Made by a program: the position numbers and the translations under genes. This document shows, piece by piece, positions 1-64,000 of a DNA stretch of 64,000 bases. Below the pieces are notes generated by a model, which saw only the letters and a program-made list of their open reading frames with translations, was not told the DNA's origin and ran no database searches. Where the stretch lies: the NCBI GenBank assembly GCA_002749205.1, contig PDOP01000004.1, positions 1 through 64,000 of the forward strand. The letters are read 5' to 3'. Position 1 is the stretch's first letter. Each line of letters begins with the position of its first letter. The stretch comes from Treponema sp. Its GTDB lineage: Bacteria; Spirochaetota; Spirochaetia; Treponematales; Treponemataceae.

Positions 1-95
1 AATTAAAGCGGATAGCACGGTTTTTGCATTGCGTAAAATATCGCTATTTTATTGAGAGCTATTGTCAAAACGCAATGCAAAAATTCGCCCTAAGT
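1..95 (+). repeat. Intergenic repeat family C, copy C1 (partial at window edge)
   Basis: GCGGATAGCaCGgTTTTTGCATTGCG...CGCAATGCAAAAATTCGC; same sequence near 4.8 kb and 39.8 kb. Confidence 0.75.
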
Positions 96-1163
96 ATAGG
101 TTTTAGCTTCTTCTTTTCCTTCGATTACTCTTTTTGCACCTTGCATCAGAGCTGTCATTTCGTCTTCGCCCGGATACACATAAACAGGTACGATTTTTTG
201 AATGTAGCTTTTGATTTCGTTGACCAGGTATTCGCCGTAGGAAAGACCTCCGGTAATAAGCACTCCGTCAATTTCACCTTTAGCTGCAAAGTAAAGCGAG
301 CCGATTTCTTTTATAATTTGATATATCATCGCATCGTAGTAGGCTTTTGTTTTTGCATCGCCTGCATTGATTTGCTCCATTATTTTTATTCCGCTACTTG
401 TGTTCAGGTAAGACATGAGTCCGCCCAAGCCGGTGATTTTTTTCAGGATTTCTTTTTTTGTGTATTCGCCGGAAAAGCACATTTCAACCAATGATGCAAC
501 GGGTAAACTTCCCGATCGCTCAGGTGAGAACGGGCCTTCGCCGTTTAATGCGTTATTGACATCGACAACTCTGCCGTTGCGGTGATAGCCGACAGAAATA
601 CCGCCACCAAGATGAGCGACAATCAGTTTTAGTTTATCGTAGGGTTTTCCCACAATTTCGCTGTGTCGGTAAGCAATTGCTTTTTGGTTTAAGGCGTGAA
701 AGATGCTGACTCTGTCGATTTCTTTTAATCCGCTTATGCGGGCAATATCTTCAAGCTCGTCAACACAAACTGGGTCTACAATAAATGCTTTTTTGCCGTT
801 GATTTTTGCAAGCTCGTCTGCCAGACTCGCCCCTAAGTTGGAGGCATGGCTTCCGAATTCTTCGCTTGCAAGGTCTGCCAGCATTTTTTCGTTTACATTG
901 TAGGTTCCGCCTACCAGCGGGTGTAAAAGACCGCCCCGTCCGACAAAACAGTCGATTGATTCTAATTCAATATTGTTTTCCGAAAGAAAGTCGAGTATCA
1001 GTTTTTTTCTGAAATCTTTTTGCTCCGGAATTGTTTTGAATTGTGCTATTTCCGATTCATCGTGTCGAATAGTGTGTTCATGTACTTGCGTTTCGTCTTC
1101 AAAAAGGGCCAACTTAGTTGATGTTGAGCCCGGATTCATAATCAAATATTTAGTTTTCATCAC
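90..1163 (-). CDS. buk: butyrate kinase (acetokinase family)
   Basis: MNPGSTSTKLALFEDE start, GGGISVGYHRNGRVVDVNNALNGEGPFSPERSG motif; followed in operon by ptb. Confidence 0.93.
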   Translation of the reverse strand: MMKTKYLIMNPGSTSTKLALFEDETQVHEHTIRHDESEIAQFKTIPEQKDFRKKLILDFLSENNIELESIDCFVGRGGLLHPLVGGTYNVNEKMLADLASEEFGSHASNLGASLADELAKINGKKAFIVDPVCVDELEDIARISGLKEIDRVSIFHALNQKAIAYRHSEIVGKPYDKLKLIVAHLGGGISVGYHRNGRVVDVNNALNGEGPFSPERSGSLPVASLVEMCFSGEYTKKEILKKITGLGGLMSYLNTSSGIKIMEQINAGDAKTKAYYDAMIYQIIKEIGSLYFAAKGEIDGVLITGGLSYGEYLVNEIKSYIQKIVPVYVYPGEDEMTALMQGAKRVIEGKEEAKTYT

Positions 1164-2055
1164 TGTGTACCACCGCTAATGATATAGAGTATAGCTTTGA
1201 AATTGCGTCATCGGCACGGCTCGTCAGAACAATCGGGCATGCAGCTCCTAAGATGATGCCTGCAACTTTTGCACCTGCCAAGAATACTCCGGTTTTGTAA
1301 AATACATTGCCCGATTCAATATTCGGGAATACCAATACATCTGCTTTTCCTGCAACTTCGCTTTTAATGCCTTTGTGTTTAACCGATTCCATTGAAACAA
1401 TGTTGTCAATTGCGAAAGGTCCTTCTACAAGCGCATTACCGAATTCGCCGTTTTTCGAGGCGTTTGTTAGTTCTTCGGCATCAACGGTTGATTGCATTTT
1501 TGGGTTTACTTTTTCTACTGCCGATACAATTGCTACTTTTGGTTTTTTAATTCCCAAAGATTTACAAAGCGGTAAAACATTGTGAATAATATCTTTTTTC
1601 TGCTCTACAGATACGGTAATATTCATTGCTCCGTCTGTTACAAATAGTAGTCTGTCCAAAGTTGGGAATTCCAGCAATCCGACATGGCTTAAAAGCGGAG
1701 ACTTTCTTGCTCCGTATTCTTTGTTCAAAACATGTTTGAGTAATACTTTTGTGTCCAGTAAGCCTTTCATTAAAACAGTGGCTTTTTTTTCACGAATTGC
1801 TTTTAATGCCAACATTGAAGATTCATCAGGATCTCGAGCATCGATTATTGTAACCAAGCTCTTGTCTTCTTTCATTTCATCAAGAATGGCTTCAATTTCT
1901 TCTTTTTTGCCGAATAAAAGCACATCGGCAATGCCTTCTTTTTTTGCCTGCATTACAGCCTGAAGCACAGGCTCATCCTGTGCTTCAACAACTGCAAGCG
2001 TCTGTCCTTTCTTACCTTTTGCAAGCGGTAACAGCTGCTTTAGTTCTTTAATCAT
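1150..2055 (-). CDS. ptb: phosphate butyryltransferase
   Basis: Pta/Ptb-type sequence (SPLLSHVGLLEFPTLDRLLFVTDGAMNI; AGIILGAACPIVLTSRADD); overlaps buk. Confidence 0.92.
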   Translation of the reverse strand: MIKELKQLLPLAKGKKGQTLAVVEAQDEPVLQAVMQAKKEGIADVLLFGKKEEIEAILDEMKEDKSLVTIIDARDPDESSMLALKAIREKKATVLMKGLLDTKVLLKHVLNKEYGARKSPLLSHVGLLEFPTLDRLLFVTDGAMNITVSVEQKKDIIHNVLPLCKSLGIKKPKVAIVSAVEKVNPKMQSTVDAEELTNASKNGEFGNALVEGPFAIDNIVSMESVKHKGIKSEVAGKADVLVFPNIESGNVFYKTGVFLAGAKVAGIILGAACPIVLTSRADDAISKLYSISLAVVHSDEN

Positions 2056-2609
2056 TATACCTTTCCTTGCTCTACTAAATATTTCTTACCTTCTTCAAGC
2101 GCTTCAAGGTTTATTGGAATAAGGTGTTTTTTCCTTTCTCCAAATGCCTTGTTAAGAACTTTTTCTATTTCATCTTTGGTAAACAATTTAGTAACTGCCA
2201 AATACGCACCCAACATTACAATGTTGGCAACTTTTAAATTGCCGAGTTTTGATGCAATGTCGTTTACAGGTACTGCGTATACTTCCACATCGTCTCTGAA
2301 TTCCTTTGTCTCAATTAGGGATGAATTATAAAATAACCTTCCGCCTTTTTTTAGTTTAGGCATGAATTTAGCCAATGACGGCAAGTTTAAAACAATAACG
2401 CTGTCCGGCGAAGAAATAACCGGCGAAGTAATAGGCTTATCCGAAACCAATACGGAGCAGTTTGCCGTACCGCCTCGAGTTTCAGGGCCGTAAGAAGGAT
2501 ACCAAAGTGTATTTAAATCATTATTGTTTGCGGCATAACACAACATCTGTCCAAGGGTCATGACCCCCTGTCCGCCAAAGCCTGCTACAATTAATTTTTC
2601 ATTCATCAT
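2055..2609 (-). CDS. 2-oxoacid:acceptor oxidoreductase gamma subunit (Vor/Kor type)
   Basis: VAGFGGQGVMTLGQMLCYAA and YGPETRGGTANCSVLVSD motifs. Confidence 0.9.
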   Translation of the reverse strand: MMNEKLIVAGFGGQGVMTLGQMLCYAANNNDLNTLWYPSYGPETRGGTANCSVLVSDKPITSPVISSPDSVIVLNLPSLAKFMPKLKKGGRLFYNSSLIETKEFRDDVEVYAVPVNDIASKLGNLKVANIVMLGAYLAVTKLFTKDEIEKVLNKAFGERKKHLIPINLEALEEGKKYLVEQGKV

Positions 2610-3364
2610 GCTTCTGCTCCTAAATCTTTATAAATACCCAATGGATAGTAAGGTATCATATTGTCTTTTGCCCATGCCAACGCTTCTACCGGTGGAATAC
2701 CCCAGTTTACCGGACATGTTCCGATAAATTCAACCAACGAAAAGCCTTTACCCGCAAGTTGATATTCAAAAGCTTTTTTAACAGCCTTTTTTGCAAGTCG
2801 CAAATGCTTTGGATCATGTGCCGAAACGCGCTCAATATAAGCCGCTCCGGGAACTTGAGCCATAATTTCTGAAATTCTTAAAGGCAAACCTGTTGTTCTT
2901 TGTTCTCGACCGAAAGGCGATGTTGTTGTTTTCTGTCCAATCAAAGTGGTTGGAGCCATCTGTCCGCCTGTCATTCCGTAAATAGCGTTGTTTACGAAAA
3001 TTACGGTAATGTTTTCGCCACGGTGAGCGGCATGCAATGTTTCTGCAATACCGATTGATGCAAGGTCGCCGTCTCCTTGATATGTAAATACAACACTCTC
3101 AGGGCTTACTCTTTTGATACCTGAAGCTACGGCACAAGCACGACCGTGAGCCGCTTGTTGCATATCGCAATTAAAAAATTCATAAGACATAACCGAGCAG
3201 CCTACACTGGCAATACCAACGGCTTTTTCTATAATATCCAACTCTTCCATTGTTTCGGCAACCAGCTTATGAATCATACCATGCGTACAGCCCGGACAGT
3301 ATGTCATAGTCTTGTCCGTAAGACCCTTTGATTTTTGATATATAATTTTTTCCATGTTATGCAT
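2606..3364 (-). CDS. 2-oxoacid:ferredoxin oxidoreductase beta (TPP-binding) subunit
   Basis: YCPGCTHGMIHKL, GDGDLASIGIAE...NNAIYGMTGGQ TPP motifs. Confidence 0.92.
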   Translation of the reverse strand: MHNMEKIIYQKSKGLTDKTMTYCPGCTHGMIHKLVAETMEELDIIEKAVGIASVGCSVMSYEFFNCDMQQAAHGRACAVASGIKRVSPESVVFTYQGDGDLASIGIAETLHAAHRGENITVIFVNNAIYGMTGGQMAPTTLIGQKTTTSPFGREQRTTGLPLRISEIMAQVPGAAYIERVSAHDPKHLRLAKKAVKKAFEYQLAGKGFSLVEFIGTCPVNWGIPPVEALAWAKDNMIPYYPLGIYKDLGAEA

Positions 3365-4421
3365 TCTCCTTTCTCATTTCAAGAATTTTGTCGACAATTT
3401 CTTCAGGCTCAGGCAACATACCGCCCGTTCGTCCGAAAAAGTCTACAGGGAATCTGCCATTAACCGCAAGTCTTACATCATCAATCATCTGACCTGCGGA
3501 CAACTCTGCACATAAAAACCGTTTTACTGTAGAAGGCAGGTTTTCAAAAGCCTTTACAGGATAAGGCCAAATAGAAATAGGTCTTATCATACCAACATTT
3601 ACACCCTGCTCTTTTAGAATATCGATGGAACTTCGGCAAATTCTTGCCATAGAGCCGTAAGCAACAATTACAACTTCCGCATTGTCCATATTAACAAGCT
3701 CGTATCTTTGCTCCTTTTCTTTGATGATTTCGTATTTTTTCATCAATTTGTGAACATGCTTTTCAAGATCGCTCGGATCCAAATAAAGCGAGTTTACAAT
3801 ATTTTTATGTCCTCTGCCGTTTTTACCCGTAGTTGCCCAATCTTTTGGGGGAAGCTCCCGTTTTGGAACATCAATATCCAAATCCACAGGCTCCATCATC
3901 TGCCCAATCAAACCGTCAACACCAATCATAACAGGGTTTCTGTACACATCTGCTACATCAAATGACTCTTTGATAACATTTACCATCTCTTGCAGTGTTT
4001 CCGGAACATAAGCAATAACATTATAATCGCCGTTACCGCCACCGCGAGTAATCTGATTGTAGTCTGACTGTGCCGGTTGAATTCCGCCCAATCCGGGACC
4101 ACCGCGCATAACATTTACAATAACAGCAGGCAACTCTGCGCCTGCAATATAAGTGATACCCTCTTGCTTCAATGCAATACCCGGTGAAGAAGAGCTGGTC
4201 ATAACTCTTGCACCTGCACCGGCGGCTCCGTACACGAAATTGATAGCCGCAACTTCAGACTCTGCTTGCACAAAAACACGCCCCTCTTTTTCCATATGTT
4301 TTGATAAATACTCAGGAACCTCATTCTGGGGTGTAATAGGATACCCAAAAAAAGCATCGCAACCTGCCTTTATTGCAGCCATTGCAATTGCTTCATTTCC
4401 TTTTAATAATACTTTCGCCAT
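3357..4421 (-). CDS. vorB: 3-methyl-2-oxobutanoate dehydrogenase subunit VorB (alpha)
   Basis: KGNEAIAMAAIKAGCDAFFGYPITPQNEVPEYL; operon with beta, gamma and ferredoxin subunits. Confidence 0.9.
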   Translation of the reverse strand: MAKVLLKGNEAIAMAAIKAGCDAFFGYPITPQNEVPEYLSKHMEKEGRVFVQAESEVAAINFVYGAAGAGARVMTSSSSPGIALKQEGITYIAGAELPAVIVNVMRGGPGLGGIQPAQSDYNQITRGGGNGDYNVIAYVPETLQEMVNVIKESFDVADVYRNPVMIGVDGLIGQMMEPVDLDIDVPKRELPPKDWATTGKNGRGHKNIVNSLYLDPSDLEKHVHKLMKKYEIIKEKEQRYELVNMDNAEVVIVAYGSMARICRSSIDILKEQGVNVGMIRPISIWPYPVKAFENLPSTVKRFLCAELSAGQMIDDVRLAVNGRFPVDFFGRTGGMLPEPEEIVDKILEMRKENA

Positions 4422-4424
4422 GTT

Positions 4425-4679
4425 CTACTCCTGTTTGCGTTTTACTGTAATTACCGAATCCGGGCACATTTGCGCACAGAAACCACAACCGATACACTCG
4501 TCCGGATTTATATTTGTAATAAGGTTATACCCTTTATTATTCATCCGAGCGGTGTCCAACTTCAGAATACGCTTTGGGCAGACACTCGTACATACGGCGC
4601 AACCCTTGCACATAGGATAATCGAACTCAACAATCCCTTTTGCCATTTTACCTCTCCTTATCTGTAATGACTTAGCCAC
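4425..4679 (-). CDS. 4Fe-4S dicluster ferredoxin subunit (delta)
   Basis: Two CxxCxxCxxxCP motifs (CKGCAVCTSVCP, CIGCGFCAQMCP). Confidence 0.9.
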   Translation of the reverse strand: MAKSLQIRRGKMAKGIVEFDYPMCKGCAVCTSVCPKRILKLDTARMNNKGYNLITNINPDECIGCGFCAQMCPDSVITVKRKQE

Positions 4680-4799
4680 TACAGCTTCTTAATATGATAT
4701 ACACATCAAAAGACATGCTACATAAAACCCATTTTCAATTAAATCAATGAATTCTAACATACTTTAATTATAATGTCTACAATACAGGGGCTTTAATTT

Positions 4800-5010
4800 T
4801 AAATTATTTATGGCGAATTTTTGCATTGCGATTTGAAATAAGTATAATAGAAAGCGGTTATTTTACGCAATGCAAAAAACGGGCTATCCGCTCCAATTTT
4901 AATGCCTTTTCTTTCGATATGCAGCAGTGTTTTCCGCTCCACTTCAACCACTGCTATTGCTTTTACAAACGGCATTAAAATTCCGCTTCTATCCCTTTCG
5001 CTTTTTAACA
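4800..5010 (-). repeat. Intergenic repeat family C, copy C2
   Basis: Reverse complement AGCGAAAGGGATAGAAGCGGAATTTTAATGCCG...GGCATTAAAATTGGAGCGGATAGCCCGTTTTTTGCATTGCG...CGCAATGCAAAAATTCGC matches 39.65-39.85 kb. Confidence 0.8.
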
Positions 5011-5098
5011 CTTGCAGTCTTCCTTAACCAAAAGCATTGAAAAAAATCCAAAGACATCACACTCAATCTCAGGCGACTTATATTAGCTTAATTTCGTC

Positions 5099-5755
5099 TT
5101 ACTTCATCCAGTCTTTTCGCAAAAACAGATTTATTGGAACCTGCTCATCTGAGCTTGAGTAACTTTCAATCGGAAGCAAGTTTTTATGTACAGTTGTATA
5201 AAGAACCGGTATAGACAATTGTTTCTCAACCTCTCTAAGCACATCATAACTTGCAAGTACATCTTCGGTTTTTGTTAAACTGAGCAAATTACTGTTGTTT
5301 ACCAAACCGGTAACCTTTAGTCCGCCTTTCCCCTCTATGCTTTTTATCATCTTAATAATATCGGAAACACAGGCTGTCTCCGGTCTATATACATTAACCA
5401 CCGACAACAGGTCTACCTCATCGGTTTTGATTTCGTCAACAAACTGCCTGATGAGTGTAGCTCCCACATCATTACCGCCTAAGTCTATAATTGCGCTTAT
5501 TTCTTTGTTCCTGAAAGGTACATACATTTCACCGGAAACATAGGGGAGATCACTTCCCAGTGAGCTTTTTAATGTAGACCCGATTGTTTGAATACCTTCT
5601 TTTTCAAGCAAGTCTTTTACTTCTCGAGAGCGAAAATAAGGATTTACAATATCCAAATCAATGAGCATGTCAGGTTTTTTTTTCAACGCCAGATTTATGC
5701 TAAACTCGGTTTTACCGCTTCCGTAATGTCCTGTTATAATAGTGATTCGTTTCAT
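5099..5755 (-). CDS. P-loop ATP/GTP-binding protein
   Basis: GHYGSGKTEFSINLAL Walker A, IDLGGNDVGA; conserved unknown. Confidence 0.7.
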   Translation of the reverse strand: MKRITIITGHYGSGKTEFSINLALKKKPDMLIDLDIVNPYFRSREVKDLLEKEGIQTIGSTLKSSLGSDLPYVSGEMYVPFRNKEISAIIDLGGNDVGATLIRQFVDEIKTDEVDLLSVVNVYRPETACVSDIIKMIKSIEGKGGLKVTGLVNNSNLLSLTKTEDVLASYDVLREVEKQLSIPVLYTTVHKNLLPIESYSSSDEQVPINLFLRKDWMK

Positions 5756-5774
5756 AATGATTGTTTAATTGTAA

Positions 5775-5797
5775 AAGGGGGCTTTTAAGCCCCCTTA
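5775..5797 (-). terminator. intrinsic terminator-like hairpin after the Glu/Leu/Val dehydrogenase
   Basis: AAGGGGGCTTTTAAGCCCCCTT palindrome. Confidence 0.6.
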
Positions 5798-5801
5798 ATG
5801 T

Positions 5802-6872
5802 CTAGCGTTTAATGAAGTTACTTCTAACTTCTTTTAATGCGTTAATTCTTTTGTCTGCAAATATTTTTGCGGCTTTTTGATTGTTTACATTTTCAGATTT
5901 TGCAATACCGAAAATTTCAAGCAATCTGTCGTAAATTTTTTCTACATCGCTTAATGCGGCGTCTCTGTCATACCCGATAATTTCGTGGTAAACATTGATT
6001 AACCCGCCACCGTTTATAACAAAGTCAGGAGCATATACAATACCTTTGTTTTTTATCATATCGCCGTGCTTGTCTTCATCTTTCAAAACATTGTTTGCAC
6101 TGCCTGCGATAACCTTTGCTTTGATTAAAGGAATTGTATCGTCATTTAAAGTTGCTCCCAAAGCACATGGAGAAAATACATCAACATCTCTGCTATAAAT
6201 GTCATCAGGTTTAACATATTCAACTTCAGGGTGCTCTTTTTTCATTCTTTCGATGTGGCTTTCGTTAATTTCCGTAAAGTATATCTTCTTTGCGCCGGCT
6301 TCAAGCAGATAGTTAATCAAGAAATAACCTGTTTGACCTGCACCTTGAACCGCAAAAGAATACTTAGAAATATCATCATTACCGAAAGCATCCATCAATG
6401 AAGCTCTTACGCCATGGAAAACGCCCTTTGCCGTAACAGGAGAAGGATTACCGGATTTTCCTGCCAAGCCTACTACATGATCTGTTTCCATATTTACATA
6501 GCTTAAATCCTTAGTTGTAGTATTTACATCTTCAGCTGTAATATACCGACCATTCAAGCTTTGTACATATCTACCCAGTGCACGGAAATATGCTTCACCT
6601 TTTACTTTTTTAGGATCCCCTATCAGTACCGTTTTTCCACCACCAAGATTTAATCCTGCAGCAGCTGCTTTGTAAGTCATACCTCGAGCAAGACGCAAAA
6701 CGTCCAAAACTGCATCTTCCTCATTTGAATAATTCCACAATCGGGTTCCGCCAAGTGCAGGGCCTAAGGTTGTATCATGAATACATGTTATTCCTTTTAG
6801 ACCTGTGGTTTCATCGTAAAAATACACCAGTTGCTCATAGCCATACTTAGCAAGGTACTCAAATTTTTCCAT
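5802..6872 (-). CDS. Glu/Leu/Phe/Val dehydrogenase (leucine dehydrogenase-like)
   Basis: MEKFEYLAKYGYEQLVYFYDETTGLKGITCIHDTTLGPALGGTR; start reassigned to 6872 because AGGAGGAAAATT precedes that ATG (track ORF extends to 6962). Confidence 0.9.
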   Translation of the reverse strand: MEKFEYLAKYGYEQLVYFYDETTGLKGITCIHDTTLGPALGGTRLWNYSNEEDAVLDVLRLARGMTYKAAAAGLNLGGGKTVLIGDPKKVKGEAYFRALGRYVQSLNGRYITAEDVNTTTKDLSYVNMETDHVVGLAGKSGNPSPVTAKGVFHGVRASLMDAFGNDDISKYSFAVQGAGQTGYFLINYLLEAGAKKIYFTEINESHIERMKKEHPEVEYVKPDDIYSRDVDVFSPCALGATLNDDTIPLIKAKVIAGSANNVLKDEDKHGDMIKNKGIVYAPDFVINGGGLINVYHEIIGYDRDAALSDVEKIYDRLLEIFGIAKSENVNNQKAAKIFADKRINALKEVRSNFIKR

Positions 6873-7258
6873 AATTTTCCTCCTAATGTTAGAAAAATTC
6901 ACAGGATACCCTGACAATTTTTTGGTATCCTTAATCTTGAAAAAAAGTTTAGCATAATTCATAAATTGTGTCTACATAATAATTCTGAGTTTAGCTTAAA
7001 TTCATTAAAATTGTAATCAAAAAATTGTCATCAAAACACTTGCAGTATCCTTGTTTAAAGACAAATTTTTTTAAAAACATTGATATAATTTAAAATTTAT
7101 GCTAAAATCTTTTATAGAAATTAGAAATTCTGCCGATAATAACCTTGCGAGTTTTTAATAAGTTTCGTTTTCAACTGTTACAGGTTGACCAATCGGGCTT
7201 TTTAATGCTAGAGTGAATTTAGGTGTATTCTGATTAACAGAAAAAAAGGAGTTTTATA

Positions 7259-7990
7259 ATGAAACAAGGTAGTTTGGTTGTTATGTGCTTTATACTGCTG
7301 ATGTCTTTTCTTGTTTTCCCTGTCTCTGCACAGGAAGGCGATAAAAACTATCAAACGTATATAGTTGATTCTTTTGACACGGACAGCGGGGTTGAGTGGA
7401 CATGGAAAGTTGGAGCCAGCAAGTTTGTAACCGAAGGCTTTCCTATTGTAAAGACATTTGACGGAATGCCACGAACATTGGAAGTTATGTATCCCGATGC
7501 TAAGGAAGAAGGTTCAAAACAGTATCTCGGAGTTCAAATAAAGTTTAACCGAATGGGTGATAATTACTTTGATATATATCCTGTAAAAGACGGAAAAAGA
7601 TACGAGATTCCGTTTAAAGGTATAATTTCAAGACTTGACATGTGGGTTTGGGGTGCTGATTATTTATACTCTCTGGAGATTCTCGTAAGAGATATTGAAG
7701 GTAGAGTTCATCCATTACCTGTTGGTTGGCTTAACTTTAAAGGTTGGGAAAACCTGGGAATTAAGATACCTACAAATATTAAGCAAAAATCAAGATATGT
7801 CGGTACAAGCAATAAATTTTCTTTTGTCTGTTTTAGAATAAGAACAAAACCTACGGAAAAGGTTGATAACTTTTATTTCTTCGTTGACGAGCTGAAAGCA
7901 TTAACAGATGTTTTTGTTGACTCTTATGACGGATATGAGCTTGTTGATGCCAAGTTTGAAGAAACAGAATCTGAAGAAGGGGGAAAATAA
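7259..7990 (+). CDS. flagellar filament outer layer (FlaA family) protein
   Basis: signal peptide; FlaA-like sequence (SRLDMWVWGADYLYSLEILVRDIEGRVHPLPVGWLNFKGW); good RBS. Confidence 0.8.
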   Translation: MKQGSLVVMCFILLMSFLVFPVSAQEGDKNYQTYIVDSFDTDSGVEWTWKVGASKFVTEGFPIVKTFDGMPRTLEVMYPDAKEEGSKQYLGVQIKFNRMGDNYFDIYPVKDGKRYEIPFKGIISRLDMWVWGADYLYSLEILVRDIEGRVHPLPVGWLNFKGWENLGIKIPTNIKQKSRYVGTSNKFSFVCFRIRTKPTEKVDNFYFFVDELKALTDVFVDSYDGYELVDAKFEETESEEGGK

Positions 7991-8737
7991 ATGAAAAAAA
8001 GATTTTTTACAATTCTTATTGTACTTTTTAGCTTAGGATTTGTTTTTGCACAAGAAGCCGATACAGAAGAAGACTTTGCGGCAATAGATACTGCTGATCC
8101 TACCAAAATTGGAGTTACTTCAGCCGAAATCAGATTAAAAGAAGTTTCTGTAGATAAATATGAAGTTGAAGGCTCTTGGGAAGTTGAAATGTCAAGTGAT
8201 GAAGGCTTTGTTAAATGGAGACTTTTTGACGGTGGCCCATTGGGCAAAAAACCGATTGAAGATGAAGAGGGTTTGGATATTCCTGACAACATGGTTCTCG
8301 GAACTAAAGTTTCTTTTTATCGCCGAGGTATGAATTCTTTTATTATTTCTGCAGTTAAACCATTGCCTGTTGAAGGTATTGCAAAAACTGTCAGCTTTTG
8401 GGTAGTAGGAAGAAGCATTCCACACGAAATCAATTTGATTGTCGAAGATTATTTCGGAAAAAGATTTGAGCTTTATGTCGGCAAACTTAATCACTCCGGT
8501 TGGAAATTGATGACAGTAGCAATACCGCCTCAGGGTGCCGCAGGTCTTTCCGGTATAGTTCAGAGGAACACACATTATGGAAAGCACTACGGCTTGAAAA
8601 TAGTAGGTTTCAAAATTAACTGCGATTTAGCCGAGTCTTATGGTAATTACTATATATATTTTGATGACCTGCGCGCAGTAACCGACTTGTATGATATTGT
8701 TTCGCATGATGCTGACGATATGGATGACAATTGGTAA
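7991..8737 (+). CDS. flagellar filament outer layer (FlaA family) protein, second paralogue
   Basis: signal peptide; KTVSFWVVGRSIPHEINLIVEDYFGKRFELYVGKLNHSGWK; directly follows first FlaA-like gene. Confidence 0.8.
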   Translation: MKKRFFTILIVLFSLGFVFAQEADTEEDFAAIDTADPTKIGVTSAEIRLKEVSVDKYEVEGSWEVEMSSDEGFVKWRLFDGGPLGKKPIEDEEGLDIPDNMVLGTKVSFYRRGMNSFIISAVKPLPVEGIAKTVSFWVVGRSIPHEINLIVEDYFGKRFELYVGKLNHSGWKLMTVAIPPQGAAGLSGIVQRNTHYGKHYGLKIVGFKINCDLAESYGNYYIYFDDLRAVTDLYDIVSHDADDMDDNW

Positions 8738-8768
8738 AAAAAGCCGTAATATCGAAATTTTAGTATAA

Positions 8769-8812
8769 TGAGGAAATTGCAAAAGCAACCTACTTTTGCA
8801 AGTGTCTGTGCT
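8769..8812 (+). repeat. Short dispersed repeat family D, copy D1
   Basis: GAGGAAATTGCAAAAGCAACCTACTTTTGCAAGTGTCTG; related copies near 35.44 and 63.03 kb. Confidence 0.65.
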
Positions 8813-8925
8813 ATTTGAAGGCAATTCAATTTATTGTTGAGTTGCCTTTTTTGGCTTGTTTTAATTCAAGCCTGTTTTAGTTTTTATAAAGGTATTTGTA
8901 ATTTTTGCTAAGGGGGAATATTTTT

Positions 8926-10425
8926 ATGAGTGCAAAAAAAACTTGGATAATAACTTCTGTTTTGGCAGTTGTATTGCTGTTTTTTTCGTTTGGAGCGCCG
9001 GCTATCTTTGCAAATGGAGCTGTTGATGAAGTCCCCGATGGCAATACCAACAAGCCGGCAGCAGATAAAAACATGAAAAACTTGCAAAATGTTTATAAAT
9101 TTTTGCAAGAATATTATGTAGACGAAATAGACTCGAATGTTTTGTACAAAGGCGCAATGGAGGGAATGCTTAATTCCCTGGATGACCCTTATACGCTGTA
9201 TGTGGAAACTGACTCTCGTTTGGGCATTGATTTGGAAGACACAACAAAAGGTACATTCGGAGGAATAGGCGTTACAATTACCAAGCCGGCAGTTTCAAAA
9301 CCGGAAAAACCTGCTTATGTTGAAGTGATGAGTCCTATTGACGGAACACCCGGCTCGAAAGCGGGATTAAGATCCGGAGACTATATTACGGAAATAAATT
9401 CAGAGCCTACCGATGAAATGACAATGGATAAAGTACTTTCGGTTTTACGAGGTAAGGTTGGAACTCCTGTTACCATTCGTGTTCTCAGGGGAAAAAACTT
9501 GAATTTCGAACTGACAATCGTAAGAGCCAAAATTGAAATTCCAACCGTAAAATACACTATGTTGCCCAACAAAATAGGGTATATAAAACTGATACAATTC
9601 AACCCGAACTCAATGCCGAGAATTACCGATGCTTTTACGGAATTGCAGTCAAAAGGCTGTAAAAAACTTGTCTTTGATTTACGAAACAACCCCGGCGGTC
9701 TTATTACAAGTGCTGTTGATGTGGCAAGCCTTTTTCTTGATAAAGGTATTGTTGTTTCGACAAAATCACGAATTGCAAGTGAAAACAGAGAATTCTCGGT
9801 GAATAAATATGTTGCAAAAATACCAAAAAAAACACCTGTCGTGATTTTGATAAACGGAGGCTCTGCAAGTGCTTCTGAAATTGTTGCAGGTGCCTTAAAA
9901 GATCATAAGCGGGCATATCTTGTAGGCAAAACAACTTTTGGAAAAGGCTCTGTTCAGATGATATATAATTTGAATAAAGAAGAAGGCTTTAAGATGACAA
10001 TAGCCAAATACTATACCCCAAGTGATGCAAATATCAACAAAATTGGCATTCCGCCGGATTATGAAGTTGATGTACCTACGGTTGGAGAAGCTGAAGAAGA
10101 CTATGTCATAGAGCTATATGAAAGCAAAAAACTTGAAGAATTTTCAAAAAATAATGCAAACTCAAATATTACAAAAGCTGACATACACAATTTTGCCAAA
10201 GTCTTGCAAAAAGATTATCCGATTAACCTGCCAATTTTGGAGATACTAATAAAAACTGAAGTTGACAGATACAGACAAAACGATATTGTTGATATAGACT
10301 TTGATGTACAATTAAAAGCGGCAGTGGAACTGCTTATGACAAAAAATGTAAACAAACTGTCAAAGTCAACAAAAACAGTCGCTGAGTTGCAAAAAACTGC
10401 AGAGCAGGAAAAGGAATCAAAGTAA
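8926..10425 (+). CDS. carboxyl-terminal processing protease, S41 family
   Basis: PDZ plus S41 (FDLRNNPGGLITSAVDVASLFL; NGGSASASEIVAGALKDHKRAYLVGKTTFGKGSVQ); start moved to 8926 by RBS. Confidence 0.92.
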   Translation: MSAKKTWIITSVLAVVLLFFSFGAPAIFANGAVDEVPDGNTNKPAADKNMKNLQNVYKFLQEYYVDEIDSNVLYKGAMEGMLNSLDDPYTLYVETDSRLGIDLEDTTKGTFGGIGVTITKPAVSKPEKPAYVEVMSPIDGTPGSKAGLRSGDYITEINSEPTDEMTMDKVLSVLRGKVGTPVTIRVLRGKNLNFELTIVRAKIEIPTVKYTMLPNKIGYIKLIQFNPNSMPRITDAFTELQSKGCKKLVFDLRNNPGGLITSAVDVASLFLDKGIVVSTKSRIASENREFSVNKYVAKIPKKTPVVILINGGSASASEIVAGALKDHKRAYLVGKTTFGKGSVQMIYNLNKEEGFKMTIAKYYTPSDANINKIGIPPDYEVDVPTVGEAEEDYVIELYESKKLEEFSKNNANSNITKADIHNFAKVLQKDYPINLPILEILIKTEVDRYRQNDIVDIDFDVQLKAAVELLMTKNVNKLSKSTKTVAELQKTAEQEKESK

Positions 10426-10432
10426 TCGGCTA

Positions 10433-11236
10433 ATGAAGCAGTTTATTGTTTCAAACATAGACATTGACAATAACAACCGCCGTAAAATCACGGTAAGAGG
10501 TAAGGACTATAACTACCTTATTACCGTGAGGCGAAGTCGTTTGGGAGATGTATTAAATATTGCCTCAAACGCAAAAGCTCAAACCAATGTCAAAGCGAAG
10601 ATCACGGAAATAGACAAAAGTGCAAAAACCGTTACCCTTACCGTGATTGAAAATACAACAATTGAAACCTGCGAACACAAAAATTCAAGCCCAAAACTGC
10701 CTTGCATAATTTTACTGCAATGGCTTATAAAAGGCACTAAAACCGATGCTGTAATAAGACAGGCAACTGAAACCGGTGTAAGCTATATTATCCCCGTTTA
10801 CGGAGAATTCTCTGTTGTCAAAAATGAAAACAGCATAAAACTTGAAAGGCGGAGCAGAATTGTGCGAGAAGCAAGACAACAATCAGGCTCGTCGGTAGAT
10901 ACCAAAGTCTTACCTGCAACAAGCCTACAAATCGCCTTAACCAAAATTGAAGAAATAATTCAAGAAAAACCGGCAATAAAGATTATGTTTACGGAAAAAG
11001 ATGTAAAACAAAAAAGTTTACATCAAATTATTGCCAAAACCGGCGATATTGTTATAATGGCTATAGGAGCCGAAGGCGGTATAAGCGAAAACGAAGAAAA
11101 CTTGCTAAAAACAAACGGCTTTATCGCCTGTCATTTTAACACGAATGTACTTAGAGCCGAAACTGCCGCCCTTTACGGCATAGCGGCGTTACAAACACTT
11201 TTAACTGAGGAGAAAACATGGCAACTGAAAGAATAA
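10433..11236 (+). CDS. rsmE: 16S rRNA (uracil1498-N3)-methyltransferase
   Basis: IGAEGGISENEENLL...LRAETAALYGIAALQ RsmE C-terminal motif. Confidence 0.9.
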   Translation: MKQFIVSNIDIDNNNRRKITVRGKDYNYLITVRRSRLGDVLNIASNAKAQTNVKAKITEIDKSAKTVTLTVIENTTIETCEHKNSSPKLPCIILLQWLIKGTKTDAVIRQATETGVSYIIPVYGEFSVVKNENSIKLERRSRIVREARQQSGSSVDTKVLPATSLQIALTKIEEIIQEKPAIKIMFTEKDVKQKSLHQIIAKTGDIVIMAIGAEGGISENEENLLKTNGFIACHFNTNVLRAETAALYGIAALQTLLTEEKTWQLKE

Positions 11237-11961
11237 CCTTACTTGGAATACCAATCGATATTTTAAAACCGGAAGATGTCGAAGAAACAGTAATGAATTT
11301 ACTGGCAAAAGAAACCCCTCAGCAAGTGGTGTTTTTAAATATATGGGACTTACTCAACGCCCGCTATAATTGCGAATTCCGAGATATGGTTATGGACGCA
11401 GGACTGGTTTTGCCGATTTCAAAAAGCATCATAAGCGGTGTCAAATTCTTAAAGAAACCCGTACCGGTTCGCAGACAAACCTTCGATGTCGTAATTGAAT
11501 TCTTGAATGTCATTGACTCGCATTATAAATCGCTTTACATACTGGGCGGTCGCCAAAAAAGCCTCTTCAAAGCCGAAAAAAATGTTAGAAGCACCTTCCC
11601 TGGAATCAAGCTGGTCGGTCGATTTACCGGCTACCACTCAAAAACCATCGAGCCTGACATTATCACCGCAATATCAAAAGCCGAGCCTGCAATAACAATT
11701 GTCGGAAACGGCATATCAGGCGGAAGAAAATGGGCATACCGAAACAAAGGAAACTTCAAATCGGGCATATTCCTTCGCGAATCAAACATCATCGACATCT
11801 TTTCAAAAACCAAAAACAAACCCTCAGCCGGTCTGTTCAAATCCGGCCTTGACTATCTTCCAAAAGTTTTAAAAAACCCGTTTCGACTGTTTAACATTTT
11901 TAGATTTATGTGGTATAAAGTGCTTTTGTTGTGGTACAGATTATTCAAAAACGATTCATAA
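11218..11961 (+). CDS. WecG/TagA/CpsF family glycosyltransferase
   Basis: ITLLGIPIDILKPEDVEETV..., LYILGGRQ motif. Confidence 0.8.
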   Translation: MATERITLLGIPIDILKPEDVEETVMNLLAKETPQQVVFLNIWDLLNARYNCEFRDMVMDAGLVLPISKSIISGVKFLKKPVPVRRQTFDVVIEFLNVIDSHYKSLYILGGRQKSLFKAEKNVRSTFPGIKLVGRFTGYHSKTIEPDIITAISKAEPAITIVGNGISGGRKWAYRNKGNFKSGIFLRESNIIDIFSKTKNKPSAGLFKSGLDYLPKVLKNPFRLFNIFRFMWYKVLLLWYRLFKNDS

Positions 11962-11965
11962 ATTA

Positions 11966-11993
11966 AAAGCGAGCGTAATAACGCTCGCTTGCA
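11966..11993. terminator. hairpin after the WecG-type gene (left arm of repeat A1)
   Basis: AAGCGAGCG taataa CGCTCGCTT inverted repeat. Confidence 0.55.
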
Positions 11994-12125
11994 ACCCGAC
12001 AGTCGCCTTAAATCTTTTTGCCTTTTTTTAAATTTTTAATCGACTCTTTTCCCTGCCGGTCAAAGGTCTTTTTTTTAAGTTTAATCGGCAAAAAGGATAC
12101 CGGCGACTGTCCAAATCAGGTTAAC
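11968..12125 (+). repeat. Structured intergenic repeat family A, copy A1
   Basis: ACAGTCGCC(11999-12007)/GGCGACTGT(12102-12110); TTTTTGCC(12015-12022)/GGCAAAAA(12087-12094); then AAATCAGGTTAA. Confidence 0.7.
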
Positions 12126-12164
12126 CGAATTTGCATAATCAGGCAGGAATGCCTGCTTAAATCC

Positions 12165-12300
12165 CGCCTGTAGTGGAGCGAGGAGTTTTATGTGTAGCGA
12201 TGTTTTAGTTTGGGGGGTAGCGGAGGATCTTGGATTTAGACTTGTAAGTCTAAATCCAAAGAGCCGGAGTTTAGGGGGATACACCCCCTTTAAATAAATT
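12165..12300 (+). repeat. Intergenic repeat family B, copy B1 (GGGGGGTAGCG element)
   Basis: GTTTTATGTG...TTTAGTTTGGGGGGTAGCGG, internal perfect palindrome GGATTTAGACTTGTAAGTCTAAATCC, terminal AGGGGGATACACCCCCTTT. Confidence 0.75.
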
Positions 12301-12388
12301 TTTTAATTTTTTTTATTTTAGGTATTGACCCTTTTTTTTGTAATTAGTAATTTATAGACAGTTAGAAAGATAACAGTTCGAGGAAAAT

Positions 12389-13096
12389 ATGGCAAAAAAC
12401 AAGGTTGATGAAGAAACACAGGAAAGTGTGGAAAAGGAGACAGTGCTTGACAGTGAAAAAAAGTCTGTCCCTGAAACAGAAGCGGTTTTTGAAACAGAGG
12501 TTGTTTCTGAAAATGGTGATGTGGTTGAGGCAGAAAAACCGGAAGAATGCGATAAGGAGCCTGATTTGACGGAGCAGATTTCATGTTTGAATGAAAAGTG
12601 CAAAGAGCTTGAGGGTGCGTATTTGCGTAAGGCTGCCGATTTTGAAAATTACAGAAAGCGAATGATTAAGGAAAAGCAGGAGGCGGTAACTTATGCCAAT
12701 TCAAAGCTCTTGGGTGATTTGCTGGTAATTTTGGACAATTTTGACAGGGCTGTTTCTACGGGTATCAAAGATACCGATGAAAAGGGCGATTCTAAGTTTG
12801 CGGCCTTTGAAGACGGCGTAAAGATGATTAAAACTCAGCTTGAGGCCATGTTGCAGAATGATTACGGGTTGGTCTATTATCCTGCGAAGGGCGAGGTTTT
12901 TGACCCTAACATACATGAAGCCGTGGCAATGAATCCTTCGCCCGATGTTAAGGTCGCGACTGTAGGTGAAGAATTGCAAAAAGGGTATAAATTAAAAGAT
13001 AAAGTTTTAAGAAGCTCCAAGGTTATGGTTTTGATGCCTGCCGAAGCAAAAAAAACGGATACCGAAGAAGAAAAAAATACAGAAAAAGAATGTTAA
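12389..13096 (+). CDS. grpE: nucleotide exchange factor GrpE
   Basis: RKAADFENYRKRMIKEKQEA...LLVILDNFDRAV...; upstream of dnaK. Confidence 0.95.
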   Translation: MAKNKVDEETQESVEKETVLDSEKKSVPETEAVFETEVVSENGDVVEAEKPEECDKEPDLTEQISCLNEKCKELEGAYLRKAADFENYRKRMIKEKQEAVTYANSKLLGDLLVILDNFDRAVSTGIKDTDEKGDSKFAAFEDGVKMIKTQLEAMLQNDYGLVYYPAKGEVFDPNIHEAVAMNPSPDVKVATVGEELQKGYKLKDKVLRSSKVMVLMPAEAKKTDTEEEKNTEKEC

Positions 13097-13151
13097 AAAC
13101 CTATAGGCTTGTTATGGCTTATATTTGTAATATTATTATTAGGAGATAAAA

Positions 13152-15071
13152 ATGGGAAAAATCATTGGTATTGACTTGGGAACGACAAATTCATGTGTTG
13201 CAGTAATGGAAGGCGGTGAGCCTGTCGTTATCCAGAATTCGGAGGGTGGAAGAACAACACCTTCAATTGTTGCGTTTACATCGCAGAGTGAAAAAATTGT
13301 GGGGCAGCCTGCGAAGAACCAGATGATTACAAATCCGGATAAAACTGTTTATTCGGTAAAGAGGTTCATCGGACACAGGTACAGCGAATTATCCGAAGAA
13401 GTAAAGCGAGTGCCTTATAAGGTCGTTTCACAGGGTGAGGAAGTCAGAATTGATATTGACGGCAAACTTTATTCCACCCAAGAGATTTCTGCTTTTACTT
13501 TGCAGAAAATGAAGAAGACTGCTGAAGACTATTTGGGCGAAACGGTGACGGAAGCTGTTATTACAGTTCCCGCTTATTTTAACGATGCTCAGCGTCAGGC
13601 TACAAAAGATGCCGGACGAATTGCAGGTCTTGAAGTAAAGCGAATTATCAACGAGCCTACTGCCGCTTCACTGGCTTTCGGGTTTAATAAGGATTCAAAA
13701 AAGGATAAAACTATTGCTGTTTATGACCTTGGTGGCGGTACTTTCGATATTTCCATTTTGGAGCTTGGAGACGGTGTTTTTGAAGTAAAGTCAACTAACG
13801 GTGATACACATTTAGGCGGTGATGATTTTGATGCAAGAATTGTTGACTGGCTTGTAACCGAATTTAAAAACAGTGATGGTATAGATCTTTCCAAAGACAG
13901 AATGGCTTTGCAGCGTTTAAGAGAAGCCGCAGAAAAAGCAAAAATTGAGCTTTCTTCACGCGTTTCTACGGATATAAATCTGCCGTTTATTACAGCCGAT
14001 GCAAACGGTCCTAAGCACTTACAGAGGACTTTGAGCCGTGCTGATTTTGAAAAAATGTGTGATGATTTGTTTGAAAGAACAAAGGAGCCATGCAGAAAAG
14101 CATTGAAAGATGCCGGTATCAGTGCAGGTGATATTGACGATATATTGTTGGTTGGCGGCTCTACGAGAATGCCAAAGGTTGCACAGATTATCAAAGAGTT
14201 GTTTGGTAAGGACGGCTCAAAGGGTGTAAACCCCGATGAGGCTGTGGCAATCGGTGCGGCAATTCAAGGCGGAATTTTAGGCGGTGATGTTAAAGATGTA
14301 TTGTTGCTTGATGTTACTCCGCTTTCTTTGGGAATTGAAACTATGGGAGGTGTTTTTACTCCTCTTATCAATCGAAATACGACAATACCTACACGAAAGA
14401 GTCAGGTATTCTCTACTGCCGCTGACGGACAGACAGCTGTTTCAATTCATGTATTGCAGGGTGAAAGAGGAATGGCGAGCCAAAACAGGACACTGGGTAA
14501 TTTTGACCTTGTAGGTATTCCTGCCGCACCGAGAGGTGTACCTCAGATTGAGGTAACCTTTGATATCGATGCAAACGGCATTGTACATGTTTCCGCAAAA
14601 GATCTGGGAACGGGTAAGGAGCAACATATTAGAATTGAAAGCTCCAGCGGTTTAAGCGAAAGCGAAATTGAAAGAATGGTCAAGGAAGCGGAGGCTAATG
14701 CCGAAAGCGATAAGGCAGAAAGAGAAAAGGTTGAAACAAGAAATAATGCCGATTCTATGGTTTATTCTGCAGAAAAAACAATAAAAGAAATGGGCGATAA
14801 AATTGATGCCGCCGAAAAGCAAAAAATTGAAGATGCAATTGCTGATTTGAAAAAAGAGCTTGAAGGCGATAACATTGAACAAATTAAAGCCAAGACTGAA
14901 GCATTGCAACAGGCTTCTTATAAGATTGCCGAAGAAATGTATAAAAATCAAGCTGCTGCAGGTGCTGACGGGCAAGGTGCTTCTGATGCAGGTCAGACTC
15001 AGGATGCCGGAACACACGGCTCGGCAGATGATGTTGATTATGAAGTTGTCAATGATGACGACAAAGAATAA
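13152..15071 (+). CDS. dnaK: molecular chaperone DnaK
   Basis: [29 protein letters not shown]; full-length Hsp70. Confidence 0.99.
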
Positions 15072-15176
15072 GTTTTAAGAGCCTTTTGCTGTTTGCAATT
15101 GGCTCTAAAGCTAAACAGTTAAAGGCGGGTTTTCATTCCTGCCTTTGATTTTGATACTTTATATTGGGAGACCGCT

Positions 15177-16319
15177 GTGGCCGGAAAAAGAGATTATTAC
15201 GAAGTTTTAAATGTTACCAAAAATGCATCTAGCGATGAAATTAAGAAAGCTTATAGGAAACTTGCTATAAAGTATCACCCTGACAGAAATCAGGGCAATA
15301 AAGACGCTGAAGAAAAGTTTAAAGAAGCGACAGAAGCGTATGAAGTGCTGATAGATGAAAAAAAGCGAAGTCTGTATGACCAGTATGGCTTCCAAGGTTT
15401 GGAAGGTATGAATACCGGTTTTGACCCATCGGCATTTAAAGGTTTTGAAGATATTTTTGGAGGCGGTTTCGGAGATATTTTCGATAATATTTTTGGAAGT
15501 TTTGCAGGAGGCGGTTTTTCTTCAAGTACAGCTCGCTCCGGCAGGAGAGGCTCTAATCGCGGAGCAAATTTGAGATATGATTTAAAGATTACTTTGAATG
15601 ATGCCGCTTTCGGAAAAAAAGAAGAGCTTTCTTATACTCGTGAAGAAGTTTGTCATGTATGTAAGGGCAGTGGCAGTGAGAACGGCAACTCCGGCAGGGC
15701 TATGTGTCCTGATTGTAAGGGAACCGGACAGGTAAGGCGAAGTACCGGCTTTTTTTCGATTGCTTCAACTTGTCAAAGGTGTCGTGGTGAAGGTACAATA
15801 ATAGAAAAGCCTTGTAAGGCATGCAGTGGCTCAGGTCTTGAAAGAAAAAAGCAGAAAATCATTGTTACAATACCCGCAGGTATTGAAGACGGTCGCCGTA
15901 TAACCATTCCTAAGCAGGGAAATGCCGGAAGTAACGGCGGTGGTTACGGGGATTTATTTGTATTTGTTTTTGTGCAATCACATCCTTATTTTGAAAGACA
16001 GGGAAATGATCTTTATTGTGCTGTTCCTTTTTCGATTACACAAGCAAGTTTGGGAGCGGAAATTACCATAAAAACGCTTGACGAAAAAAAGTTGAAGCTT
16101 AAAATTCCCGCCGGTACTCAGACAGGTAAACTGTTGCGTATAAAGGGAGCAGGGATTACGCCGCGTGACGGTTATGCCGGCGATATGTATGTAAAGATGA
16201 TGGTTCAAATTCCCACCAAGATTTCGTCAAAGGCAAAAGCCTTGCTTAAAGAATTTGCTGAAAAAGAAGGCGAGGATTCTGCACCAAATTTAATAGCATT
16301 AAAGAATATTGAGCATTAG
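15177..16319 (+). CDS. dnaJ: molecular chaperone DnaJ (GTG start)
   Basis: J-domain with HPD, G/F region, four CxxCxGxG motifs. Confidence 0.98.
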
Positions 16320-16364
16320 AGTATATCGGCAGTTTTGCAGACCTTGGAGGAGTGCATATAGTGA

Positions 16365-16383
16365 TGTGCTATGAGGGTTGTTT
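16365..16383 (+). repeat. 19-bp direct repeat, left copy
   Basis: TGTGCTATGAGGGTTGTTT identical to 17118-17136. Confidence 0.9.
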
Positions 16384-17094
16384 ATGGAAATGAATAAGCA
16401 ATATTATTTAAAGCATCAAAAAAAGATGCTTAAATATTTTAGTGTTCTTACGAAGCATTTTAAAAAGGTTTTAAAAAGTCGTTTTTCAAAAGCAGAAATT
16501 GCCAAAATTACTCTAATGGCTAAAAATGAATACACAAAACTTTTTCCAAACACACCTTATATTGGCGGTTTTGAAAATAAGAATACTGCAAATATTGTAG
16601 GTAGTGTAATAATTCTTTCGTATATAAATGTATTGGAAAAATATGGTTTGAAAGAGAGAGAAATCGGTGAAATCATTTATAATATGTTTGAGCTTTTATT
16701 TAAGGACAGAGGCTTTTTAGTAAAAACATTTATAAAGTTTTTTGTAAAAACAAAAGCCGGTAAAAAATTTATCCAAAAAGCGGTAGATAAAAAAGCAAAA
16801 TATGAAAAACATGAAGCTGCATGGATAACTCGAGTTGTTGAAGACAGCGATTATGATATGTCTTTTGATTTAAAATCATGCGGTATATGTAAGTATTATA
16901 AAGAGCTGGGTAGCGAGAATTATATAAAGTATATTTGCTTAGGAGACTTCCCGATGTTCAACTCGGTTGGTTTAGAGTTGCACAGGGAAAACACAGAAGC
17001 TAATGGTGCAGATGTTTGTACATACAGAATAAAAGTGTCCGATAAAAGAGTTCCGGCTTGGCCACCTGAAAATTTGCCCGAGTGGAAGTATTGA
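16384..17094 (+). CDS. L-2-amino-thiazoline-4-carboxylic acid hydrolase family protein
   Basis: ATC-hydrolase-like sequence (AWITRVVEDSDYDMSFDLKSCGICKYYKELG...GADVCTYRI); recognition by eye. Confidence 0.6.
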   Translation: MEMNKQYYLKHQKKMLKYFSVLTKHFKKVLKSRFSKAEIAKITLMAKNEYTKLFPNTPYIGGFENKNTANIVGSVIILSYINVLEKYGLKEREIGEIIYNMFELLFKDRGFLVKTFIKFFVKTKAGKKFIQKAVDKKAKYEKHEAAWITRVVEDSDYDMSFDLKSCGICKYYKELGSENYIKYICLGDFPMFNSVGLELHRENTEANGADVCTYRIKVSDKRVPAWPPENLPEWKY

Positions 17095-17117
17095 AGTAAG
17101 ACAATTGTAAACAGAGG

Positions 17118-17136
17118 TGTGCTATGAGGGTTGTTT
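17118..17136 (+). repeat. 19-bp direct repeat, right copy (covers start codon of phosphatase)
   Basis: TGTGCTATGAGGGTTGTTT. Confidence 0.9.
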
Positions 17137-17690
17137 TTGTCAGGCATGGAAGGACTTGTGATAACGATAATAAGGTTTTCAGTGGCGATGATGCCTGCTT
17201 GAGTGAAGAAGGTGCTGAAGAGCTTTTGGCTGTAAAACCTCGTTTGGCTGACTTTTATTTTGACAGGATTTATGTCAGTCCTGCAATAAGGGCTGTTCGA
17301 ACTGCACAAATTCTGGGCTTTTCCGATTTTATGCTTGACGATCGCATAAAGGAATTTGATTTTGGCGATTTTACGGGCAAGACATTTGCTCAAGTTGAAG
17401 CTGAGTTTCCAAAAGAGGCTTCTGTATGGCTTTCAGGGGATAAAAACTTTGCTCCGCCCGCCGGAGAAAGCGCCTTTGAGCATTTTTCTCGTGTTGCAGA
17501 TTTTATGGAAACTCTAAAAGCAAGCGCTGAAGACTGTCTTGTTGTTACACATTACGGAACTATTATTATGGCGTTGGCTTGGGCTTTTGGAAATTTTGAT
17601 TTGCACAGATATTTTAAGCCTGAAAGCGGCGGTATTACTGTTTTGAATTTCAGCGAAAATTCGGTTATTTTGGAAAAATTTAATTTTTAG
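17124..17690 (+). CDS. histidine phosphatase family protein
   Basis: MRVVFVRHGRTCDN (RHG motif), IYVSPAIRAVRTAQIL, VVTHYG. Confidence 0.88.
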   Translation: MRVVFVRHGRTCDNDNKVFSGDDACLSEEGAEELLAVKPRLADFYFDRIYVSPAIRAVRTAQILGFSDFMLDDRIKEFDFGDFTGKTFAQVEAEFPKEASVWLSGDKNFAPPAGESAFEHFSRVADFMETLKASAEDCLVVTHYGTIIMALAWAFGNFDLHRYFKPESGGITVLNFSENSVILEKFNF

Positions 17691-17779
17691 GTTGAAAATA
17701 CATCTTGCTTTATAGCTTTTAAAAAAGCTATGCAGTTTCCCTAATTATTTTTTGCTTGATTTGTTGTAGTGATTTAAAT

Positions 17780-17812
17780 AAAAAAAGCATTCGGTTGCCC
17801 GAATGCCTGTTA
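17780..17812 (-). terminator. groES terminator
   Basis: GCATTCGG ttg CCCGAATGC with A-run on + strand (T-run for minus-strand transcript). Confidence 0.65.
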
Positions 17813-17819
17813 AGCGATT

Positions 17820-18086
17820 TTATTCAATTGCTGCAATAATATCGCTTGCTTTTAGTATCAGATGATCCTCTCCGTTAATTTGAATTTGGGTACCGGCGTA
17901 TTTGTCGTGGATAATCTTATCCCCAACTGTAACCTTGATCTTTTCTTTGTCATCTCCGATGGCGATTACTACTGCATTCTGTGTTTTTTCTTGTGCAGTT
18001 GCCGGAATGTAGATGCCTCCTGCTGTTTTTTCTTCAACAGCCTCAGGTTTTACTAAGACCCTGTCTGCTAACGGTCGTACTTTCAT
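17820..18086 (-). CDS. groES: co-chaperonin GroES
   Basis: MKVRPLADRVLVKPEAVEEKTAGGIYIPATAQEK; no groEL adjacent. Confidence 0.97.
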   Translation of the reverse strand: MKVRPLADRVLVKPEAVEEKTAGGIYIPATAQEKTQNAVVIAIGDDKEKIKVTVGDKIIHDKYAGTQIQINGEDHLILKASDIIAAIE

Positions 18087-18108
18087 GCTGACCTCCTCTT
18101 TAGATTAG

Positions 18109-18160
18109 AACTGTGTCATTTTGACACTTATTTTAATGGTTTAAGCACAACTGTGTCAAT
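18109..18160 (-). promoter_or_regulatory. groES promoter region with GTGTCA-TTT-TGACAC palindrome
   Basis: minus-strand TTGACA-like -35 in CTGTATTAAATTGACACAG and perfect 6+3+6 palindrome at 18113-18127. Confidence 0.4.
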
Positions 18161-18420
18161 TTAATACAGGCATGCTTTCCATGGCTATAATATAATCAAA
18201 AAAAGCCTTCAAGGCAAGTGGTTTGAAGCAAAAAAATGAAGTTTTTTGTTTTATAATCGGTGAATTTAATTGAAAAAGAGGATTTTTTAAAAAATTTTGG
18301 TTATTTTTTGCTGTTTTCTTAATGTTTTTAGAAATTGGTATAGAATTTGCTGTATAAATAGTGTTAAAACCTAAAAATTGGTTTTTCAATTAAGTAGTTT
18401 TAGTACTTGGGAGGTACAGA

Positions 18421-19269
18421 ATGATAAAAAAAACAAAAAAGAATGATTCATATATTACATCAGTTTACTTAAAGCAAATCAATGACATACCGCTTTTGAC
18501 ACAAGAAGAAGAATATGAGCTGGGAATGAAAGCGCTAAACGGAGATTTTGATGCCACTAATAAGTTGGTTACGGCAAATCTTAGGTTTGTGGTAAGTGTG
18601 GCCAAAAAGTATCAAAATCAAGGTTTGGAGTTGACCGACCTCATCAGCGAGGGTAATATCGGGCTTATGAATGCCGCAGAAAGATTTGACCCGTCAAAAG
18701 GCTATCGCTTTATTTCGTATGCTGTCTGGTGGATAAAACAAGCCATTTTGAAGGCTATTTCGGAAAAGTCCAGATTGATTAGGCTTCCATTGAACAGAGC
18801 CAATGAGCTTATTCAAATTGAAAAGACAAAAACAACTTTGGACGGTAGCCAAAGTGAACGACAGGAAATTGACAGCGTGGCGGATATATTGAATATGGAT
18901 GCAAATGTTGTAAAGACAATTATGGATGCGGCTCGCTCTCCTATTTCTTTTGATGCTCCTGTTTTTGATGATGATTTTACAAGTGTCGGGGACTATATGA
19001 GTGATACCAAAAATGTTCAACCCGATGATTTTGCCATGACAAGTTATTTGCGTGATGAAATAGAAGGCTTATTGGAACATCTTGCAGAACGAGAAGCCGA
19101 AATTCTTCGTTACAGGTTTGGACTTAGCGGCTATCCTCAGTTGTCTTTGAAAGAAGTCGGCCATATTTTCGATTTGACAAAAGAAAGAATTCGCCAAATT
19201 GAAAAAAGGGCATTGATACAATTACGAGATTCTTCTGCTATAAAAGAATTTGAAGCCTATGTAGCTTAA
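18421..19269 (+). CDS. sigma-70 family RNA polymerase sigma factor (RpoD/SigA-like)
   Basis: [59 protein letters not shown] and region 4 HTH. Confidence 0.93.
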
Positions 19270-19271
19270 TT

Positions 19272-19302
19272 TCGAAAACGGGGCGGAATGCCCCTTTTAA
19301 AG
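19272..19302 (+). terminator. intrinsic terminator after the sigma factor gene
   Basis: GGGGCGGAATGCCCCTTTT. Confidence 0.65.
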
Positions 19303-19357
19303 GTTTGTATACAGAATTTACAACTTGAATTTAATCATAAAATTTTGTAGAATGAGT

Positions 19358-19528
19358 ATTATGAAAAGGTCTTTTTTGGTTTTATACTACATTATACTTT
19401 TAGCTTTATCGGTGTATGCTCTTTGGTTTACTGATATTGGGCAGAAATATTACGCTTTGCTGTTTGTTATTGATTTGATTTTGGCTTTATTGCCTATTGT
19501 TATCCGGCGGATTAAAAAAAATCAATAA
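19358..19528 (+). CDS. small hypothetical membrane protein
   Basis: MKRSFLVLYYIILLALSVYALWF..., two predicted TM stretches; short, not recognised. Confidence 0.4.
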   Translation: MMKRSFLVLYYIILLALSVYALWFTDIGQKYYALLFVIDLILALLPIVIRRIKKNQ

Positions 19529-19657
19529 CAGCTTTAAATTTGGGCGTTGCGGGCAAAGCCCGCCGGCGTATCAAAAGCTCCGACTAAAAATCCCGCTCAA
19601 ATAGAACGGGATTTTTATTTTTCGACTTGTGTATACAATAAGCGTTTAATCTCATTA

Positions 19658-20784
19658 TCACCATGCAAATTCTATTTCATTGCTGAATTCTTTTACATCA
19701 ATGAATTTAAGTTTACCCGTAAGAGTGTCGTATATTCCGAGCCTTTTCGGTATTGCAGTATTTGAATGTTTATCGGCTATGTAAATTTTCCCGTCTCGCT
19801 TACCCAAAAACTGTATCGCACTGTAAAAACCCGTAACCGTTTTAAGAAGCTTGAAATCGGGAAGTGAATAAACATACAGTTTTGACCACTTTAAACTCGT
19901 ACTATAATTTTTTATAATTACATACAGTATATCGCCATCAACTATTATATCCAAAACATAGGGATAAAAATAAGCTCCTTGTTTAGATATTTTTATTTTT
20001 TTTACAACATTGGTCATATCGAATTTATCGATGCATCTTAAATAATAATAATACTCTGTAGTATATATCGTATCACTGGTAACAATGTAGTGTTTACCGA
20101 CAGATATTTTTCTTTTATCATTTGGACCAATTCGGACTGAAGTTTCTTCTGTTCCCCATGAATCCCAAAAAAGAGCCCGCTTGTAAAGAGAATCACTACC
20201 GTAATACACTGTATTGTCTTCAGTGTCAATAAATAAGTTTTTTTTAAAGTGTGTAGAATTTAGTGTAACTGAATTATCATAGGTCGAAAGTACAGGATTG
20301 GAAAAACCGGAAGTAGCGTGAAGAAAAAACAATCTGCCGTATTTATCAAATGCAAACTCATGTATACCGCTAGCATCTATAGAGCCTTTAAAAACAAGAC
20401 CGTCTTTTTTTTCAGGGTTTGCAACGGCAAAGAAAGTACAGGTAATGCTTGGAGCCGAGCCTGTTTTTTTTGCCGGAAGTATAATATGAGGCTTTATTTC
20501 TTCTATTTCGAGGGTAATTACGCTGTTTGTATAAGGCTCTATTATAATGCTTTTAGCCCTTGCGATGTATGTGCAAACAGTGTTCATGAGCTTTAGCTCT
20601 ATGTCAAAACCCTGCCCCAGGTCTGTTACAGCCACATGACCTTCGGTAATGCTTCTTTCCGGCGAAAGGGTTAGGGTAAGGGCATTCGGGTTTTCAAGCT
20701 CCATATTGCAACTTGAAAGCGTCAAGAAAAAAAAGAAAAGTGCTAAAAGCCTAAGCCTTGTCTGTCTGTCTGTCTGTCTGTCAT
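19658..20784 (-). CDS. putative phase-variable lipoprotein; the 20784 ATG is out of frame with the main ORF by (GACA)6
   Basis: Lipobox FFFFLTLSSC; RBS AAGGAAG and ATG at 20784; (GACA)6 at 20759-20782; track ORF (TTG, 20725) lacks the N-region of the signal peptide. Confidence 0.65.
20759..20782 (-). repeat. tetranucleotide tandem repeat (GACA)6
   Basis: TGTCTGTCTGTCTGTCTGTCTGTC on + strand. Confidence 0.95.
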
Positions 20785-20837
20785 ATCTAATCTTCCTTAT
20801 TTATATACTTTTTAGTTTATATTTTACAACTTCAGCG

Positions 20838-20866
20838 ATTATAACACAAGATAGATAGGTTTTCAA
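20838..20866 (-). promoter_or_regulatory. sigma-70 promoter of the lipoprotein gene
   Basis: minus strand TTGAAA-N17-TATAAT. Confidence 0.7.
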
Positions 20867-20879
20867 GTTGATGTGGGGA

Positions 20880-20887
20880 GGGGGGGG
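20880..20887 (+). repeat. poly-G tract (G8) next to the lipoprotein promoter -35
   Basis: GTGGGGAGGGGGGGGATATT. Confidence 0.9.
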
Positions 20888-20924
20888 ATATTTAAAGCAG
20901 GCAATACTTGAGTTAAAGGCATTT

Positions 20925-21085
20925 TGTTTAACCTGATTTTAACCGGCGATGTCTATCCTTTTTTGAGCAGAAAACAGAAGGAGAGGGAGTTGTAGCGACA
21001 GCGGAAAATCCCGATTAAAATATAAGAAGCTCAAAAAAGATTATGCGAGCCGGTCGGTTGGTAAGCAAAAGCGATAGCGTTGCAC
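20925..21085 (-). repeat. Structured intergenic repeat family A, copy A2 (inverted)
   Basis: ACCGGC(20942-20947)/GCCGGT(21049-21054); CTTTTTTGAGC(20958-20968)/GCTCAAAAAAG(21029-21039); GGGA(20985-20988)/TCCC(21009-21012). Confidence 0.7.
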
Positions 21086-21169
21086 ATAAATTATTTAATC
21101 GGTTGAAGATTTTATAAAAAGTATTTGACAAAATTTTCAAATCAATGTATTATGTTCATGGAGGTACTG

Positions 21170-21922
21170 ATGAAAAAGATTTTTATTGCCGGAAATTGGA
21201 AGATGAATAAAACTGTTTCGCAAGCAACCGAGCTTGCAGGAGAGGTTGTGAAGGCTGTTGCCGGCGGGAAGAATAAGTATATGATTGCTCCGTCTTTTAT
21301 CGCTTTAGATGCCGTTTCAAAGGTGGTAGGGGGGTCTAATGTTTTGCTTGGTGCGCAGAATATGAGTACGGAGGAAAAGGGAGCTCATACGGGAGAGGTT
21401 TCTGTGGTGCAACTAAAAGAAAGCGGTGTGCAGGTTGTAATTTTAGGGCATTCGGAGCGAAGGCATATTTACGGTGAGTCTGATGAGACGATAAACAAAA
21501 AATTGCGTTTGGCACTCAAGCATGGGCTGGAAGTAATTCTTTGTGTCGGCGAGTTGTTGGAAGAAAGAGAGGCCGGAAAGGCGGAAGAAGTTTGTGAAAA
21601 TCAAACTCGTGCCGGTCTTAAAGACGTGTCGCAAGATGATTTTAAAAAGATTACTATTGCGTACGAGCCTGTTTGGGCAATAGGCACCGGTAAAACTGCC
21701 ACACCCGATGATGCCGATGAAATACATGCTCATATCAGAAAGGTCGTTGCTGATATTTACGGCGAAAAAGCCGCTTGTGATGTTGTTATTCAATACGGCG
21801 GGTCGATGAAGCCCGAGAATGCGGCAGATTTATTGGCGAAGGAAAATATTGACGGAGGGCTTATTGGAGGTGCCGCTTTAAAAGCTGAAACCTTTGCCCC
21901 CATAGCGTTGTTTAATTCTTGA
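21170..21922 (+). CDS. tpiA: triosephosphate isomerase
   Basis: MKKIFIAGNWKMNKT...; GHSERR; AYEPVWAIGTG; GGSMKPEN; start moved to 21170 by GGAGG RBS. Confidence 0.97.
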   Translation: MKKIFIAGNWKMNKTVSQATELAGEVVKAVAGGKNKYMIAPSFIALDAVSKVVGGSNVLLGAQNMSTEEKGAHTGEVSVVQLKESGVQVVILGHSERRHIYGESDETINKKLRLALKHGLEVILCVGELLEEREAGKAEEVCENQTRAGLKDVSQDDFKKITIAYEPVWAIGTGKTATPDDADEIHAHIRKVVADIYGEKAACDVVIQYGGSMKPENAADLLAKENIDGGLIGGAALKAETFAPIALFNS

Positions 21923-21983
21923 TTCTGTATCGGCGAAAATGCCGTGTGAATTATAGATTACTTGGATTATAAGGAGTTTTATT

Positions 21984-22340
21984 ATGAAGAAAAAAATCTT
22001 ATTGGTGTCTGCACTTGTTGCTTTGACTGTTGTTTTTGCGTTTGCTGTTCCACAGCCTACTACCGAAAAATTTGAAGTAAAAGACAGACCTAACGCACAT
22101 ATCTATGTTACCAAGATATACGAGTCTGAATTCTGGGCGGAATTCTACATGATATACGAAGAGAAAACAGATTCTTTTGATGAAAAGGTAACAGAGAAGA
22201 TAATGTATGAGTTTATTTCAAGATATAAGGTTGACCATAAATTTTCCAGAGTGGAAGTTGAAGACCTTGAAGCCGCTAATATCGATGAGGACTTTACCAG
22301 AGTGAGAAAGAGAGTTATTTTCCGTCAAAACAGAAAATAG
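21984..22340 (+). CDS. conserved hypothetical exported protein
   Basis: N-terminal signal peptide; good RBS; not recognised. Confidence 0.6.
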   Translation: MKKKILLVSALVALTVVFAFAVPQPTTEKFEVKDRPNAHIYVTKIYESEFWAEFYMIYEEKTDSFDEKVTEKIMYEFISRYKVDHKFSRVEVEDLEAANIDEDFTRVRKRVIFRQNRK

Positions 22341-22355
22341 TTTTTGCTTTAAATT

Positions 22356-22402
22356 AAAAAAAGCCTTCACGGACGCTTTATTTTGTGGGGGCTTTTTTTT
22401 GT
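22356..22402 (+). terminator. intrinsic terminator
   Basis: AAAAAAAGCCTTCAC...GTGGGGGCTTTTTTTT. Confidence 0.55.
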
Positions 22403-22523
22403 TTTTTTTCTAATTAGTGCTTGAATAAGTCTTGATTTTATTGTATAATCACTCTCTATGGTAAGTATGTAGCATTTAAAACTATAGATTTAGATGGTTG
22501 CAATAAATAAACTGGAGTAAAAA

Positions 22524-22931
22524 ATGACTATTTTATCAACGGCGCTTTTGGTGCTTTTTATCATTACTTGTTTTATTATAGTTTTGTTGGTGTTGGTACA
22601 GAATGAAGAAGGCGACAGCATAGGCGGTTTATTTGCGGGAAGTTCAAATTCTGCTTTTGGTGCAAGATCTTCCAATATTTTAACAAAAATAACACAGATA
22701 GGGGTTATTGTATTTTTTGCCCTTACCATACTGTTGGGGTTGTCAACTCGCTCAAAAGATGCTGATTTTGAGAGTGATATTCAAGACCAACAGATTGAAA
22801 ACTCGAAAGAGTGGTGGAAAGACGCAGACAGCGGAACCGATTCAGATTCATCGGAAAATAACGGTGCTATTATTGAAGATGCATCTGATTCTACTGATGA
22901 CAAAGATTCCGACTCTGATTCCGATAATTAA
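22524..22931 (+). CDS. secG: preprotein translocase subunit SecG
   Basis: LLVLVQNEEGDSIGGLFAGSSNSAFGARSSNILTKIT. Confidence 0.9.
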   Translation: MTILSTALLVLFIITCFIIVLLVLVQNEEGDSIGGLFAGSSNSAFGARSSNILTKITQIGVIVFFALTILLGLSTRSKDADFESDIQDQQIENSKEWWKDADSGTDSDSSENNGAIIEDASDSTDDKDSDSDSDN

Positions 22932-22934
22932 AAA

Positions 22935-23960
22935 TTGACAAAAAAAACTGTTGCTTCGGAAAGTCCGGTTAATCCACAGCGAATACAAGGCGATGAGAAT
23001 GATAAGCCGTTAAGGCCTCAGCGTTTGAAAGACTTTCTGGGGCAAGATGACAACAAAGCAAATCTGGATATTTATATCAGAGCCTCAAAAACTCGTGGCG
23101 AAAGTCTTGACCATGTTTTTTTGATTGGTCCGCCCGGTTTGGGTAAAACAACTCTTGCACAAATTACTGCTAACGAGCTTGGTGTTGAATTAAAAGCAAC
23201 ATCGGCACCGGCATTGGAAAAGCCGAAAGACTTGGTCGGAATTTTAACAACCCTTACCGAAAAAAGTGTGTTTTTTATTGACGAAATACACCGTCTAAAA
23301 CCTGCAATTCAAGAAATGCTTTATATAGCCATGGAAGATTATGAGCTTGACTGGGTAATAGGGCAGGGGCCTTCAGCCAGAACTGTCAGAATTCCCGTAC
23401 CTCCTTTTACCCTGGTTGGGGCGACTACTCGAGCAGGCGTGGTTTCAACACCGCTTGCGACCAGATTTGGGATAATCTTGCAATTGAATTTTTACACGGA
23501 TAGAGACCTCTCGTACATCATAAAACGCTCCGCAAGCATATTGAATGCCGAAATCACGGAAGATGCCGCATCATTGCTAGCCTCATGCTCCAGAGGTACG
23601 CCGCGAATTGCAAACCGTTTACTTCGCCGTATTCGTGACTTTGCCCAAGTTGCAGGCGAGCCGTCAATTACGGCAGAAACGGTTAAATACGGACTTGAAC
23701 GGCTAAAAGTAGACGAGCTCGGTCTTGAAGAATACGACAGACAAATCCTAAAATCGATTGTCGAAAACTATTCAGGCGGGCCTGTCGGGGCAGAAACTCT
23801 TGCAATTTCAATTGGCGAAACACAGGACACTCTTGAAGATTACTACGAGCCTTACCTCATTCAAAAAGGACTGCTCCAACGCACTTCTCGCGGTCGAATT
23901 GTTACAGAAAAGGCGTATAAACATCTGGGCATTAAAAATCTAAAAGGTGAGCTTTTCTAA
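22935..23960 (+). CDS. ruvB: Holliday junction DNA helicase RuvB (TTG start)
   Basis: [23 protein letters not shown]...[20 protein letters not shown]; arginine finger region. Confidence 0.96.
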
Positions 23961-23969
23961 ATTCTTATA

Positions 23970-24110
23970 TTTTTATTTCTCACCCCGCGGGCTCGCATAA
24001 CCTTTTTGTTTTTTCTTTTTAACACAAACGGCATTCTTCTGCCGGCGACTGCCTTTTCTTAATTAAACGAGCAACAAAAAGTGTAGACTTCGCCCGCCCG
24101 GAAAACGCTA
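23970..24110 (+). repeat. Structured intergenic repeat family A, copy A3
   Basis: GCGGGC(23987-23992)/GCCCGC(24092-24097); CTTTTTGTT(24002-24010)/AACAAAAAG(24073-24081); GGCA(24030-24033)/TGCC(24050-24053). Confidence 0.65.
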
Positions 24111-24243
24111 TTTTATTGCTATTTACGCCGGTTTTCTGCTTTACCGGAAGTTTAAAACTCAAAGGTGTTTTGTAACTTATATTAAAATAAACTGTCATTT
24201 TAGGAATACAGATTGTTTTTCGATGCTGTTCGTGTTATCGGGT

Positions 24244-25485
24244 TTATTCACTAAGGGCAACAACAGGATCAAGCTTTGATGCTTTTATTGCCGGATGTAA
24301 GCCAAAGAAAACTCCGATAAAAACGCTTACGGTAAATGCTATAATTGTTCCTGTGGGGTTAAAGTGAAATTTCAGCTCATCGGGAAACGGTACAATTCCG
24401 CTAAAAAGCAACCTACTGATTAAGATTCCAAAAGTAACACCAATTACACCGCCTGTCAATGTCAGTGTTGCCGATTCAACTAAAAACTGCATTTGAATGG
24501 CTCTGTTTGTTGCCCCGAGTGCTTTTCTAATTCCTATTTCTTTTTTACGCTCCGTAACCGTTACAAGCATTATGTTCATAATTCCTATACCACCGACTAA
24601 TAGAGAAATACTTGCAATTGCCACTATGACAACCTGCACCATCCCAAGTACTTTGTGCATTTGGTCTAATTGACTTTTTGCCGAGGAAATGTATACAGCT
24701 CTGTAATTGCTGGGCGGAGCGGCTTCTTTAGCGATTTTTTTTATTTCATTTTTGATGAATTCTATATCGTTGGGATTATAAGCTATTACTTCAATGTCCC
24801 AACAATCTTCACCCCGTCCTCCTTTTAGCTTTTTATATGTGCTGGCAGGAATATAAAGTGTGTCTAAAGTTCTTACAAACCATTTTTCCCCTTCTGTTAA
24901 AACACCGACTACTTCAAACATTATGTTTTCATAATTTCTACCGACTCTTCGTTTTACTGAAATTTTTTTACCTACTGCATTACCTTCAGGAAATAATTCC
25001 AATGCGACTTTACTGCCGATAATTACTTTATATGCGGCATTTAGGTGGTCTGATGTATTGAAAAACCGGCCATAATCTATTTCTACTTTCAAGTCTTTAA
25101 GTCGATTAGGCGGAGCAGGTTCAATATTCTTGCTTCCAATATTTACGCGTCTTCGTGAAATGTCTTTATACATGCTTGAGACTAAAAATACATTTTTAAT
25201 TTTAGGTACTCGTTTTAAAAGATTATTTCTAAATTCATCATCAAACTTAACTAATGGTTCATGGACTCCATTATTCAGTGATTCCAAATTTGCTTGAGTT
25301 CTTACTTTTAAAAGATTCATATTGTATTCAGTGAATTCGCCTGCTATGCTTTCTTCCAAAGAATGTCCCAGTGTTGTAATTATAACAACTGATGTAACAC
25401 CTATAATAATACCGAGTAAAGAAAGTATTGTGCGCATTTTGTTTGTTCTAAAATTCTGTAGGGCATTCCAAAAATCTTCTATCAT
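24244..25485 (-). CDS. ABC transporter permease (MacB/FtsX-like)
   Basis: MRTILSLLGIIIGVTSVVIITTLG; IGIMNIMLVTVTERKKEIGIRKALGA. Confidence 0.92.
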   Translation of the reverse strand: MIEDFWNALQNFRTNKMRTILSLLGIIIGVTSVVIITTLGHSLEESIAGEFTEYNMNLLKVRTQANLESLNNGVHEPLVKFDDEFRNNLLKRVPKIKNVFLVSSMYKDISRRRVNIGSKNIEPAPPNRLKDLKVEIDYGRFFNTSDHLNAAYKVIIGSKVALELFPEGNAVGKKISVKRRVGRNYENIMFEVVGVLTEGEKWFVRTLDTLYIPASTYKKLKGGRGEDCWDIEVIAYNPNDIEFIKNEIKKIAKEAAPPSNYRAVYISSAKSQLDQMHKVLGMVQVVIVAIASISLLVGGIGIMNIMLVTVTERKKEIGIRKALGATNRAIQMQFLVESATLTLTGGVIGVTFGILISRLLFSGIVPFPDELKFHFNPTGTIIAFTVSVFIGVFFGLHPAIKASKLDPVVALSE

Positions 25486-25494
25486 AATGTATTA

Positions 25495-26193
25495 TTACCT
25501 CTCTGTTTTTTTAAAGCTGTCTTCTATAACCAAACCGTCTTTTAGCTTAATTTTTCTCGGTGCCAGGGAGCCTATTTGTTCATCGTGGGTTACAACAATC
25601 ACAGCTGTTCCCTTACTGTTGATTTTCAAAAAAAGGTCAAGCACCGAATGACCTGTTTCTGAATCCAATGCACCTGTAGGCTCATCTGCTAAGATGATTT
25701 TTGGTTTGGTTACTAAGGCTCTGGCAATTGCAACTCTTTGCTTTTGCCCGCCTGATAATTCGCTTGGTTTATGTTTTAACCTGTCTGACAGTCCGACATT
25801 GCTTAATACTTCTTTTGCTTTTTCTTTTCTTTCTGAAATTGCACATCCTTGATACCTCAATGGAAGCATTACATTTTCGAGAACTGTCAGACCCGGCAAA
25901 AGATAATATTGCTGAAATACAAACCCGACTGTTTTATTTCGCAAATATGCCAAATCTTTTTCTGACATTGTTCCTGTTTGTATACCATTGACATAAATCT
26001 CTCCTGATGTCGGTCTGTCAAGACAGCCTATCATATTCATACAGGTAGATTTTCCCGAGCCCGATTGCCCCATGATTGAAACAAACTCTGACTCATATAT
26101 GTCAAATGAAACTCCGGCAAGCGCATGAACAGCCACTTCACCCATCACAAAAGTTTTGACAACATTTTTCAAACTGATAATGGTATTTGTCAT
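25495..26193 (-). CDS. ABC transporter ATP-binding protein (LolD/MacB type)
   Basis: GQSGSGKSTCMNMIGCLDRPTSG; LSGGQKQRVAIARAL; LADEPTGALD. Confidence 0.94.
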   Translation of the reverse strand: MTNTIISLKNVVKTFVMGEVAVHALAGVSFDIYESEFVSIMGQSGSGKSTCMNMIGCLDRPTSGEIYVNGIQTGTMSEKDLAYLRNKTVGFVFQQYYLLPGLTVLENVMLPLRYQGCAISERKEKAKEVLSNVGLSDRLKHKPSELSGGQKQRVAIARALVTKPKIILADEPTGALDSETGHSVLDLFLKINSKGTAVIVVTHDEQIGSLAPRKIKLKDGLVIEDSFKKTER

Positions 26194-27170
26194 TAGAAAC
26201 CACCCATATCCGAAGTGTTTTGTTTTAGAATGTCTTTCTCTTTTATATCCCCCGAAATTATTTTTACAAAGCCTTGAATATAAGGCTCTACTTCAATATC
26301 AATTCTTTCAGTAGTTTTATCTTCCAGCATTTTTTTTACGTATGGCTTGCCCTTATCGTAAAAAATAGAGTTTTGCTCTGCAAGTAGGACAATTTCATCT
26401 TCGCCTACAATAATTTTTCCGTTAAATGAATAGCCCGGAAGAATCTCAGGTCGAGGGTTTTCTATCATCAGTTTGGCTTCAACAACAGTGTTTCCTTTAC
26501 CTTGTGTAACTTTTGCAATTGAAGGATATGCAGTAATTTTTCCTTCTATTTCTACATTTGGCAATGCAGTAAATTCAAGTAAAACTTTTTGTCCTACTTT
26601 CAGTTTATAAGCATCTATTTCAGAAACATTTACGGTTGATTTTAAGAAACTTCTGTCGATTACAGTTCCAAATTCGGTTTTCGGTATCGCATACTCTCCC
26701 TCTGTTAATGAAAACATTGCAACTATTCCGTCAAATTTTGCGTATACGCTTCTGTCGCGTAACTGTTTTTTTAGTAGATTTAACTCTCTTATCATCAGGT
26801 TTAATCGTTTTGAGCTTCCGTTTATTTTTTCCTGCAAAATTGAAAGCTCTTGCCTTGCAACTTGAATTTCTTGCTGGGCAGAGTCAAGTGAAAAAAGTAA
26901 ATCCCCTTTTTTTACGGTATCGCCTTCTTTTACATTAACGGTTTTTACAATTCCTTCTCCGGGCGATTGGAGTAATTGTTCCTGTGCCGCTTCAATATGT
27001 CCTGAAATTTGAATTTGATTTTTTATAACTTCTTTTTTAACAACCGATGTGGCAACAAAACCTTCTGTTGTTTTTTTCTTTCTTGAAGTAATAAAAGTCA
27101 GTATGATTAAAACAGCTATAATCCCTAAAAATATCCATAATCCTGTTCGCTTTTTTTTCTTTCGCTGCAT
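26193..27170 (-). CDS. efflux periplasmic adaptor (HlyD/MacA-like)
   Basis: ISGHIEAAQEQLLQSPGEGIVKTVNVKEGDTVKKGDLLFSLD; start moved to 27170 by AAAGGAGAAAAAA RBS. Confidence 0.85.
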   Translation of the reverse strand: MQRKKKKRTGLWIFLGIIAVLIILTFITSRKKKTTEGFVATSVVKKEVIKNQIQISGHIEAAQEQLLQSPGEGIVKTVNVKEGDTVKKGDLLFSLDSAQQEIQVARQELSILQEKINGSSKRLNLMIRELNLLKKQLRDRSVYAKFDGIVAMFSLTEGEYAIPKTEFGTVIDRSFLKSTVNVSEIDAYKLKVGQKVLLEFTALPNVEIEGKITAYPSIAKVTQGKGNTVVEAKLMIENPRPEILPGYSFNGKIIVGEDEIVLLAEQNSIFYDKGKPYVKKMLEDKTTERIDIEVEPYIQGFVKIISGDIKEKDILKQNTSDMGGF

Positions 27171-27171
27171 T

Positions 27172-28671
27172 TTATTTTTTCTCCTTTGTTTGTGAGTTTT
27201 GTGTTTGATTTGCACTTTCATTTATATTGAATGCTTCTTTAATATTGACATTGAATATTCCGGCATCAATATTGGCATTGGCGGCTCGTAAAACTGCTTG
27301 CTTGTATTCTAAGTCAGCTTGTGAATTTTCCCATTTGCTGATTACACCTTGCTTAAACCAATTTACATGGTCTATGGCGTTTTTACGATACAGCTCTACT
27401 TCTTCATTGTATTCTCTTTTCTCCCATTCAATTTTTTCTTTTTCAATAACGAATGTTTTAAATTCGTTTTCAAAATTGTGTTTTTTACTGTTTAATTCGA
27501 TTAAAGCATTTGCTTCACTAAGTTTTGTGTTTTTTTTCATTAAAACATAATCATAAATTTTTAACGGGTTAAGAGAAAAACTCAATTCCAATTTCGGCTT
27601 CTTGTTGTTTTTAATTGGAACATTGATACCTGTATACAGCGTACAACCCGGAAATGACATAGACACTCCGCTTGTAATATTTTTAGATTCGGAATTTGAA
27701 GATTTCTTTTTTTTGTTTTCGGTTTTTGTAAGCGAAAATGTTGTATCCACTTTTGCAGAAAAAGTGTTCAGATTTATTTTATTTTTTATCAGCTCATTTT
27801 GAAAATCTTTTTCTGCATTGATTAACATGACATAGTTGCTTTCGGTTAAACCTTCTGTCGAAATCAATTCTCTTTGCGGAATTGTTTTGGCAAGCTCTAA
27901 AATTTTATTATTTAAATCTGCAGGTTTGTCTTTAATCCCGCAGGAGTCTAAAAAAGCTTTTGCTAAAACATTGAACGAATATTCTGCTTGTTTTAATTCC
28001 CGCTCACTTTGCATCAATGACATTTTTGCTGTTCGCATTTTTATTGATTGCTCACCGTATCCTTGTGCCTGAGTCTTCTTGTAGTTTAAATTGGCTCGGG
28101 TAACTGCCATTTCTTTTGTAAGCAAAGCTGAATATTCGCCAAAGAGTTTTTTAATTTCTGTAAGAAGTTTTTTTTCAATCAGTTGTTTTCTTAATTGATA
28201 GCGCTTATCTGCTGTTTGTAAAATTCTTTCTGATTGACTTATTTGTAATTTGATACTGTTCCTTGTTTGACTGTAAATATCAAAAAACATACTAAATTTT
28301 TTTTCTGTATTTATAATATCACCGGCATTTAACGATTTATAGGGAAATGATGCTTTTACACCCAAATTGTTGGCGATAGGCACCGAAAGCGATGCACCCG
28401 GTTTCATTGAAAATTGCGATTTTGTTTTATCCGGTTCAAGTAGCATCGTAATTTTTCCGGTTGTTAAGTCAATTGAAAAATACGAATTTAACTTTGTTTT
28501 TTTAACATTGTTTTCTGCAATTTTCAAATCATTTTTTAAAGTAGAAAAAAGCTCGTCATTTTTTAACCTGAATTTAAGAATGTTTTTGTACTCTAAATCT
28601 TCCGCAAAAATACTTATGTTGCAGATACTAAATAAAATAATAAAATATACTATTATAGATATTTTTTTCAT
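27172..28671 (-). CDS. TolC-like outer membrane efflux protein
   Basis: signal peptide plus coiled-coil repeats; operon with HlyD/ABC genes. Confidence 0.7.
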   Translation of the reverse strand: MKKISIIVYFIILFSICNISIFAEDLEYKNILKFRLKNDELFSTLKNDLKIAENNVKKTKLNSYFSIDLTTGKITMLLEPDKTKSQFSMKPGASLSVPIANNLGVKASFPYKSLNAGDIINTEKKFSMFFDIYSQTRNSIKLQISQSERILQTADKRYQLRKQLIEKKLLTEIKKLFGEYSALLTKEMAVTRANLNYKKTQAQGYGEQSIKMRTAKMSLMQSERELKQAEYSFNVLAKAFLDSCGIKDKPADLNNKILELAKTIPQRELISTEGLTESNYVMLINAEKDFQNELIKNKINLNTFSAKVDTTFSLTKTENKKKKSSNSESKNITSGVSMSFPGCTLYTGINVPIKNNKKPKLELSFSLNPLKIYDYVLMKKNTKLSEANALIELNSKKHNFENEFKTFVIEKEKIEWEKREYNEEVELYRKNAIDHVNWFKQGVISKWENSQADLEYKQAVLRAANANIDAGIFNVNIKEAFNINESANQTQNSQTKEKK

Positions 28672-28797
28672 AGTTACTTGTATATCACCTCCGTACTCTA
28701 TGTTGCTAGTATACTATTTTTAGCAATAAATGTCAACTGTCTTTTGAAAATTAAATATATTTATTTTTGAGAATTTATCATAAGTGAAACATTACTT

Positions 28798-28870
28798 CGG
28801 CAAGCGGTTATAGTGCTTCGACAGGCTCAGCACCCGCTTGCCGAGATACGGTGTATCGAGCCTGTCGAGA
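28798..28870. repeat. GC-richer nested inverted repeat containing CTTCGACAGGCTCAGCACC
   Basis: CGGCAAGCGG...CCGCTTGCCG and CGACAGGCTC...GAGCCTGTCG. Confidence 0.7.
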
Positions 28871-28875
28871 TATTA

Positions 28876-30819
28876 TTACAGCTTTACTTTTTGTAAGAAA
28901 GTGCTGTAGTTCTCCTGTTGCTTTTTATAGTATTCTTCGGCTTCGGATATTTCATCGTTCATCTTGGATATTTTTTCTTCTATGGTCAGCAGCTTTTCGT
29001 AGAAAGATTCTGAATTACGCGTACTTCCCAATGCTTCCATATTTTTACGGGTTCGCTCTTGTTCATTTTCAAGTTCTTGTTTGCTTGAAATTAAGTGTTT
29101 TAAGCGCTCTTGAGCATCATTTACTTTTTTCTTTTCGGCAATGATATTTTTGAATACATTTTTGGCACGAGTTGGCATTTCTGAATTTGTGCTGTATCCG
29201 ATAAGTTGGCTATTATTAAAATTTGTCAGATATGTAACGGACGATATTATTTGATTTTCTTTAACAGGGTAGGTAATTGTTTTACCTGCAGGTATATCCA
29301 TTGTAAAGCGATAAAGATTTGGTGTTTTTTCCGTTGGTTCAGGTGTTTGAAAAAGTTTTGCATTGTGATTAAAATTATGCTCGATTACAATTTTTTTTGT
29401 TTTTTCACCTTGATTTTTTATCGTATATACCGTTTCATAAATATGTGATTTTTCTAAGGTCATTACTCCGTTATTTATTTTCACATTTTTAATAGAGTTG
29501 GTGTTTTTTCGTATACTGCTTGCTTGCATTAAAAGGTCATCTCCGTAGGAAATAAGTCTTTTTTCATTCTTGGGCAAAAACTTAATAAGTGAATCGCCGG
29601 CATACCCGTTGTCTGAAATGGTAATAGGCCCTGCCGGAAGATTAAATCCTGACTCATTTGTCAGCTCTATGCAGAGTTTTGGATTTACGAATTGGCCGTA
29701 CGGTATGTTGGAAAATACAGACAACTTTTTCGCAGGCATAACCAAAACCTTAAGAGGAAGCATCATGCTTTTTTGTCTTTCAAGCGTAACAGGTTTTGCC
29801 GGTGTAAAAATAAAACGCTCTCCTGCGACCGTACTTGATTTTGCCGAAAATGCTTTTGAGGCATTTGCGAAATCGTTTCCTCTACTTGGTGCCATTTTCA
29901 TCGCGGGTGCCGCATCTTCATAAAGCTCTTCATATTCCGGCTCCCCAACAGAGGAGTCGTACATTTCAAGCTCTGCAGCCCCTTCTATCGAAAGAGGTAA
30001 CTCCGGTCTGTATGCGTAATAAGGTTCAAACAGGTTCTGTCTAAAAGAAACAGGCCTGCCTGTTACAAGATTTAATTCAATATTATTCCAGTCGAAGTTT
30101 GTTGAATTATCTATAATAGCCCATGCCTGAAAAATAGCTTCTTTGTTACCCATATCAAGTCTATAGCTCATTTTCCAGACCGGTGCTTCCATAACGTATG
30201 ATATTTTTACGGGACGACTTTTTTTGCCATTTAGCTCTAATTTGAGTTTTTTTTGTTTTTCGCCTGAAAGATTTAATATTAAGTTTAAAGCCCGCTTTAG
30301 GTCTGCATTTTTTTTGCTGTCCGTAAATGCAAAATTTTTCATACTGCTTATGTCTATTAAAGTAATTCCGCCTTCAGTCATCAATGATAAAACGGATTTG
30401 CCGGTATCTTTATCTGATATTGTATCTACGCTTAAAATCCTGCCTGTGATTTCTTCGGATGTGTTGGCAGTAATTTCTGAGCCCACTTGTGCTTTCAGTA
30501 TATCGACAATGGTTGGTTTTTCCGACAAGTCAACACTCAAACTTTGCAAAGTTTTTTCAAGTGTATCGCTTGAATCGTACTTAAGCAAAATTTCATCTGC
30601 CCCCGCATCGTGAACGGCAATTGACTTTAACACATCGTTTATCTGTGCCGGCGAAAACGAAAAGTCAAATGTTTTTGAATTGTCTACATTTCCATTATGC
30701 TCATAATAAGCCACGCCCGAAGAAAATAGTGTAACCTTCTTCAGTGGCATTACAGGCTCATCTGCATTTACTGCCGGTGTGATGACGGCAAGTCCTAAAA
30801 CAGCAAGTATCTTTTTCAT
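28876..30819 (-). CDS. DUF4139 domain-containing protein (mucoidy inhibitor MuiA-like)
   Basis: VTLFSSGVAYYEHNG...; KISYVMEAPVWKMSYRLDM; LVTGRPVSF; start moved to MKKILAVLG. Confidence 0.82.
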   Translation of the reverse strand: MKKILAVLGLAVITPAVNADEPVMPLKKVTLFSSGVAYYEHNGNVDNSKTFDFSFSPAQINDVLKSIAVHDAGADEILLKYDSSDTLEKTLQSLSVDLSEKPTIVDILKAQVGSEITANTSEEITGRILSVDTISDKDTGKSVLSLMTEGGITLIDISSMKNFAFTDSKKNADLKRALNLILNLSGEKQKKLKLELNGKKSRPVKISYVMEAPVWKMSYRLDMGNKEAIFQAWAIIDNSTNFDWNNIELNLVTGRPVSFRQNLFEPYYAYRPELPLSIEGAAELEMYDSSVGEPEYEELYEDAAPAMKMAPSRGNDFANASKAFSAKSSTVAGERFIFTPAKPVTLERQKSMMLPLKVLVMPAKKLSVFSNIPYGQFVNPKLCIELTNESGFNLPAGPITISDNGYAGDSLIKFLPKNEKRLISYGDDLLMQASSIRKNTNSIKNVKINNGVMTLEKSHIYETVYTIKNQGEKTKKIVIEHNFNHNAKLFQTPEPTEKTPNLYRFTMDIPAGKTITYPVKENQIISSVTYLTNFNNSQLIGYSTNSEMPTRAKNVFKNIIAEKKKVNDAQERLKHLISSKQELENEQERTRKNMEALGSTRNSESFYEKLLTIEEKISKMNDEISEAEEYYKKQQENYSTFLQKVKL

Positions 30820-30977
30820 AAAGTCTCCTAATGTACCGGTAAGCAAAAAGCCGGATTTATAAATTTTGCCGCAGAGGTTTTAATCTCTACCAATAAAAAG
30901 AAAACAAAACCATGAGCTGATGGTTTCGCATAAATTTATACGCTTCTAACTTTTCATTTTTACTCTATTGAATTAAT

Positions 30978-31199
30978 CTAGTTCAGTGAATTAAGTAAAT
31001 CTTTTAGTTTTAAGATTTCTTCTTTTGTCAATGTAATCCCTTTTCCCATTTTTTTGTGATCGGGTGCCCAGCTTCTAATATCAAATTTCGCCTCTCTTCC
31101 GTTCCATGAAACAGAGTTTAGCTCAAGTGCCCAACCGCTTTTTGAGGTTGAAAGTACACCGTGATTTTTAATAATTTCGTATGAAAATTCGTCAGCCAT
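30978..31199 (-). CDS. YdbC-like / PC4-fold ssDNA-binding protein
   Basis: SWNGREAKFDIRSWAPDHKKMGKGITLTKEE. Confidence 0.8.
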   Translation of the reverse strand: MADEFSYEIIKNHGVLSTSKSGWALELNSVSWNGREAKFDIRSWAPDHKKMGKGITLTKEEILKLKDLLNSLN

Positions 31200-31292
31200 T
31201 TTTCCTCCTTAAAATTGACTGAATTATATCTTTTTTTATTATTTTTTTCAACAAACCTAAAGTCATCTTTTTTAAAAAAAAGCAATTAAATT

Positions 31293-31448
31293 TTTATGAG
31301 GGGGGTATCCCCCTCGCTTCAAAAAAATGTATCTATATTGTTTTTTTCCTGTTGCGTTTTCCTCTCGTCAAGCGCAACTAAAGATAAAATTTAAGCGATA
31401 CATTTGTTTTTACGCTCCCCCCCATCGTAAATTATCGTGCGACATAAA
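31293..31448 (-). repeat. Intergenic repeat family B, copy B2 (inverted)
   Basis: Reverse complement GTTTTATGTCGCACGATAATTTACGATGGGGGGGAGCGTAAAAACAAATGTATCGC...GAAGCGAGGGGGATACCCCCCTC. Confidence 0.7.
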
Positions 31449-31509
31449 ACTCAAAAGAATAACTTAAGTTTGCATCCGGTGTTTTTCGCTGATTTTTTAT
31501 CCCGCCTTT

Positions 31510-31675
31510 TTATGTGGAGCGCTCAGTTTACTTTGGGGGGTAGCGGAGAAACAAAAGCCTTGTTAATTTAATGCAAAAGTCAAATCTGACAGAAAAAGAA
31601 GATTTGACATAATCAAATTAAAAAAAAAGGCTTTTTTTCGGAGCTAGGGGGAGCCTCCCCCTCCTTTTTGATTTT
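31510..31675 (+). repeat. Intergenic repeat family B, copy B3
   Basis: GCGCTCAGTTTACTTTGGGGGGTAGCGGAG...GAGCTAGGGGGAGCCTCCCCCT. Confidence 0.75.
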
Positions 31676-31748
31676 TTTTTTAAAAGGCTGGAAAAATTTT
31701 AAATATTATGATATAATCTTTGAACTGGATTGGTAATTGGATAATATT

Positions 31749-33866
31749 ATGAAAATAATTTCAGAAATTGAAGAGCAAGTATTAAAAGAAGTTTATCCGC
31801 AATTAAGTTTGACTGAAGACTTTGATATAGAAAGATATTTTGAACTTAGAAAATTGGGGCGAATGTCTGATGCTATCGCTTTGTATAATTCACGCCTCAG
31901 AAAAAAATACCCTGATGATGAAATGAGGGTGCAGCTTCTATCTTTCTACAGGTCAAAAGATTCCCGTTTCGGTATTTTGTTGACGGAGAATCTGTCGAAT
32001 CTGGCAATGAAAACAATAGAGCAGTTTAAGCGTGTAATAGAATATATAACAGACAAAACAATCCCGCTTGAAAAAAACGATGTTTTTGGGATTATTCAAG
32101 CCTGCGAGAGTTTAGTTTCATCTATGTCGAAAGATCGCTTTGTTGCTATCGGACAAACAGAAAAATACGCCCGTCTTGCAAATATTATCGGCTTTAGGGT
32201 AAAAGAAATGCGTGAAGCCGCTGAGCTTATTCGCCTGTATGTAACCGACAGCCTGTCTTCAGTGAGGGCTTTTCGTACTGAGCAAGCCGAGAATAAACGC
32301 TTGGAAAGAGAAAGGCAAAAGTTTGCGCCTAAACCTGTTTTTGACTTTTCAAAAATAAATTTTACAAAAGATCAAAAAGACGCAATTTTGTTGCCTTCGG
32401 GAATTCAGAGGGTTGAAGATAAAGTTATAGGCTATCTTATTAAATATTGGCACCATGTATTTGACGGTGTGTTTGAAAATTTGGTTTTAATGTATAGTCG
32501 AAAGTATAAAACAGAGCATTACAGTATTTTTATGACTATAAAAACTGCAAGAGTCAGAAATTGGCAAGATGATGAAATTTTGCATTCGGTTTTATCCAAT
32601 GTTGTTTCAGGTTATTATTACAGCATAAGCGGAGATGTATATCTGCATCAAAATTGGCTGAAAGTAAAACAGAGCTTGCTTACAGCTCCGGATAAAACAG
32701 GCTTGTCATTACTCCCTGAGCGAAAACGTCTTATAGTAAAAGCACCTCCGCTTTTGATTACAGATACTTCCAAGCGTCAAAACCCAAAGGCTGCGGTATC
32801 GTCTGCTAAAACAAAACCGGCAAGTAAGACATCTTCTACAAAGTCTGTAGCTTCCAAGAAAGATTTTTCGACTAATGCCGAAAAACTTTCTAAAATTTCT
32901 ATGGACGAAAAGAAAAAATCTCAAGAAAAATATGCTCAGCTAAAACGGGAAGAAGCACAATGGCGAAAAACCGCATCCAAAACAATGTCGTCTAACGCAA
33001 AAAAATATGCAGACCAACAAAGAGCCTTTTTGGAATCGCAAAAGCGGGGTGCATTAAAAAAATCCTCTTCACAATCCGAATTACCAAAACCAAAATCTTT
33101 ATCGCCTAAGAAGCCTTCGTTACAAAAGCAAACACAAAAAGAGCAGATACAGAAAAAGAAACTTGAGGCAAGAAATCTTGTAAAAATTCAAAGAGAAAAA
33201 GAAGAAAAAGCAAGAAAACTTGCAGTTGAAGCAAGGCTTGCAGAAAAAGCCAAAGACAGGGAAATAAAAAGAAAAGCAAAAGAAAAAGCAAAGCAGGAAG
33301 AATTGCGTAAAAAAAATCTGGCAAAACAAGCACAACGGGCTTTGCAAAACAAACAGTCTGAAAAAAATGCAGAAGAAAAAAAGTTTGCCAAAAAGATTCA
33401 AGAAAAGAAAAGGCTTGCAACTTTAGAAAAGCGTAAACGGCTTACTGCTTCAAAAAAATCGGCTTCAAAAAGAGGAGCCCCAAAAAGCCCAACTGTTAAA
33501 AAACCAAATATTTTTATTCCTCAAAAAACAGGCTATATAGACACAAGAAAAACACGCTCCATTGAGCAGATGATAAAAAGAGCAACCGGAAAAACCTATG
33601 TTGCATATAAAGATGTTTTTTTCAAAAGTATCAGACATTCCATAAGATATATTTTGGAACATTCTTCGGGACATAAACCCTCCATGTTTAAATCTGAGCA
33701 GAATATGGCCGAAAACATAATCTATGTGTTTTTGGAGCGAAACTATGATAACCCGTATCAAAATTGGCAAGAGTCAAATGCAAAGCAGGAAGTGGAGCAA
33801 CTTGGATTTAAAGTAGATAATTTAAATATAATAATAAAACATTGGGTAAAAACTAAATTGCATTAA
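31749..33866 (+). CDS. hypothetical protein with long Lys/Ala/Glu-rich coiled-coil middle region
   Basis: single long ORF; charged low-complexity segment ~32.8-33.5 kb between two more globular regions. Confidence 0.7.
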   Translation: MKIISEIEEQVLKEVYPQLSLTEDFDIERYFELRKLGRMSDAIALYNSRLRKKYPDDEMRVQLLSFYRSKDSRFGILLTENLSNLAMKTIEQFKRVIEYITDKTIPLEKNDVFGIIQACESLVSSMSKDRFVAIGQTEKYARLANIIGFRVKEMREAAELIRLYVTDSLSSVRAFRTEQAENKRLERERQKFAPKPVFDFSKINFTKDQKDAILLPSGIQRVEDKVIGYLIKYWHHVFDGVFENLVLMYSRKYKTEHYSIFMTIKTARVRNWQDDEILHSVLSNVVSGYYYSISGDVYLHQNWLKVKQSLLTAPDKTGLSLLPERKRLIVKAPPLLITDTSKRQNPKAAVSSAKTKPASKTSSTKSVASKKDFSTNAEKLSKISMDEKKKSQEKYAQLKREEAQWRKTASKTMSSNAKKYADQQRAFLESQKRGALKKSSSQSELPKPKSLSPKKPSLQKQTQKEQIQKKKLEARNLVKIQREKEEKARKLAVEARLAEKAKDREIKRKAKEKAKQEELRKKNLAKQAQRALQNKQSEKNAEEKKFAKKIQEKKRLATLEKRKRLTASKKSASKRGAPKSPTVKKPNIFIPQKTGYIDTRKTRSIEQMIKRATGKTYVAYKDVFFKSIRHSIRYILEHSSGHKPSMFKSEQNMAENIIYVFLERNYDNPYQNWQESNAKQEVEQLGFKVDNLNIIIKHWVKTKLH

Positions 33867-33895
33867 AACCGGAGAATAGCCAAAAGCACGAAATG

Positions 33896-34957
33896 CTAAT
33901 TCTCTTTTGATTCTATTTTAATTTGAAGTTTTTCATCTGTGATTTTATACGAGCCGTCTTTGAAAATAAAAACAGCTTCAGTATTTGAAAAGCCTTTAAG
34001 TAAGTCCAAACTTTTTTCGTATCCCAATGCAAAACACGAAGTTGAAAGTGCATCGGCGATTATTGATTTATCCGAAATAATTGTTACCGAAACCAAATTA
34101 TTTTCTACAGGATAACCTGTTTGACTGTCCAAAATGTGATGATACTTTTTTCCGTTACTTTCAAAAAACCGCTCATAAGTTCCTGAGGTAACAACCGTCT
34201 GATTTTCAAGTGTAAGCACAAAAGCCAAATCTGCATTTTTTTTAAATGGCGAGCGTATTCCTATTTTCCATTTTGTTTTTTTTGAGCCGCTTGTTTTTTT
34301 ATTACCTATAGCATAAACATTGCCGCCCAAATTTATAATAGCATTTTTAATTCCTTCTTCTCTTAAAATTTTAGCCACTTCATCTGCCGCAAACCCTTTT
34401 ACAATTGCACCTAAATCTATTTTTGTCCGCTCATCTTTTAAAAACACATAACCGTGTTTTAATTCAATGTTTTGGTAAACAGCATATTTAAGGTTCTCTT
34501 TAATTTGAAAATCATCAGGTACGCTCGCATTATCGAAACCTATGTTCCACAGCTTTATAATCTTACCCATTGCAGGATTAAATGCGGAATTGGTTTTTTG
34601 GGCAAATTCACAGGCTGTACTTAAAACACTGTAAAGCTCATCTGACACTTTAACCGGTTTTTTGAATGCGGTTTTATTTATATCGGCAAGCTCTGAAGTA
34701 TCCGTATTGGCATTGAAAATACCGTCAATTTCATAAAGACGCTCAAAAGCTTTTTTTAAAGCAGCTTCAGCATTTTTGTGATATTCGACTTTGATTAAAC
34801 AGAATGTACCAAGCACAAATTCACTTTGCTGTTTTGGCTTACATGAAACAAATGTAACCGAAATAAAACAAACAAATAAAAAATAAAAAAGAGACTTTTT
34901 TATTTTTTGCATTGACTTACTTGCAACCGGTTTTACTGACATAATAGTATTGATCAT
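33896..34957 (-). CDS. apbE: FAD:protein FMN transferase (ApbE)
   Basis: KIDLGAIVKGFAADEVAKILREEGIKNAIINLGGNVYAIG; HHILDSQTGYPV. Confidence 0.93.
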   Translation of the reverse strand: MINTIMSVKPVASKSMQKIKKSLFYFLFVCFISVTFVSCKPKQQSEFVLGTFCLIKVEYHKNAEAALKKAFERLYEIDGIFNANTDTSELADINKTAFKKPVKVSDELYSVLSTACEFAQKTNSAFNPAMGKIIKLWNIGFDNASVPDDFQIKENLKYAVYQNIELKHGYVFLKDERTKIDLGAIVKGFAADEVAKILREEGIKNAIINLGGNVYAIGNKKTSGSKKTKWKIGIRSPFKKNADLAFVLTLENQTVVTSGTYERFFESNGKKYHHILDSQTGYPVENNLVSVTIISDKSIIADALSTSCFALGYEKSLDLLKGFSNTEAVFIFKDGSYKITDEKLQIKIESKEN

Positions 34958-36159
34958 CTTGATTTAATTTCCATACAAGTATTCTTAATAAGTATTTTAT
35001 CGAGACTTAAAATTATATTTTTTTTATCTATTTTACTTTTTGAATCTGAAAAGACCTTAAAAATAAAAAGTGCATTGGAAATTAAATTTCCCAAATTACC
35101 GCTTAAAGACATCTTGCAATTCAGTACCCATTTTGATATAAACAATAATGTTTCAAAAATTAAAAATTTTTCAATGCCGGTGTTTAATGCAACTGATGTT
35201 ATATCAAACCCGATAAATTCAAAAAGTACTTTACCGCTCGGATTAAACAAATTGAACAAAACTATAAAAAAGGCAAACATCAAAATATTTAACACTCTTA
35301 ATTTAATCTTTTCACTCAAGCATAAAATTAAAGTTGCAGAAAAAAGAAGAGCTTTAACTTCAAGGTTGTTTATCAAAAATAGACCGGCCAACAAAAATGT
35401 TCCAACAAAAATTCTAAACCGAGCGGAGCGATATAATCGAGCTGCTTGCAAAAGTCGGTTACTTTTGCAAGTATCTGAGCCGGTTGTAAAATTGCAAAAC
35501 TCATCCGGCTTTTGCAATTTCCTCAATCCATTTGTTTCGTTTGATATATCTTTTTTATGAACATTTAATGATTTTAATATGGAAGAGTTACAAGAAGAAC
35601 CAAAAGAAAAGTTAAACTTGTTTTCAACCACTGCTTTATACCAACTTGATTTTAACACAAAGGCATTTACAAACACACCTAAAAAAAACGAAGTAATCAA
35701 ACCCAACAATAAAAACAAAGGTGCAAAATAAAAAGTTGATTCACCAAAAATAAAAACATACGAAAGAAATAATTGCACCACACCGGAAAAAGCGGCACCT
35801 GCACAGCTTATACCGATATATGAAATCGTTTTTTTTGGCACAAACTTAAGAGCATACATTACCAAACCGGACGAAAAAGTCCCCGCCAACGAAAAGAAAA
35901 AAACGTAAGAAAAAAGCGTTCCCGAAATTAAACCCTGCCCCAGAACCTTTATTATAAGCAAAAGCAAAAACAAAGCAAGGGGCAGAATATTGGTTGCTAA
36001 AATAACAGCCAAATTCGCAAGCCCCAGTCTGAAAAAAGGCAAAGGCTTCGGAACTAAAAGTTCAATTGCGGAAAGGAAAAAACACAAACCCGCAAAAAAT
36101 GAAAGCAGGTTTGCATTGTTTTTTTTTAATCTCAGCAAGAAGGACCGCACCCCGAGCAA
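34954..36159 (-). CDS. Gx transporter / heptaprenyl diphosphate synthase component I-like membrane protein with extended C-terminal region
   Basis: LGLANLAVILATNILPLALFLLLLIIKVLGQGLISGTLFSYVFFFSLAGTFSSGLVMYAL; contains repeat D2 in the linker. Confidence 0.75.
   Translation of the reverse strand: MLGVRSFLLRLKKNNANLLSFFAGLCFFLSAIELLVPKPLPFFRLGLANLAVILATNILPLALFLLLLIIKVLGQGLISGTLFSYVFFFSLAGTFSSGLVMYALKFVPKKTISYIGISCAGAAFSGVVQLFLSYVFIFGESTFYFAPLFLLLGLITSFFLGVFVNAFVLKSSWYKAVVENKFNFSFGSSCNSSILKSLNVHKKDISNETNGLRKLQKPDEFCNFTTGSDTCKSNRLLQAARLYRSARFRIFVGTFLLAGLFLINNLEVKALLFSATLILCLSEKIKLRVLNILMFAFFIVLFNLFNPSGKVLFEFIGFDITSVALNTGIEKFLIFETLLFISKWVLNCKMSLSGNLGNLISNALFIFKVFSDSKSKIDKKNIILSLDKILIKNTCMEIKSR
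35437..35525 (-). repeat. Short dispersed repeat family D, copy D2 (inside CDS)
   Basis: Reverse complement GAGGAAATTGCAAAAGCCGGATGAGTTTTGCAATTTTACAACCGGCTCAGATACTTGCAAAAGTAACCGACTTTTGCAAGCAGCTCG. Confidence 0.7.
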
Positions 36160-36677
36160 GAAGATCCACAGCTATCCGAAGAGCAACCGCAATCGCAAGA
36201 AGAATGAGCAATCATACTGAGAATATTGTTTATCTCTTCTTCGGTACTTTTTCTGACACCCAAAACCTTAACATCAAAATTTAAAGTTTTCCCTGCCATA
36301 GGGTGATTGGCATCTACGATAACCTTATCTTCTTTAATTTCTTTAATACGCACCAGATGCCCACTGTCACCTGACTCAAACTGCATACCGATTTCAATCT
36401 TAACATCTTCGGGAAAAAGCGAGCGCTCAACTTCAAAAATCATTGCCTCCGAAGCTTCGCCGTAACCTTCCTCAGGCGGAAGAGTCAATTGAAATTCCGC
36501 CCCCTCTTCCATGCCTTCAAACTTCGCTTCAAGACCCGGAAGAATTATACCGTATCCGTGAACATAATTTGCACTTCCATCATCTGTGGAGTCCAAAACG
36601 ATCCCATTCTCATCTTTGAGTACATACTCAAATTCTACTGTAGTATTTTTTGTAATTTTCATACCGCATACTATCAT
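36132..36677 (-). CDS. slyD: FKBP-type peptidyl-prolyl isomerase SlyD with Cys-rich tail
   Basis: YVHGYGIILPGLEAKFEGMEEGAEFQLTLPPEEGYGE; VDANHPMAGKTLNFDVKVLGVR; C-terminal CDCGCSSDSCGSSCSGCGPSC. Confidence 0.92.
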   Translation of the reverse strand: MIVCGMKITKNTTVEFEYVLKDENGIVLDSTDDGSANYVHGYGIILPGLEAKFEGMEEGAEFQLTLPPEEGYGEASEAMIFEVERSLFPEDVKIEIGMQFESGDSGHLVRIKEIKEDKVIVDANHPMAGKTLNFDVKVLGVRKSTEEEINNILSMIAHSSCDCGCSSDSCGSSCSGCGPSC

Positions 36678-36734
36678 ATTTTAAAATACTTTACAATAAC
36701 AAAAATGAGTTTATAAAAATAAATTTGAAGCAAT

Positions 36735-36940
36735 GAAATGTTGCAGAGGTTCTAATCAAGAAAATGATAGAGAAAATTGCAACATTTCATGCTTCCAACC
36801 CTCAAGTGCCTTGTATCTTTCGCTCTTTTCTTAAATTGTATTAAAAGGCGTTTTCCCTCCGGTCAACCGCCTTATTTGTGCTTTTTAATCGAGCGAAAGG
36901 ATATCGGCACTTTCAAAATCAGGTTAAACCCATTTCCTTT
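36735..36940 (+). repeat. Structured intergenic repeat family A, copy A4
   Basis: AAGTGCC(36804-36810)/GGCACTT(36906-36912); CTTTCGCTC(36817-36825)/GAGCGAAAG(36891-36899); AAGGCG(36845-36850)/CGCCTT(36868-36873). Confidence 0.75.
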
Positions 36941-37112
36941 CAGGCCGGAATACTGCTTTAAATCCTGTTGCAGTTTTTTTAAACTGCTTTAAACTCTGTT
37001 GCAGTTTAAGGCTAAAGGTTGTAACTTTGATTATTGTTTTATTTTTTAAATATATAAATTTGAGTTGCACAGATGCCTCATTTTTGATATAATTTTCGAC
37101 AAGGAGAAGGAT

Positions 37113-38597
37113 ATGCAAAAATCGAAAAGTAAAATTACTGCTTTTGCGGCTGTTATATCTGTTTGTTTAACCTGTTTTATTTTGCTTGCCGCAAGATGCT
37201 CAAGCGACCCCGGAAGTGCAAACACTTTAACTGCCTATGCGGATACGGGAGTGGACGGCAAAATCAGCGGTGATTCAATTGGTTTTTTGGAAAAACTGCA
37301 AAAAGCAAATCGTGAGTTAGCGGCGTATATTTTGCCGTCAGTTGTTACCGTTGATGTAATTGAAACGAGGGTAGTCGATAATGGCGGACAAAACTTTCCA
37401 TGGTTCTTTTTTAATCAGCCGGACTCACCTGAGGGGAATAAACGGGAATATAAGCAGGAAGGACTGGGCTCGGGTTTTATCGTAAAACAAAGCGGAAAAA
37501 AATATTATGTTTTAACTAATCAGCATGTAACGGGAAATGCAAGCGATATAACGATTATCCTTAATACCGGCGAAAAAATTAAAGGCGAGCTTGTAGGTAC
37601 AGATAAGCGAAAAGATATAGCGTTGGTCAGTTTCGAATCAAATAAGGATTTACAGGTTGCCAAAATGGGCGACTCAAATACGGTTCAAGTCGGCGATCCT
37701 GTTTTTGCAGTAGGCTCTCCGATGGGGTATGTTTCTTCTATTACAAGCGGAATGATAAGTGCCTTAGGTCGCTCGGGAGGCCCTAATGAAAATAACATAA
37801 ATGATTTTTTTCAAACCGATGCTGCTATCAATCAAGGTAACTCAGGAGGCCCGCTTGTAAATATTTACGGCGAAGTTATCGGTATAAACAACTGGATAGC
37901 TTCTTCAAGCGGCGGCTCGCAAGGTTTGGGTTTTTCCATTCCCATAAACAATGTAAAGCGTGCGGTAGACGACTTTATTGAATACGGTGAGGTTAAGTAC
38001 GGCTGGTTGGGTGTTCAGCTGACTCCTATAACGCCGGAAGATGTACAGAGCCTTGGGCTTAAAGACCAAAAAGGCACTTTGGTTGCTCAGATTTTTTTGG
38101 ATTCCCCTGCGATTAAAGGCGGAATGCAAGCGGGCGATTTTATAATCGAGCTCAACGGAAAACCTGTTGAATCTTATGATGAGTTGGTTCGTAATGTCGG
38201 AGATTTGACTATTGGCGAAAAAGCAAGTTTTAAAGTGATACGCAACGGACAGAAAAAAGAAATTGAAGTAAAAATAGAATCCAGAGAAGAAAATATTGTT
38301 TCGGATTATGCAAAATTATGGCCGGGATTTGTTGCTTATACAATAACACCTAAAATTCGAGAACAATTAAAACTCGATAAAAAACTTAATGGTGTTTTGG
38401 TTACCAATATTCAAACAAAAACACCGGCTGTGTTAATGGGGCTTAAAAATGCCGATGTAGTTGTTTCCGTAAACGATAAGTCTGTGTCAAATTTAAGAGA
38501 GTTTTACGCTGAGCTTGCAAAAGCAAAAGGTGAAGTTTGGTTTAAATTTGTTCGAGAAGGTAAAGAGTTTTCGACCATAAGGTATAAACTAAAATAA
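37113..38597 (+). CDS. DegP/HtrA-family periplasmic serine protease
   Basis: trypsin-like GNSGGPLV, LTNQHVTG, two PDZ domains; start moved to 37113 by AAGGAGAAGG RBS. Confidence 0.93.
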   Translation: MQKSKSKITAFAAVISVCLTCFILLAARCSSDPGSANTLTAYADTGVDGKISGDSIGFLEKLQKANRELAAYILPSVVTVDVIETRVVDNGGQNFPWFFFNQPDSPEGNKREYKQEGLGSGFIVKQSGKKYYVLTNQHVTGNASDITIILNTGEKIKGELVGTDKRKDIALVSFESNKDLQVAKMGDSNTVQVGDPVFAVGSPMGYVSSITSGMISALGRSGGPNENNINDFFQTDAAINQGNSGGPLVNIYGEVIGINNWIASSSGGSQGLGFSIPINNVKRAVDDFIEYGEVKYGWLGVQLTPITPEDVQSLGLKDQKGTLVAQIFLDSPAIKGGMQAGDFIIELNGKPVESYDELVRNVGDLTIGEKASFKVIRNGQKKEIEVKIESREENIVSDYAKLWPGFVAYTITPKIREQLKLDKKLNGVLVTNIQTKTPAVLMGLKNADVVVSVNDKSVSNLREFYAELAKAKGEVWFKFVREGKEFSTIRYKLK

Positions 38598-38606
38598 ATA
38601 AATAAA

Positions 38607-38644
38607 TTAACTTTTTAAAAGTCTTGCGACTTTTAAAAAGTTAA
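38607..38644 (+). terminator. perfect 17-bp inverted repeat between htrA and ppk2
   Basis: TTAACTTTTTAAAAGTC TTGC GACTTTTAAAAAGTTAA. Confidence 0.6.
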
Positions 38645-38665
38645 TCAGTATAGGAATTATGTAAA

Positions 38666-39520
38666 ATGAAAATAAAAAAATATTTTGCCGGTGATGATAT
38701 TAAGTTAAAATATTTTTCGACACGGTGTGAAGAAGATTTGAATAAAGGTGAAGTTAAATCTATACTTATGCCTGAAAATTTAAAAAAGATGACAGACTAT
38801 CAAAGCAAATTGTATGCGGAAGGGAAAAAAGGTTTAATTGTTGTTTTTCAGGCTATGGATACTGCCGGAAAAGACGGCGTGATTAAACATGTTATGACTT
38901 CTTTAAATCCGCAAGGTATGTATGTTGCATCTTTTAAAGCTCCGTCCGGTGTTGAAATGTCTCATGATTATCTTTGGCGCATTCATAAACATGCACCCTC
39001 TCGAGGCTGTGTTACGGTTTTTAATCGCTCGCATTATGAAGATGTAATTATTGCGAGAGTACATGATTTGGTTAAAAACCAAAAACTTCCCGATTCGATG
39101 AAGCATGACGGTATATGGAATGACCGTTACGAACAAATTCGCAATTACGAAAGTTACCTGCATGAAAACGGTATTCATATTGTTAAATTTTTCTTGCATC
39201 TTTCAAAAGATGAGCAGAGGGAAAGGCTTCTTTCAAGAATTGATGAGCCTGAAAAAAACTGGAAGTTTTCTAGTGCGGATATACACGAGAGAAAGTATTG
39301 GAATGATTACCAAGATGCGTACGAAAAAGTTTTACAAAAAACTTCAACGGAAAAATCTCCATGGTATATAATTCCTGCTGACCAAAAATGGTTTTCACGA
39401 TATTTGGTTTCAGAAATTCTTGTTGAAAAATTTAAAGACCTTAATCCTGAGTTTCCAAAACTGCCCGAAGACGAGCTTGACAATTTGGCAAAGTGGCGTG
39501 AGGAGCTTTTAAACGATTAG
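38666..39520 (+). CDS. polyphosphate kinase 2 family protein
   Basis: VVFQAMDTAGKDGVIKHVMTSLNPQG; FNRSHYEDVIIARVHDLV. Confidence 0.93.
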   Translation: MKIKKYFAGDDIKLKYFSTRCEEDLNKGEVKSILMPENLKKMTDYQSKLYAEGKKGLIVVFQAMDTAGKDGVIKHVMTSLNPQGMYVASFKAPSGVEMSHDYLWRIHKHAPSRGCVTVFNRSHYEDVIIARVHDLVKNQKLPDSMKHDGIWNDRYEQIRNYESYLHENGIHIVKFFLHLSKDEQRERLLSRIDEPEKNWKFSSADIHERKYWNDYQDAYEKVLQKTSTEKSPWYIIPADQKWFSRYLVSEILVEKFKDLNPEFPKLPEDELDNLAKWREELLND

Positions 39521-39629
39521 ACAAATTGTTTACCCTGTTTGAAATATTTTCATTCAGTGTATTTTATGATGTGTTTATTTTTGTAAGATTAAAATTATTG
39601 TTTTTAATTTCGTCTGTAATTTTGCAAAC

Positions 39630-39846
39630 TTGCGACTTTTAAAACTGCGAAAGGGATAGAAGTGGAATTTTAATGCCGATTGTTAATGCAAGTAATATCG
39701 GTTGTAAGTGTAACGGAAAACGATATTTATTTTAAAAAGAAGAGGGATTAAAATTAAGAACGGATAGCCCGTTTTTTACATTGCGTGAATTAAAACTTAA
39801 AATTTAAGCGGTGAATTTAAAACTCGCAATGTAAAAATTCGCTTTA
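39630..39846 (+). repeat. Intergenic repeat family C, copy C3
   Basis: GCGAAAGGGATAGAAGTGGAATTTTAATGCCG...GATTAAAATTAAGAACGGATAGCCCGTTTTTTACATTGCG...CGCAATGTAAAAATTCGC. Confidence 0.8.
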
Positions 39847-39848
39847 AA

Positions 39849-40532
39849 TTATTTTTGTGGTTTTTCTGCATCGCTTTTTCTAATGTAAACCGGTGCGCAG
39901 TAATCGTTGACGGTTTTTGTTAAAAGTTGCTCTTTGTTTTGGTGAAAAAAGTTGAGCATACTGAGTGAGAATACGCTTTTTTCTTCGATGAAAATTACGG
40001 GGGCATTGAATTCGTGTTTGACGCGCTCTTGTATTTGCATAATTCCTCTGCCCAAAAAAATGCAGGGTTTATTTAAATCGCATAATTTTAAAAAAGTTTC
40101 TATTGGCTCGTCTAGGGTGTCTGTTTTGGCGATTTTTTTGTTAAAGAGTTGTCCGTAAAAGCGGTTTCGTTTTGCATCTATTAAAGTGAGTAAGTTGTCG
40201 CACCAGGCATTATCTTGGCTGTTGAACATTTGCGCCATACATTCGAGTGTGGGAACGGGAATTAGTTTTGCGTTTGTTTTTAAGTTTATTGCTTTTGCCG
40301 TTGCGTATGCCGAGCGAAGTCCTGTAAATGTTCCCGGCCCTTCGGCACAGATTACAATTTCTGTTTCGTTTGCCTGAAATCCTGCTTGCTCTACAGCGTC
40401 GCTCATCATCGGAATAATGCTTTCTGTGTGGCGACGAGTTTTTGGCGAAAAAGCGTTTGTGTATGTTCCGTTTGGGCCTTCTGCCGTAATCGAGATTTGG
40501 TTTGTTATTGTGTCAATCGAAATAATGTTCAT
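39849..40532 (-). CDS. tsaB: tRNA N6-threonylcarbamoyladenosine biosynthesis protein TsaB
   Basis: ISIDTITNQISITAEGP...; CAEGPGTFTGLRSAYATAKAINL. Confidence 0.93.
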   Translation of the reverse strand: MNIISIDTITNQISITAEGPNGTYTNAFSPKTRRHTESIIPMMSDAVEQAGFQANETEIVICAEGPGTFTGLRSAYATAKAINLKTNAKLIPVPTLECMAQMFNSQDNAWCDNLLTLIDAKRNRFYGQLFNKKIAKTDTLDEPIETFLKLCDLNKPCIFLGRGIMQIQERVKHEFNAPVIFIEEKSVFSLSMLNFFHQNKEQLLTKTVNDYCAPVYIRKSDAEKPQK

Positions 40533-40549
40533 TTTTTATCCTTTAGTTT

Positions 40550-40999
40550 TCAGGTTAAGTTTTCGGGTGCGTTTGTTATCGAGAGTTTTCTCGAGCCGTC
40601 TTTATTTATTTCGATGTGTATTTTGATTGCCTTTTCAGGTATGGCTTCTTCAATTTTTTCTGCCCACTCGATTATACATACTCCTGTGCCAAAAAGCATT
40701 TCATCGCCGCCTATGTCCCAAAAGTCATTTGCACATTCCAATCGGTATACATCAATGTGATATAAATGTAATCTTCCTTTATCGTATTCTGAAATGATTG
40801 TAAATGTAGGGCTTGTAATTGTTTCTGTTATGTCAAGTCCTAAAGCTATTCCTTTTGTTAAACATGTTTTTCCGGCTCCGAGTGTTCCGTCCAATGTAAC
40901 AACATCGCCTGCTTTCAGTATTTTTCCGATTTTTTTTCCAATGCATATCATTTCAGATTCAGTTGATGCTGTTCTGGTTTGGGCTTTGTTTATTTTCAT
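40550..40999 (-). CDS. tsaE: tRNA threonylcarbamoyladenosine biosynthesis ATPase TsaE
   Basis: DVVTLDGTLGAGKTCLTKGIALGL; TSPTFTIISEYDKGRLHLYHIDVYRL. Confidence 0.93.
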   Translation of the reverse strand: MKINKAQTRTASTESEMICIGKKIGKILKAGDVVTLDGTLGAGKTCLTKGIALGLDITETITSPTFTIISEYDKGRLHLYHIDVYRLECANDFWDIGGDEMLFGTGVCIIEWAEKIEEAIPEKAIKIHIEINKDGSRKLSITNAPENLT

Positions 41000-41007
41000 C
41001 TGTATGC

Positions 41008-41292
41008 TTATTTTTGATCCCAGTTTTCCAACAGTGGTAATTCGTTACTTTTTATAAGTGATTTTATGATGTTTTTTATTTCCATCATAACTTGCAGTAC
41101 AGGCCAGTCAATATTGTCTACAAGAACTACGGATATGTTTTTTTCTCCAACCGCAGACTCTTCAATTGTAAATTTAATTTTGGCATTTTTTTCCATACCG
41201 GCAATATTGTATACCGCTACACCGGCGAAGTTTTGACGGTAGTATACAAAATCGTTTAATCTTTCAATGTTTTTAATTTCAGAAATAAGCAT
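41008..41292 (-). CDS. hypothetical protein in flagellar cluster
   Basis: ORF with good spacing in operon; not recognised. Confidence 0.6.
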   Translation of the reverse strand: MLISEIKNIERLNDFVYYRQNFAGVAVYNIAGMEKNAKIKFTIEESAVGEKNISVVLVDNIDWPVLQVMMEIKNIIKSLIKSNELPLLENWDQK

Positions 41293-41306
41293 TTATTACC
41301 TCAACT

Positions 41307-41897
41307 TTATAGTGAAATCAGTCCGTTCCCCAGTTTTTTTGCAAGGGGGCTAAGTTCATATTCGGCAATATCGCCGACAGATATAATATCTTTTTCTTCC
41401 AAAGCCGTTGTTATATCGGTTAAGAGTTCAGAGATTTCTTTTTGGTAGTCTTGTACTGCTTGACCGTCAATTTTTGTTTCAACGGATATGCCTGATATTT
41501 TATGTAGCGATAGATACCGACAAAGCTGTACAAATTTTTGAGAAAACTTTTCAATGACTGAAATTGCAAAAGCGTCATCGCCTGTTTGCATTTTCACGGG
41601 TATTTCTTCAAGGGACATTGATATGTCGGTTAAGTCTTTGCCGATTTCCATGACTTGTTCTTTAATGTCATCACCGGATTTTGTAAATAGTTCAATTGAT
41701 AATTCTTCAGTTACGGGAAGAGCGAAAAGCTTATCTATTTCTTCGCCCTTGATTTCCCGTTCGTTACTGAAAATCGAAAAAACCGTATTGTTTTGACTGT
41801 TGCAGAATTCTTCTACTTCACCCATTACATCGCCTATTGTCTTTTCGTTTTCAATTTTGAAGTCAAGTTTTTCACCGTTTATAGCTATTTTTATCAC
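41307..41897 (-). CDS. hypothetical protein in flagellar cluster
   Basis: ORF between tsaE and fliD; not recognised. Confidence 0.6.
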   Translation of the reverse strand: MIKIAINGEKLDFKIENEKTIGDVMGEVEEFCNSQNNTVFSIFSNEREIKGEEIDKLFALPVTEELSIELFTKSGDDIKEQVMEIGKDLTDISMSLEEIPVKMQTGDDAFAISVIEKFSQKFVQLCRYLSLHKISGISVETKIDGQAVQDYQKEISELLTDITTALEEKDIISVGDIAEYELSPLAKKLGNGLISL

Positions 41898-41903
41898 TTT
41901 CTT

Positions 41904-43871
41904 TTAATCTCCGGATGGTTTTGCGAATCCCTTTATTTTATTTGACTGCTCTTCAAGGTCTTTTAGAGTGCCTTCCATTTCTGCATATTTATATTTTAAT
42001 TCTGCTTCTTTTTTTGCTAATCGTTTATCGTAGTCTTCTATTTTCTTTTCTGTTGAAGCGATTTTCCTTCCTAAGCTGTCTATTCGTGTTCCAAAGATAC
42101 CTCCACGCTCGACATAAGGCCCGATTTGAGTGTAAAAGTTAAAAGCTAATCCTGAATCAATAAGTATGTCTTCGTTAGAGTCAAACCCAAAAAAGCTTCG
42201 AACTTCATTAAGATTATTTTTTATTGCCTCGTCTAATTTTTTTTCGTCAATTTCCAAATAGCCTCTAAGCCTTGATGTTTCAATTCCTCCGCCTGTTCCG
42301 GCATTTGTTGAAATTCCCATATTCGACAGCATAATTATTGTTGAAGATTCAGATGCTTTATATACATCTGAAGTTTGTGAGCGAAGTCTGTTTTTAAGCC
42401 CATTCAAAGTAGAATCGCCAAACATAAGACCAAGTATGGTTTGAGCATTTTCTTTTTCTTCGGGAGTAAAATATGTAAGCTCTTCAATTATTTCGGGTTT
42501 GTTTTGAGTTAAAATATTTATCTCTGCAAGAAGTCGGTTATATTTACCTACAAATTCTATAATCGTGTTTTTTACAAGCTCCGTATCCGGCTTTACATCA
42601 ATGCTTTCTTTTTTATCGGTTTGGTCATGTATGTTTAATGTAATTCCCGGTATTAAGTCGTCTATTTTATTTGTCTCTCGCTTTATTTTTATACCTTCAA
42701 ATTCAATTTCGGCATCCTGTGCGATTGATACGGGTGTTACGGGAACATATTCTCCGCTTGCTTTTGGATCGTAAATTCTTATGTTGTCAATAGAAACAGA
42801 CATTCCTGAATTTGCATTATTTATAACCAAGCCTTTTACATCACCGTATTCCGCTAAGTTGATTTCAATAATCTGTTTACCGTCAGAATTGCTTATAGGC
42901 GGTGCAGGTATTAAAACTCCTCTTGCGGATTTTAGCGAAAGTACATTCATATTTTTCACGGTAGGTGAGGGTGGGGCTTCTATATTTGGTTGATTTTCAA
43001 TTGGCATTGTAGCCCCTGTTTCCGATTCCTCATTTGTAAGTGTAATTCCTTTGTATGAAATTGCTCCCAATCTTTCAAAGACAGGTTGCGAAGTATCGCT
43101 GTGGTTATTATTTACTTGGGTATCATCTTGCTGCATTACGGAAACTTCTATTTCCATAATGTTCCCTTCGGCAGCTTTTACTGTTTTTGAAAAGTTGATG
43201 GTTTCAGAGCTTTGCGGTCTTGCTGTTACGGCTGTTTTATCGACTGATACTGAGCCTGTATCATTTTTTTTAATCAAATTATGTTGCAACGCAAAATTAA
43301 GAGCATCATCTGCAAATTTTAGCCTGTTTTTTGCACCGGAAATTTCAGATTTAAACAGTAAATTTGTCGTTTCAGATGTTGTCTTTACCTCAGTAACTCT
43401 TAAAATATCTTTGCCTCGCCGGTTTATAAGCTCGATGAAATCCCTGTACCTTCCTCCACGCCAATTAAACGATATGGTTTTTTCTCCGACAAGAAATGTG
43501 TATTTACCTTCAGGTATATTTAAGTCCTTGTCTATTTCCGATGTTAAAAAACTATCCGAGTTTGCAATTGCATTTACCTTAATTTTAAAAGACTGCTCCT
43601 TTGCATCTCGTTTTGCAGTGGCTGTAACAGCTCTTTCATTTGTAGAGCTTACAATTTTTTCGGCAAAAGGATTATTAAAAGAGTATAAATCATTAGATGC
43701 CTTTCGTAAGTCAGAAGATAGTCGATTGATTTGTCTCCATGAATTTTTTTGAAGCTCAAATTTTTCTAAGTCTTTGGCAACATTATCCCGCGGAATACGC
43801 TCTACCTTCATTAAAGAGTCTATGTATTTATCATAATTACCGGAAATACCCGGAATGCTCATATCAGACAT
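41904..43871 (-). CDS. fliD: flagellar filament capping protein FliD
   Basis: SIPGISGNYDKYIDSLMKVERIPRD N-terminus; C-terminal coiled coil; flaG neighbour. Confidence 0.9.
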   Translation of the reverse strand: MSDMSIPGISGNYDKYIDSLMKVERIPRDNVAKDLEKFELQKNSWRQINRLSSDLRKASNDLYSFNNPFAEKIVSSTNERAVTATAKRDAKEQSFKIKVNAIANSDSFLTSEIDKDLNIPEGKYTFLVGEKTISFNWRGGRYRDFIELINRRGKDILRVTEVKTTSETTNLLFKSEISGAKNRLKFADDALNFALQHNLIKKNDTGSVSVDKTAVTARPQSSETINFSKTVKAAEGNIMEIEVSVMQQDDTQVNNNHSDTSQPVFERLGAISYKGITLTNEESETGATMPIENQPNIEAPPSPTVKNMNVLSLKSARGVLIPAPPISNSDGKQIIEINLAEYGDVKGLVINNANSGMSVSIDNIRIYDPKASGEYVPVTPVSIAQDAEIEFEGIKIKRETNKIDDLIPGITLNIHDQTDKKESIDVKPDTELVKNTIIEFVGKYNRLLAEINILTQNKPEIIEELTYFTPEEKENAQTILGLMFGDSTLNGLKNRLRSQTSDVYKASESSTIIMLSNMGISTNAGTGGGIETSRLRGYLEIDEKKLDEAIKNNLNEVRSFFGFDSNEDILIDSGLAFNFYTQIGPYVERGGIFGTRIDSLGRKIASTEKKIEDYDKRLAKKEAELKYKYAEMEGTLKDLEEQSNKIKGFAKPSGD

Positions 43872-43915
43872 TTAATACTCCGTGGCAGAAACAAACTAAA
43901 GACCTTTGTTACAGG

Positions 43916-44296
43916 TTAAGCTTTTTCATCAAACAATAAGCCAAATGTTTCACGCATTCTTGTTTGCAGCTTTTGAACTTCCTCTGCAGGAATTTCTCTT
44001 ATAACCTTGTCAGTAGTTGCATCAATTACCTTTACAACAACCTTGTTTATATCTTTGTTCACAGAAAATTTCAGCTTTCGACTAAAAGTTTCTCCAAGTT
44101 TCTGTATTTCTTGCATCGCCGCTGATATTTTTTTATGAATCTCATCTAGGTCTTCGGCTTGTACGGACGCTTTATTGAGTACTAACTTTGCCTGCTTAGA
44201 CTGACCCGGCAGACGGATACTCTTTTGACCTGTAAACCGGCTTCTACCGGCGTGAGAAAGTGTTTTGGATATTGCACTAACACCTGTTACTTCCAT
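43916..44296 (-). CDS. flaG: FlaG family protein
   Basis: LKFSVNKDINKVVVKVIDATTDKVIREIPAEEVQKL. Confidence 0.9.
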   Translation of the reverse strand: MEVTGVSAISKTLSHAGRSRFTGQKSIRLPGQSKQAKLVLNKASVQAEDLDEIHKKISAAMQEIQKLGETFSRKLKFSVNKDINKVVVKVIDATTDKVIREIPAEEVQKLQTRMRETFGLLFDEKA

Positions 44297-44439
44297 TAAA
44301 ACGGTTCCTCCTTGAATAAATTTGTCCTCCTTGACAACATTTGAGCCGTAGCTATTAACAAGCTCAGCTTTTATGATACATTTTGGCAGTGTTTTTTAAA
44401 ATTCATTTGACTTTTAAAAAGCACCTCACTTCCCTATAT

Positions 44440-44485
44440 TTTCAAAAAAAGGAAGACAAAGGGCGCAACTCTGTCTTCCAAGTCA
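44440..44485 (-). terminator. terminator downstream of flaB
   Basis: GGAAGACA...TGTCTTCC followed on minus strand by a T run. Confidence 0.6.
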
Positions 44486-44616
44486 TTTGGAAAACCACAG
44501 TCAAAGAGAAGACATCCAGATTTCTCTTTGTTTATTCTGATTTATTTTCAGAATTAAGATTTTCCTGCACAGATATACCGCTCAGAAAGTAGTTTTCCTC
44601 TAAAAGATCCTCATCT

Positions 44617-45474
44617 CTATTGAAGAAGCCTAAGAACCGACTGCGATTTAGTATTAGCCTGTGCCAACATAGCTGTTGAAGTTTGTGATAAAATCTGATC
44701 ACGAGTGAATTCAACAACGGCATGAGCCATATCAGTGTCTCTGATTCTTGATTCTGCAGCTTGAAGGTTTTCAGCCGCAACTGTAACACCGTTGTAAGCC
44801 ATCTCGAATCTGTTTTGATAGGCACCAAGATCAGCTCGCTGACTATTTATTAAAGTAAGCGCACTATCAACAGAGCCTAAAGCCATATTCGCATTTTCAA
44901 CGGACGAAACAGACACCATAGCATCTTCGCCACCTTGTGATTGTCCCATAATTCCGAGTGCAGTTGCTGTCATGGTTCCAATGTAAATTCTTTCATTTTG
45001 ATCCATGTTTGCTCCTACATGCAATTGCATTATCTCAGGACCTCCGTCCTTAGCAAATCTACCGGTCAGCATATTCATTCCATTGAATTGTGCATGGCTG
45101 GCAATTCTGTCAACCTCATCTACAAGTTGAGAAATCTCAACTTGAAGTTGCATTCTGTCTTCTGCAGAATAGATACCGTTAGCGGCTTGTACAGCGAGCT
45201 CCCTAATACGCTGCATAATATCCGTAGTTTCCTGTAGGTATCCTTCAGTTGCCTGAATAAAAGAAACACCGTTTTGAATATTTCTGCCTGCTTGGTTCAA
45301 ACCACGGATTTGGCTTCTCATTTTTTCTGAAACAGCCAAGCCTGAAGCATCGTCTCCTGCTCGGTTAATTCTCATACCACTGGATAACTTTTCAATATCC
45401 TTAACCATTTTGTGGTCTGAGATGCCTTCATAACGCTGAGCAAAAAGTGCACTCATATTGTGATTTATAATCAT
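44617..45474 (-). CDS. flaB: flagellin (FlaB core filament protein)
   Basis: [17 protein letters not shown]...; [33 protein letters not shown]. Confidence 0.96.
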
Positions 45475-45754
45475 AATGACCCTCCTGAAGTCTTGTATCT
45501 CGGCATCCTTGCCGATTCAATTTTACTGTATGCTTTTACTTGAAAATTGAAATGCGCCATTTCATTTTCTTGTAATTGCAACAGTATTGCCGACAGCTTG
45601 TAAAAACCACCGGCAACACTGTGCATACAGGGCTTCATTTAGGTTTTTTTTAAAGAACTTTGGATTAGCGAGCAGAAAACCATTAAAACTCTACTCGCCA
45701 CCACATTGATTATAACACCTTTTAGCAATTTTTGCAAGGTGCTATAAAGCGATT

Positions 45755-46615
45755 TTATCTAAGAAGAGATAAAACCAACTGGCTGTTTGAATTAGCCTGT
45801 GCCAACATAGCTGTTCCTGTTTGAGAAAGAATTTGATTCTTTGTGTACTCAACCATTTGCTTAGCCATATCAGTATCACGAATTCTTGACTCTGCAGCTT
45901 GAAGATTTTCTGCCGCAATGTCAATACCAACAACAGTCATTTCCATTCTGTTTTGGTAACCACCGAGATCGGCTCTTTGCTTATTGATGATTTTCAAACC
46001 TTCATCAATCATACCGATACTTCTGTTTGCTTCCGCAGGAGTAGCAATAGTCATAATCTCTTCTGAGCCAAGATTTCTGATTCCGAGCGCACCTGATGTC
46101 ATAGTTCCAATATAAACACGCATCCTTTGATCCATGTTTGCACCGATGTGGAACCACATAGATGCCGTAACAGAATTTTCACCTGTTTCGCGAGCAAAAC
46201 GACCTGTCAACATATTCATACCGTTGAATTGAGCTGAGCTGGCAATTCTGTCAACTTCCGCTACGAGCTGTGAAACTTCAACTTGGATGTAGAGTCTGTC
46301 TTCAGCCGAATAGATACCGTTAGCACCCTGAACAGCAAGCTCACGGATTCTCTGCATAATATCAGTTGTTTCCTGTAAGTAAGCCTCTGCTACCTGAATG
46401 AAATTGATACCGTTTGAAGCATTCGCTGAAGCCTGATTCAGACCTCTAATCTGGCTTCTCATTTTTTCTGAAACAGCCAAACCTGAAGCATCATCACCTG
46501 CACGGTTAATTCTTAAACCGCTTGAAAGCTTTTCAATGTCTTTACCAATATTCCTATTGGTAAGCCCCTGTGTTCGTTGTGCGAACATAGCACTCATGTT
46601 GTGATTAATAATCAT
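45755..46615 (-). CDS. flaB: flagellin (FlaB core filament protein)
   Basis: [18 protein letters not shown]...; start moved from 46792 to 46615 by CCAAGGAGGAA RBS. Confidence 0.96.
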
Positions 46616-46691
46616 GAGATATTCCTCCTTGGAATAATGAAATTCGCAAATCATCCTTGTTTTGCGGGAAATCAGACGATCTCCAATCATT

Positions 46692-46719
46692 TTTTCGGCA
46701 AAAAGGGTATTAAACTTTA
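46692..46719 (-). promoter_or_regulatory. sigma-28 (FliA)-like promoter of flaB
   Basis: minus strand TAAAGTTT-N12-GCCGAAAA (enteric sigma-28 consensus TAAAGTTT-N11-GCCGATAA). Confidence 0.55.
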
Positions 46720-46809
46720 GAACTTTAAAAAAAAAAATAGAAGAAAATAGAAAAAAATAGTAGAAATTGAAAAAGTCAGACGAGTTTTGCAAGCGACTCT
46801 ATTTATAGA

Positions 46810-47020
46810 TGTGAAATGTTGTCAGGTAAAATAACAAAAACATTGTTTTACATACCCAACATTTCACATCTGCAACCCGCTCCCTCGCATAATTTTCCGC
46901 CCTCTTCTTTAAAAAATTTAATCGCCGTTTTACGCTCTCGCTCCAACCGGCTTTTATTTAAAATCAATCGGACGGAAAAAAGACATCGGTCGCAACATCA
47001 GGCAAAATACACTGCATGAG
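46810..47020 (+). repeat. Structured intergenic repeat family A, copy A5
   Basis: GATGTGAAATGTTG...CAACATTTCACATC; TTTTCCG(46893-46899)/CGGAAAA(46973-46979); GCCG(46924-46927)/CGGC(46948-46951). Confidence 0.65.
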
Positions 47021-47094
47021 AAAAATCACTTGTTAGTGATTTTTCTCATAACACGCCGGTATTCTCTCGATACATAAAAAAGCAGAAAACCTAA

Positions 47095-47210
47095 CAAGAA
47101 ATTCTATCCGTTTAACCTGATTTAGACGGGCGAAGTCTACACTTTTGCCCGATTAAACTTAAAAAGAAACAACCTTTATGCGAGCCCGCAGGTTGGCGTC
47201 AGCTAAAAAA
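47095..47210 (-). repeat. Structured intergenic repeat family A, copy A6 (inverted, apparently lacking the inner stem)
   Basis: GTTTAACCTGATTTAGACGGGCGAAGTCTACAC...TATGCGAGCCCGCAGGTTGG. Confidence 0.6.
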
Positions 47211-47273
47211 ATTATTTTTCGTTCCCTTGATTGCCTTTTAAATCAATATTTTAAATAATTATTTATTTTATGC

Positions 47274-47302
47274 TTGACAACTAACTAGTGCTGTGATATA
47301 AT
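47274..47302 (+). promoter_or_regulatory. consensus sigma-70 promoter of RiPP precursor gene
   Basis: TTGACA(47274-47279)-N17-TATAAT(47297-47302). Confidence 0.85.
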
Positions 47303-47332
47303 TTAAGTAATCTTAATAGACTGGAGGTTAAT

Positions 47333-47488
47333 ATGAAATCGTCTAATGAAAAAGTTCGATCTTTAAAGTATCGAGTGGAACTGGTCAGTCATAAGGCAAA
47401 TTCTTTGGCTGAAAAGACTTTTTGTTTTTACTGTGGTTGCTTCCAAGGTGGAAACGGTCAATCTAATCCTACAGGTGGAGGTAAATAG
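47333..47488 (+). CDS. 51-aa Cys/Gly-rich candidate RiPP precursor (absent from ORF track)
   Basis: MKSSNEKVRSLKYRVELVSHKANSLAEKTFCFYCGCFQGGNGQSNPTGGGK; GGAGG RBS 5 nt from ATG; consensus promoter; upstream of rSAM/SPASM gene. Confidence 0.82.
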   Translation: MKSSNEKVRSLKYRVELVSHKANSLAEKTFCFYCGCFQGGNGQSNPTGGGK

Positions 47489-47503
47489 AAGTTAGAAATT
47501 AAG

Positions 47504-47540
47504 AACCCCTCTCCCATCTAAAATTGGGAGGGGGTTTTAT
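47504..47540 (+). terminator. attenuator/terminator hairpin between precursor and downstream operon
   Basis: AACCCCTCTCCCA tctaaaat TGGGAGGGGGTTTT. Confidence 0.75.
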
Positions 47541-47596
47541 CGAAGTTTTATATTAGAAACAAAAAAAAATAATATTATTTGAAATGATTATGTCAG

Positions 47597-48325
47597 ATGA
47601 AGAATAGAATTTTGCCGGATATTTTTTTTATTTTAGCTTTATGTATATTTTCGGAACTTTTGTTTATTAGTTGTTTTAAAGTAAAATTTGATAGGGGAGA
47701 TATTGAAATGCGCTGTTTTGAAGAAAAAGATTTTAAAAAAATAGAATTATCGGGAGATATGACAGTTGAAGTTATTTTTGGAAATCAATTTCAAATTCAA
47801 GTTTCTGAAGATAAGAACATGGATAAATATTTGTCAATAGATAAAATACAAGATACTTTGAAAATAAAAAATACTTCGGTTAAAAACTTAACAGAATGTA
47901 AAATTGTTGTTACAATGCCTAAAATAAGTAAGTGTATAGTTTATGGCGGTTGTTCAGTTTTTATCAAAGACTTTAATGCCCCGGACGATACGCTTATTGT
48001 ATTTCAATCAGGCACTTCTAATATTAACCTTGAAAATGTATTATTTAAAAAAATTGAAGCATCACAAAACGGTACCGGTAAATTTTTATTGCAGGGAAAA
48101 ACAAATATTTTAAAATACTCAAGCTCAGGTACTGCTAATTTATACGCTTCAACCTTAGAAACAGAAAAAGTATATCTTTCTTGGTACGGATCAGGATATG
48201 CAGAAGTTTATGCGAAAGAAAAATTAGATATTGATATATCCGGTACAGGTATTATAAAATATAAAGATAAACCGGAAATAGTTCGTTCGATTAGAGGTAG
48301 TGTAAATATAACCCGAATCAATTAG
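47597..48325 (+). CDS. putative lipoprotein with head-GIN (DUF2807-type) domain
   Basis: signal ...LLFISC lipobox-like; FKKIELSGDMTVEVIFGNQFQIQVSEDKNMDKYLSI, repetitive beta-helix-like pattern. Confidence 0.7.
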   Translation: MKNRILPDIFFILALCIFSELLFISCFKVKFDRGDIEMRCFEEKDFKKIELSGDMTVEVIFGNQFQIQVSEDKNMDKYLSIDKIQDTLKIKNTSVKNLTECKIVVTMPKISKCIVYGGCSVFIKDFNAPDDTLIVFQSGTSNINLENVLFKKIEASQNGTGKFLLQGKTNILKYSSSGTANLYASTLETEKVYLSWYGSGYAEVYAKEKLDIDISGTGIIKYKDKPEIVRSIRGSVNITRIN

Positions 48326-48352
48326 CTGAGGAAATTGTAATTAGGAGTATAA

Positions 48353-49585
48353 ATGTATCTTTCAAAATATAATGAATATCAACTAAGAGAAAATAGAGTT
48401 TATGTTTATAACACGAGATATTTTAATTCAATAAGTTTTGATGAAAATGATGTAGATAAAGTCAAAAAGTTTATGTTAAATACACAAGATACTGAATTAT
48501 TAAATTTAGGCTTTATCTCTAAAACTGATAATGAATTAAATGAAATTTTTGAATGGTACATGGATTTAAAGTATTCAGCTTCACATCTAAATATTATGCT
48601 TGTTATGAATTATAACTGTAATTGTGAATGTAAATATTGCTTTGAAAATTTAGACCAATCATTTCTTTTAACTAAAAATATCGATATAAAAAAAATAGTA
48701 AATTTTATTTTAGATATTTATAAAAGAAATAAAAGTGAAAGTTTAACTTTAACTTTTTTTGGAGGCGAACCATTACTTTCTTTAGAAAACATTCTAAAAA
48801 TTACAAACGATTTAAATGAATCCAAGATAAATATAAAATATTTAGTAATTACCAATGGAACTCTTTTAACTTTGCCTGTCTTAGAACAACTTTTTAATAT
48901 TGGAATAAAACATTTTCAAATAACCATAGATGGACCTCAACAAATTCATGACATTCGTCGACCTTGCAAAAATAAAAAATCTTCATGGAAAATGATAATT
49001 GATAATTTACTCATAGCGCTTAATTTGGATGTAGAGATTACTTTACGTATAAATATAGACAATGACAATATTGATTATTTTGATGAATTACTCTCTTCTG
49101 TACCTAAAAAAATTATAGATTCTGAAAAAACAAATATTTATATTGCCCCTGTTGTTGGTTGCCTCAATTGTACAGTTGCTAAAACTTTAAAAGATAGAGC
49201 ATCTGTATTAAAAACCGCTTGGCATAAAATAAGTGAAAATAATTATCCTATACCAATATCTCCGCCTGTATATGCACCTTGCCCTAGACATTCAAAAGAG
49301 AGTGCTTTTTATCTTGATATGTATGGTAACATATATACTTGTGGAGGCTTTGTTGGTAATATTAAAAGGGTGGAAAAAAAATTTTCAGAAAAATTTCAGG
49401 AATACTATGAACGCTTAAAATATATCCCACCAAAATCTTGTTTTAAATGTTCTTTTTTTCCTGTTTGTATGGGTGGTTGTCAGTTTGAAACCGCTGCGTT
49501 AGGTACTAACTGTCAAAAAACATATCTAAAGGAGATCTATGATGAATACTTCACAAAGTACTGTCAAAACCGGAAGAGAATTTAA
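48353..49585 (+). CDS. radical SAM/SPASM peptide maturase
   Basis: CNCECKYC (CX3CX2C); SPASM CX14GX4C...CX2CX5CX3C...C; ~80-residue N-terminal extension. Confidence 0.92.
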   Translation: MYLSKYNEYQLRENRVYVYNTRYFNSISFDENDVDKVKKFMLNTQDTELLNLGFISKTDNELNEIFEWYMDLKYSASHLNIMLVMNYNCNCECKYCFENLDQSFLLTKNIDIKKIVNFILDIYKRNKSESLTLTFFGGEPLLSLENILKITNDLNESKINIKYLVITNGTLLTLPVLEQLFNIGIKHFQITIDGPQQIHDIRRPCKNKKSSWKMIIDNLLIALNLDVEITLRINIDNDNIDYFDELLSSVPKKIIDSEKTNIYIAPVVGCLNCTVAKTLKDRASVLKTAWHKISENNYPIPISPPVYAPCPRHSKESAFYLDMYGNIYTCGGFVGNIKRVEKKFSEKFQEYYERLKYIPPKSCFKCSFFPVCMGGCQFETAALGTNCQKTYLKEIYDEYFTKYCQNRKRI

Positions 49586-50723
49586 AATATTGCTTACATG
49601 CGATTTTTTATCTTCTTTTGGAAGTTGCTTTCTTGCGACAGCAATGGCTATTTTTAAATACCGCGAATTGGGAAATTTGCTTTTAGCCTCTCTTTTTCCC
49701 ATGGTGGCTGTTTTTGCTCAGGTGTTTGCCTTTTTTATAAACAAGCATTATACAATTAAATGTACATTTAGATTGCTGTTTTTTATAGGGGAAATACTTG
49801 CAGGTTTATTCGCATTATCGTTATTTTTCATTGGTAATCAATTTATACCTGTGTTGCTTTTATTTTCGGTGTTTTCTATTTTCTTTGCCGTCCTTGAAGC
49901 TTATCGTGCAGAGTTTTTAAAAGTCATAACCACAAATGAAGAAATGCCGATGAGACAAAGCATTTCCAGGTCAATAAACACTGCAGTAGTCATTGTTGCC
50001 TCCTTAATGGCAGGCTTGATTGCAGATAAAACTACACCGAATAATATGTATTTAATTACTGCCGTAGTATATATTTTGCCGGCTTTAATAATTTTATTTT
50101 TGTCGAAACAATATAAACCCTTAAACCAAACTGAAACAAGTACAGAAACGGCAAAATCAAAAGGTTTAACCAATAAAACATTTATATTTGTAGGCTCTGC
50201 GTTTATTTCTTTTTTTGGTGGAGCCGCTTCGTTATTAACCCTTTCGTATATTTTAAATACACTGAATTCAACAGCATTTCATTATTCAATACTAATCAGT
50301 GCATTATCTTTCGGCGGTGTAATCGGCTCTTTATTGATAAATATCCCCGTAGTCAAAAACAACCTGAAAAAAATATCGACAGTCGGTATATTCCTAGTCG
50401 GAGGATTATTGTTGCTGGTTGTATTTAAGCCCCAATTTATAGAATTGCTTATAATTTTATCCATCAGCGGAATATTAAGTGCAGTCAGTATGACCTATTA
50501 TGCAATCAGCTTATTCACATTATATGATCAAAGTGATATTCGCAAAAAATATAATTTAATGCAATTAGTCTTACAATCTTCAACTGCTGTTTCAAAACCA
50601 TTTGCAGGAATTGTCGAAAGAATGTTTGGAATAATAGTTTCGTTTATCATTTGCGGTGTAGGGTTTATTTTTACGGCTCCAATTAATTTCCTCAATAGAA
50701 AAAAGGAAAAAAAAGCTGAATAG
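49539..50723 (+). CDS. MFS transporter (candidate peptide exporter)
   Basis: about 12 TM stretches, MFS-like; AAGGAG RBS; overlaps rSAM gene by ~47 nt. Confidence 0.82.
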   Translation: MMNTSQSTVKTGREFKILLTCDFLSSFGSCFLATAMAIFKYRELGNLLLASLFPMVAVFAQVFAFFINKHYTIKCTFRLLFFIGEILAGLFALSLFFIGNQFIPVLLLFSVFSIFFAVLEAYRAEFLKVITTNEEMPMRQSISRSINTAVVIVASLMAGLIADKTTPNNMYLITAVVYILPALIILFLSKQYKPLNQTETSTETAKSKGLTNKTFIFVGSAFISFFGGAASLLTLSYILNTLNSTAFHYSILISALSFGGVIGSLLINIPVVKNNLKKISTVGIFLVGGLLLLVVFKPQFIELLIILSISGILSAVSMTYYAISLFTLYDQSDIRKKYNLMQLVLQSSTAVSKPFAGIVERMFGIIVSFIICGVGFIFTAPINFLNRKKEKKAE

Positions 50724-50730
50724 AAAAACG

Positions 50731-50762
50731 AGGTATAAAGGCCTTTTGGCTTTTATACCTTG
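50731..50762 (+). terminator. operon terminator after MFS gene
   Basis: AGGTATAAAGGCC TTTT GGCTTTTATACCT. Confidence 0.65.
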
Positions 50763-50862
50763 CTTTATTGCTTAGACATTGATATTAAAATTTTTTAAAA
50801 AAATTAATAAAAAGGCTTGACAATTTTAAGGATTCAATATATAATCATTTTCGTAATTTTAA

Positions 50863-50935
50863 GCCGTTGTAGCTCAGTTGGTAGAGCAAAGGACTGAAAA
50901 TCCTTGTGTCGACAGTTCAATCCTGTCCGACGGCA
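50863..50935 (+). tRNA. tRNA-Phe (GAA)
   Basis: GCCGTTG...GCTCAGTTGGTAGAGC...AAGGA CTGAAAA TCCTT...TTCAATC...CGACGGC A; cloverleaf checked by hand. Confidence 0.95.
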
Positions 50936-51130
50936 TTGTCGGAATGTAACTTTTTTTTTGAAAATACTAATACTAAACATCCGGCATACACCTCCTTTTA
51001 TGACTTTTCAATATTATGGAAAGCATTGATTCCTTTTAAAAGGCAAGTGTAGAAAATATTTATCTGCACTTGCCTTGGGAATTTCTAAAAACTACTGGAA
51101 AAATCAAAAAAAATATTATATAATGCCATT

Positions 51131-52030
51131 ATGAAATGGGCTTTAGTTTTATCGGGTGGCGGAGCAAAAGGAATAGCTTATATTGGCATGTTGCGAGCTT
51201 TTGAGGAATTACAATTTCCTAAACCGAATTTAATTGTCGGTTGCTCTATGGGTGCAATTGTAGGCGGTCTATACGCTTCAGGCACCTTAGTACCTGAATT
51301 AGAAAATTTCATGGGCAAAGATTTTGATGTAACAAAATATATTGCCGGCGGCAAAATGATTAATTTAAACGGTTTGAATAAGTTGCTTCAAATCAGAACA
51401 GTTTTGAAAAATTTATTTTCTTCACCCGGCTTAGATGACGGTGAAGAGGCCTTAATGCTTTTTTCAAGGCTTTCAAACTATCATTCATTTGAACACTTGG
51501 ATATCCCTTTTGCCTGCAACGCATTGGATTTACACACAGGAGAAGAAGTTATAATTGAGTCCGGAACCTTGGCAAGTGCTTTTAGAGCAACCAGCTCATA
51601 TCCTGCATTTTTTGCGCCTTTTGTAAATGGGGAGCATCTGTATATAGACGGGAGCATGGCACATAACACACCGGTTTGGATTGCCCGTAAAAAAGGCTTT
51701 AAAAACATTTTGGCTGTAACACTTTCGGATTTTAAAAATTCGGAAAATCATGATGATTATAAAAATACGCTATCAGTGGTTATGCGAACTCTTGATTGCA
51801 TTTTTGCAAAACATGAATTAAGAGAAAAGGATTACCCTTCTGCATGGTTAAAATTACAAAACAATAGAGCAAGTTTTGACTTTACGGCAATTCACAGACA
51901 GGTAGAATTCGGCTATGAAGAAACAATAAAACAAAAAGACTATCTTTCCAAATTTTTTGAAACCGGCTTAAAGGGGGTATTAAACCGTAAATTATTGGAA
52001 ATTGAAACAAAAAAAATATACAGGCTATGA
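51131..52030 (+). CDS. patatin-like phospholipase family protein
   Basis: LSGGGAKGIAYIGML; GCSMGAIVGG (GxSxG); DGSMAHNTPV (DG dyad). Confidence 0.92.
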   Translation: MKWALVLSGGGAKGIAYIGMLRAFEELQFPKPNLIVGCSMGAIVGGLYASGTLVPELENFMGKDFDVTKYIAGGKMINLNGLNKLLQIRTVLKNLFSSPGLDDGEEALMLFSRLSNYHSFEHLDIPFACNALDLHTGEEVIIESGTLASAFRATSSYPAFFAPFVNGEHLYIDGSMAHNTPVWIARKKGFKNILAVTLSDFKNSENHDDYKNTLSVVMRTLDCIFAKHELREKDYPSAWLKLQNNRASFDFTAIHRQVEFGYEETIKQKDYLSKFFETGLKGVLNRKLLEIETKKIYRL

Positions 52031-52407
52031 GTTTTAAGTTTTTAAAAAATACCCGCCCGTTAGATTTTATTTTTATTGCAGGTTTAATCATTGCAATTAT
52101 ATTTACGGCGAAATATGCTTTTAACAAAAAAAACGATTCGCTTTATGTAAAAATAAAATCACCGCTTGGAGTTTGGGTTTATCCCTTGAATAAAGACATA
52201 ACGGTCAACATTTCAGGCGCCGTGGGTAAGACCGTAGTTGAAATTAAGGGCGGAAGTATAAGTGTTATAAGCTCGCCTTGTCCGAATAAAACTTGCGTAA
52301 ATTCCATGTCTATCAGTAAACCAAACAGCTGGATAGCCTGTTTGCCGAATAAAGTTATAGTATTTATAGAAGGCGGTGAAGATAAAAATTCTTTTCTGCC
52401 ATTTTAA
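52027..52407 (+). CDS. NusG domain II-containing protein
   Basis: VEIKGGSISVISSPCPNKTCVNSMSISKPNSWIACLPNKVIVFIEG. Confidence 0.85.
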   Translation: MSFKFLKNTRPLDFIFIAGLIIAIIFTAKYAFNKKNDSLYVKIKSPLGVWVYPLNKDITVNISGAVGKTVVEIKGGSISVISSPCPNKTCVNSMSISKPNSWIACLPNKVIVFIEGGEDKNSFLPF

Positions 52408-52573
52408 TATTTTAAAAAACTAATTCCATTCTGCTTTTTTATGAATTATAAAAAGAAATTACAAAACTAGTTTGATTTTTCATTTTTCTTACTTTATCTT
52501 TATTTGCTTTTATGATATACTTGCGAAGAAAATTATTAAAAGCATCATATATAGGTGTTCAAGGATTGAAAGA

Positions 52574-53221
52574 ATGAAAAAATCTGTTTTTATGATATTA
52601 GTTTTTTGCTGTTTTTCTGTTGTATTTGCACAAAATAAACCTGACGCATTGAGCCATTACTTAAAAGGCAGAAAAATGGATACTGTTAATCGAAAAGCTG
52701 AAGCAAAAGAAGAATACAACAAAGCGGTGGAAATATGCTCAGAGGAATTAAGGCAAAACCCCAATAACCTGGATTCTTATGCAGTTTATACATGGTCTTT
52801 ATTCAGACTGCATAAGTATAACGAAACAATTGCTATTTGTAATAAAGCCTTGCAGATAAAAGAAGACCCCCGAATTATTGAAACCTTGGGAGAAGCCTAC
52901 TTCTATGTAAACAATATGAATGAATCATTAAGACAGATGCAAAAATACATAAGTTTGAACCCTCGAACGGATCGTGCGAGTGTGGCATATTTTTTTCAAG
53001 GTGAAATTTATAGAATTCGCAAACAGTTTGCAAAGGCGGATATAGCATATACTGCCGCTGTAAGCCTTGAACCGAATTTACCTCTGTGGTGGTTCAAATT
53101 AGGAAGTGTACGCGAAGCAGAAAATTATAAAACAGGTGCAATAGAAGCCTATTCAAGAGCATTGAAACTATCTCCAAATTATACAGAGGCAAAAAAAGGC
53201 TTAGAAAGGCTTAGTCAGTAA
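52574..53221 (+). CDS. tetratricopeptide repeat protein, exported
   Basis: signal peptide; TPR pattern; start moved to 52574. Confidence 0.8.
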   Translation: MKKSVFMILVFCCFSVVFAQNKPDALSHYLKGRKMDTVNRKAEAKEEYNKAVEICSEELRQNPNNLDSYAVYTWSLFRLHKYNETIAICNKALQIKEDPRIIETLGEAYFYVNNMNESLRQMQKYISLNPRTDRASVAYFFQGEIYRIRKQFAKADIAYTAAVSLEPNLPLWWFKLGSVREAENYKTGAIEAYSRALKLSPNYTEAKKGLERLSQ

Positions 53222-53317
53222 AAATCAGTCAAATAATTTAGTCCATCAATTTTTGATAAAGGGGAAAATATGATATTTCCGTCTTGATTTTTTTTTATCT
53301 TAATGTATAATTTTAGC

Positions 53318-56065
53318 ATGAAACGATTTATTGCAGTTTTTTTTGCTTTTTGGATTTGTTTAAATTTTTATGCGACAGATTTGCAAGTTGTCGACACTAA
53401 GTACTTTCAAATTATCTACGATGCAGAAGTTTCAAGTAAGTCTGCGGCTTTACTTGCAGAATATGCCGATACCTATGCAACGGATATCTTTACCCGACTT
53501 GAAGTAAAACCTTTCAAGGATAAGATGCCTGTCTATTTTAAACCGGCTATAGAGAATCTAAACGGATATTATGCAATGTCACCTTATCCGCATATTGTTA
53601 TTTTTGATACAACCCCAACTGACGGTATGCTTGGAAATCAAACAGATGTTTTACTTAAAGTTTTTTATCACGAGTTTACACACGCTGTTTCTATCAGGCT
53701 TTCTGCAATCCTCGCACCGCTTGCAATGCGCGAAGGGGTTACCGTTTCATTTGAGAGCCTTGAAAAAGAGGGCAGATTAAACGACCCGCGAATTATACAT
53801 CAGTTTACACAAAACCGCATTGACGGCACAAGTCCTTCTTGGTCTGATGCCTCTGATTTTAGAGACACTTATCCCGCAGGGTTTTGGGGATATGTTTATG
53901 GCGGGGCGTTTTCTAAATTTTTGCAAGATGTTTACGGTATGAAAAAATATGCAGAAATTTGGAATGGTACGATGAAGTCTTTTTCAAGGGCAAGCTTTAA
54001 AAAGCATTTTGGAAAAAAATTAACCACTGCATGGGACGACTTTATTATGACCATTCCGTTTCCAAAAAATGTCAGCCCTGAAAAAACTTTGTTTGAAAAA
54101 AAAGATTACACTTCAATATATACATCAATGGCTTCTTCAATAAAGGGTTTTGCTATATCTGATGCAAATAAAGATAAAATCATTGTTTTTAACAACAACA
54201 AAGAAAAGCTCTTTTCAATTAGAACCGCCCCGCTTGTTTACGCCATGTCTTTTTCGCAAGATGGAAATCTTTTGGCTATTTCGGATTTTGCGGATAATAA
54301 GGGTACCGAAAAAAGTAGAGTGTTACTGTATGATTTGATCAAACGAAAATTTTTGCCTGAAAAATACTTTTCGCTTAGATATGCCTGTTTTTCAAATGAT
54401 TCTTCTTCTATTTGCGGGGTTGAAGTAAACAGTCAGTTTTCAAACCTTGTTTTAATAAACAGAAATACAGACGAAAAAAAAGTGCTCTTTGAAGCGGGGC
54501 CGGGTCTTCCGTACACTGCTTTATACAATGTTGTAAATGCGGGTAAAGAAGGATTTGCTTTTATTACCGCAAACGGCATAAACAGGGATATACTTTTTAT
54601 AAATCCCAAAACAATGAAGATCAAAAAACTAGAGCTTACTCAAAAAATGCAGGCAATAAGCAATTTACAATCAAATACGATTAACGGTCAAACATTGCTT
54701 ACTTTTTCATGGACTAATACAGCCTCTCTTTGTAAAATGGCAACATATAATATTGACACACAAGAGTTTAGAATATTAAAAAAAGAAGTCTCAGGCGGCA
54801 CATTCTACCCCGTAGCTTACAACAACAGCCAAAATCCCAAAGAGCTTTTTGCAGTGGTCGGGATACATGCAACCTATCACAAACTCTGTAAAATAAATTC
54901 CGATGAGCTTGAAAAAGATTCTGTAAAACTTATTGATTTTACCAATACCGATAAACCGAAAAGTAAAAGGCCTAATCTCGAAATATTAAAACCAAAAAAA
55001 TACAACCCTATTATGAAAATGTGGGTTCCGTCAGTTTCGCCTTATTTTTTGCCTGCCCCTTCATTTACTGATTTTGCAAAACACATATACGGATTGACAT
55101 TTACATCTGCCGACCCTATAGAGCGTCTTAGCTATTCTTTTTCAGGCGGAATAATGCCCAAACCGTTTTTTGTAAATTTTGATTTTCAGGGTGCCGTTTC
55201 TGTTGGAAAAACAAAAACAACTCTTTCAGTACGAGAACAATTTATACACGGCAAAAACCATGACATTCATAAAACAGGATTCGGATTAGGAAATGAAGCC
55301 GAAGTATTTGAAGGCACACGCCAAAATTCATTGAAAATAAAAACTAATGTAAATTTTGATTGGTTTGCGTTATGCAAAAAAGATATGAAAAACATCTATA
55401 AACAAAAACACACTGAAACAGTTATTGGTTTTGATTTCGATATTGAATATGCAGATATTGTACGAAAAGTAAGATTGGGTTATCCTGTTTTTGCCGAAGA
55501 CATACACGGCTTTAAAATTGCGACAAACCACGCCTTTGCACATCATCTTCAGAACAAAAAATCAGGGTATCAAGTTCAAACATCGGCAACATTCAAAACA
55601 CCTGAGGTTCCGCTAACAGTTAAACTTTCAGGACTCCTTGCATACAATATTCTTTTTAACCCATTAAGAGGGAATTATGCGCTGACAGGCACACCCGGAA
55701 TTTTAACAGTGAATTCTTACATGCCAAAAATGAATGCGTATGCAAAAATGCCTTTAAGTATAAGACCGGATAAAATGACAGGTGCATTCGGACTTGATAC
55801 AGCTATCAGAATTTTAAGTGTAGAAATTCAAAAAACGAGTTTATGGCTTCCCGTTTGCTATAATAGATTCAATATAGACACAGGGTACAAATCCGTATTG
55901 TTATTTCTAAATAAAGCTGAAAAGCCTAGTTATTTGCAAGCCGTGTATTTAAATATAACCGTTGATATAAGTGGAAGAGCTACCATTGGACTGGAATATT
56001 CACATCCGCTCATTCCTAAGGTAAAATTCGGGACTGTTGATTTTATATTTGAATTAGCCTTATAA
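53318..56065 (+). CDS. exported gluzincin-like (HExxH) protein with long C-terminal region
   Basis: HEFTHAVSIRLS; signal peptide; propeller-like and beta-rich C-terminal half. Confidence 0.65.
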   Translation: MKRFIAVFFAFWICLNFYATDLQVVDTKYFQIIYDAEVSSKSAALLAEYADTYATDIFTRLEVKPFKDKMPVYFKPAIENLNGYYAMSPYPHIVIFDTTPTDGMLGNQTDVLLKVFYHEFTHAVSIRLSAILAPLAMREGVTVSFESLEKEGRLNDPRIIHQFTQNRIDGTSPSWSDASDFRDTYPAGFWGYVYGGAFSKFLQDVYGMKKYAEIWNGTMKSFSRASFKKHFGKKLTTAWDDFIMTIPFPKNVSPEKTLFEKKDYTSIYTSMASSIKGFAISDANKDKIIVFNNNKEKLFSIRTAPLVYAMSFSQDGNLLAISDFADNKGTEKSRVLLYDLIKRKFLPEKYFSLRYACFSNDSSSICGVEVNSQFSNLVLINRNTDEKKVLFEAGPGLPYTALYNVVNAGKEGFAFITANGINRDILFINPKTMKIKKLELTQKMQAISNLQSNTINGQTLLTFSWTNTASLCKMATYNIDTQEFRILKKEVSGGTFYPVAYNNSQNPKELFAVVGIHATYHKLCKINSDELEKDSVKLIDFTNTDKPKSKRPNLEILKPKKYNPIMKMWVPSVSPYFLPAPSFTDFAKHIYGLTFTSADPIERLSYSFSGGIMPKPFFVNFDFQGAVSVGKTKTTLSVREQFIHGKNHDIHKTGFGLGNEAEVFEGTRQNSLKIKTNVNFDWFALCKKDMKNIYKQKHTETVIGFDFDIEYADIVRKVRLGYPVFAEDIHGFKIATNHAFAHHLQNKKSGYQVQTSATFKTPEVPLTVKLSGLLAYNILFNPLRGNYALTGTPGILTVNSYMPKMNAYAKMPLSIRPDKMTGAFGLDTAIRILSVEIQKTSLWLPVCYNRFNIDTGYKSVLLFLNKAEKPSYLQAVYLNITVDISGRATIGLEYSHPLIPKVKFGTVDFIFELAL

Positions 56066-56154
56066 TAAACGAATGGGTGAAATCAAACGGCACATTAAAA
56101 TACTCAAAATAGTACTTGAATTTCAAGGTGTTTTATCCGATACAGTAGCAGACT

Positions 56155-57183
56155 ATGTATAAAAAATTCAAAATAATGCTCGCTATTTTAATTTTTTCTT
56201 TATCGGCGGTAAATTCTGCATATACTTCCGATATTGTGCATATTATAAAAAAAGGCGAAACAGTGTACTCATTAAGCAAACAGTATAATATTCCAATGAA
56301 TGAAATACTGAAACACAATAAAATCAAAGATGCTTCAAAAATAAAAACAGGTCAAAAATTATACATTCCCGTAAAAGAAAATTCTTCAACGGCTATAAAA
56401 AAATATAAAATCCAAAAAGGCGACACAATTTACGGTATTGCAAAAAAATTCGGCGTCAAGCGAGCCCAAATATTGAACTTGAACGGTTTAACGGAAAAAT
56501 CCGTTATAAAAGTAGGGCAGGTCTTAAAAATACCTTCTGTAAAACGGACTGTATCCGAGAACAAAATAAATACATCTGAATTTCAAAACTATATCGCAAA
56601 AAAAGGCGACACCCTCTACGGCATTGCAAAAAAGTTCGGAATTAAAGGAGCTGACCTTCTAAAAATAAACGGCTTAACTGAAAACTATACCCTCAAACCG
56701 GGCAAAGTTCTCAAAATCCCTTCCGAGACAAAAATCCTTGCCGATGAAAACTTCAAGCCTGCAAAAAAAATAAATGTAAAACCGCCGGCAGACTTACATA
56801 AATATTCAACAAAAAAAGGTGACACAAACTTACTTTGGCCGATTGCCGCAAAAAAGGTTTCTTACATATCCGGCAAAATTTACGGAGTTGCAATCGAAGG
56901 AAGCGACAACGAAGGCGTAAAAGCAATCGCATCAGGAAAAGTCGTCTCCTCCGGCCCTTATCGCGGATACGGCAATGTCGTCTTCATAAAAGGAAAAACC
57001 AAACACATATATGTCTACGGCGGACTAAACCAAGTTACCGTCAAAATCGGAGACAAAATTCCACTGGGCAAAAAAATCGGCACACTATCATCGGACGGCA
57101 TACTCAGACCCGCAAAACTATACTTCATGGTTTACGAAAAAAACAAACCCATAGATCCCGCGAAAGCACCTCGAGGTCTTTAA
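56155..57183 (+). CDS. triple LysM plus degenerate M23-type domain protein
   Basis: Three LysM repeats (IIKKGETVYSLSKQYNIP; IQKGDTIYGIAKKFGV; AKKGDTLYGIAKKFGI); M23-like fold lacking expected His. Confidence 0.85.
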   Translation: MYKKFKIMLAILIFSLSAVNSAYTSDIVHIIKKGETVYSLSKQYNIPMNEILKHNKIKDASKIKTGQKLYIPVKENSSTAIKKYKIQKGDTIYGIAKKFGVKRAQILNLNGLTEKSVIKVGQVLKIPSVKRTVSENKINTSEFQNYIAKKGDTLYGIAKKFGIKGADLLKINGLTENYTLKPGKVLKIPSETKILADENFKPAKKINVKPPADLHKYSTKKGDTNLLWPIAAKKVSYISGKIYGVAIEGSDNEGVKAIASGKVVSSGPYRGYGNVVFIKGKTKHIYVYGGLNQVTVKIGDKIPLGKKIGTLSSDGILRPAKLYFMVYEKNKPIDPAKAPRGL

Positions 57184-57276
57184 ATATGTCGCTAAAGCTC
57201 TCGACAGGCACCGCCTTAAATATTTTGTTTTTTTCTGTATGGTATAATCAGCGTCTCACTTTCGTGAGTCGCTTAG

Positions 57277-57317
57277 AGCTACTTATAAAAAAGTAATGAA
57301 CTTTTTTATAAGTAGCT
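57277..57317 (+). terminator. perfect 18-bp inverted repeat
   Basis: AGCTACTTATAAAAAAGT aatga ACTTTTTTATAAGTAGCT. Confidence 0.5.
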
Positions 57318-57514
57318 TTAACACCGGTGGACAGGATGTCTACCTAAAGTAAACAAGGGTAATAATTACACAGAACGGGTGATTATTACCCTCTGATTAG
57401 GATGTCTTAAGAAATATCGTGATAACGGCGGGCTTAAAATCAGGCTAAGTGTTTTATATAAAAAAAACAGGATTTTAAATAAAGCAATATGTAAGCGTTT
57501 TTACTTAGTGTATC

Positions 57515-57625
57515 GTTTAAGTTTTATGTTGCACGCTCATTTTACTTTGGGGGGTAGCGTAAAAACAAACTTGTTGCACAGCAACAAGTTTGTTTTGAAG
57601 CGAGGGGGAGACACCCCCACATAAA
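57515..57625 (+). repeat. Intergenic repeat family B, copy B4
   Basis: GTTTTATGTTGCACGCTCATTTTACTTTGGGGGGTAGCGTAAA, AAACAAACTTGTTGCACAGCAACAAGTTTGTTT palindrome, GAAGCGAGGGGGAGACACCCCCA. Confidence 0.8.
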
Positions 57626-57627
57626 TT

Positions 57628-59325
57628 TTAGTTTGAATTTTCTAAATCGTTTAATAAAGCTCGAGCGTCATAATTTTCGCTGTCGATTATCAGGGCTGCT
57701 TTGAGCATTTTTTTTGCGCGCTCATAATTACCCTGTGCGACAAAGACTTCTGCAATTCGATAGTTGATTTTGCTTTTTTCGGATTGTGTTTCCGCCACTT
57801 CGAGTGCGGTCAAGTAGCTTTCGAGGGCTAGGGTTGAGTTTCCAAGAAGGTATTGGGTGCAAGCGTAGTTTATATTTGCGGCACAGGTCATAGTCGGGTC
57901 ATCTTTGGCTTTTTCATAGCCTTCCAGTGCTGTTGCCGTGTTTCCCGTGATGCTTGCCTGTAAGGCCGTGTAAAAACTGTCTTGAGTTTTACTGCCTGTT
58001 TTTCCGATTGAAAAGCAGGTGTCGAAATCGCCTTGTTTTGAAAAATACCATTTAGCGTAATTTTTCACTTCTTGACTGTCAGGGTAGGCTTCAAGCAGTT
58101 TCCAAATCTCTCCGGTTTTTCTGGCAATGGAAGTTTCGAATTTAGAATTATATCGAAACAGTTCAAGGGCAAATCGTGGGTCAGCATTTTGGAGCTTCAT
58201 AGATTTTTTTAACAATTCATCAGGTTTTTCAGGGAATTCGGGATTGTTAAAATATTCTTCTTCCATTTGAATCGAATAAAAATCTTTGTCGATAAGATAG
58301 TCGGTTACACTGTCGCTTTGGGCGGTTTTTTGGAAGTTCAGATAATCTCGCGTATAAAGAGCTGCGGCAGGGTAAAAGGCAGGAAAGCGTGTTATACATT
58401 CGTGGAGTTTTTCGCTTTTTTGTCTGGAATTAGGTGCTGTGAGAGCCAAATTATACAATACCATAGGTGTGTTTTCGGGAAATCTGTCGACATACATTTG
58501 CCAGTTGGCATTTGCCATTTCGTAGTCGCCTAAGCCGAAGCAGGCATCTGCCGCCAGTAGAATATGTTTTCTTGCCATGACTGAAAGCTCTTCGTTTTCT
58601 TGTGCAAAAAGGTCTGAATCAACAAGAGAATAATCAAGCTCGTCAAATACAACAGAAAACTCGCCTAAATCAAAAGCCAGCAATGCCCAAAAATACGGAT
58701 TTTTTGTACTTACATTATCATTGATGTAATTTCGTATATTTAAGGCTTCGGCAAGTTTTCCCTCTCGGGCATAACCCAGCGCGGCATTTACCAAGAAGCC
58801 TTGGTCATTGGTGGCTCTGTATGCACTGATTGAAAATTCATAATCAAACGATTTTTTTTCTTTTTCTTTATTTGAGTTTAAGACGGCTTCAATTCCGACT
58901 GATGAATAAATAGTATTGACTAAGTTTGGTGTGTATTTTAAGGCTTCGTCAAGTTTTCCGTTTTTATTCAGAAGAAAAACCAAATATGCCGCTATTTCGC
59001 TTGCTTGCTGTTTTTTCCAACCTTTTTTTAAGGTTTTAATGGCGTTGTCTTCTTTCTTTAGTTTTGCTTCCCTCTTGGCAATACTTAAAAACTCTTTTGG
59101 CAGTTTTGCCCGTCTTCGTAATTTGCTTAAAAATTTTAATGCAGAATCACGGGTGTTATCTTGAATTTGTCTATCTGCTTCAACCAATTGTTTGGAAAAC
59201 TTTGCTGCCCGCTTTTCTTCAGAGCATGAAGCAAAAACAAAGGTGAGTATTAAGGCGAGCATTATAAAAAGCAAAACAGTAGAGTTTCTTACATTTTTAT
59301 GTTTTCCGATTGGCTTTCTATTCAT
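57628..59325 (-). CDS. TPR-containing lipoprotein/hypothetical
   Basis: LILTFVFASCSEEKRA lipobox; TPR-like repeats. Confidence 0.7.
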   Translation of the reverse strand: MNRKPIGKHKNVRNSTVLLFIMLALILTFVFASCSEEKRAAKFSKQLVEADRQIQDNTRDSALKFLSKLRRRAKLPKEFLSIAKREAKLKKEDNAIKTLKKGWKKQQASEIAAYLVFLLNKNGKLDEALKYTPNLVNTIYSSVGIEAVLNSNKEKEKKSFDYEFSISAYRATNDQGFLVNAALGYAREGKLAEALNIRNYINDNVSTKNPYFWALLAFDLGEFSVVFDELDYSLVDSDLFAQENEELSVMARKHILLAADACFGLGDYEMANANWQMYVDRFPENTPMVLYNLALTAPNSRQKSEKLHECITRFPAFYPAAALYTRDYLNFQKTAQSDSVTDYLIDKDFYSIQMEEEYFNNPEFPEKPDELLKKSMKLQNADPRFALELFRYNSKFETSIARKTGEIWKLLEAYPDSQEVKNYAKWYFSKQGDFDTCFSIGKTGSKTQDSFYTALQASITGNTATALEGYEKAKDDPTMTCAANINYACTQYLLGNSTLALESYLTALEVAETQSEKSKINYRIAEVFVAQGNYERAKKMLKAALIIDSENYDARALLNDLENSN

Positions 59326-59764
59326 TTACGGTTTCCTGTTTATTTACACTATCGAGAATTGCATTTATAAACTTAAATGAATCATCGGTGCCGTAATCTT
59401 TTGCGATGCTTATAGCTTCGTCAATAACAATAGAAGGAAGGATTTCCTTTTGAAAAAGGAGTGAGTATGTGCTGAACCTTAAAATTGATTTATCTGTAAT
59501 ATTTAAATCTTCAAATTTCCAATTATGCAAATTCTCACAAATGCGTTTGTCAACGGCTTCTATATTTTCAATTGTTCCTGCAAGTAAAAGGCGGGGAAAG
59601 GATAAATCAGCGGGCTGTAATTTTTCTCGCTTTTCTTTTTTTATCCAAGAAAATTCCAAGAGCTCTTCTACCGGCATACCGGAAACTTCCCAGGCGTACA
59701 AGCCCTGCATAACAAGAATTCTTGCACGCCTACGACTGATATTCATTTTGGAAAGCTCTACCAA
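59318..59764 (-). CDS. nusB: transcription antitermination factor NusB
   Basis: SRRRARILVMQGLYAWEVS; DKSILRFSTYSLLFQKEILPSIVIDEAISIAKDYGTDDSFKFINAILD. Confidence 0.93.
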   Translation of the reverse strand: MVELSKMNISRRRARILVMQGLYAWEVSGMPVEELLEFSWIKKEKREKLQPADLSFPRLLLAGTIENIEAVDKRICENLHNWKFEDLNITDKSILRFSTYSLLFQKEILPSIVIDEAISIAKDYGTDDSFKFINAILDSVNKQETVNE

Positions 59765-60834
59765 GCAAGGAGTTTTAGTAACTCGGAATCGCTTTTTACA
59801 AGTTTGTAGTTTTTTGAAACCTTTAACTCATTCACAAGATTGCGAGTAGCTTCTTCCAGTGCTACTTGTTGCTTTTGCATGGTCAATTGACCTTTTACTA
59901 ACTGATACACAGTCATATCCTGGCTTGGGTCTACTTTATCATTCAGCTCTAAAAGTTTTGCTTCAGATTTTGCTTTTATTACAAAAAACTGGAAGTTATC
60001 GGCCATTTCAACCACATTGGATACTGTATTAACAGGACTGTCAAAAACTTCAGATAATTGCTCCAAAGTTATACCCATCTGAGCCGCAGACTGCTCGGTA
60101 TTATATACATACATTGATGCAGCAAAAAAACCGGCTTTTTTGGACTGTGCTTCTTTTAACACAGAATCTGTTTGATTTGGAGCCGCTTTCAGCCTTGCGT
60201 GTAATTTTTCGATTAGTGCTTTTTCTTTGGCTGTTTTTCCTTCTTTTTGAACAACCACCAAAAACAGGGAGGCTGCCGAAGGTCTTACAAAGTTATGCTT
60301 ATTATTGGCAAAAGCTTTTTTGATTTCGGGATCTGTCGGAACAGCGGCATCAATTGTTTTTTTATTGTTTTGATAAATACAATTTTGAATAATAAGGTTT
60401 TCACGAAGAAATTCTTTATATTCGTTAACTGTCATTCCGCTTTGATTTTTCATATAATCGTCAAAGCTCATACCCTTTTCTTTTCTTAACAGGTTTGAAA
60501 ATTCGGCTTCCGTTATGGGTCTTCCTACCATCTGTGAAAGTACATTGTTAATACGCTCATTTATCTGTGAATCGGCAACCTTTATTCCCTGTTTTTGTGC
60601 AAATTGAAGAAGCAACTTCTGATTTATTAAGCCATCAAGAATGTCTTTTCTTTGTGCGGGAGTTTTCTTTCCATCCGCTTTTTCTATTCGTTTTACAAAG
60701 TCCTTTAATTGACCGATAGTAATCGGTTCTTTTTTGGTTAAGTTTACTTCGGCAATGACCTGTAAATCCGTCTGGGCAAAACCGGTAACCATTGTAACAA
60801 AAACAAAAAAGAAACTTACAAAAAATCTTTTCAT
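59758..60834 (-). CDS. SurA/PpiC-like peptidylprolyl isomerase, exported
   Basis: signal peptide; SurA N-terminal-like region LDGLINQKLLLQFAQKQGIKVADSQINERI. Confidence 0.78.
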   Translation of the reverse strand: MKRFFVSFFFVFVTMVTGFAQTDLQVIAEVNLTKKEPITIGQLKDFVKRIEKADGKKTPAQRKDILDGLINQKLLLQFAQKQGIKVADSQINERINNVLSQMVGRPITEAEFSNLLRKEKGMSFDDYMKNQSGMTVNEYKEFLRENLIIQNCIYQNNKKTIDAAVPTDPEIKKAFANNKHNFVRPSAASLFLVVVQKEGKTAKEKALIEKLHARLKAAPNQTDSVLKEAQSKKAGFFAASMYVYNTEQSAAQMGITLEQLSEVFDSPVNTVSNVVEMADNFQFFVIKAKSEAKLLELNDKVDPSQDMTVYQLVKGQLTMQKQQVALEEATRNLVNELKVSKNYKLVKSDSELLKLLAW

Positions 60835-60965
60835 TATTACCCCTCTATCAGCATTAAAATGCAAATATAATAAATATAACTGCTCAAGCAGTTACAAAAA
60901 TACAACAAAAAATGAAGAATAAAGTTACTCATAAATTTGAGCCACTTGCAAAATTCGAATTTTGC

Positions 60966-62765
60966 TTACCTTTCCAAAATTCCCCGTATTCTCCTGACAC
61001 CTGCAGATGAAGACTGCTCTTTTTTTATTTTGAACCGTCCCAAACAGCCTGTGTTTTCTACATGCGGACCTCCGCAAACTTCAAACGAAAAATCGCCTAT
61101 TTTATAAACTTTTACGATATCCTCGTATTTTTCTCCAAAAAGAGCCATTGCTCCGGCCTTTTTTGCTTCTTCCAAAGGCATGGTAGTCATCGAAACAGGC
61201 AAATCCGCCCGTATCTGCTCATTGACAATTCGTTCAACTTCGGCTTTTTCTTCTGCCGTCATTGCCGAAGGGTGCGTAAAATCAAACCTTAACCTTTCGG
61301 CTGTTATATTGGAGCCTTTTTGCTCTACATGCGTTCCCAATACAATCCTCAAAGCCTGATGCAAAAGATGTGTAGCGGTATGGTAAGCCGTTGTCATTTC
61401 AGAATGGTCTGCAAGCCCGCCTTTAAATACCTGCTCACTGCCGGCACGAGACAGCTCTTGATGCTTTTTAAACGCAATATCAAACCCTTCTCTGTCGACC
61501 GATAATCCTGCTTCTTTTGCTAATTCCTCCGTAAGCTCTACCGGAAAGCCGAAAGTGTCATACAGTCTAAAAGCCAACCTGCCGGGAATAATTTTTTTAG
61601 GGTTTTTCAACAGATTAGGAAGCATTTTTTCGTATTCGGCTTCACCTTTTTTTAATGCGTCAAGAAATTTGTTTTTTTCGGATTTAAGCTCTTTAATGAT
61701 AAAGTCTTTGTTTTCTTTAATCTCAGGATAAAGCTCTGCATTTTGTTCTATTATAATGTCTGCAATATCTTCAAGAGCGTTTTCGGGAAGCCCCATTTTT
61801 TTGGCATGCCTTACGGCTCTTCTTATCAATCTCCTTAATACATATCCTGCACCCAGATTTGAAGGCAGCACAGCCCTCGGCTCACCTAACATAAAGCAAG
61901 CGGCTCTAAGATGGTCTGTAATAATTCGGCTTGACACTTTTATATCATCTGTTGATGTTTCATTGCCTGATGTGTTCGCCAGCTCTTCAATACGCTTAAA
62001 AATTGGACGGAAAAGATCAATTTCATAAACGGACGACATACCGTTAAGCATCGCAACCGTTCTTTCAACTCCCATGCCGGTATCAACACATTTTCGCTCC
62101 AACGCTGAATACGAGCCGTCCGAGTTTTTATGGTACTGCATAAAAACATTGTTCCAAATTTCAAAATATTTTCCGCAGTTACAACCCGGCTTACATTCTG
62201 TTCCGCATGCCTTTTTACCCGTATCAAAAAAAATCTCCGTATCCGGCCCGCAAGGTCCTGTTTGTCCTGCCGGCCCCCACCAGTTATCTTTTCTGGGTAA
62301 AAAGTGAATTCGCTCACGGGGAATGCCCAAACCATGCCAAATATCCGCCGACTCTTCATCACGCGAAACTTCACAATCGCCTTCAAAAACAGTAACTGAA
62401 AGTTTTTCTGCCGGAATGCCCAAATACTGCTTCGAGGTTAAAAACTCAAAACTCCACTTTATGGAATCCTCTTTGAAATAATCCCCCAATGACCAGTTTC
62501 CAAGCATCTCGAAAAAAGTTAAATGAGAAGCATCACCGACTTCATCAATATCGCCGGTACGCACACATTTTTGATAATCCGTCAAACGCTTACCCGCAGG
62601 ATGCTCTTCACCCATTAAATACGGCACCAAAGGATGCATGCCCGCTGTTGTGAAAAGCACGGTGGGGTCATTTTCAGGTATTAAAGACTTCCCTTGAATT
62701 TCCTGATGCTCCTTGCTTTTGAAAAAATCAATATATTTATCTCGTAATTCTTTACATGTCAACAT
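60966..62765 (-). CDS. alaS: alanine--tRNA ligase (short form without C-Ala domain)
   Basis: TCKELRDKYIDFFKSKEHQEI; HTATHLLHQALR; CGGPHVENTG; ends just after editing domain; start moved to 62765. Confidence 0.95.
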   Translation of the reverse strand: MLTCKELRDKYIDFFKSKEHQEIQGKSLIPENDPTVLFTTAGMHPLVPYLMGEEHPAGKRLTDYQKCVRTGDIDEVGDASHLTFFEMLGNWSLGDYFKEDSIKWSFEFLTSKQYLGIPAEKLSVTVFEGDCEVSRDEESADIWHGLGIPRERIHFLPRKDNWWGPAGQTGPCGPDTEIFFDTGKKACGTECKPGCNCGKYFEIWNNVFMQYHKNSDGSYSALERKCVDTGMGVERTVAMLNGMSSVYEIDLFRPIFKRIEELANTSGNETSTDDIKVSSRIITDHLRAACFMLGEPRAVLPSNLGAGYVLRRLIRRAVRHAKKMGLPENALEDIADIIIEQNAELYPEIKENKDFIIKELKSEKNKFLDALKKGEAEYEKMLPNLLKNPKKIIPGRLAFRLYDTFGFPVELTEELAKEAGLSVDREGFDIAFKKHQELSRAGSEQVFKGGLADHSEMTTAYHTATHLLHQALRIVLGTHVEQKGSNITAERLRFDFTHPSAMTAEEKAEVERIVNEQIRADLPVSMTTMPLEEAKKAGAMALFGEKYEDIVKVYKIGDFSFEVCGGPHVENTGCLGRFKIKKEQSSSAGVRRIRGILER

Positions 62766-62919
62766 CACAGTATAATAAAAAAAAAAGCACTTTTTGTCAA
62801 TATGGTATGAATTTTTAGGGCACATTTTTAAGACTGAAATTAATTTTTATAAAATTTATAAGCTGACACCACAGTCTTAAAAACCGCTCAATTACGGAAC
62901 TTTGCTATCGCTTCGGCTA

Positions 62920-62985
62920 ATTTTGCACATCGGTTATGTGCAAAATGGATCCACAAGCCCTTTTTTGATAAAAAGGGCTTGTGTT
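62920..62985. terminator. two adjacent hairpins between alaS and NYN gene
   Basis: ATTTTGCACAtcggttaTGTGCAAAAT and ACAAGCCCttttttgataaaaaGGGCTTGT. Confidence 0.5.
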
Positions 62986-63033
62986 CCTACAATCGCTTGT
63001 GCAAGTTTTCTTTGTAACAAAAACAAGAGAACC

Positions 63034-63075
63034 TCGAGGAAATTGTAAAACGAACCGACTTTTGCAAGTGGCTCC
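63034..63075 (+). repeat. Short dispersed repeat family D, copy D3
   Basis: GAGGAAATTGTAAAACGAACCGACTTTTGCAAGTGGCTC. Confidence 0.65.
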
Positions 63076-63123
63076 CTCTTGTTTTTGTATTGAAAAACAT
63101 GTATATTCAAACGGAGGGATAAA

Positions 63124-64000
63124 ATGGAAAAAGAAAAGAGAATTGCAGTTTTAATTGATTCGGATAATGTTTCGTCTAAATATATTACTTCAATTTTAGA
63201 TGAGGTATCTAAATACGGAAACATTACTTACAAAAGAATTTACGGTGATTGGACAAGCGGACATACGAGCAACTGGAAGGAAGTTTTGCTGTCGGCATCT
63301 ATTTCACCAATTCAGCAATACAGCTATACGCGAGGAAAAAACTCTACAGACTCCGCGATGATTATAGATGCTATGGATATATTATACACACAAACGGTTG
63401 AAGGCTTTTGTCTGGTTTCAAGCGACAGCGATTTTACAAGATTAGCGGCTCGGTTGCGTGAATCGGGAATGTTTGTAATTGGAATGGGCGAGCATAAAAC
63501 CCCTAAAGCCTTTACATCTGCGTGCAGTATTTTTAAGTATCTGGATATTTTTGCCGAAACAGACGAAACTCCGCATAAAGCACAGAGCGGAAAATCAATT
63601 GACCCCGGCATGACAGATGAAAGGACTATAAGTCTGGCAATTCAAAAAATACTCGATGAAGGTTATGAGGGATATGAAGTAGATGAAGAAAAGGGAATGG
63701 ATATTGCAGTTTTAGGTAATCATCTTTTAAAAAAGTTTCCTGAATTCGATGTCAGAAATTACGGGTATTCAAAACTTTCCACCTTTTTAAACAGTATCCA
63801 AGCTATTGATTTAATAAGAACAAAAACAAGTATTTTTGCACAACTTAAAGAGAGCCGAAAACTTTCTCCTGCTATGTTAGTTGCAGAAATTAAGAAGATA
63901 TTAAAAGCCTCAAAGGGTAATATGATTAACATGGGAGAATTGAATAAACAGATAAAAGAAAACCACCCCGACTTTAATGTAAGGAATTTAGGTTATACAA
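63124..64000 (+). CDS. NYN-domain (LabA-like) protein with tandem OST-HTH/LOTUS domains, truncated by window end
   Basis: RIAVLIDSDNVSSKYI...GFCLVSSDSDFTRLAARLRESG; two repeats KKFPEFDVRNYGYSKLSTFL / KENHPDFNVRNLGYT; not in ORF track because no stop in window. Confidence 0.9.
   Translation, partial: MEKEKRIAVLIDSDNVSSKYITSILDEVSKYGNITYKRIYGDWTSGHTSNWKEVLLSASISPIQQYSYTRGKNSTDSAMIIDAMDILYTQTVEGFCLVSSDSDFTRLAARLRESGMFVIGMGEHKTPKAFTSACSIFKYLDIFAETDETPHKAQSGKSIDPGMTDERTISLAIQKILDEGYEGYEVDEEKGMDIAVLGNHLLKKFPEFDVRNYGYSKLSTFLNSIQAIDLIRTKTSIFAQLKESRKLSPAMLVAEIKKILKASKGNMINMGELNKQIKENHPDFNVRNLGYT

Follow-up and report, generated by a model that had tools for sequence, protein, structure and literature searches.

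Tetranucleotide arrays at the start codons of a predicted outer-surface lipoprotein family in a Treponema species suggest switching at translation

The window analysed here is a stretch of 64,000 nucleotides from the draft genome of a Treponema sp., and on its minus strand a start codon runs straight into an array of GACA units lying ahead of a long open frame that begins with a lipoprotein-like signal peptide. The question raised by this locus is whether its product is phase-variable, with the array as the switch, as the initial annotation had proposed. Judging from its sequence and that of its relatives, we consider with good confidence that the locus is part of a species-restricted lipoprotein family, predicted to lie at the outer surface, in which most members would be switched ON and OFF at translation by slipped-strand mispairing. 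The features of the locus are listed below, C8, C39 and similar names being contigs of the same draft genome and C34 that of the window.

20838 to 20866, minus strand: promoter, TTGAAA, 17 nt, TATAAT (11 of 12 consensus matches and a TG before the second hexamer; promoter scan)
20792 to 20798, minus strand: Shine-Dalgarno-like AAGGAAG (sequence; AAGGAG at this place in the other members except C69)
20782 to 20784, minus strand: start codon ATG (sequence)
20759 to 20782, minus strand: (GACA)6 array, the proposed switch (TRF, 6.0 copies, 100%; the longest tetranucleotide array of the window)
20743 to 20745, minus strand: TAG ending the 13-codon frame at n=6, OFF (translation)
20711 to 20758, minus strand: predicted lipoprotein signal peptide core RLRLLALFFFFLTLSS, in the ON frame only (translation; aligned with the signal peptides of C8, C64, C39 and C69)
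20708 to 20710, minus strand: predicted lipidated cysteine, LSSC (sequence; Cys conserved in all members reaching it)
20618 to 20619, minus strand: junction of an in-frame 120-bp (40-codon) deletion relative to the paralogues (comparison with C8; protein alignment)
19658 to 20707, minus strand: body of the predicted mature lipoprotein and stop codon (open frame; 53-88% identical to same-genome paralogues)
19586 to 19615, minus strand: terminator-like AAATCCCG...CGGGATTTTT, 3′ of the gene (read by eye)

The reported fusion of the ATG (20784-20782) to the array is as described, the first G of the array being the G of the ATG, and the AAGGAAG upstream ends 7 nt before the start codon. At six units the frame is OFF, as had been predicted, ATG 20784 reading MTDRQTDRQGLGF over 13 codons and then a stop. 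The rule that n must be 1 mod 3 for ON was likewise borne out by translation: at such numbers reading continues from the array into the signal peptide and an open frame of 366 codons, the frame past the array reading RLRLLALFFFFLTLSSC..., and the two other frames stop within five codons past the array. The same exercise for C8, C64, C61 and C69 gave one productive frame in each case, the others ending early. The array of the window copy is perfect, lies in the 5′ coding region and has a unit length not divisible by three. Its length is beyond chance, the longest tetranucleotide run being 10-16 nt in simulated 64-kb windows (Markov orders 1, 3 and 5, 60 windows per order) versus 24 nt here; next in the window itself comes an AAAT run of 16 nt. 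At the other end of the gene, the terminator-like sequence was not listed by the terminator scan, which has a loop limit of 8 nt, and the 3′ flank is repeated after the family member on C56.

The draft genome of the window itself (1.91 Mb, 69 contigs) was searched for related genes. The protein search gave matches on seven further contigs and array searches added two, C64 and C36 being one gene joined by 99 identical bases of contig overlap. Seven distinct 5′ ends were found, so the family holds at least seven genes:

C34 (window): (GACA)6, out of frame, OFF
C8: (GACA)12, out of frame, OFF
C64/C36: (GACA)3, out of frame, OFF
C39: ATG-(GACA)2-GTAAAAGC, in frame without an array, ON
C69: (CAAA)15, in frame, ON
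C61: ATGG(CAAA)16, in frame, ON
C30: ATGG(CAAA), at least 14 units, cut by the contig end

C22 lacks a 5′ end; this copy and C56 provide further 3′ parts, possibly belonging to C8, C39, C61 or C30. Two different tetranucleotides, GACA and CAAA, thus occupy the same site after the start codon within one family, and array lengths span 2 to 16 units among the copies. The long arrays may be mis-sized, because the contigs of this 69-contig draft break inside family genes and arrays. The proposal of a phase-variable lipoprotein gains support both from the sequence of the window copy and from at least six paralogue 5′ ends that share its layout and differ in repeat number or unit.

Six of the seven 5′ ends carry TTGAAA, exactly 17 nt, and then TATAAT (TATAGT in C61), at 82-117 nt before the ATG, and the leader together with ATGACAGAC occurs at exactly four sites in the genome, every one of them a family member. 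C69 has its (CAAA)15 in frame but is without the family promoter and ribosome site. By its sequence the predicted promoter of the window copy is strong. A sigma-70 promoter of this constitutive-looking type would yield mRNA in every cell, on which ribosomes would start at the ATG fused to the array. Slipped-strand mispairing, which we infer to take place in living cells, would then change the number of units and thereby set the frame in which the array is left: one third of array lengths would lead into the signal peptide and lipoprotein, and two thirds to a stop within a few codons. Since each copy has its own array, the copies would switch independently, and a population would display combinations of family members.

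Two further observations concern the upstream regions. C8 carries a hicBA toxin-antitoxin pair (580-1090; HicA assigned by Pfam, HicB weakly). On one side of the pair is a further copy of the family promoter (97% over 39 bp), on the other the lipoprotein gene with (GACA)12; the arrangement looks like an insertion accompanied by promoter duplication. Several members are also preceded by dispersed intergenic elements (20926-21050 in the window), related to one another and about 130 bp long, which recur elsewhere in the genome at unrelated sites.

In regards to slippage, the leaders of C8 and C64 are 96.6% identical over 119 bp, yet n is 12 in one and 3 in the other, and C61 and C69 are identical over 83 bp around the array, yet n is 16 versus 15. 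In about 400 kb sampled as single genome stretches, the window included, perfect tetranucleotide runs of at least 20 nt were found five times in family genes and once at C14. C8, C14, C30 and C61 had been picked for their arrays, so that the unbiased part of the sample contributes only C34 and C69, both of them family genes. Long tetranucleotide arrays are almost confined to family genes in the sampled genome. Near-alike flanks carrying different n, two units sharing one site and the concentration of long arrays in these genes together make slippage the likely cause.

AGTC tracts of 3-12 units have been classed as 'mutable', with 1e-7 to 1e-5 mutations per division, and those of more than 10 units as hypermutable, with 1e-5 to 1e-2 per division, the ranges of the classes overlapping (PMC4235727, Table 1). 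This scale was made for Haemophilus AGTC, and its carrying over to GACA in Treponema is our extrapolation. With six units the window copy falls in the lower 'mutable' class of the Haemophilus AGTC scale and is not clearly hypermutable, so that it should switch slowly. By the same analogy with Haemophilus AGTC, hypermutability would be expected of C8, C61, C69 and C30, a moderate rate of the window copy and a low one of C64, with C39 in effect fixed.

The product is a predicted lipoprotein. Its signal peptide, LLALFFFFLTLSSC, has a hydrophobic core and a lipobox cysteine, a layout also recognised by inspection in C8, C64, C39 and C69, and the core and the LSSC cysteine fit a lipoprotein signal peptide; the ON form would be expressed, lipidated and placed at the cell surface, where it may have a role in host or immune interaction. 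Sequence searches of Pfam, NCBIfam and PDB gave no family above threshold, a PilJ_C match (E = 0.09) being below the cut-off and discarded, and Rfam gave no match over the locus. A single-sequence AlphaFold model was all-beta and poor (pLDDT 44). Its best PDB structure matches were mostly beta-propellers, including surface-exposed BtuG-type lipoproteins, at a TM of about 0.25 for this poor model, so that a beta-propeller fold may be taken as a lead only.

The chief rival to phase variation is that the out-of-frame copies are silent, either as pseudogenes or as unexpressed donors recombining with the expressed C39, C61 and C69, the hypermutability of the arrays being a by-product. Three of the six readable copies are indeed out of frame, the window copy has suffered the 120-bp deletion, and identity among copies is patchy, 60-bp blocks ranging from 48 to 98% against C22 (blocks of the 120-bp gap left aside). 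However, the out-of-frame copies retain the promoter, the ribosome site, the start codon and long stop-free frames, those 3′ of the out-of-frame arrays being intact, and even the deletion in the window copy is in frame. Pairwise dN/dS among members is below 1 throughout (all values 0.22-0.67), indicating purifying selection on the open frames, and out-of-frame copies are therefore not simply decaying. Constraint is strongest in the N- and C-terminal thirds (dN/dS about 0.25-0.45), and divergence peaks in the middle one (0.43-0.82). A surface protein with one variable face would be expected to show this pattern, although it is no proof of selection for diversity. Gene conversion and phase variation are, moreover, compatible with each other. 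The intact frames thus weaken the idea of silent donors or decaying copies, which we regard as improbable, and the OFF copies are probably alive rather than dead. As for the deletion, the 40 codons missing from the window copy belong to a conserved N-terminal region, so that even the ON form may be an altered protein, and the 68 bp past the junction match the final 68 bp of contig C8 exactly.

A second explanation, which we hold to be very unlikely, is that the array merely varies the length of the signal peptide n-region, made of TDRQ or TNKQ repeats, and so tunes export or the initiation of translation. Both units are free of stops in all frames and every reading of the arrays gives TDRQ or TNKQ repeats, which in the in-frame copies would amount to n-regions of up to about 23 residues. 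But length tuning alone would favour units in multiples of three, whereas here each unit of four bases gained or lost changes the frame, and both wrong frames end almost immediately, within five codons past the array in each of the three GACA members examined; n-region tuning is unlikely for this reason. That n is an artefact of assembly might be suspected of a draft genome whose contigs end inside arrays at C14 and C30; however, a read and the 99-bp contig overlap are both far longer than 24 nt, and the same layout is seen again in independent contigs, which leaves this explanation with even less weight. The least likely of all is that OFF is only apparent, ribosomes shifting frame or starting internally at TTG 20725, the first start codon in the open frame: that codon lies five codons before the cysteine and past nearly all of the hydrophobic segment, it is preceded by TTTTCTTTTTTTTC and no ribosome site, and its product would have no usable signal peptide, and initiation there is unlikely because of this missing ribosome site and the loss of the signal peptide.

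The family was also compared with other genomes. Among 275 other genomes of the taxonomic family, none gave a convincing match to the family HMM; a marginal match in one genus-mate (G004; 44 residues, E = 8.6e-4) was set aside, lying in a different 822-codon frame. An N-terminal HMM detected no relative among 395 genomes sampled evenly from the phylum; no homologue came from two scans of 85,488 species genomes, which seed on short exact peptides, and the viral contigs, plasmids and phages searched held no convincing one. In genus-mates TpiA is about 70% identical and the order tpiA-orf-secG is kept where the contig stretch sufficed, and a family member is absent from the place beside tpiA. A CAAA array in the genus-mate G007 and GACA arrays in four genomes of other genera were found to lie in or adjoining unrelated genes. 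On these searches the family appears to be species-restricted and an orphan.

The arrays invite comparison with known systems. In Haemophilus influenzae the units are CAAT in lic1, lic2A and lic3A, GACA in lgtC, GCAA in lav and AGTC or AGCC in modA. Terms for the Haemophilus tetranucleotide genes, lgtC included, are present in PMC6479036 and PMC3938747. The likeness lies in a tetranucleotide array in the 5′ coding region with three frames, one of them productive, and lgtC also shares the GACA unit; the H. influenzae genes differ in that they are mostly those of glycosyltransferases, methyltransferases and autotransporters in a gammaproteobacterium, and no sequence relation of the family to Haemophilus contingency genes was found. 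The opa paralogues of Neisseria number about a dozen; they are unlinked, constitutively transcribed and switch independently, each having a repeat in its signal-peptide region. They resemble the present genes as a multi-copy family with its own repeat in each copy, whereas opa has the pentanucleotide CTCTT and encodes outer-membrane beta-barrel adhesins and the genes described here have GACA or CAAA and encode predicted lipoproteins. With these units in place of CTCTT, and with no Pfam, NCBIfam or PDB match above threshold, the family is not one of Opa proteins. In one strain 11 phase-variable opa genes have been reported (PMC11868660). The Vlp and Vpma families of mycoplasmas are also surface lipoproteins varied in combination (PMC11868660), but the mechanism (site-specific recombination in Vpma), the organism and the proteins are different. 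Closer to the present host, slippage-based variation in Treponema pallidum affects homopolymeric G/C mononucleotide tracts, according to the discussion of PMC8049484; it likewise concerns slippage in a treponeme, but no tetranucleotide arrays or homologous family are reported in that discussion.

The switching principle is therefore an established one, and the protein family, the host group and the presence of two units in one family appear to be new. Our literature search, most subscription journals being outside it, found no paper on tetranucleotide-switched lipoproteins in Treponema, and slippage in treponemes is known mainly from the mononucleotide tracts of T. pallidum. We favour, with more reserve than the switching itself, a young species-specific expansion in the Treponema denticola group that would have led to opa-like combinatorial switching, with GACA and CAAA at the same site, and to a tetranucleotide-driven phasome in a spirochaete. 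If this is true, at least seven predicted lipoproteins, most with a tetranucleotide array of their own, would provide a combinatorial surface for a treponeme of the T. denticola genus, and one cell lineage could display many different surfaces. The variation could be tested by repeat counts in existing oral or animal metagenome reads, and the copies, spanning 2 to 16 units, offer a ready internal comparison.

Several other arrays were observed outside the family. In the same genome, C14 opens (1-47) with a (TGTC) array that has at least 11 units and is truncated by the contig end. Some 130 bp downstream of it begins a gene (178-1344) for a predicted lipoprotein with an FGE-sulfatase domain that is unrelated to the family; here phase variation would possibly be transcriptional. 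In G062, a genome of another treponeme genus, about 20 GACA units (2990-3072) lie inside a type I restriction specificity gene (Methylase_S), whose frame ends just past the array and is followed by a second specificity-like half in another frame, so that it is likely a phase-variable hsdS. G162 has about 13 ACAG/GACA units (3085-3139) near the end of a C5-cytosine methyltransferase frame with an intein-like Hint insert, which makes this methyltransferase a candidate phasevarion. In the genus-mate G007, about five TTTG units (around 1500-1545, minus strand) encode the hydrophobic core of a predicted lipoprotein signal peptide. Finally, at contig starts in G268 and G275, contig-end GACA arrays are preceded by a shared ...GTTAAG...GTGTATAGCTATCCCAGACAGACAG that resembles integron attC cores.
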